Positions 1-23,062 of a DNA stretch of 23,062 bases are shown in pieces (position 1 is the first letter of the stretch; each line of letters starts with the position of its first letter). Position numbers and translations under genes: made by a program. Below the pieces are notes generated by a model. That model worked only from the letters and a program-made list of their open reading frames with translations. It was not told the DNA's origin and searched no databases. The stretch is from a virus, in IMG/VR virus record IMGVR_UViG_3300009146_000042, positions 1 to 23,062 of that record. One strand, given 5' to 3'.

Positions 1-11
1 GGCGGTTTTTT
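1..11 (+). terminator. Right half of an intrinsic terminator split by the window ends
   Basis: Bases 1-9, preceded by the last two bases of the window (23061-23062), form the right arm of an 11-bp stem whose left arm is 23042-23052. T6-T11 give the T-tract of an intrinsic terminator. It would end transcription after the HNH nuclease and just before the small terminase. This half alone means nothing; the pairing exists only if the sequence is circular or permuted. Confidence 0.65.
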
Positions 12-46
12 GAATTTGCACACCGATTCGCATACGGAGGTCTTGT

Positions 47-547
47 ATGCAGCGCACTAGGAAATTGACGCATGTCGGCCCCGAGGCGAAACGGCTCGCC
101 GGGCTCGGTCTCACCCCGCTCGCGATCGCGGAGCGGTTAGGGGTGAATCGATCGACGGTCCAGCGATGGATGGCCGCGGGACACCTGGCCGATACGCGGG
201 AGACACGGACCGGTCAGACCCCGGAGCTCCCGCCCGCGCCGCCGGCGCCGGCCGAGGACGTCCCGGCGCTCGAGTGGGGCGACGCGATGCGCGCGGCCTA
301 TGCGCTCGACCCCACGGATGCGAAGCTCGTCGCGCTCGCCGATCTCGCGCTCGCCGTCGCCCACAGCGCGAAGGAGCTCCCCTCGATCCGGCTCGCCGCG
401 GCCGGCCGCTTCCAATCCCTGGTGAAGCAGCTCGCCTCCCGCATTCGCCCGATGGTCGACGAACGGCCCGCGGTCCCGGTCCCGGCGCCGGCCGCGGTCG
501 CGCGCGTGGATCCGCGGTCGTTATTGAATCCGCCGACGATCCAATAA
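47..547 (+). CDS. Phage terminase small subunit (TerS)
   Basis: A 166-residue protein, the probable DNA-recognition subunit of the packaging motor. Residues about 22-42 form a helix-turn-helix (AIAERLGVNRSTVQRWM), typical of TerS proteins that bind the packaging site. A Pro/Ala-rich linker (about 58-70) and a helical oligomerisation region (about 78-135) follow. The start is fixed by a GGAGG Shine-Dalgarno at 36-40, six bases before the ATG. The stop abuts the ATG of TerL, and an HNH nuclease lies upstream across the window junction, the usual HNH-TerS-TerL order. The first 47 residues are closely matched by the N-terminus of the protein at 21745-22425. Family assignment rests on the HTH plus context, since TerS proteins diverge quickly. 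Confidence 0.85.
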   Translation: MQRTRKLTHVGPEAKRLAGLGLTPLAIAERLGVNRSTVQRWMAAGHLADTRETRTGQTPELPPAPPAPAEDVPALEWGDAMRAAYALDPTDAKLVALADLALAVAHSAKELPSIRLAAAGRFQSLVKQLASRIRPMVDERPAVPVPAPAAVARVDPRSLLNPPTIQ

Positions 548-2167
548 ATGATCCTGACGGTCCCCCTTGATCGGGAACCCTGGCCGACGCTCGGGCCGGC
601 CGTCTGTGATTTCATCGAGCAACATCTCGTGTTCGGTCCGGGTGATCTCCTCGGACAACCCGCGCGCCTCGAGGCCGAAAAGGTCGCGTTTCTCTATCGG
701 ATGTATGAGGTCTATCCGCGCGGCCACCCGATGGCCCTCCGCCGGCGCTTCAAGCGGGTCGGGCTGTCGCTCCGGAAGGGCACCGCGAAAACAGAATTGG
801 CGGCGTGGATCGCGGCGTGTGAGCTGCACCCCGCCGGCCCCGTGCGCGGGATCGGGTGGACGGCCGGCGGCGATCCGATCGGGGGCCCGGTCACCGATCC
901 GTATATCCCGCTCGTCGCGTACACCGAGGAGCAATCCGAGGAGCTCGCGTATACCGCGCTCCGGGTGATTCTCGAACATAGCGCGCTCTGTGACGATTTC
1001 GACATTGGCCTCGAGCGGATCCTCCGCAAGAAGGGCGGCGGGAAAGCGGTCGCGCTCGCCGCGGCGCCGGATGCGCGCGACGGCGCGCGCACGACGTTTC
1101 AACACTTCGACGAAACGCACCGCTTTACGCTCCCGCGCCTCGTCCGCGCGCATCGCACCATGCTGGCGAATATTCCGAAACGCCGCGCGGCGGATGCCTG
1201 GACGCTCGAGACCACCACCGCGCCCGAGCCCGGCACGGGATCGGTCGCCGAAGGCACGATGGATTACGCCCGGGCGGTCGTGACAGGGCAGGTCACAGAC
1301 ACGCGGTTGTTCTACTTTCACCGCGACGCCTCCGAGGGCCACGACCTCGAGACGCCCGAGGGCCTGCGCGCGGCGATTATCGAAGCCTCGGGCGCGACGA
1401 GCGAATGGTCGGACATTGAGGCGATCGCGGCGGCCTGGCAGGACCCCGAGGCCGATCGGGCGTATCTCGAGCGCGTCTGGCTCAATCGGCTCGTGAAGGG
1501 CGGCACCCAGGCGTTCGACGTGCCGCGCTGGTCCGAGCTCGTGCGCGATCGGCCGGTGGCGCCCGGCGATGCGATCACGCTGGGATTTGACGGCGCCATG
1601 TTTCACGACGCGACCGGGATCGTCGCGACGCATATCGCGTCGGGGTATCAATGGGTCGCGGGTCTCTGGGAGTGTCCGCCTGGCCGGGTCGAGTGGCAGG
1701 TCCCGACCGCGGAGGTCGACGCCACGATCCGCGGGTTGTTCAAGGAGTACACCGTCTGGCGGCTCTACGCTGATCCGCCCTACTGGGGCTCGTGGATCGC
1801 CCAGTGGGCCGGCGATCCGGCGCTCGGCGCGGAGAAAGTGATCACCTGGTGGACCAACCGCCGGCGCCCGATGACGTACGCGCTCAAGAATTACCAGACC
1901 GCGATCCTGAGCGGGGACGTCTCCCATAGTGGCGATCCGCGCCTCACGCGGCACCTGGGACACGCGCGCCGCCATGACCTCCCCGGGGTCCGGGATGAAA
2001 CCGGGTCGCCGCTCTGGTTAATTCAGAAGGACCGCCCCGATTCTCCGAATAAAATAGACCTCGCGATGGCGGCGGTCCTGTCCTGGGAAGCGCGGACGGA
2101 TGCGGTCGCCGCCGGGGTCCGCAATAAACCGCCGCGCGTTCAAACGCTGTTTATGGGAGGCCGCTAA
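548..2167 (+). CDS. Phage terminase large subunit (TerL)
   Basis: A 539-residue packaging ATPase/nuclease that drives DNA into the prohead and cuts genome ends. The ATPase domain shows a Walker A-like loop at residues 76-83 (RKGTAKTE) and a Walker B with catalytic acid at 185-189 (HFDE, D188-E189). The C-terminal RNase H-like nuclease shows the expected spaced aspartates: D348 in GFDGAMFHD, D409 in YADPPYW and D504 in KIDLAMA. Length is normal for the family. The ATG directly follows the TerS stop with no spacer, so translation is probably coupled. No damage is seen; all motifs are intact. Confidence 0.95.
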   Translation: MILTVPLDREPWPTLGPAVCDFIEQHLVFGPGDLLGQPARLEAEKVAFLYRMYEVYPRGHPMALRRRFKRVGLSLRKGTAKTELAAWIAACELHPAGPVRGIGWTAGGDPIGGPVTDPYIPLVAYTEEQSEELAYTALRVILEHSALCDDFDIGLERILRKKGGGKAVALAAAPDARDGARTTFQHFDETHRFTLPRLVRAHRTMLANIPKRRAADAWTLETTTAPEPGTGSVAEGTMDYARAVVTGQVTDTRLFYFHRDASEGHDLETPEGLRAAIIEASGATSEWSDIEAIAAAWQDPEADRAYLERVWLNRLVKGGTQAFDVPRWSELVRDRPVAPGDAITLGFDGAMFHDATGIVATHIASGYQWVAGLWECPPGRVEWQVPTAEVDATIRGLFKEYTVWRLYADPPYWGSWIAQWAGDPALGAEKVITWWTNRRRPMTYALKNYQTAILSGDVSHSGDPRLTRHLGHARRHDLPGVRDETGSPLWLIQKDRPDSPNKIDLAMAAVLSWEARTDAVAAGVRNKPPRVQTLFMGGR

Positions 2168-2356
2168 ATGTCAGACCAACCGAAACGCCGCGGACGCCCG
2201 AGCCTCGATCCCGCGGGCCGGCCCTCCGAACCGGTCCAGGTGAAACTCTCCCCGGACGACTACGCCGCGGCCCGCAAGGTCGCCGACGCGCGTCGCGAAA
2301 CACTCCAGGACCTCATGCGTCGCGCCTTACGTCACGACCTGAAGATCCGCGATTAA
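2168..2356 (+). CDS. Small ribbon-helix-helix DNA-binding protein
   Basis: A 62-residue protein. After a basic, proline-rich start (about 1-20) comes VQVKLSPDDYAAARKVADA, a beta strand followed by two helices, which matches the ribbon-helix-helix (MetJ/Arc) fold. Such proteins bind DNA as dimers and often repress their own operon. The ATG directly follows the TerL stop, and GGGAGG about 2155-2160 serves as ribosome binding site. Its place between terminase and capsid genes is unusual for a switch repressor, so a role in tuning late genes is only inference. It is one of the few recognisable transcription-factor-like genes in the genome. Confidence 0.75.
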   Translation: MSDQPKRRGRPSLDPAGRPSEPVQVKLSPDDYAAARKVADARRETLQDLMRRALRHDLKIRD

Positions 2357-2407
2357 GCATTCTCAAATTGTGGGGGGGTCGCCCTCGGCGCAAGATCTGG
2401 CCCGACC

Positions 2408-4321
2408 GTGGACCGCGCCTATTCCGTCCTCACGATTAAATCGATCGACCAGGCGACGCGCCGGATCCGCGGCATCGCCACGGCGCCGGACACCGACCGC
2501 CAGGGCGACATTCTCGAGCCGCTCGGCGCGCGGTTCGCCGCCGAGATCCCGCTCCTCCTCCATCACAACCAAAAAACCCCGGTCGGCGTCGCGCGCTTGC
2601 AGCCCGCGACCGCGGCGGGGATCGAGTTCGAGGCGGAGCTCCCGACGATTGATGAGCCCGGCGCCGTCCGCGACGAGGTCGAGCGCGCCTGGACCTCGAT
2701 CGTCCATAAGCTGATGCGCGGCGTCTCGATCGGGTTCAAGCCGATCGCGGACGGGGTCGCGCGGCTCAAGGGCGGCGGCCTGCACGTCAAGGCGTTCGAG
2801 ATTTTCGAGCTCTCGCTCGTGACCATCCCCGCGCATCAACGGGCGACCCTCGCGGTCGTCAAGGCGCTCGACACCTCGGCCGCGACAGGCCACACCCACA
2901 CCCCGCCCGGCGTCTCGGGCCTTGCGACGAAACCGAGGCCCCACATGGGCACCAAAGCAACCCCGGGCGAACAGATTCAGAACCTCGAGAACAAGCGCGC
3001 CGCGCTCGCCGCGCGGATGACCGACCTCCTGGAAGCGAGCGCCGACGCCGGCGCGACGCTCGAGGCCGACGCCGCGACCGAGCATGACGGCCTGGCGGCG
3101 CAGGTCAAGAGCATCGACGCCGACCTGCAGCGGTGGCGCGAACACGAGAAGCTCGCGATCGCGACGGCCGCGGCGGTCCCCGGGACCCCCAGCGGGGTCA
3201 AGGTCTACGCGCCCGTCTCGGTCCGGCCGAACGTCCCGCTCGGGACCGCGTTCATCCGCAAAGCCTGCGCGCTGATGGTGTGCCAGGGCAACAAGCACGA
3301 GGCCGCGGAATACGCGAAACGCTGGGACGACTCGACCCCCGAGGTCGCGCTCTCGCTCAAAGCGGCGGTGGCCCCCGGCACGACGACCGATGCGACCTGG
3401 GCGAGCCCGCTGGTCAATCAGACGATGGTCAATGATTTCATCGAGCTGCTGCGCCCGGCGACGGTGCTCGGGAAGATCCCCGGCCTGCGGGAAGTCCCCT
3501 TCAACTGCAAAGTGCCGATGCAGACCGCGGGCGGCGCGTATGGCTGGGTCGGGGAAGCGAAACCCAAGCCGCTCACCAAGCTCGCCTTCGCGTCGGATAC
3601 CCTCGGCGTGACGAAGGTCGCCGGGATCATCGTCCTCACCGAGGAGCTCGTCCGCTTGTCGAACCCGTCCGCCGAGGCCCTGGTCCGGAAGGACATGATC
3701 GCGGGCATCGCGCAATTCCTCGATCAGCAGTTCCTGGATCCCGCGGTGGCCGCGGTGGCCGGCATCAATCCCGCGTCGATCACCAACGGCGCGCCGACCG
3801 CGGCCGCGACCGCGAACCCGCTCGCCGACATCATGGGGCTCATCAATCACTTCGCGACCAACAACATCCCGGTCAACGGCGTGACGTTTGTCCTCTCCTC
3901 GGCGAACGCGCTCGCGCTGTCGTTCCGCTCCAATCTCGACGGCTCGCCCGAGTTCCCCGGGATCGGCATCGCCGGCGGGAGCTATCGCGGGTTGACCTTC
4001 ATCACCTCGAACGTCGCCGGGACCAACGTCGTCGCGCTGCAGCCGGCGTACATCCTCTATGCCGACGAGGGCGGCGTGTCGATCGATGCGTCGCGCGAAG
4101 CCTCGCTGCAGATGGACTCAGCGCCGATGTCGCCCTCGGATGCGACGACCGTGCTGGTCTCGCTGTTCCAAAACAACCTCGTCGCGCTGCGCGCGGAGCG
4201 CTTCTCCAACTGGAAGCGCGTCAACGCCAACGCGGTGAAGTACCTCACGGCGGCCAACTGGCCGGCGCCGACGGGCGCGGCGATGATCGACGACACCGGC
4301 CGCGCGAAGAAGGTCAACTAG
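2408..4321 (+). CDS. Fused HK97-type prohead protease and major capsid protein
   Basis: A 637-residue polyprotein-like fusion. Residues 1-179 are an HK97 (U35-type) prohead protease: likely catalytic H53 in LLLHHNQKTPVG, S107 in MRGVSIGF and acidic E134 in FELSLVTIP. Residues about 185-255 are a charged, coiled-coil segment like the scaffolding delta domain. Residues about 270-637 are the HK97-fold major capsid protein, including a P-loop/A-domain region that ends in a run of conserved capsid-like beta strands. The start is GTG at 2408 with no convincing Shine-Dalgarno. An in-frame ATG at 2945 (residue 180) with GAGG six bases upstream sits exactly at the protease/scaffold border and could make capsid protein alone. 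In most HK97-type phages the two are separate genes; fusions are known but less common. Confidence 0.92.
   Translation: MDRAYSVLTIKSIDQATRRIRGIATAPDTDRQGDILEPLGARFAAEIPLLLHHNQKTPVGVARLQPATAAGIEFEAELPTIDEPGAVRDEVERAWTSIVHKLMRGVSIGFKPIADGVARLKGGGLHVKAFEIFELSLVTIPAHQRATLAVVKALDTSAATGHTHTPPGVSGLATKPRPHMGTKATPGEQIQNLENKRAALAARMTDLLEASADAGATLEADAATEHDGLAAQVKSIDADLQRWREHEKLAIATAAAVPGTPSGVKVYAPVSVRPNVPLGTAFIRKACALMVCQGNKHEAAEYAKRWDDSTPEVALSLKAAVAPGTTTDATWASPLVNQTMVNDFIELLRPATVLGKIPGLREVPFNCKVPMQTAGGAYGWVGEAKPKPLTKLAFASDTLGVTKVAGIIVLTEELVRLSNPSAEALVRKDMIAGIAQFLDQQFLDPAVAAVAGINPASITNGAPTAAATANPLADIMGLINHFATNNIPVNGVTFVLSSANALALSFRSNLDGSPEFPGIGIAGGSYRGLTFITSNVAGTNVVALQPAYILYADEGGVSIDASREASLQMDSAPMSPSDATTVLVSLFQNNLVALRAERFSNWKRVNANAVKYLTAANWPAPTGAAMIDDTGRAKKVN
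2935..2947 (+). promoter_or_regulatory. Possible internal ribosome binding site and capsid start
   Basis: GAGG at 2935-2938 lies six bases before an in-frame ATG at 2945-2947 inside the fused protease-capsid gene. The codons before it encode a His/Thr/Pro-rich linker, and the codons after it begin the coiled-coil delta-like domain, so initiation here would yield a complete capsid precursor without protease. This would provide the required excess of capsid over protease. The evidence is position and motif only. Confidence 0.4.
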
Positions 4322-4331
4322 ACCCCCAGTT

Positions 4332-4401
4332 CCGGGCGCCTCGACGCCGGGAGCGTGATTGCTTGGCCATTGGCCACGCGACCGCGAGACGAGGCGCCCG
4401 G
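4332..4401. repeat. Long inverted repeat between capsid and portal genes
   Basis: CCGGGCGCCTCG at 4332-4343 is the perfect reverse complement of 4390-4401, separated by 46 bases. Inside, GCGTG (4353-4357) pairs with CACGC (4375-4379), and TGGCC/GGCCA (4364-4368/4372-4376) is a competing inner hairpin. It fills most of the 100-base gap between the capsid stop and the portal ATG. No T-tract follows, so it is not a standard intrinsic terminator. It could stabilise the capsid mRNA end or hold a partial attenuator. Confidence 0.7.
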
Positions 4402-4421
4402 ATTGAATAGAACGGGAGCGG

Positions 4422-5792
4422 ATGGAGATTAGCCGGCGCGCAGTCCTCAACCTGATGACGAAGGTCTTCGGCCTCGTCGCCGCGCCCGTGCGATCGATGA
4501 GTCGCGGCGGCTGGTGGCCGATCATCCGCGAACCCTTCACCGGCGCCTGGCAGCAGAACCAGGAGATCACCGCCGAAACCTCGCTCACGTATTCGGCCGT
4601 GTTCGCCTGTGTGACGCTCATCGCGAGCGACATCGCGAAGCTCGGCCTCCGCCTGGTCGAGGTCGACGAGTACGGCGTCTGGACCGAGACGACCGCGTCG
4701 GCGTTCTCGCCGGTCCTGCGCCGGCCGAACCGCTACCAGAACCGGATCCAATTCGTCACGCAGTGGATGATCTCCAAACTGATCCACGGCAACACCTACG
4801 TCTTGAAGGAGCGCGACGGGCGCGGCGTCGTGGTCGCCCTCTACGTGCTCGACCCGACGCGCGTCACGGTCCTGGTCTCGCCGGCGGGGGACGTGTTCTA
4901 CGAGCTCAAACGCGACGACCTCGCCGGGCTCCCGACCGACCAGACCGTGGTCGTCCCGGCGCGCGAGATCATTCACGACAAGATGGTCCCGCTGTATCAC
5001 CCCCTGGTCGGCGTCAGTCCGATCCATGCCTGCGGGATCGCCGCGCTCCAGGGCCTCTCGATTCAAAACACGTCCACGGCGTTTTTCCGCAACGGCTCCC
5101 AGCCGAGCGGCATCCTGACGACGCCGCAAGACCTCACCGACGAGCAGGCCGCGGACGTCAAGTCCCGCTGGCAGGCCGGCTATACCGGCGACAACGTCGG
5201 CCAGGTCGCGCTCCTGAGTCACGGCCTGACCTATGAACAGATGGCCGTCAACGCCGCCGACGCGCAACTGATCGAGCAGCTCCAGTGGTCGGCGACGACC
5301 GTCTGTAGCTGCTTTCATATCCAGCCCTACATGATCTCGATCGGGGACCCGCCGCCGTACGCGAACATTGAACCGCTCACGATCCAGTACTACTCGCAGT
5401 GTTTGCAGGAGAAGATCGAGAACCTCGAGCTGTCGCTCGACGAGGGCCTCGAGCTCCCGGCGCCCTACGGGACCGAGTTCAATCTCGACGACCTGATGCG
5501 GATGGATTCGCTGTCGAAGAACCAGGCCGCGTCGACCGCGATCAGTTCCGGCGGCATGACGATCAACGAGGCCCGGAAGAAGTATTACGACCTCGCGCCG
5601 GTCCCCGGCGGGCACACGCCCTACATGCAGCAGCAGTACTGGCCGCTCGATCAGCTCGGGACCCGGCCGCCGCCCGCGGCGCCTACGCTCCCGCCGGCGG
5701 CCGCGGACGAGGACGACGAGGACGCGCCGACGAGCGCGGAGGACCTGATGCGCGCACATGAAAAGGCAATGGTGATCTATGCCGCGGCTTGA
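4422..5792 (+). CDS. Phage portal protein (HK97 family)
   Basis: A 456-residue portal, the dodecameric ring through which TerL pumps DNA and to which the tail attaches. Family features are visible: the N-terminal ITAETSLTYSAVFACVTLIA segment, which opens most HK97-type portals; the middle VSPIHACGIAALQG region; and the SATTVCSCFHIQPYMIS segment near residue 290-310. The C-terminus is low-complexity Pro/Ala/Asp/Glu (about 410-445), common in portals. The ribosome binding site is weak (GGGAG about 4412-4417). The gene lies downstream of the capsid gene rather than upstream, reversing the HK97 portal-protease-capsid order. Its end overlaps the next gene by 14 bases. Confidence 0.93.
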   Translation: MEISRRAVLNLMTKVFGLVAAPVRSMSRGGWWPIIREPFTGAWQQNQEITAETSLTYSAVFACVTLIASDIAKLGLRLVEVDEYGVWTETTASAFSPVLRRPNRYQNRIQFVTQWMISKLIHGNTYVLKERDGRGVVVALYVLDPTRVTVLVSPAGDVFYELKRDDLAGLPTDQTVVVPAREIIHDKMVPLYHPLVGVSPIHACGIAALQGLSIQNTSTAFFRNGSQPSGILTTPQDLTDEQAADVKSRWQAGYTGDNVGQVALLSHGLTYEQMAVNAADAQLIEQLQWSATTVCSCFHIQPYMISIGDPPPYANIEPLTIQYYSQCLQEKIENLELSLDEGLELPAPYGTEFNLDDLMRMDSLSKNQAASTAISSGGMTINEARKKYYDLAPVPGGHTPYMQQQYWPLDQLGTRPPPAAPTLPPAAADEDDEDAPTSAEDLMRAHEKAMVIYAAA

Positions 5793-6207
5793 GGATGTCG
5801 CGACGCTGGTCGGCGTGTCGATGAAAGCCGCGATCGCGCCGGTCCAGGCGGAGGTCGGCTCGATGACCAAAGAGCTCGCCGCGCTCAAGGCGGAGATCGC
5901 GGCGATCCAGGCGCGCGACCGCGCGGCCGTCCCGGGACCCGCTGGCGAACCCGGCCCGCCCGGCGCACCCGGGGCACCTGGCGAACCCGGCCCGCCCGGC
6001 CCGATGGGGAAGTTTGCGGATAGCTACAAGGATGTCTACAGCGCCGAGAGCATGTACGTCGCGGGCGATGTCGTCACCGACGACGGATCGCTCTGGTTGT
6101 GTCGTGCGGCGTCGGCGATTGTCGCGGACCGCCCGGGGACCTCGAGTAATTGGAAATTGATTTGTAAGCGCGGCAAGGACGGCCGCGACGCGAAAGGCCC
6201 TCGGTAA
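5779..6207 (+). CDS. Collagen-like protein with a carbohydrate-binding-like C-terminus
   Basis: A 142-residue three-part protein. Residues about 15-48 are a heptad-like helix that could trimerise. Residues 53-76 are eight Gly-X-Y triplets (GPAGEPGPPGAPGAPGEPGP and on), a collagen triple-helix motif. Residues about 80-132 carry the pattern Y-x-x-GDVV-x-DDGSLW-x-C with a late SSNW, resembling chitin-binding type 5/12 modules. A further short GKDGRD run ends the protein. It overlaps the portal gene by 14 bases and the connector gene by 1, so it belongs to the head operon. A trimeric sugar-binding fibre or decoration on the head or neck is inferred, not shown. Confidence 0.75.
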   Translation: MPRLEDVATLVGVSMKAAIAPVQAEVGSMTKELAALKAEIAAIQARDRAAVPGPAGEPGPPGAPGAPGEPGPPGPMGKFADSYKDVYSAESMYVAGDVVTDDGSLWLCRAASAIVADRPGTSSNWKLICKRGKDGRDAKGPR

Positions 6208-6533
6208 TGCCGGCGCTCGCGAAACTGGTCACGCTGACGCAAGCCAAAGCGCAACTCGAGATCACCCTCCCCGAGGGCGACCCGAGCGACGTCAAGATCC
6301 AGGACATGCTCAACGAGGCCGAGTCCACGATCCTCAATTACCTGAAGGGGGCCAACGGGGCCGCCGCCGGCTGGGTCGATCCGATCACGGCGCCCGGCGA
6401 AGTGACGCAAGCGATCAAGGTGCTCCTGACGTGGTTCCACGAGCGGCGCGGCGACGATGACGAGGGGTTTCTCGACGTCTGGCGGCGGATCGAGATCCTG
6501 CTGTGGCACTGGCATACCCCGGGGGTCGCATGA
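6207..6533 (+). CDS. Head-tail connector protein (HK97 gp6-like)
   Basis: A 108-residue, mostly helical protein of the family that docks under the portal as the first adaptor ring. It has the characteristic opening of LVTLTQAKAQLEI, then paired helices (DVKIQDMLNEAESTILNYL) and a late segment VTQAIKVLLTWFHERRGDD. Length and position after the portal fit the family. The ATG shares its A with the preceding TAA stop, and its own stop overlaps the next ATG (ATGA), showing translational coupling. Confidence 0.85.
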   Translation: MPALAKLVTLTQAKAQLEITLPEGDPSDVKIQDMLNEAESTILNYLKGANGAAAGWVDPITAPGEVTQAIKVLLTWFHERRGDDDEGFLDVWRRIEILLWHWHTPGVA

Positions 6534-6868
6534 TCGGCGACTACCGCCACCGGGTGACCTTCCAGGATCCCGGCCCCGCGGTCCCCGACGGCGCCGGCGG
6601 CTACACGCAGACGTGGCAGGACCTCACCCCGCCGACCTGGCAAGTGCAGATCGCGCCGGCGACGGTCGCCGACCTCGAGCGGATCAGCGGCGGCGGGAGT
6701 GTCGTCACGACGGGCGGGAGTGTGGTCCGCGGGCACTATCACCCGGGCGTCTCGACAAAGACGCGGATGCTCTTTAACGGGAAGACCTACTCGATCACCG
6801 GCGTCCGGTCGATCGAGGAGCGCGGGATCAAGATGGAGCTGTCGGTCGTGGAACAGGTGACCCCATGA
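6530..6868 (+). CDS. Head closure / head-tail joining protein (SPP1 gp16-like)
   Basis: A 112-residue beta-rich protein. It begins MIGDYRHRVTFQ, followed by a DGAGGYTQTWQDL segment and a late RMLFNGKTYSITGVRSIEER, the pattern of the phage head-tail joining family. Members form a ring that retains packaged DNA and binds the tail. I chose ATG 6530 rather than an upstream in-frame ATG, because it overlaps the connector stop in an ATGA junction and begins at the conserved domain start. It overlaps the next gene by four bases. Confidence 0.85.
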   Translation: MIGDYRHRVTFQDPGPAVPDGAGGYTQTWQDLTPPTWQVQIAPATVADLERISGGGSVVTTGGSVVRGHYHPGVSTKTRMLFNGKTYSITGVRSIEERGIKMELSVVEQVTP

Positions 6869-7281
6869 GCGCCTCCGTGACGTGGATCGGCATGAAGGAG
6901 CTCCAGGCCGCGCTCGCGCGCCTGGCGCCGGATCTCACCGAGATGGCGGCCGCGGTCGTCGTTGAATCGGCCGAGCGCGCCGCCGCGACGATCCGGAATG
7001 CCTACCCCGATGGCGACACCGGCAACCTGCGGAAGGGCGTCCGGGTCGCGCTCCCCCGCGACGCCGGGCCGTTCACCGTCAAGCGCGTGGTCCGCTCGAG
7101 CGCGCGTCATGCGCTGCTGTTCGAGACGGGGACGCAGACCCGCCGGACCGCGCGCGGCTACAACCGCGGCTTTATGCCGGGCGCGAATATCTTCGTCCCG
7201 GTCGTCGTCGCCGCGCGCCGGGAGATGCTCGAGGACCTGGTCGCGATCGTCGAGGAGGCGGGGCTCGATGTCCGGCGGTAG
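6865..7281 (+). CDS. HK97 gp10-like head-tail / tail completion protein
   Basis: A 138-residue protein of the HK97 gp10 type. It has an N-terminal helix (MKELQAALARLAPDLTEMAA), a basic central region with DTGNLRKGVRV, and the ARHALLFETGTQTRR strand typical of the family, where (V/A)xxxExGT recurs. Its place, between the head closure and tail terminator-like genes, is standard. It starts in an ATGA overlap with the previous gene and ends 14 bases inside the next. Confidence 0.82.
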   Translation: MSASVTWIGMKELQAALARLAPDLTEMAAAVVVESAERAAATIRNAYPDGDTGNLRKGVRVALPRDAGPFTVKRVVRSSARHALLFETGTQTRRTARGYNRGFMPGANIFVPVVVAARREMLEDLVAIVEEAGLDVRR

Positions 7282-7705
7282 CGGCGCCGCGGTCGATGCC
7301 GCGGTCGTGGCCGCGCTCGCCGGCGATGTCGCGCTGACGGCGCTCGTCCCGGATGGGGTGTTTCTCGATGTCGCGCCGGCCGCCAAGCCGAGCAAAACGC
7401 GGTTTGTGATTGTGCAGTACCAGACGCACGAGGACGAAGAAGGCTTCCAGTCCCCGCTGTATGAGGTCTTCCGGTATCGCGTCACGGCGCGCGTCCTCGC
7501 CTCGAGCGGGGTCGACGTGAACGCCGCCGCGGATCGGATCCAGCACGTCCTCTACGTCGACCCGCTCGCGGGGCTCGCCGGCTATACCCATATGGCGACG
7601 CTGCGCCCCGAGCGCATCAAGACGACCGAGGTCGACGCGATCGACAACGACATCCGCTGGCAGGTTGCCGGCGGTGATTACGAAATATCAGTCAGTCCGC
7701 ACTAA
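7268..7705 (+). CDS. Tail completion / tail terminator-like protein
   Basis: A 145-residue protein. It begins with a helix of the form AAVDAAVVAALAGDVALTAL, then VPDGVFLDVAP and FVIVQYQTHEDE, like proteins of the DUF3168/tail terminator group that cap the tail tube and join it to the head. The ATG at 7268 precedes the stop of the gp10-like gene and begins at the conserved helix; a longer upstream extension in the same frame lies inside that gene and is unlikely. The tail tube gene follows after 18 bases. Assignment rests on pattern and synteny. Confidence 0.7.
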   Translation: MSGGSGAAVDAAVVAALAGDVALTALVPDGVFLDVAPAAKPSKTRFVIVQYQTHEDEEGFQSPLYEVFRYRVTARVLASSGVDVNAAADRIQHVLYVDPLAGLAGYTHMATLRPERIKTTEVDAIDNDIRWQVAGGDYEISVSPH

Positions 7706-7723
7706 CCGAAAGGACCGGAGATC

Positions 7724-8140
7724 ATGGCACGTATTCACGGTAAAAAAGGCGATGTCCTCCTCGACCCGACGGGCGGGGCGACGGGCGTCTCGCTCGCGTC
7801 CTGCGACGGCTGGGAGCTCAACCTCGAAAAGGATCGCGTCGACGTGACGTGCTTCCAGGACGAGAACAAACAGTCCGTCCTCGGGCTCCCGTCCTACTCG
7901 GGCTCGATGTCCGGCGCCTGGGATTCGGCGACGACGCCCGAGCAACTGTTCGCGGTGATCTTCGGCGACGTGCCGGCGATGATTACGCTCATCCCGAACA
8001 CGCTCGAGGAGACGTTCCTGTTCAAGGGCCTGGGCAATCTCGACGGCGCGCTCTCGGTCTCCGCTAAGGGGGCCGTGACCTGGTCGAGCAAGTTCGACGC
8101 GGCCGGCCCGTGGACGATGGAACCGGCGATCCTCCCCTGA
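7724..8140 (+). CDS. Major tail tube protein
   Basis: A 138-residue beta-rich protein, the probable subunit of the tail tube. Family traits include an early small-molecule-free beta motif (CDGWELNLEKDRVDVTCFQD), a GSMSGAWD turn and a late KGAVTWSSKFDAAGPW strand. It sits between the tail completion gene and the tail assembly chaperone, where the tube gene normally lies. An 18-base gap before it holds a purine-rich ribosome binding site (GAAAGGACCGGAGA), stronger than for most neighbours, as expected for an abundant protein. Confidence 0.82.
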   Translation: MARIHGKKGDVLLDPTGGATGVSLASCDGWELNLEKDRVDVTCFQDENKQSVLGLPSYSGSMSGAWDSATTPEQLFAVIFGDVPAMITLIPNTLEETFLFKGLGNLDGALSVSAKGAVTWSSKFDAAGPWTMEPAILP

Positions 8141-8141
8141 C

Positions 8142-8429
8142 GTGAACGCGCGCCTCGTGCGGGGGACGGCGGGGCAGATCCGCTGGGCGTATTACGTGGC
8201 CGCCGGCGTGGAAGGGTTCACGCTGCTGCAGCAGAAGCCGCGGCCGGGCGTGATCCCCAAGTGGTCGCTCGCCGCGCGGATCGTCGGGTCGGACGCCTTC
8301 AAGATGGCGCAACGCCCGTTGTTATTTGTGACCGTGGTCCGCGACAAGCGGTGGCTGTTTCCGATTGAAACGTTCCGGATGGACGGGGACCGCCTGACCG
8401 CGACCCTCGGGCCTCGAGAGGATTACTAG
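8142..8429 (+). CDS. Unknown protein of the tail operon
   Basis: A 95-residue protein I cannot assign. It begins with GTG one base after the tail tube stop. The sequence alternates strands and basic residues (KPRPGVIPKWSLAARIVGSD, then KRWLFPIETFRMDGDRLTA). There is no signal peptide, membrane segment or cysteine. It ends four bases before the tail chaperone gene. Intact codon use and tight packing argue that it is expressed with the tail genes; a minor tail or assembly role is only a guess from position. Confidence 0.65.
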   Translation: MNARLVRGTAGQIRWAYYVAAGVEGFTLLQQKPRPGVIPKWSLAARIVGSDAFKMAQRPLLFVTVVRDKRWLFPIETFRMDGDRLTATLGPREDY

Positions 8430-8433
8430 ACGC

Positions 8434-8817
8434 ATGTCGCGCTTCGTTCGACCCCAGACGCGGACGCTGACCCTCGCCAACGGGGATCAGCTCATCGTGC
8501 GCGAACGGCTCACCGCCGGCGAGCAGCGCGCGCAGTATGCGCGCATGTATGCGGTCGTCGACGGCCGGCCCCAGGTGATCCCGTTCGCGGCCGGTGTCGG
8601 CGTCGTCCTCGCGTATCTCCTCGACTGGACCCTGGCCGACGAGAGCGGGCAGCGGGTCGAGATCCGTGACCTCGCGCCGGACGCGCTGCAGCAGGTCATC
8701 GACGCGCTCGACACGACCTCCTTCCACGAGATTCGCGTGGCGATCGAAGCCCATGAGGCCGCGATGCTCGCGGACCGCGCGCAAAAAAAAACGACCCCGG
8801 ATGGCGGGACGCCGTGA
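8434..8817 (+). CDS. Tail assembly chaperone, short form (lambda gpG analogue)
   Basis: A 127-residue protein located between the tail tube and tape measure genes, where siphoviruses encode the chaperone that coats the tape measure. It begins RFVRPQTRTLTLANGDQLIV, a beta strand start like other chaperones, followed by helices (ALQQVIDALDTTSFHEIRVA). Near the end the codons read through nine consecutive A's (8783-8791). A shift to the -1 frame there adds the domain encoded at 8814-8942. Without the shift the protein ends at TGA 8815-8817. The synteny and slip site together make the call strong. Confidence 0.8.
   Translation: MSRFVRPQTRTLTLANGDQLIVRERLTAGEQRAQYARMYAVVDGRPQVIPFAAGVGVVLAYLLDWTLADESGQRVEIRDLAPDALQQVIDALDTTSFHEIRVAIEAHEAAMLADRAQKKTTPDGGTP
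8783..8791 (+). promoter_or_regulatory. Poly-A slippery site for -1 ribosomal frameshift
   Basis: Nine A's are read in frame as CAA AAA AAA ACG. A -1 slip on A AAA AAA gives AAA AAA AAC GAC and continues open to the TGA at 8940-8942. This is the position and direction of the conserved G/G-T frameshift of siphovirus tail assembly chaperones. Frequency and any stimulatory structure cannot be judged by eye. Confidence 0.75.
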
Positions 8818-8942
8818 TCTCGGATCTCACGATCGCGCGGCGCTTCGGGTGGCGGTATGAATGGGTCCGGGACCTCGACGCCGACGTGCATCAGGTCCTG
8901 GTCGAGGAGCTCGTCGCCGAGCACGAACGGGCGGATCGCTGA
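8814..8942 (+). CDS. Frameshift extension of tail assembly chaperone (gpT part)
   Basis: The open -1 frame encodes ISDLTIARRFGWRYEWVRDL and a further helical stretch ending HERADR. The GWRYEWVRDLD segment is typical of the T part of G-T chaperones. It is most likely made as a fusion with the 127-residue short form through the slip at 8783-8791, giving about 169 residues in total. A free start at GTG 8814, overlapping the TGA of the short form, is a possible alternative. Its TGA overlaps the ATG of the tape measure gene by one base. Confidence 0.75.
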   Translation: MISDLTIARRFGWRYEWVRDLDADVHQVLVEELVAEHERADR

Positions 8943-10504
8943 TGGCCGTCACCGGCGTGTTCGCGGCGGATTTTTCCGAGTTCAACAAGGCGGTCCAGGA
9001 GTCCCAATCCCGCCTGAAGGGCTTCGAGGGCGCGGCTGGGTCGGTCGAGAGTTCGCTCCGCCTGATGACGCAATCCCAGGAGCAAATGCTCGATCAGATC
9101 GGCGCGGCCGGCGGACGGATTGGCGAGGTCTCGCAGGCGGCGAGCGCGGCGACCGGCCCGGTCAAGGGCCTGGGCGACAGTTACAAGCAGTTCGACGGGA
9201 TCCTCCAGGCGGTCGGCGTCAACATCGGCCCCCAGGTCAAGGGCCTCGAGGACCTCGCCGCGGCCTCCGGCAAGACCGCGTCGCAATTCGGCGTCCTCGG
9301 GACCGCGGGCCTGGCCGCTGGCGCCTTTATGACCGGCTGGAAGATCGGCGAGTTTATTGACGGCCTGACCGGGGCGAGCGCGGCCGTCCAGACGCTCGTC
9401 GAGAAACTGGGGCTCTGGCAGAACCTCAGCGACGAGACGGCCGGCGCCAAGCAGGACACGATCAACCTCGCGATCCGCAACGGCGCCGCCGCGACGATCT
9501 CCTATACCGAGGCGATCAAGTTCAACCAGGAGGCGTTTACCAAGAACGCCGCCGCTAAGGTCGACTGGCGCGAGAAGCTGGTCGAGGCGCATCGCGAGGT
9601 CCGCAATCTCACCGAGGCGCAAAAGGCCGATATCGCGGTCATGCAGGAAGCCGGCGCGACGACCGCGGACATCACGGCCAAACACGGCCTCCACGCGCTG
9701 GGGCTCAAGCTCCTGACCGAGCAGATCGACGCGAACACCGCCGCGCAAAAGAAGCTCAACGAGGAGCGCGCGAAGGAGGCCGAGGCGTCGGCCGTCCGCA
9801 ACAAAGCCAACGCGGAGGGGGTCGCCCTGATGGAGCGCGACGCGCGCCTGGCCGCGGACCGCGCGAAGTTCGACGCCGAGCAGCTCGCGATCCAGACCCA
9901 GAAGCTCGAGGCCGGCAAAGGCTACGTCGCCCAGATGGGCGAGGTCGCGCGCGTCAACCAGGAGGCGACGACGTTCGAGAAGAACCTCGCGACCGAACGT
10001 GCCGCGCTCGAGGTCGAGAACCAGAAGATCATCGCCTCCATGGGCGGGATGACCGAGGCGCATGGGGCGGCCGGCGCGGCCGCCGAAACCGGCACCGCGC
10101 AAACCGTCGCCGGCTACCAGGCCGTCCAGCAACAAGTCGAGCTCACGTCCGACGGGATCCGCGCCTGGCTCGCCCTGATGCAATACACCGCGAAGGCCAA
10201 CGCGATCCTGAAACAGAACGGCCTGTTTACCACGACCTCGCAATACGAGCAGATCGGGAATATCTCGATCCCGTCATTTGCCGGCGGCGTTGAGCAGTTC
10301 GCCGGCGGGCTGGCGAAGGTCCACGGCGGCGAGGTCCTCGCGAACCTGGCGCCGGGGACCAGTGTCTATCCGAAGGGGAGCGGGCTCGGCGCGACGGTGA
10401 ACAACACGTTCAATCTCGTCGACTCGGAGAGTAACCTCGCGCGCCGGGTGGCGGAGCTCATCATGCGCCAGGTCCGGGCCGGGACCCAGTTAGGAACTAC
10501 GTAA
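8942..10504 (+). CDS. Tail tape measure protein
   Basis: A 520-residue, helix-dominated protein which sets tail length and is ejected with the DNA. It has an N-terminal AADFSEFNKAVQESQSRL typical of tape measures, long charged coiled-coil stretches (about 220-390, rich in Ala/Glu/Lys/Gln), one weakly hydrophobic stretch (about 120-145, LGTAGLAAGAFMTGW), and a C-terminal FAGGVEQFAGGLAKVHGGE motif found at the end of many tape measures. ATG 8942 overlaps the chaperone extension stop; an open extension further upstream overlaps the chaperone and is rejected. At roughly 0.15 nm per residue it predicts a short tail of about 75-80 nm (inference). Confidence 0.88.
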   Translation: MAVTGVFAADFSEFNKAVQESQSRLKGFEGAAGSVESSLRLMTQSQEQMLDQIGAAGGRIGEVSQAASAATGPVKGLGDSYKQFDGILQAVGVNIGPQVKGLEDLAAASGKTASQFGVLGTAGLAAGAFMTGWKIGEFIDGLTGASAAVQTLVEKLGLWQNLSDETAGAKQDTINLAIRNGAAATISYTEAIKFNQEAFTKNAAAKVDWREKLVEAHREVRNLTEAQKADIAVMQEAGATTADITAKHGLHALGLKLLTEQIDANTAAQKKLNEERAKEAEASAVRNKANAEGVALMERDARLAADRAKFDAEQLAIQTQKLEAGKGYVAQMGEVARVNQEATTFEKNLATERAALEVENQKIIASMGGMTEAHGAAGAAAETGTAQTVAGYQAVQQQVELTSDGIRAWLALMQYTAKANAILKQNGLFTTTSQYEQIGNISIPSFAGGVEQFAGGLAKVHGGEVLANLAPGTSVYPKGSGLGATVNNTFNLVDSESNLARRVAELIMRQVRAGTQLGTT

Positions 10505-10938
10505 TGTCGAACGCGACCAACTACCTCGAGAACCACTGGATCGATCACCAGTTCCGCTCGGCGCCCTACGCGAAACCGACGGCGGCCTGGGTGGCGCTCT
10601 ATACCGCGGCGCCCAGTGACCCCGGCGGCGGGACCGAGGTCACCGGCGGCGGGTATGCGCGCGTCAATCTCCCGCCGCTCGATACCAACTGGACCGCGAC
10701 CCAGGGTGGCGTCGCGGGCGCCTCGAGCGGGACGAGCGGGACGACGACCAACGCGGTAATTGTGACCTTCCCGGTCCCCTCGGCCGACTGGGGCACCGTG
10801 ACGGCGGTCGCGATCTATGACGCGCCGACGGGCGGGAACCCGCTCGTCTGGGCGCCGCTCACCACGCCGCGCGACATCAAGGCCGGCGACCCGGCGCCGC
10901 GCTTCCAGCCGGGGACCCTGGCGATTGCGGTGGCCTGA
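10504..10938 (+). CDS. Tail fibre-type protein
   Basis: A 144-residue protein. It opens with a helix that ends HWIDHQF, followed by WVALYTAAPSDPGGGTEVTG and GGYARVNLPP. This ALYTA-x-P-x-D-x-GGGTEV-x-GGGYAR pattern recurs in a widespread family of small phage tail fibre or minor tail proteins. The rest is Thr/Gly-rich beta structure. It shares its first A with the tape measure TAA and lies before the S74 fibre. Its exact role at the tail tip is not known to me. Confidence 0.65.
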   Translation: MSNATNYLENHWIDHQFRSAPYAKPTAAWVALYTAAPSDPGGGTEVTGGGYARVNLPPLDTNWTATQGGVAGASSGTSGTTTNAVIVTFPVPSADWGTVTAVAIYDAPTGGNPLVWAPLTTPRDIKAGDPAPRFQPGTLAIAVA

Positions 10939-10940
10939 CC

Positions 10941-12071
10941 ATGTTTGACGCACACAAGAATCTGGCGATCGCGACCGTCACCACGGCGACCGGCGCCGCG
11001 GGGACGACCCTCGGCGTCGCCGCCGGTGAGGGCGCGCGCTTTCCTGCGGTCCCGTTCAACGCGACCGTCTGGCCGTTCGACATGGCGCCGGACCCGACGA
11101 CGGCGGAAGTGGTTCGCGTCACGGCGCGCACGGCCGATAGCTTGACGATCACGCGCGCCCAGGAAGGGACGACGGCCCGCGCGATCATCGTCGGGGATCT
11201 CATCGCCGCGACGATTACCGCGCAGTCCCTCACGGACATCGAAAGCGGGCGGCACTTCCCGTCGATCACGACCGCGACCGTCGACGGGGCGGATACCGGC
11301 GTGATGGTCGTCAGCGGCGGCGGCGCGGCCCATCCCTCGCGCGGCGCCTGTCTCAATGTGTTCGGCAATGAGTTCGGGAGCGGGCGCGGCGGGAACCTCG
11401 AGCTGATCGCGGGCGAGGCCGTCACCGGCGGGATCACCTTCTATACGGGCGCGGAGGCCATCCGCGGGCGGATCCATCCCTCGGGCGGGTTCAGTTGGGG
11501 TCATGTCACGGATCCGGGCGCGGCCAATTTCGACCTCTTGCCGGCCGGCCAAATTAGGTGCGGCCCGGTCGTGGTCGGCCAACCGTTCGCGGAGTTCACG
11601 GGCGGCTCGTTTGCGCTCGGCGTCGGCAGCACGTCGACGCTGACCGCGATGGCCTTCTATAACCCCAATGGGCAAGTCGGGTCGATTTGGTTCCTCGCCA
11701 ATAGCGTCCAATACAACACCACCAGCGACGCCCGGCTCAAAGCGGACCAGGGCGCCCTCGCCCGAGAGGCCAGCGGGGAGGTCCTCCGGCGAACGGTCGT
11801 CCATGATTTTACGTGGCGGTCGGACGGGACCCCCGGCCGCGGCGTGTTCGCCCAGGAAGCGGTCGCCGTCGCGCCGTTTGCCGTCAGTGTCGGATCGGAC
11901 GACACGGACGACCAGGGGCGGCTCAAACAACCCTGGGGCGTCGACTACACCAAATACGTCCCGGACCTGATCGTCGGGTGGCAGGCGCACGACGCGACGG
12001 TCGCGGCCCTGGAAGCGAAGGTCGCGGCCCTGGAAGCCGCGGTCGCGGACCTGCTGACGCGGCTGGGCTAA
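10941..12071 (+). CDS. Tail fibre/spike protein with S74 intramolecular chaperone
   Basis: A 376-residue protein. Residues 1-100 resemble a common tail-associated domain (strand-rich, ending in LTITRAQEGTTARAIIVGD). Residues about 110-255 are a Gly/Thr-rich beta region, likely a trimeric shaft. Residues 262-376 are a peptidase S74-type chaperone: SDARLK with probable cleavage before S262, HDFTWR, GVFAQEA, VDYTKYVPDLIVG and a final heptad coiled coil. In this family the chaperone folds the trimer and then cuts itself off. The domain is of normal length and seems intact. The gene lies two bases after the previous stop and five before the next start. Confidence 0.88.
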   Translation: MFDAHKNLAIATVTTATGAAGTTLGVAAGEGARFPAVPFNATVWPFDMAPDPTTAEVVRVTARTADSLTITRAQEGTTARAIIVGDLIAATITAQSLTDIESGRHFPSITTATVDGADTGVMVVSGGGAAHPSRGACLNVFGNEFGSGRGGNLELIAGEAVTGGITFYTGAEAIRGRIHPSGGFSWGHVTDPGAANFDLLPAGQIRCGPVVVGQPFAEFTGGSFALGVGSTSTLTAMAFYNPNGQVGSIWFLANSVQYNTTSDARLKADQGALAREASGEVLRRTVVHDFTWRSDGTPGRGVFAQEAVAVAPFAVSVGSDDTDDQGRLKQPWGVDYTKYVPDLIVGWQAHDATVAALEAKVAALEAAVADLLTRLG

Positions 12072-12075
12072 CGGC

Positions 12076-15000
12076 ATGATCGGCGGGATCTATTTCGCGG
12101 GCGCGGCGTTCGCGGGCGCGCTGCGGATCGGCCCCGCCGCGGCGAGCCTCGCGGCCTCCGCGGTGATCAGCGTCACCGCGACCGCGACGATCAGCCCGGC
12201 CCCGGCTCGCCTCGAGGCCCAGGCGTCGATCGTCTGGTCCGTGTCCCGCGCGGATCTCTCCGTCCCGATCGACACGACCATCGGGATCTGGATCGGGGCG
12301 GTCCCGGTCACCGGCCGAGTACGGGTCGACGGCCTCACGATTCGCGACATCCTGAACGACGCGCCCAATACCTGTAGCTTTGTCATGGAGGGGGACGGGC
12401 CGGCGGTCGGGCAACGGGTCCGGATCCTGATGGGCGCGCGGCTCCTCTTCTCGGGGTCGGTCCAGACGGTCGATGAATCCTACGAGTCCCGGCCGGACCA
12501 CGTCGCCTGGCAGATCACCGCGATCGACGACACCGGGGAAGCCAACGCGCGCCGGCCCTTCGGGACATTCCTCGAGGTGTCGGCGACGACGATCGCGCAG
12601 TACATCATCGGGACCTTCGCGCCGGCGTTTGCCGCCGGCGTCGAGGCCGGCCTCCCGCCCGTGTCGATCGTGTTCGACGGGTCGGACACCTTCATCGCCT
12701 GTCTCGCGCGCCTCGCGTCGGCCGTCGGCGGCTACTGCAAGATTGAAGACCATACGGTCTACCTGTTTACGGCCGCCGCCGCGGACCCGCCCGCGCCGAT
12801 CGATCCCGATCATCGCTTCCTGTCGCGCCCGCCGATCCAGATGAACACGGACAGTAGCCAGCTCCGGACGCGCGTCTATGGGAAGGGCTACGGCGAAACG
12901 ATCCAGTCCGACCTCGTCGCCGGCGAGACGCTCGTCCCGATCGAAGACGGCGGGCTGTTCTCCCCCCTGGGCGGGCGCGCGATTGCGGCTCGGACCGCCG
13001 ACGGCGGTCAGTCCGAGCCGCTCACCTACACCGGGCTCGTCAGGCGGGGCGGCGGCTCCCTGGTCGGCCCCGGCGCGGCGCCGGCGAACGCGCCGACCCT
13101 CGGCCTCGCGCAAGGCGGCGTCGTGACCAGCGGGTTCCACCAGGTTGCCGTCGTCCACGTCACGGCCGCCGGCAAGTCGCTGGCCGGCCCGCGCGAGGGG
13201 ATCGATGTCAATCCCATCCCGCCGCCCACGGTCGGCCCGATTGCCGGCGCGCCGTTGACCGGCACGGGACCGGATCAGGGGTTCCACTCCTACGTGGTGA
13301 CGTTCCTCATCCTGGGCGGGGAGACGACCGCGGGACCCTGGAACAATGCCGTGGAGACCAGTGCGGCGCTGGGACAGATTGCGGCGCCGGGTCAACCGTC
13401 GCCCGCTGCGCTCCTAGTGGACGGAGTCTTGACCGCGGCGCGGTATGACTACAAATACACCTACGTCAACGCGAATGGCGAAACCGAGGGCGGGTATCAG
13501 GCCCCGGCCTTCAAGCCGGCAGTGCCGGCGATGGGTGTGGTGGGGGATCGGAGTAGCACCACGGGCGGCGCGATGACGCCGGACTGGTATTACAACTATT
13601 TCTTAAGTTTTGTCACCGCGAGCGGCTACGAAACGGCCATCGAGGAACGGTCGCATTACTTGGGGGCCGGCTACAACGCGATCAACGTCTGGATTCCAAC
13701 CAGTCCGGATGCGCGCGTGGTCAAGCGCCGGTTATGGCGCACGGGCGGCTTGTTTCAACCCACATCCACGGACTACGGCAAGGGGTATCTCGTCACGGAG
13801 ATCATGGGCAATAGCAGTAGTGTCCAGTTTAAGGATACGACCGCCAATCTCAGCGCGAATGAGGTGTATTTCAAGCCGGGACACGGCACACCGTCCGGCC
13901 CGCGCGGCACACCGCCGGGGTATCAGGTCCAGGTGAGCGGCATTTCACCGGGGCCGGCCGGCGTCACGGCCCGCCGGATCTATCGAAGCACGGATAACTC
14001 GAGCGCCTTCCATCTCCTGGCGACGCTGAGCAATAACACCACCACGACGTATCAGGACAACATCGCGAACAACGACGCCAACGCGGACATGCCGACGTCG
14101 AACACCACCGGCACCGCGGTGCAGCGGATCCCGGTGAGCGCGATTCCCCTGGGGCCGGCGGGGACGACGGGGCGGAAGCTGTATCGGCGTTTCTACAGTG
14201 AGGCGCCGCGGCTGGTGACGACGATCGCCAACAACACCAGTACGACCTTTACCGACACCGTCCCGAATGCGAACCTGGGCGCGAACCCGCCGTCGACCAA
14301 TACCGCGATCGGCAATCAGATCGCGCTGACGAAGATCCCGACCGGGGCCAGCCAGGTTGTCGCCCGCGAAATCTACATGACGAAGGTCACGGGACCGGGC
14401 AACATGCAACCCTTGCAACGGGTGCTGACCATCCCCGACAACACGACGGTCGAGGCGACGCTCAATATCGCGGACGCCGCGATCACCGGCCCGACCGAGC
14501 CGCTCGAGGACACCAGCGGGCTCGCCCAACCGCAAGGGCAGGTCAACCCCGGATCGCCCACGCTCATCGTCGCCAGCCCCGCGCCGTTTGCCCCGACCGG
14601 CGGCTGGGTGATTACCGGCGGGGGGCAAGTGGTCCGCTATACCAGCATCGTGAATAACCTGCTGAGCGGGATCCCGGTCAGTGGTCCCGGCGCGATTGTT
14701 ACGGCCGTCCTCTTCGGGCAGCAGGCGACCCCGGCGCCGGCGCTGACCGGCGTCACGGGGATCGCGACGCCGATCCAGCGCGGGGCGGCGGTCCATCTCT
14801 GGGTCCAGCGCGACGACCTCCAGGCGCAAGCCGAACATGCCGCGCGCACCGGCGGGGACGGCGTCGTCGAGTTCCTGATCGTCGACGAGCGCCAGAGCTA
14901 CAAGTCGCTCCCCGCCCGCTGTGATTCGGATCTCGCCCTCTTTAGTCGGCCCCTGGTGACGGTCCGCTATGCGACCCGTGACCTCAAGACCAAGTCCGGC

Positions 15001-15201
15001 AAGACCATTACGGTCGACCTCCCGCCGCCGCTGTCGATGCGCGCGACGCTGATTATTCAGGAGGTCACGATCACGGAGATCGATCTCGTCTCGGGCCTCC
15101 CGCCGCGGTTCACGGTCACGGCCTCGAGTGTGCGGTTCTCGCTCGAGGACACGCTCCGTCGGCTGATTGCCGGCGGGCAGATCGTCGGGGGGTCGTCGTG
15201 A
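12076..15201 (+). CDS. Large tail hub / receptor-binding protein with repeated beta modules
   Basis: A 1041-residue protein. Residues 1-60 are Ala-rich with hydrophobic patches. Residues about 70-310 look like a baseplate-hub domain (VPVTGRVRVDGLTIRD, then LLFSGSVQTVDESYE and SSQLRTRVYGKG). Residues about 330-835 are an inserted array. Units near 534, 618, 681 and 750 each run I-P-x-GPAG, a basic RxIYR/RKLYR, then I-x-N-N-T-x-TTxxDT, suggesting fibronectin-III-like beta sandwiches. Residues about 850-1041 return to hub-like sequence ending in a cell-wall-free beta domain. Being the largest tail-tip gene, it probably carries host recognition. Codon use inside the array (TTA, AGT, GTG, GGG) differs from the flanks, hinting at a swapped module. 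Confidence 0.78.
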   Translation: MIGGIYFAGAAFAGALRIGPAAASLAASAVISVTATATISPAPARLEAQASIVWSVSRADLSVPIDTTIGIWIGAVPVTGRVRVDGLTIRDILNDAPNTCSFVMEGDGPAVGQRVRILMGARLLFSGSVQTVDESYESRPDHVAWQITAIDDTGEANARRPFGTFLEVSATTIAQYIIGTFAPAFAAGVEAGLPPVSIVFDGSDTFIACLARLASAVGGYCKIEDHTVYLFTAAAADPPAPIDPDHRFLSRPPIQMNTDSSQLRTRVYGKGYGETIQSDLVAGETLVPIEDGGLFSPLGGRAIAARTADGGQSEPLTYTGLVRRGGGSLVGPGAAPANAPTLGLAQGGVVTSGFHQVAVVHVTAAGKSLAGPREGIDVNPIPPPTVGPIAGAPLTGTGPDQGFHSYVVTFLILGGETTAGPWNNAVETSAALGQIAAPGQPSPAALLVDGVLTAARYDYKYTYVNANGETEGGYQAPAFKPAVPAMGVVGDRSSTTGGAMTPDWYYNYFLSFVTASGYETAIEERSHYLGAGYNAINVWIPTSPDARVVKRRLWRTGGLFQPTSTDYGKGYLVTEIMGNSSSVQFKDTTANLSANEVYFKPGHGTPSGPRGTPPGYQVQVSGISPGPAGVTARRIYRSTDNSSAFHLLATLSNNTTTTYQDNIANNDANADMPTSNTTGTAVQRIPVSAIPLGPAGTTGRKLYRRFYSEAPRLVTTIANNTSTTFTDTVPNANLGANPPSTNTAIGNQIALTKIPTGASQVVAREIYMTKVTGPGNMQPLQRVLTIPDNTTVEATLNIADAAITGPTEPLEDTSGLAQPQGQVNPGSPTLIVASPAPFAPTGGWVITGGGQVVRYTSIVNNLLSGIPVSGPGAIVTAVLFGQQATPAPALTGVTGIATPIQRGAAVHLWVQRDDLQAQAEHAARTGGDGVVEFLIVDERQSYKSLPARCDSDLALFSRPLVTVRYATRDLKTKSGKTITVDLPPPLSMRATLIIQEVTITEIDLVSGLPPRFTVTASSVRFSLEDTLRRLIAGGQIVGGSS

Positions 15202-15287
15202 TCCTGATCGACCTGACGATCATTATCGGCGTCGCGCTCTGTGTGCTGCTCGCGATCCTGCTTCCCACTGGCAAGCGAAAACCATAA
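15198..15287 (+). CDS. 29-residue single-span membrane peptide
   Basis: A tiny ORF starting GTG within the hub gene's stop (GTGA overlap). It encodes one strongly hydrophobic helix (LTIIIGVALCVLLAILL) and a short basic tail, GKRKP, implying an N-out/C-in single-pass peptide. Its stop lies close to AAAGGA, the ribosome binding site of the next gene. A holin-like, spanin-like or structural membrane role is possible; nothing in the sequence decides. It is short, but coupling and clean topology argue that it is real. Confidence 0.5.
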   Translation: MILIDLTIIIGVALCVLLAILLPTGKRKP

Positions 15288-15297
15288 AGGACTCCGT

Positions 15298-15915
15298 ATG
15301 TGCCCCGACTACAAAGCTGAATGTGAACGCCTCGCCCAGGAGTATCCCGAGGCGTTTCGGAACGCCCACACCGGCAACGCCCAGACGGAGGATTTCGTCC
15401 GGATCGTCGCCGCGCATCTCTACGCGCTCGACGACACCGTCGGCCTGAACGGCAAGCGCGGCAACCCCGCCGACATCTCGGACGATGCGATCAACATCCT
15501 CGATCCGGAGGACGGCCCCGGCACGACGCCGACGGGGGAGCGGTGCTGGGTCGTGGATTTCATCGCCTCGGCCGGCGCGCCGAATGCGTCGATCACCTGG
15601 AACCCGATTCCGGACGCGGTCGGCTCGAGCGGGGCCTGGGTCGAGCCCGGCCCGCCGCCCGACACCGGCGATCAGTCGGCCATCAGCTATCCGTATCCGG
15701 ACGAGCCGACGACGGGGCGCGCCTACCAGGATCGCGTCCATGACACTTACGAGGAGGCCGGCCGCGAGTTCCCCGACCCGGCCGATCCGGACGCCTTCCG
15801 CCACTTCATGCGCTACGGGTACTCCTGCCGCTACATGCCCGAACCCGAGGCGGCGGACAAGCACATTGCGGAGCTGCGGGCGGATCTCGGGTTGCCCGCC
15901 GCGGCGGCCTCATGA
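15298..15915 (+). CDS. Conserved-type phage protein of unknown function
   Basis: A 205-residue protein. It has an N-terminal helical part (YKAECERLAQEYPEAFRNAH), then EDFVRIVAAHLYALDDTVGL and NGKRGNPADISDDAIN, then a strand-rich part with WVVDFIASAGAPNASITWNP and a Pro-rich end of the domain (AWVEPGPPP), and a C-terminal helix with YSCRYMPEPEA. I recall similar GLNGKRGNPxDxSxD sequences in soil and environmental phages but no proven function. It lies where an endolysin might be expected, yet I see no lysozyme, amidase or peptidase motif. The ATG at 15298 has AAAGGA nearby. Confidence 0.65.
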   Translation: MCPDYKAECERLAQEYPEAFRNAHTGNAQTEDFVRIVAAHLYALDDTVGLNGKRGNPADISDDAINILDPEDGPGTTPTGERCWVVDFIASAGAPNASITWNPIPDAVGSSGAWVEPGPPPDTGDQSAISYPYPDEPTTGRAYQDRVHDTYEEAGREFPDPADPDAFRHFMRYGYSCRYMPEPEAADKHIAELRADLGLPAAAAS

Positions 15916-16100
15916 TCCCGCGCCGCATCAACGGGCGCGCGCATCCCGGCCCCGAGGCGCCAGACCCGACGCCCGCGGCGACGGAGGGGCCGACGTGCCC
16001 GAAACGCTGCGACATCGCCACGCCGCCGGAATACGCCGGCGGGTCGCACTACGTCTGCGTCTGCTGTGGAACCCAGTTCACCTGGAAAGGCCCGCCATGA
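15912..16100 (+). CDS. Small protein with a putative four-cysteine zinc site
   Basis: A 62-residue protein. The first 30 residues are Pro/Ala-rich and basic. The end contains CPKRC, then 13 residues and CVCC followed by GTQFTWKGPP, a possible treble-clef or ribbon-like zinc site. Its ATG overlaps the previous stop (ATGA) and its stop overlaps the next ATG, so it is part of a coupled row of small genes. No further function can be assigned. Confidence 0.6.
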   Translation: MIPRRINGRAHPGPEAPDPTPAATEGPTCPKRCDIATPPEYAGGSHYVCVCCGTQFTWKGPP

Positions 16101-16231
16101 TGACCCTCGACCTCGTGCTCCTCGTCGTCGCGCTCGTCTGTTTCCTCGCCGCCGCGGCGAACGTCGCGAGCCCGCGCGTCAACCTCATCGCCGCCGGCCT
16201 GGCGCTCTGGGTCGCCTCGATCCTGCTCTGA
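16097..16231 (+). CDS. Two-span small membrane protein, holin candidate
   Basis: A 44-residue hydrophobic protein: span 1 is DLVLLVVALVCFLAAAANV, a short polar loop is SPRVN, and span 2 is LIAAGLALWVASILL. The hairpin topology resembles small class II/III holins, and short proteins with the NLIAAGLALW motif are common in environmental phages. It starts in an ATGATGA overlap with the previous stop. No adjacent endolysin is recognisable, so the holin role remains a guess. Confidence 0.6.
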   Translation: MMTLDLVLLVVALVCFLAAAANVASPRVNLIAAGLALWVASILL

Positions 16232-16238
16232 AGGCGAG

Positions 16239-16267
16239 TTGACGGTATCACCCCCGAGAGGTATAGG
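16239..16267 (+). promoter_or_regulatory. Sigma-70-like promoter for a near-leaderless gene
   Basis: TTGACG at 16239-16244 and TATAGG at 16262-16267 are separated by exactly 17 bases. The ATG of the next gene is at 16277, nine bases beyond the -10 box, so transcription would begin within about three bases of the start codon. There is no Shine-Dalgarno between. It is among the best promoter matches I found in the window and marks a new transcription unit after the late operon. Confidence 0.65.
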
Positions 16268-16276
16268 ATCCAACCC

Positions 16277-16429
16277 ATGCCCGATCCGAGCCCCGTCGAC
16301 GTGCGCGAGGCGTTTATTGCCGGCTACATGGCCGGCGCGACCCATCACGACGGCAGTTATGACGCGCTGCGCGCCGAGGCGGAGGCCGCCTGGGCGGTCT
16401 ACCAGACCCGGACGCGCCGCGCCCGCTGA
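16277..16429 (+). CDS. 50-residue acidic/alanine-rich protein of unknown function
   Basis: A small ORF with the pattern VREAFIAGYMAGATHHDGSY followed by an Ala/Glu helix with AAWAVYQTR and a basic end. The EAFIAGYxAG...AAWxxY pattern is seen in many tiny phage proteins without known role. It directly follows a well-formed promoter and would be translated from a leaderless or almost leaderless mRNA. A 168-base stretch without a convincing gene follows (16430-16597). Confidence 0.6.
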   Translation: MPDPSPVDVREAFIAGYMAGATHHDGSYDALRAEAEAAWAVYQTRTRRAR

Positions 16430-16597
16430 GAGGCATTCGCCACGGGTCGGAGTCATGGTGCTGTCAGCTTCAGCCCGACGACCAGGCCGTTCAACAAGCT
16501 GCGGTGTGTCCGATGAAAAACGCGGACCGATCCCGTGCGCGAATGCCGCGGCCGTTAACGGAATACGGCGTTGTCAGACATACGCTAGACTCCCGCG

Positions 16598-16819
16598 ATG
16601 GCTGACGACCCCGTGCAGGCGGCGAGAGACGCCCTCGATAACGTGATCTTTACGATGGATGCGGCGGGAATTGATCGCGCCATCGACGCCCTGATCGCCG
16701 CCGTCCGCGCCGAGGGTACGCCAGACCCCACACGGACGCCCGGATGCGATTGTGACCAGTCCGGCAATCCCGAGCGTACGTACCACGCCATTGATTGCAA
16801 TTGGAGAACCGCTAGTTAA
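16598..16819 (+). CDS. Small acidic protein of unknown function
   Basis: A 73-residue protein. Residues 1-40 are helical and acidic (QAARDALDNVIFTMDAAG, then IDRAIDALIAAVRAEG). The end holds CDCDQSGNPERTYHAIDC, with three cysteines and a histidine that could bind a metal. No Shine-Dalgarno is visible. TAGACT at 16586-16591 lies six bases before the ATG, which may be a -10 box of another leaderless gene, though no good -35 is seen. It converges on the minus-strand zinc-ribbon gene. Confidence 0.55.
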   Translation: MADDPVQAARDALDNVIFTMDAAGIDRAIDALIAAVRAEGTPDPTRTPGCDCDQSGNPERTYHAIDCNWRTAS

Positions 16820-16821
16820 CG

Positions 16822-16849
16822 GAAGCGGGCTTATCAGACCGACCGCTTC
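16822..16849. terminator. Hairpin at the convergent gene junction
   Basis: GAAGCGG at 16822-16828 is the reverse complement of CCGCTTC at 16843-16849, with a 14-base loop and TTCTTC following on the plus strand. It begins three bases after the stop of the plus-strand gene and overlaps the last codons of the minus-strand gene. It could terminate the plus-strand transcript; the T-tract is imperfect. Confidence 0.4.
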
Positions 16850-16995
16850 TTCTTCGCGCGGCGCGGCCGATTCCAATACGGGGATTTACACTTCGGACAG
16901 ACCGCCGGCGCGAACCCTTCGGTATTCGGGACCCAGAGATGCCCGCACCGTTGACACTTCCAGCCCATTTTCGTTATGGGAATCTGCTTTGCCAT
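16834..16995 (-). CDS. Zinc-ribbon protein, the only clear minus-strand gene
   Basis: A 53-residue protein from the ATG at 16995 (MAKQIPITKMGWKC...). It holds CQRCGH and CPKCKSPYW, a classic CxxC-(18)-CxxC zinc ribbon, with LWVPN between and a basic PRRAKKKRS tail. Small proteins with RCxxCGHxWxPR...CPxCKSPYWNRPR are widespread and probably bind nucleic acid or protein. A longer version starting GTG at 17043 adds 16 residues. A weak -10-like TATTCT would place the transcript start close to that GTG, so the start is uncertain. It is divergent from the excisionase/integrase unit. Confidence 0.7.
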   Translation of the reverse strand: MAKQIPITKMGWKCQRCGHLWVPNTEGFAPAVCPKCKSPYWNRPRRAKKKRSV

Positions 16996-17043
16996 GTCGT
17001 GACGACATTCCACCATGGCGGTATGGGTCACACAATATGACAC

Positions 17044-17210
17044 GACGAGAATAGGTCATAACACATATCTTGCATAGGTATACACCCTCCGGCATATCTA
17101 GTAGGGAAACCCCTGAACCGATCACACATCTTGCGGTTGCGCGCGCCCCGCATCCGGACGCAAGATAACCCGCTCAACCCGAGTCCCCCCGAGACAAAAG
17201 GAGAAGGACC
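17044..17210. promoter_or_regulatory. Divergent control region with repeated ATCTTGC sites
   Basis: A 167-base region, richer in A/T than its surroundings, separates the minus-strand zinc-ribbon gene from the excisionase/integrase unit. ATCTTGCG (17128-17135) is inverted as CGCAAGAT (17159-17166), 23 bases apart, and a third copy ATCTTGC lies at 17067-17073 in an ACACAT context shared with the second. This looks like an operator set. TTGCAT (17070-17075) with an imperfect -10 near 17093 is a weak promoter candidate for the plus strand. The protein that binds is not identified. Confidence 0.45.
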
Positions 17211-17360
17211 ATGACGCGCCCGGCAGCATCCCAGCGGCCGACGCGACACGCGCCCGAGTCGTTACCATCGCTCGTACCGCTCGTCGTCGTTGGTTTGTCT
17301 GACTATCGTTCGCCTCGCCTCGGCCCCCCCGTGCCTCCCGCCTGGATGGGGGCAACATGA
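17211..17360 (+). CDS. Small basic/proline-rich leader ORF coupled to the excisionase
   Basis: A 49-residue ORF beginning MTRPAASQRPTRHAPES. It has an excellent ribosome binding site (AAAAGGAGAAGG, 17197-17208) close before the ATG, and its stop overlaps the next ATG in an ATGA junction. A hydrophobic SLVPLVVVGL stretch lies in the middle; the rest is Pro/Arg-rich. No family is recognised. It may be a leader peptide that delivers ribosomes to the excisionase gene rather than a protein with its own task. Confidence 0.5.
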   Translation: MTRPAASQRPTRHAPESLPSLVPLVVVGLSDYRSPRLGPPVPPAWMGAT

Positions 17361-17581
17361 CCACGTCGCCCCCGCGGCGGTCGCCGCGTACCCCGTTAGC
17401 CTCGCCCTGGATCACCGTCCAGGAAGCCGCCGCCTACCTCGGCGTCGGCGTCGATACCATCTATGACGCCTGCGCGAAGCGCGGCTTGAAACACGTCAAG
17501 CTTGGACACGCGACCATTCGCCTGCAGCGGGCGTGGGTCGATGCCTGGGCGGAGCAACACGGCGCCAAGGTGACAACGTAA
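17357..17581 (+). CDS. Excisionase-like helix-turn-helix protein
   Basis: A 74-residue protein with WITVQEAAAYLGVGVDTIYD, then a variable turn, GLKHVKLGHATIRL and a final recognition-wing helix with VDAWAEQHG. This is the MerR-like HTH_17/excisionase pattern. Such proteins bend DNA at the attachment site and steer integrase towards excision, and may also repress transcription. The ATG overlaps the preceding ORF's stop. The integrase follows after one small gene. As no other repressor candidate is found nearby, a dual role is possible (inference). Confidence 0.8.
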   Translation: MTTSPPRRSPRTPLASPWITVQEAAAYLGVGVDTIYDACAKRGLKHVKLGHATIRLQRAWVDAWAEQHGAKVTT

Positions 17582-17598
17582 CCGCTTGGGTTTATACT
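17570..17598 (+). promoter_or_regulatory. Sigma-70-like promoter for the integrase pair
   Basis: GTGACA (17570-17575) and TATACT (17593-17598) are 17 bases apart. The ATG at 17606 lies seven bases after the -10 box, so the predicted transcript begins at or one base before the start codon. No Shine-Dalgarno is present. The promoter overlaps the end of the excisionase gene and would give separate expression of the small gene and the integrase. Confidence 0.65.
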
Positions 17599-17605
17599 GT
17601 GCGGC

Positions 17606-17764
17606 ATGACACCACGCAAGCCAACGAAGAAACACCCCGCGGCGGTCGCGCTCGGCCGTCTCGGGGGCCAAGTTACGTCCCAGAAGAAAGCCGACGCCGC
17701 GCGCAGGAATGGCGCGCTCGGCGGCCGGCCGCGCCTGGTCCCCGCCGAGAAGCCGGCCCGCTGA
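17606..17764 (+). CDS. Small basic protein with LGxLGG and GGRPR motifs
   Basis: A 52-residue, highly basic protein. It runs AVALGRLGGQVTSQKKADAA, then RRNGALGGRPR, a pattern seen in many tiny phage and plasmid proteins that are thought to bind nucleic acid but are not characterised. It would be leaderless from the promoter at 17570-17598. Its TGA overlaps the integrase ATG, so it may serve partly to start translation of the integrase. Confidence 0.6.
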   Translation: MTPRKPTKKHPAAVALGRLGGQVTSQKKADAARRNGALGGRPRLVPAEKPAR

Positions 17765-19257
17765 TGCCGACCCGTACCCCCAGTGGGACCAAGGGCCTGA
17801 TCAAGCGGCACGTCCGCGGCTGTCCGAACGACCGCACGACGCCGACGAAGTGCGGCTGTGAATGGCGCGGGCGCTACAAACGCCAGGAGGTCGGCCTCGC
17901 GAAGTGGGCCGGCGTCACCGTCAACCCCAAGCTGATCGGGCCGGCGCGCGAAGTGTTCGCCCGGATGATCACGGCGATCGACGGCAAGTCCTTCGACCCG
18001 GCCGGCGAGGTCGCCGCGCTCGGGACCGAGCAACGCTTCCATACGCTGATCGATGAATACATCACCAGCCACGTCGACACGGCGGGCCTGGACGGCGCCC
18101 CGCTCACGTCGACCGGCCTCCGCTCGAGCCTCAAAGTGATCCAGACCGTCGCGGCCGGCGGGACCGTGCTCGGGATGCTCACGCTCGAGGCGCTCGTCGC
18201 GACGCCGGCGCGGATCCAAAACTGGCTGAACGCCGCCCAGAAGGATCGCGCCTGGAAGGCCAAGACCTGGCGCTACTACTACGGCAACCTCTACGCGATC
18301 TGCGAATGGGCGACGATGCGGAAGACCAACGGCGTCCCGCGCATGGTCCGCAATCCGATGAAGGAGATCACGCCCCCGACGCTCGGGAAGTACGAGCAGC
18401 TCGGGCGCATTTACGAGGACCTCGAGGACCGGTTGTTCGCCGCGCTCGAGACGCTGAACGCCCCCTTGCACGTCCCGAACGGGCGCGCCAAACTCGACCA
18501 GGCGCAGGCCGACGCGATTCGCGCCGAGGTCGCCGCGGGCACCGCACAAAAGGACGTCGCGGCGACGTTCGGGATCTCGCCGGCGGTCGTCTGTGCCATC
18601 GTTGCCGGGACGATCTGGAGCCCCGAGAAATACACCCCGAGCACCAAGGGCGACGAGATGCGGCGGCGCCTCATCGCCTCGATCGACGGCGGCCTCCGCG
18701 CCGGCGAGCTCATGGGGATCCAGCTCAAGATGGTCGACTACCGGCAACCGTTCAAGACCGCCGACGGGGGCAAGGGCTACGTGATCACGCTCCCGCCCGA
18801 GGTCTGCAAGGGCGGCAAGACCACCGGCAAGTCTGAACAGGTCTACGCCGGCTCGCCGCGGTTTGTCGCGATGCTCGAGGCCCGCCGCGACCAGCTAATC
18901 CGGCTGTATGAGCGGCGGCGGTTGCAGTTCAAAACTGATAAGCGTAACGTCGGCGACGCGTACCTCTTCGGGACCGAGGACGGGCGCCCGCAAAAATCCT
19001 TCCGGCGCCAGTACCGCAAGCTCTACGAGGCCGCGGGCCTGGTCTACGGCGTCGACTACGGGCGCGACCTCGGGCTCGTCTGGCATACGACCCGCCATGA
19101 ATACTGCTCGCGGATTGGCGAGCAAAGCGGCGGCGATGTTCGGCTGATTAAGAAGGCGGGCCGATTCAAGAACCTGAAGACGGCCGAGATTTATACCCAC
19201 TTGCGCGATCGGGACATGGAAGCGATCGCCGGCGTGGTGAATCGGAGGCGGGCGTGA
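17764..19257 (+). CDS. Tyrosine integrase with an inserted helix-turn-helix
   Basis: A 497-residue site-specific recombinase that would integrate the phage at a tRNA-Pro gene. Residues 1-45 carry a Cys-containing arm-binding-like start (HVRGCP, KCGCEWRGRYKR). Residues about 95-215 are the core-binding domain. The catalytic domain has R312 (GGLRAGELMG), H441 and R444 (WHTTRH) and nucleophile Y477 (AEIYTHL). The residue that is usually His before the Tyr box is R467 (AGRF). Residues about 243-285 (AEVAAGTAQKDVAATFGISP in the middle, ending AGTIW) form an HTH of the kind seen in phage nucleases, inserted before the first catalytic helix. The start is the ATG overlapping the preceding TGA; an upstream open stretch is not used. 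Confidence 0.9.
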   Translation: MPTRTPSGTKGLIKRHVRGCPNDRTTPTKCGCEWRGRYKRQEVGLAKWAGVTVNPKLIGPAREVFARMITAIDGKSFDPAGEVAALGTEQRFHTLIDEYITSHVDTAGLDGAPLTSTGLRSSLKVIQTVAAGGTVLGMLTLEALVATPARIQNWLNAAQKDRAWKAKTWRYYYGNLYAICEWATMRKTNGVPRMVRNPMKEITPPTLGKYEQLGRIYEDLEDRLFAALETLNAPLHVPNGRAKLDQAQADAIRAEVAAGTAQKDVAATFGISPAVVCAIVAGTIWSPEKYTPSTKGDEMRRRLIASIDGGLRAGELMGIQLKMVDYRQPFKTADGGKGYVITLPPEVCKGGKTTGKSEQVYAGSPRFVAMLEARRDQLIRLYERRRLQFKTDKRNVGDAYLFGTEDGRPQKSFRRQYRKLYEAAGLVYGVDYGRDLGLVWHTTRHEYCSRIGEQSGGDVRLIKKAGRFKNLKTAEIYTHLRDRDMEAIAGVVNRRRA

Positions 19258-19484
19258 AGGGGCATAATCCGCCGGCGTTTCCTTGTGTGTATCCAGACGC
19301 GGAAGAGGGATTCGCCGGGTCCGAAGGCATGTCGTTACGCGACTGGTTTGCAGGGCAAGTCATTGCGGGATTCGCTGTGAATGGTCGCGTGGATGTCGAG
19401 ATTGATACCGAATTGGCGTACCGAATTGCCGATGGAATGCTCCGCGCTCGCACGTCGGTAGTTGCCGGGAGCAATCGGAAGTAA
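19254..19484 (+). CDS. Small phage protein of the MSLRDWFA type, function unknown
   Basis: A 76-residue protein starting GTG inside the integrase stop (GTGA). It has a Pro-rich start (HNPPAFPCVYPDAEEG), then GMSLRDWFAGQVIAGF and a helix with AYRIADGMLRAR. The GMSLRDxFA...YxxADxML pattern is common in phage genomes of many hosts, with no proven role. The stop lies at the start of the first 78-bp direct repeat. Its last ten codons resemble the end of the gene at 19632-19907. Confidence 0.7.
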   Translation: MKGHNPPAFPCVYPDAEEGFAGSEGMSLRDWFAGQVIAGFAVNGRVDVEIDTELAYRIADGMLRARTSVVAGSNRK

Positions 19485-19560
19485 ACGGGGGTGGACCGTG
19501 ACGGGAACGGAATCTAGGCGGAATCACAAGGCATCATTTACGGATACTGGCCCGATTCGG
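19483..19560 (+). repeat. 78-bp direct repeat, copy 1 (left, distal)
   Basis: It matches 19873-19950 at 71 of 78 positions by my count, without gaps. It contains two GGAATC boxes 11 bases apart (one helical turn) in the common core GACCGTGACGGGAACGGAAT, and a later GGATACNGGCCCGATTCGG part. Together with copy 2 and the partial copy at 20113-20144 it is a candidate integrase or excisionase arm-binding site. Confidence 0.75.
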
Positions 19561-19628
19561 TGTTAGTCAGCGACGAGACGATCCGCGAAGTACAGCTCTA
19601 CGAGGCACGAACGAAGGGCGAGCACTAA
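19518..19628 (+). pseudogene. Possible gene remnant truncated by the repeat
   Basis: An open frame without a good start codon reads GIIYGYWPDSVLVSDETIRE and then VQLYEARTKGEH before TAA. It resembles real coding sequence, but a TAG at 19515-19517, inside direct repeat copy 1, closes its 5' side. A short GTG-initiated version from the VLVSDE segment is possible. It is most simply a gene whose beginning was replaced by the repeat. The call is tentative. Confidence 0.3.
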
Positions 19629-19631
19629 TCA

Positions 19632-19907
19632 ATGGCCGAAGTATCGAACGAGAAACTCACGGCCGCCGACCGCCGGCGGCTCAACAAAATCATGGCGTCG
19701 CCTGATCCCGTGCTCATCGCCGAACGAGTGTTCGCGTACTACCGCGACGGCGGCCGCGCGGACCGTACGCCGCGCTCCTACATGTATCTGCATATGGGCA
19801 TGTTGGCTGGCGCGGTGATGCGGCTGACGGATGACACGCGCCGGTCGGCAACGGTCGGGAATAACCGGTCGGAAACGGGGGTGAACCGTGACGGGAACGG
19901 AATCTAG
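19632..19907 (+). CDS. Small protein of unknown function ending in the direct repeat
   Basis: A 91-residue protein. The first part is helical and charged (LTAADRRRLNKIMASPDPVL, then AERVFAYYRDGGR), the middle is SYMYLHMGMLAGAVMRLTDD, and the last residues (SETGVNRDGNGI) are encoded by direct repeat copy 2. The C-terminus was therefore probably created by the repeat. No Shine-Dalgarno is clear. No family is recognised. It lies directly left of the attP core. Confidence 0.55.
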   Translation: MAEVSNEKLTAADRRRLNKIMASPDPVLIAERVFAYYRDGGRADRTPRSYMYLHMGMLAGAVMRLTDDTRRSATVGNNRSETGVNRDGNGI

Positions 19908-19950
19908 GCGGAATCACAGCGCACAATTGACGGATACAGGCCCGATTCGG
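19873..19950 (+). repeat. 78-bp direct repeat, copy 2 (adjacent to attP core)
   Basis: This is the second copy of the repeat at 19483-19560, with the same two GGAATC boxes spaced by 11 bases. It ends about ten bases before the tRNA-like core, the distance expected for an integrase arm or accessory-protein site. Confidence 0.75.
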
Positions 19951-19959
19951 GTCATCGGT

Positions 19960-20010
19960 CCTCGGTTCGGGACCGAGAGGCCGCTGGTTCGAATCCAGTC
20001 GCCCCGACCA
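19960..20010 (+). other. attP: attP core: 3' half of tRNA-Pro(CGG)
   Basis: The bases fold as the 3' half of a tRNA. Anticodon stem CTCGG (19961-19965) pairs with CCGAG (19973-19977) around loop TTCGGGA with anticodon CGG (Pro). A five-base variable loop follows, then the T-arm (19983-19999, TTCGAAT loop), acceptor strand CGCCCCG (20000-20006), discriminator A and CCA (20008-20010). The 5' half is absent, so it is not a functional tRNA. Phages that integrate in tRNA genes carry just such a 3' end to restore the gene. The integrase lies 0.7 kb to the left. Confidence 0.85.
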
Positions 20011-20061
20011 CTTTCTCTCAGCAAAAACCCACTAAATCGACAAAAACACGCCGGGAAGCCA

Positions 20062-20110
20062 CGAAAGTGGCTTTCTGTCGTTTTAGGCCACTTTCGGTTT
20101 CTTTCGGTTT
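20062..20110. repeat. Inverted repeat and tandem repeat on the right attP arm
   Basis: CGAAAGTGGC (20062-20071) is perfectly inverted as GCCACTTTCG (20087-20096) with a 15-base spacer. CTTTCGGTTT is repeated in tandem at 20091-20100 and 20101-20110. GCCAC-GAAA-GTGGC is also a short hairpin. This part of the 273-base non-coding attP region is unusually A/T-rich and structured. It may hold further protein sites, or a terminator that isolates the attachment site. Confidence 0.6.
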
Positions 20111-20112
20111 TA

Positions 20113-20144
20113 GACCGTGACGGGAACGGAATCAGAACGGAATC
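20113..20144 (+). repeat. Partial third copy of the arm repeat
   Basis: It has the same core GACCGTGACGGGAACGGAAT as the two 78-bp repeats, followed by a second GGAATC (20139-20144) again 11 bases after the first (20128-20133). It lies on the other side of the attP core, so copies flank the core as integrase arm sites do. Confidence 0.7.
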
Positions 20145-20180
20145 AGGCGCGGCCGGTCGTCGCGGACGGGCGGCGCGCTG

Positions 20181-20621
20181 ATGCCCTGGATCAAACTCGC
20201 CGACAACGCCCCGCGGCATCCGAAGGTCGCGGCGCTCTCCGATCGCGCGTTTCGCGTGTGGATTCAATCGCTGTGCTATGCGGCGGAATTTCTCACGGAT
20301 GGGGTCCTCCCGTGGGCGTATCTCGATCAGGTCCCGGCCCGGGTCCATGACGAGCTGATCGGCGGCGGCCTGTGGCGCAATGACGGCCCCCGGATCCGGA
20401 TTCACGACTACCTGGCGCACCAGACGAGCAAGGCGATGGTCGAGGCGGAACGCCAACGCAATCTCGCCCGGCGTACCGGCGGTGTACCGGCGGTGTACCG
20501 GCGGGGTACCGGCAAAAAACCGCGACCAGAAGATAGAAGTACAGAAGTTTCTTCATCTCCCCCCGTACGCCCCCCCGCTAAAACCGCCGAGAACCTCGGC
20601 GACGGAACGGACCCGCAATGA
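20181..20621 (+). CDS. Replication initiator-like protein (lambda O / DnaD-type N-domain)
   Basis: A 146-residue protein. It begins WIKLADNAPRHPKVAALSDR, followed by AFRVWIQSLCYAAEFLTDGV and a DELIGGGLWRNDGPRIRIHD winged-helix-like part, the pattern of phage replisome-organiser/initiator N-terminal domains. The C-terminal 50 residues are low complexity and Pro/Lys-rich, with no helicase-loader domain, so it is short compared with many initiators. An 11-bp iteron array (20473-20513) lies inside it. It is followed in an ATGATGA overlap by RusA. The ribosome binding site is weak. Assignment to replication rests on sequence pattern and the iterons. Confidence 0.7.
   Translation: MPWIKLADNAPRHPKVAALSDRAFRVWIQSLCYAAEFLTDGVLPWAYLDQVPARVHDELIGGGLWRNDGPRIRIHDYLAHQTSKAMVEAERQRNLARRTGGVPAVYRRGTGKKPRPEDRSTEVSSSPPVRPPAKTAENLGDGTDPQ
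20473..20565 (+). other. ori: Candidate replication origin: 11-bp iterons plus A/T-rich tract
   Basis: GTACCGGCGGT occurs at 20473-20483 and 20484-20494, GTACCGGCGGG at 20495-20505, and a partial GTACCGGC at 20506-20513, in exact 11-bp phase. An A-rich, then T/C-rich segment (20514-20565) follows, a possible unwinding element. As 11 is not a multiple of three, the repeats are read in different frames, so DNA rather than protein is being conserved. Lambda's origin likewise lies inside its O gene as iterons plus an A/T-rich segment. Confidence 0.6.
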
Positions 20622-21034
20622 TGGCGACCACGCCCGCGATCGTCGCGCCGGTGCAATTCGTCGTCGACGGCCCGCCGGCGGTGAAGGGCTCAACCTTTAG
20701 TTTTTTCTACCGCGGCCGCATCGTGACGAAGCAGGACGCGAAGAACCTCACGTCCTGGGCGGCGCAGGTCGCCTGGTGCGCGCGCGAGGCCGGCGTCCCG
20801 CTGATCCCCAAGGGCGTCGGCGTGATTGTGTCGGTCGTGTATGAGTTCGCACCGCCGATCCGCCTGGTGCGATCGTCGCCTTGCACCCGGCCAGACATCG
20901 ACAAGCTGGCGCGCGCGCTGCTGGATGCGCTGACGGGCGTCGCCTACGAGGACGATGGCCAGGTCGTCGCGCTCACGGTTCGCAAGATGTACGGGACCGA
21001 CACGCGGACGCGCGTTTGGGTGGACCGCGCATGA
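20618..21034 (+). CDS. rusA: RusA-family Holliday junction resolvase
   Basis: A 138-residue endonuclease that would resolve recombination or replication intermediates before packaging. The N-terminal strand pattern FVVDGPPAVKGSTFSFFYRG is typical of RusA. The metal-binding acids lie in RPDIDKLARALLDALTG (D93, D95) and YEDDGQVV (D112/D113). A basic strand (RKMYG) and a RVWVDRA end complete the fold. Length is close to the family norm. Its start overlaps the initiator stop and its own stop overlaps the next ATG, so the three genes are coupled. Confidence 0.9.
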   Translation: MMATTPAIVAPVQFVVDGPPAVKGSTFSFFYRGRIVTKQDAKNLTSWAAQVAWCAREAGVPLIPKGVGVIVSVVYEFAPPIRLVRSSPCTRPDIDKLARALLDALTGVAYEDDGQVVALTVRKMYGTDTRTRVWVDRA

Positions 21035-21258
21035 CGGCCCGCGAGGACGACGGTCAGGGATTACCGTTCGACCCGCCGGCGCCGATGGGGTTTCCCTCGG
21101 CGCGCCCGATCGTCGAGATGCGCTGGCACAACGACGGGGTCGAGGCGTACTGGCCCGAGTTCAAGCTCACCTGTTGGGTGTGTGACTGGGCGACGGCGCT
21201 CGAGGTCGTCGTCCCCGAAACCATTAGCGACCACGTACAGATCCGGGTACGGGTATGA
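21031..21258 (+). CDS. Small protein of unknown function
   Basis: A 75-residue protein starting in an ATGA overlap with rusA. The start is acidic and Pro-rich (FDPPAPMGFPSARP). The second half is strand-like (EMRWHNDGVEAYWPEFKLTC, with one CWVC pair, and ALEVVVPE). It might bind a metal through CWVC with a partner. It is encoded between rusA and a small zinc-type protein. No family is recognised. Confidence 0.5.
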   Translation: MTAREDDGQGLPFDPPAPMGFPSARPIVEMRWHNDGVEAYWPEFKLTCWVCDWATALEVVVPETISDHVQIRVRV

Positions 21259-21434
21259 GCGCGGCGCGCTGGCGGTCGTGGGTCTGCGTTCTGATCAACG
21301 GGGAGCACGAGCTCTATCGCGCCTGGTGCGCCGATCGCGTGTTTCAACGCTGCGTACGCTGCGGGCATGAGACGCACGGCTGGGACGTCACGCCGGCGCT
21401 TCGGTTTCGATCGACGTGGATGAGGGGACGATAA
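21255..21434 (+). CDS. Small CxxC zinc-site protein
   Basis: A 59-residue protein starting ATGA over the previous stop. It contains ELYRAWCADRVFQRCVRCGH, with a CVRC pair and nearby Cys/His (ETHGWDV), like small zinc-binding phage or bacterial proteins with RCVRCGxExxGW. Trp/Arg-rich ends suggest nucleic-acid or membrane contact. The short length, coupling and motif support a real gene. Function unknown. Confidence 0.5.
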   Translation: MSAARWRSWVCVLINGEHELYRAWCADRVFQRCVRCGHETHGWDVTPALRFRSTWMRGR

Positions 21435-21436
21435 AA

Positions 21437-21748
21437 ATGGCCAAACAGACACTACCTGAAGCACTAGAGGACGCCGCACTAGCGGGCGCGCAGGAGATTA
21501 AGGAATTTCTCGGAACCTATCGGGGCAAAGACCCGGATCGTCTCAAGCGGGTCCAGATTGCCGTCGGCGCGGTGAGTGGCTATACACGCTGGCGCGCCAG
21601 TCAAAACAACATGATCAGCATGATGCTGATCGTATTTCGGCAAAGCGGTGTAGGTCCAGACCAGACGATTGAAATGGCGAAGGCGGCCGGGCTCCTCCCG
21701 GAGGACTTCACCGCTAAAGCGCTTGACCCTGTAAAGGTCGCGAAATGA
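21437..21748 (+). CDS. Helical protein of unknown function
   Basis: A 103-residue, mostly helical protein. The ATG at 21437 is chosen because GAGGGGA (21422-21428) lies at good spacing; the in-frame ATG at 21416 would lack a Shine-Dalgarno. It runs EDAALAGAQEIKEFLGTYRG, then RLKRVQIAVGAVSGYTRWRA, and a C-terminal helix EMAKAAGLL. The codons (many CTA, ACA, GCA) differ from the GC-rich phage norm. It overlaps the TerS-like zinc protein by four bases, so the two were probably acquired and act together. Confidence 0.6.
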   Translation: MAKQTLPEALEDAALAGAQEIKEFLGTYRGKDPDRLKRVQIAVGAVSGYTRWRASQNNMISMMLIVFRQSGVGPDQTIEMAKAAGLLPEDFTAKALDPVKVAK

Positions 21749-22425
21749 CGCGCACCCGTAAATTGCACCTCGCGCCAATGGCCCAACAGCTCGCCTTAAG
21801 CGGCCTCTCCGTGTCGGCGATTGCGGCACAGTTAGGTGTCAATCACTCGACGATCTGGCGATGGATGATCACCGGTCGGGTGGATGATAGGCGCGCGCGA
21901 TCTAAGGTTCCAGTGATTGTCGGCGCCATGCGTGTAGGTCCTGGATCTATATGCAAGTGTGGGGCATTCAAGTCGCCGCGGGCGCCCCTCTGCCGCGTGT
22001 GTTACTGCGCCGACCGACGCTCGTACTGGAACTTTAACTGTGCATGTGGCGGGCGAAAGTCAAAGAATGCCGCGCGCTGTCAATCGTGCGCGTGGCGTCG
22101 ACTCCGGAAGCTACAAACCTGCGAGTGGTGTCGCGAATCCTTTTGGAGGCCACTAAGGCAGGCCGAGACCGACGCACGGAGATATTGTTCCAAGCGGTGT
22201 TATGGCTACGCTAAATCGATCTATGGGGTCAGCCCGTCCGCCCGCGCAGAGTTAGCCGCGCTCCCCGTGATGTCCCGAGAATCCAGAAACCAACTCACTG
22301 AATTGCTGGCGCTCCGTCGTGAAGCGAAACGCCGGCTCAGGGGCGGGTCTACTGACGACGGCACGGTATGGGCGGATCCTATACCAACAGGGGAGGGGCC
22401 GCCCCCCTTCCGAATGAGCGCATGA
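21745..22425 (+). CDS. TerS-like HTH fused to three zinc ribbons
   Basis: A 226-residue protein. Its first 46 residues (with AIAAQLGVNHSTIWRWM) match those of the small terminase at 47-547 at 25 positions with one gap. The rest is different: three successive zinc ribbons, C70/C72/C83/C86, C99/C101/C112/C115 and C126/C129/C148/C152 (the last in RRYCSKRCYG, like fingers in phage HNH proteins), then a basic helical tail (LTELLALRREAKRRLRG). No HNH catalytic residues are seen. It may bind the same DNA site as TerS and act as a regulator, competitor or packaging cofactor; this is inference. Base composition is less GC-rich than that of its neighbours. ATG overlaps the preceding stop. Confidence 0.75.
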   Translation: MTRTRKLHLAPMAQQLALSGLSVSAIAAQLGVNHSTIWRWMITGRVDDRRARSKVPVIVGAMRVGPGSICKCGAFKSPRAPLCRVCYCADRRSYWNFNCACGGRKSKNAARCQSCAWRRLRKLQTCEWCRESFWRPLRQAETDARRYCSKRCYGYAKSIYGVSPSARAELAALPVMSRESRNQLTELLALRREAKRRLRGGSTDDGTVWADPIPTGEGPPPFRMSA

Positions 22426-22431
22426 TAGGCC

Positions 22432-22662
22432 GTGTCTCTGCGCCTGGCGCTCGTCGTCGCCCTGGTGGCGCTCGTCTCGAGCTGTGCGGCCAAGGCCGTC
22501 TGGCTCGATGGGACGGCGCTCGTCGTCGAGGACTACGCAAGCGCGCGTGTTCGGTTGTATCGGGCGGGGGTGCATTGCCGGCTCGAGGTGATCACGCTCA
22601 CCGAAACGGTAGTCACCCTGCCGACCCGGTGCGTCTCGGTCCCCCGTCGCGCGACACCATGA
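22432..22662 (+). CDS. Putative small lipoprotein
   Basis: A 76-residue protein from a GTG. Its start SLRLALVVALVALVSSC is a signal peptide with lipobox VSSC (lipidated C18), followed by a short mature strand-rich domain with two further cysteines (HCRLE, TRCVS). This implies export and anchoring in an envelope membrane. Phage lipoproteins include Rz1 spanins and superinfection exclusion proteins. It lacks the proline-rich Rz1 pattern, and no Rz-like partner is seen, so exclusion or another surface role is equally possible. Confidence 0.6.
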   Translation: MSLRLALVVALVALVSSCAAKAVWLDGTALVVEDYASARVRLYRAGVHCRLEVITLTETVVTLPTRCVSVPRRATP

Positions 22663-22690
22663 GGGGGGGCAGGGGCAGCAGCAGGGGGGG
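22663..22690 (+). repeat. G-rich tract, possible quadruplex
   Basis: G7 (22663-22669), G4 (22672-22675) and G7 (22684-22690) stand within 28 bases, just before the HNH start codon. Since the G7 runs can be split, four runs of at least three G's are available. It also acts as a purine-rich ribosome binding region. Being next to the HNH-TerS block, it may belong to the packaging region; no cos sequence can be identified. Confidence 0.5.
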
Positions 22691-22692
22691 CC

Positions 22693-23031
22693 ATGTCTAG
22701 CGCGGCGCGGCGCCCCTGTCTCGAGCCGAGGTGTCCCGCCCTGGCGGGGGAGGGGGAGACCCGCTGCGCCGTCCACCGTCGGGACCCTCGTCCCTCGAGG
22801 ACCGCCCGCGGGTACGATGAGGACTGGCAACGCTTGCGCTTCTGGTTCATGCAGCAACCCGAGAACCAACTGTGCCGACATTGTCACGATCGCGGCCTCG
22901 TGATCCTCGCGACTGATGTCGATCACATCATTCCGTTTCGATCGCTCGACGATCCGCGACGACTCGATCGGAAAAACTTGCAGCCGTTGTGCTCGCGCTG
23001 TCACGGTTTGAAAACACGTCGGGGGGGGTAG
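22693..23031 (+). CDS. HNH endonuclease of the packaging module
   Basis: A 112-residue nuclease. The N-terminus has a possible extra zinc site (C9, C14, C25, H28). Residues 61-109 form the HNH fold: C61/C64 (CRHC) and C100/C103 (CSRC) bind the structural zinc, and DVDHIIPF (H78), N95 in RKNLQPL and H104 in RCHGLKT make the active site. HNH proteins next to TerS are needed in several HK97-type phages for cos cutting with terminase. Read circularly, TerS begins 77 bases after it. The 3' end is followed by the split terminator. Confidence 0.88.
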   Translation: MSSAARRPCLEPRCPALAGEGETRCAVHRRDPRPSRTARGYDEDWQRLRFWFMQQPENQLCRHCHDRGLVILATDVDHIIPFRSLDDPRRLDRKNLQPLCSRCHGLKTRRGG

Positions 23032-23041
23032 GAAAATGTTC

Positions 23042-23062
23042 AAAACCGTCGTGCTTCCAAAC
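23042..23062 (+). terminator. Left half of the intrinsic terminator that spans the window ends
   Basis: AAAACCGTCGT (23042-23052), loop GCTTCCAA (23053-23060), then the last two bases plus bases 1-9 give ACGGCGGTTTT. This makes an 11-bp stem with one G-T wobble, followed by two more T's. It lies eleven bases after the HNH stop, where a terminator is expected, which supports joining the two window ends. Confidence 0.65.

Follow-up and report, generated by a model that had tools for sequence, protein, structure and literature searches.

What does a phage protein do that begins like a small terminase (TerS) and continues as an array of zinc ribbons? We addressed this question for a 226-aa protein encoded on the plus strand at 21745..22425 of an IMG/VR virus record from a soil phage, the 23,062 bases of which are referred to here as the window. 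The protein is composed of a TerS-type HTH, three Cys4 ribbons, and a basic C-terminal helix, with Lys and Arg making up 18.6% of its entire length. Residues 1-54 (21745..21906, +) form the HTH domain, homologous to the TerS N-terminus, for which the structural model predicts helices at residues 9-18, 23-30, and 34-43. The first two ribbons are of the CxC/CxxC kind and occupy residues 70-86 (CKC..CRVC; 21952..22002, +) and 99-115 (CAC..CQSC; 22039..22089, +), and the third, at residues 126-152 (CEWC..CSKRC, CxxC/CxxxC; 22120..22200, +), is of the treble-clef type. The conserved C-terminal helix was placed at residues 177-199 by a tail profile (22273..22341, +) and spans residues 178-199 in the predicted model. 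This arrangement bears out a sequence-only reading of the same DNA, which had described three zinc ribbons and a basic tail.

To define the relationship of the HTH to TerS, we compared the 226-aa protein with the product of 47..547 (+). The latter has no strong family match of its own and is labeled TerS because it lies directly before the large terminase (TerL; 548..2167, +; phrog_9, E 6e-69) and is conserved with that terminase in relatives. BLASTP aligned the two proteins from the first Met of both to residue 51, with 28 of 51 identities (55%), one gap, and an E of 9e-13, in agreement with the 25 identities previously counted in the N-terminal 46 residues; a search of the whole record with either protein returned this pair only. 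A profile of the TerS N-terminus, built from relatives with the 226-aa protein left out, was scanned over 18,422 stop-to-stop frames (235 loci, 1.42 Mb) and scored the 226-aa protein at 57.9 bits (E 6e-16), after the TerS proteins and above all non-TerS frames, the best of which reached 28 bits and came from loci chosen for carrying the same HTH pattern. The generic Pfam HTH_23 model gives the protein 30.5 bits. When the HTH was used as a search pattern, TerS proteins were the only matches in viral contigs, whereas genomes gave weak matches to unrelated HTHs. In a maximum-likelihood tree of 58 columns, in which the 226-aa protein sits on a long branch (1.13), the HTH falls inside a clade of eight that includes the window's TerS and its nearest relatives, with support of 96/97. 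Based on the profile scan and the tree, we rejected the possibility that the shared N-terminus is a generic HTH, and the TerS specificity proposed for it from the sequence holds.

The base composition of the gene bears on when this domain was acquired. The GC content of the HTH part (0.61) equals that of the rest of the zinc gene (0.60) and differs from that of TerS (0.72), so recent copying from the resident terS is improbable; the domain was probably captured longer ago from a TerS of the window's lineage, or it came along with the gene. The TerS scaffold is retained in the HTH, as are most positions of the recognition helix (S35, T36, R39, and W40), which reads NHSTIWRW in the 226-aa protein versus N/D-R-ST-V/I-Q/H-RW in the TerS proteins of the clade. 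Position 34 is His in the 226-aa protein and Arg in all clade TerS, while position 38 is Trp rather than Gln or His. Because these two positions differ from every TerS in the clade, the DNA target may have changed, and the HTH may recognize the TerS site itself, an altered form of it, or another site. The 226-aa protein might compete with TerS.

The window holds a further HTH of note. Within the tyrosine integrase (17533-19257, 574 aa), residues 316-360 form an internal HTH (phrog_517, E 5e-6) that precedes the catalytic part and looks like an inserted DNA-reading module; a similar HTH occurs in locus L029 at 13388-13579 (-), with 43% identity over 49 aa.

Beyond residue ~54 the 226-aa protein shows no similarity to TerS, and residues 55-226 align with a family of zinc-ribbon proteins whose genes are linked to a conserved partner gene. 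This partner, up110, lies at 21416..21748 (+), with a possible ATG start at 21437, and its stop and the start of the zinc gene share 4 bases, an overlap that recurs in many contigs. Relatives of the partner gene were found in 16 further phage contigs and in no genome contig, GenBank phage, or plasmid. The next gene encodes a zinc-ribbon protein in 14 of these 16 contigs, or 15 of 17 with the window included, and an Arg-rich protein takes its place in L125 and L140. The Arg-rich proteins (914-1333 and 237-842, respectively) contain RxYRxxNRxR-like repeats and may represent a second kind of DNA-binding partner.

The partner has a mean column identity of 77%, and the zinc proteins vary widely, with eight aligned members sharing 28–40% identity with the 226-aa protein. 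Their length and N-terminus are highly variable, they contain 2 to 5 Cys4 units, and a conserved helix, ERNxLAELIALVRAAxRRI, closes their C-terminus. The 226-aa protein has this family signature (ExRNxLxELxAL..A.RRI), matching the tail profile with an E of 0.0028, and over the ORF set the profile matched only family members and the 226-aa protein. The alignment and a profile scan found the TerS-type HTH in no other partner-linked zinc protein, indicating that a zinc protein acquired the HTH. The sequence-only reading was thus right that the fusion is real and specific, and had its direction the wrong way round: it supposed a TerS that kept its packaging-site reader and swapped the rest, whereas everything after residue 54 belongs to a separate partner-linked zinc family that lacks the HTH elsewhere.

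The same reading knew of no described example of such a fusion, and our searches of viral contigs and phage records likewise yielded no further protein joining a TerS HTH to zinc ribbons and no close full-length relative of this one. A text search covering part of the literature found no published description of a fusion between TerS and either zinc ribbons or a homing endonuclease. One locus, L225, hints at a second capture of an N-terminus between TerS and a zinc protein. There, a divergent partner, a zinc protein, and a P27 TerS are encoded consecutively (75-1333), and the zinc protein and the adjacent TerS both begin with PRGGxRPGAGRKKK. This motif is common, and the codons of the shared stretch differ between the two genes.

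The partner itself is modeled as a long helical hairpin (mean pLDDT 77), and this predicted shape would fit an oligomerizing or adaptor role. Foldseek returned no significant match for the model of either the partner or the 226-aa protein, and VIA-align of the models produced ordinary HTH, treble-clef, and hairpin matches only.

The zinc part of the family matches the HNH PHROGs phrog_1271 and phrog_15471, with the matches stopping before the HNH domain; the 226-aa protein itself matches phrog_8446 weakly (E 0.003). Neither Pfam nor PHROGs detected an HNH domain in the 226-aa protein, and the CapR/DUF723 zinc finger is absent among its Pfam matches up to an E of 1 (Pfam only). The HNH endonuclease encoded nearby (22693..23031, +; phrog_144), of the type that adjoins phage terminases and with relatives in the same slot, is a separate gene. 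Between the two lies a small ORF with a hydrophobic N-terminus (22432..22662, +), whose translation contains no HNH remnant. A true zinc-HNH nuclease of 346 aa occupies the same genomic slot in L043 (4515-5555) and is 34% identical to the 226-aa protein over 98 residues, and L044 encodes a single protein with a different HTH, zinc ribbons, and an HNH domain.

The genomic setting places this gene beside the packaging start. Contigs of related phages begin at a near-identical point, 33–63 bases upstream of terS, and on the right the window, G004, G009, and G012 all terminate in ..AAAC. In L017, window-type ends are joined via ~9 more bases (CCAAAC-CTTCAGGTA-GGCTGATTTTT). The window's termini look like cos ends, and the shared end positions together with this junction indicate that the record probably covers a linear genome almost in full. 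The 226-aa protein gene lies ~0.6 kb from the right cos end (23032..23062, +; ...CTTCCAAAC), in the order RusA (20618-21034), partner, zinc gene, small ORF, HNH, and cos, followed by TerS and TerL. The left cos end and TerS leader (1..46, +) contain two copies of RWTTYGCA, at 13-20 and 25-32, spaced 12 bases apart and without further copies in the window. In the left ends listed, 11 relatives retain a TGCA at offset 17, counted from the cos end; a further TGCA, 11–19 bases on, occurs mainly in phages close to the window. These repeats are plausible candidates for TerS/cosB iterons, as a site picked post hoc.

Other features of these genomes deserve mention. A single 637-aa ORF at 2408-4321 appears to fuse the protease to the major capsid protein, matching phrog_617 over its full length and phrog_80 on residues 8-158, and a protein of the structural region (5779-6207) contains a collagen-like GPP/GAP repeat (PGPAGEPGPPGAPGAPGEPGPPGPMG). 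One clade (L178, L182-L184, L187-L192, L201, L215, and contigs that begin 29 bases upstream of terL) has no recognizable P27-type TerS, its TerL following directly on the HNH gene or on accessory genes located at cos.

The two genes are distributed sporadically. They are absent from the examined right ends or upstream regions of the close relatives G004, G008, G009, G010, and G012, occur in the more distantly related G011 (L022), and are found again in phages with a quite different TerL and no window-type TerS; their core function is therefore independent of TerS. Their side relative to the HNH gene varies among phages, and their GC3 is 0.62–0.65 versus 0.71–0.92 in seven other genes of the window. 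Sporadic presence, variable side, and low GC3 together indicate that the pair behaves as a mobile accessory cassette near cos. We found no description of a two-gene cassette with this conserved, unannotated partner at the cos end of several phage groups. According to a published survey, homing-type endonucleases have a hot spot upstream of terminases (PMC10448857).

The explanation that we tentatively prefer, at somewhat less than an even chance, is that the 226-aa protein is a nuclease-less, homing-endonuclease-like DNA-binding protein that has been retargeted by a TerS-type HTH and occupies DNA near cos. The protein would correspond to the DNA-binding half of a zinc-ribbon HNH homing-type endonuclease minus the nuclease, and its gene to the second gene of a mobile cassette beside the cos end, the HTH having been gained at the N-terminus of the zinc protein in the window's phage lineage. 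It would bind DNA of the cos/terminase region, with the HTH setting the site and the zinc ribbons lengthening the contact. Since it has no nuclease, it would act by binding only, sitting on DNA without cutting, and the helical partner could serve as an oligomerizing or effector subunit. Double-strand cleavage and homing into alleles that lack the cassette would not be expected of such a protein. As a result, terminase action or late transcription might be tuned or blocked, either in the phage's own genome or in that of a rival or satellite with the same TerS type.

The location of the cassette also invites a reading that leaves packaging uninvolved, in which the protein would activate or repress late transcription from an operator upstream of the terminase operon. 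Late regulators are usually encoded in a stretch such as the one that separates the replication/RusA region from the packaging genes; the cassette follows RusA and precedes the HNH and terminase genes in the window and in L131, and in L017 and L108 the stretch is occupied by small ORFs that, by eye, look like HTH or winged-helix proteins. In addition, one relative of homing endonucleases, the zinc-finger protein CapR, is a repressor of capsid genes (PMC10448857). However, the PHROGs search revealed no similarity to known late-regulator families, the cassette stands on either side of the HNH gene depending on the phage, and close relatives without the cassette must still express their late genes. 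We consider a dedicated late regulator unlikely.

The zinc array common to the 226-aa protein and the zinc-HNH nucleases, the sporadic presence and deviating GC3 of the cassette, and its position in a hot spot for homing-type nucleases (PMC10448857) would also be compatible with a selfish remnant, that is, a decayed free-standing HNH homing endonuclease and a hitch-hiking neighbor that are of no use to the phage. Yet the HNH domain is missing family-wide, from the 14 inventoried members as well as from L225, while the ribbons, tail, and partner remain intact and in frame. Moreover, the partner is conserved beyond what is expected of a dead gene, and the gain of a new HTH is unexpected for a fresh remnant. 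Decay of this kind seems to us an improbable account of the family.

A third possibility is that the partner and the zinc protein together constitute an unusual two-gene small terminase, carried in the window beside a classical TerS. In G053, G054, G056, G057, and G058 the pair occupies the usual TerS slot immediately upstream of cos/terL, and these five records yielded no P27-type TerS. A further scan gave 55 TerL relatives; among those whose sequence extends upstream, L192, L201, and L215, which lack the cassette, also run from HNH to terL without a TerS between. The absence of TerS is therefore a trait of the TerL clade and not of the cassette, which weakens the case for the pair as a TerS replacement. 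The partner profile likewise shows no similarity to TerS, and we regard this reading as very unlikely. Finally, an inhibitor that acts like YacG on DNA gyrase or on a different host protein, with the treble-clef ribbon binding protein and DNA binding secondary, is suggested by the modeled resemblance of ribbon 3 to gyrase-bound YacG (4tma; Z 4.0, weak, over 43 residues, rmsd 3.4), but middling Z values are frequent for folds this small, the treble clef is widespread in HNH nucleases, and the HTH and remaining ribbons are left unexplained, so that we give it almost no credence.

The DNA-occupancy explanation can be extended from the one protein to the whole cassette, an idea that we offer as speculation and consider unlikely. 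The cassette would then be a retargetable, nuclease-free DNA-occupancy system in which a conserved effector works with a rapidly changing zinc-ribbon reader that captures DNA-reading domains, such as the TerS HTH and possibly the basic N-terminus of the P27 TerS of L225, so as to sit on packaging-start sites and interfere with the packaging of rivals or satellites.

Among the most similar known proteins are the phrog_1271 zinc-HNH nucleases, exemplified by L043, which share a homologous ribbon array and the same position upstream of terminase. These nucleases have an HNH domain and a GGxGSGG/GRL-type N-terminus, where the 226-aa protein has the TerS HTH and no HNH. The phage's own TerS shares the N-terminal HTH with the 226-aa protein but continues into a helical second half and lies directly before terL, whereas the 226-aa protein continues into zinc ribbons and lies at the record's other end.

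Among described systems, CapR is a nuclease-less zinc-finger relative of T5orf172 homing endonucleases that represses helper-phage capsid genes (PMC10448857). CapR of the PLE satellites and the 226-aa protein are both homing-endonuclease-related zinc proteins of the DNA-binding type with no nuclease; CapR acts by occupying DNA, and occupancy is what we propose here for the latter. The CapR domains group with T5orf172 (GIY-YIG) nucleases and the 226-aa protein with zinc-ribbon HNH nucleases; furthermore, CapR is satellite-encoded and lacks the TerS HTH, whereas the 226-aa protein is phage-encoded and has it. We know of no partner gene for CapR. Odn of ICP1 carries the RepA_N domain of a satellite on a T5orf172 nuclease aimed at the satellite origin (PMC10448857, PMC8263062). 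As in the 226-aa protein, a homing-endonuclease-type protein has acquired another protein's site-reading domain, but Odn, redirected to the DNA site of the RepA_N protein, keeps its nuclease and cuts the satellite origin, while the 226-aa protein has the TerS HTH and no nuclease. I-TevI, a GIY-YIG homing endonuclease with a reported second role in transcriptional repression (PMC10448857), resembles the 226-aa protein in combining an HTH with a zinc finger in a homing-nuclease-type protein, and differs in being an active nuclease of another class with another domain order. By analogy, CapR and Odn may be taken as precedents for the loss of cutting and the capture of a DNA-reading domain, respectively. 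The fusion described here would extend domain capture between packaging machinery and homing-endonuclease-like genes to the packaging initiator, in parallel with replication origins (Odn) and capsid promoters (CapR), and if its HTH still reads the TerS site, the 226-aa protein would be a natural TerS competitor.
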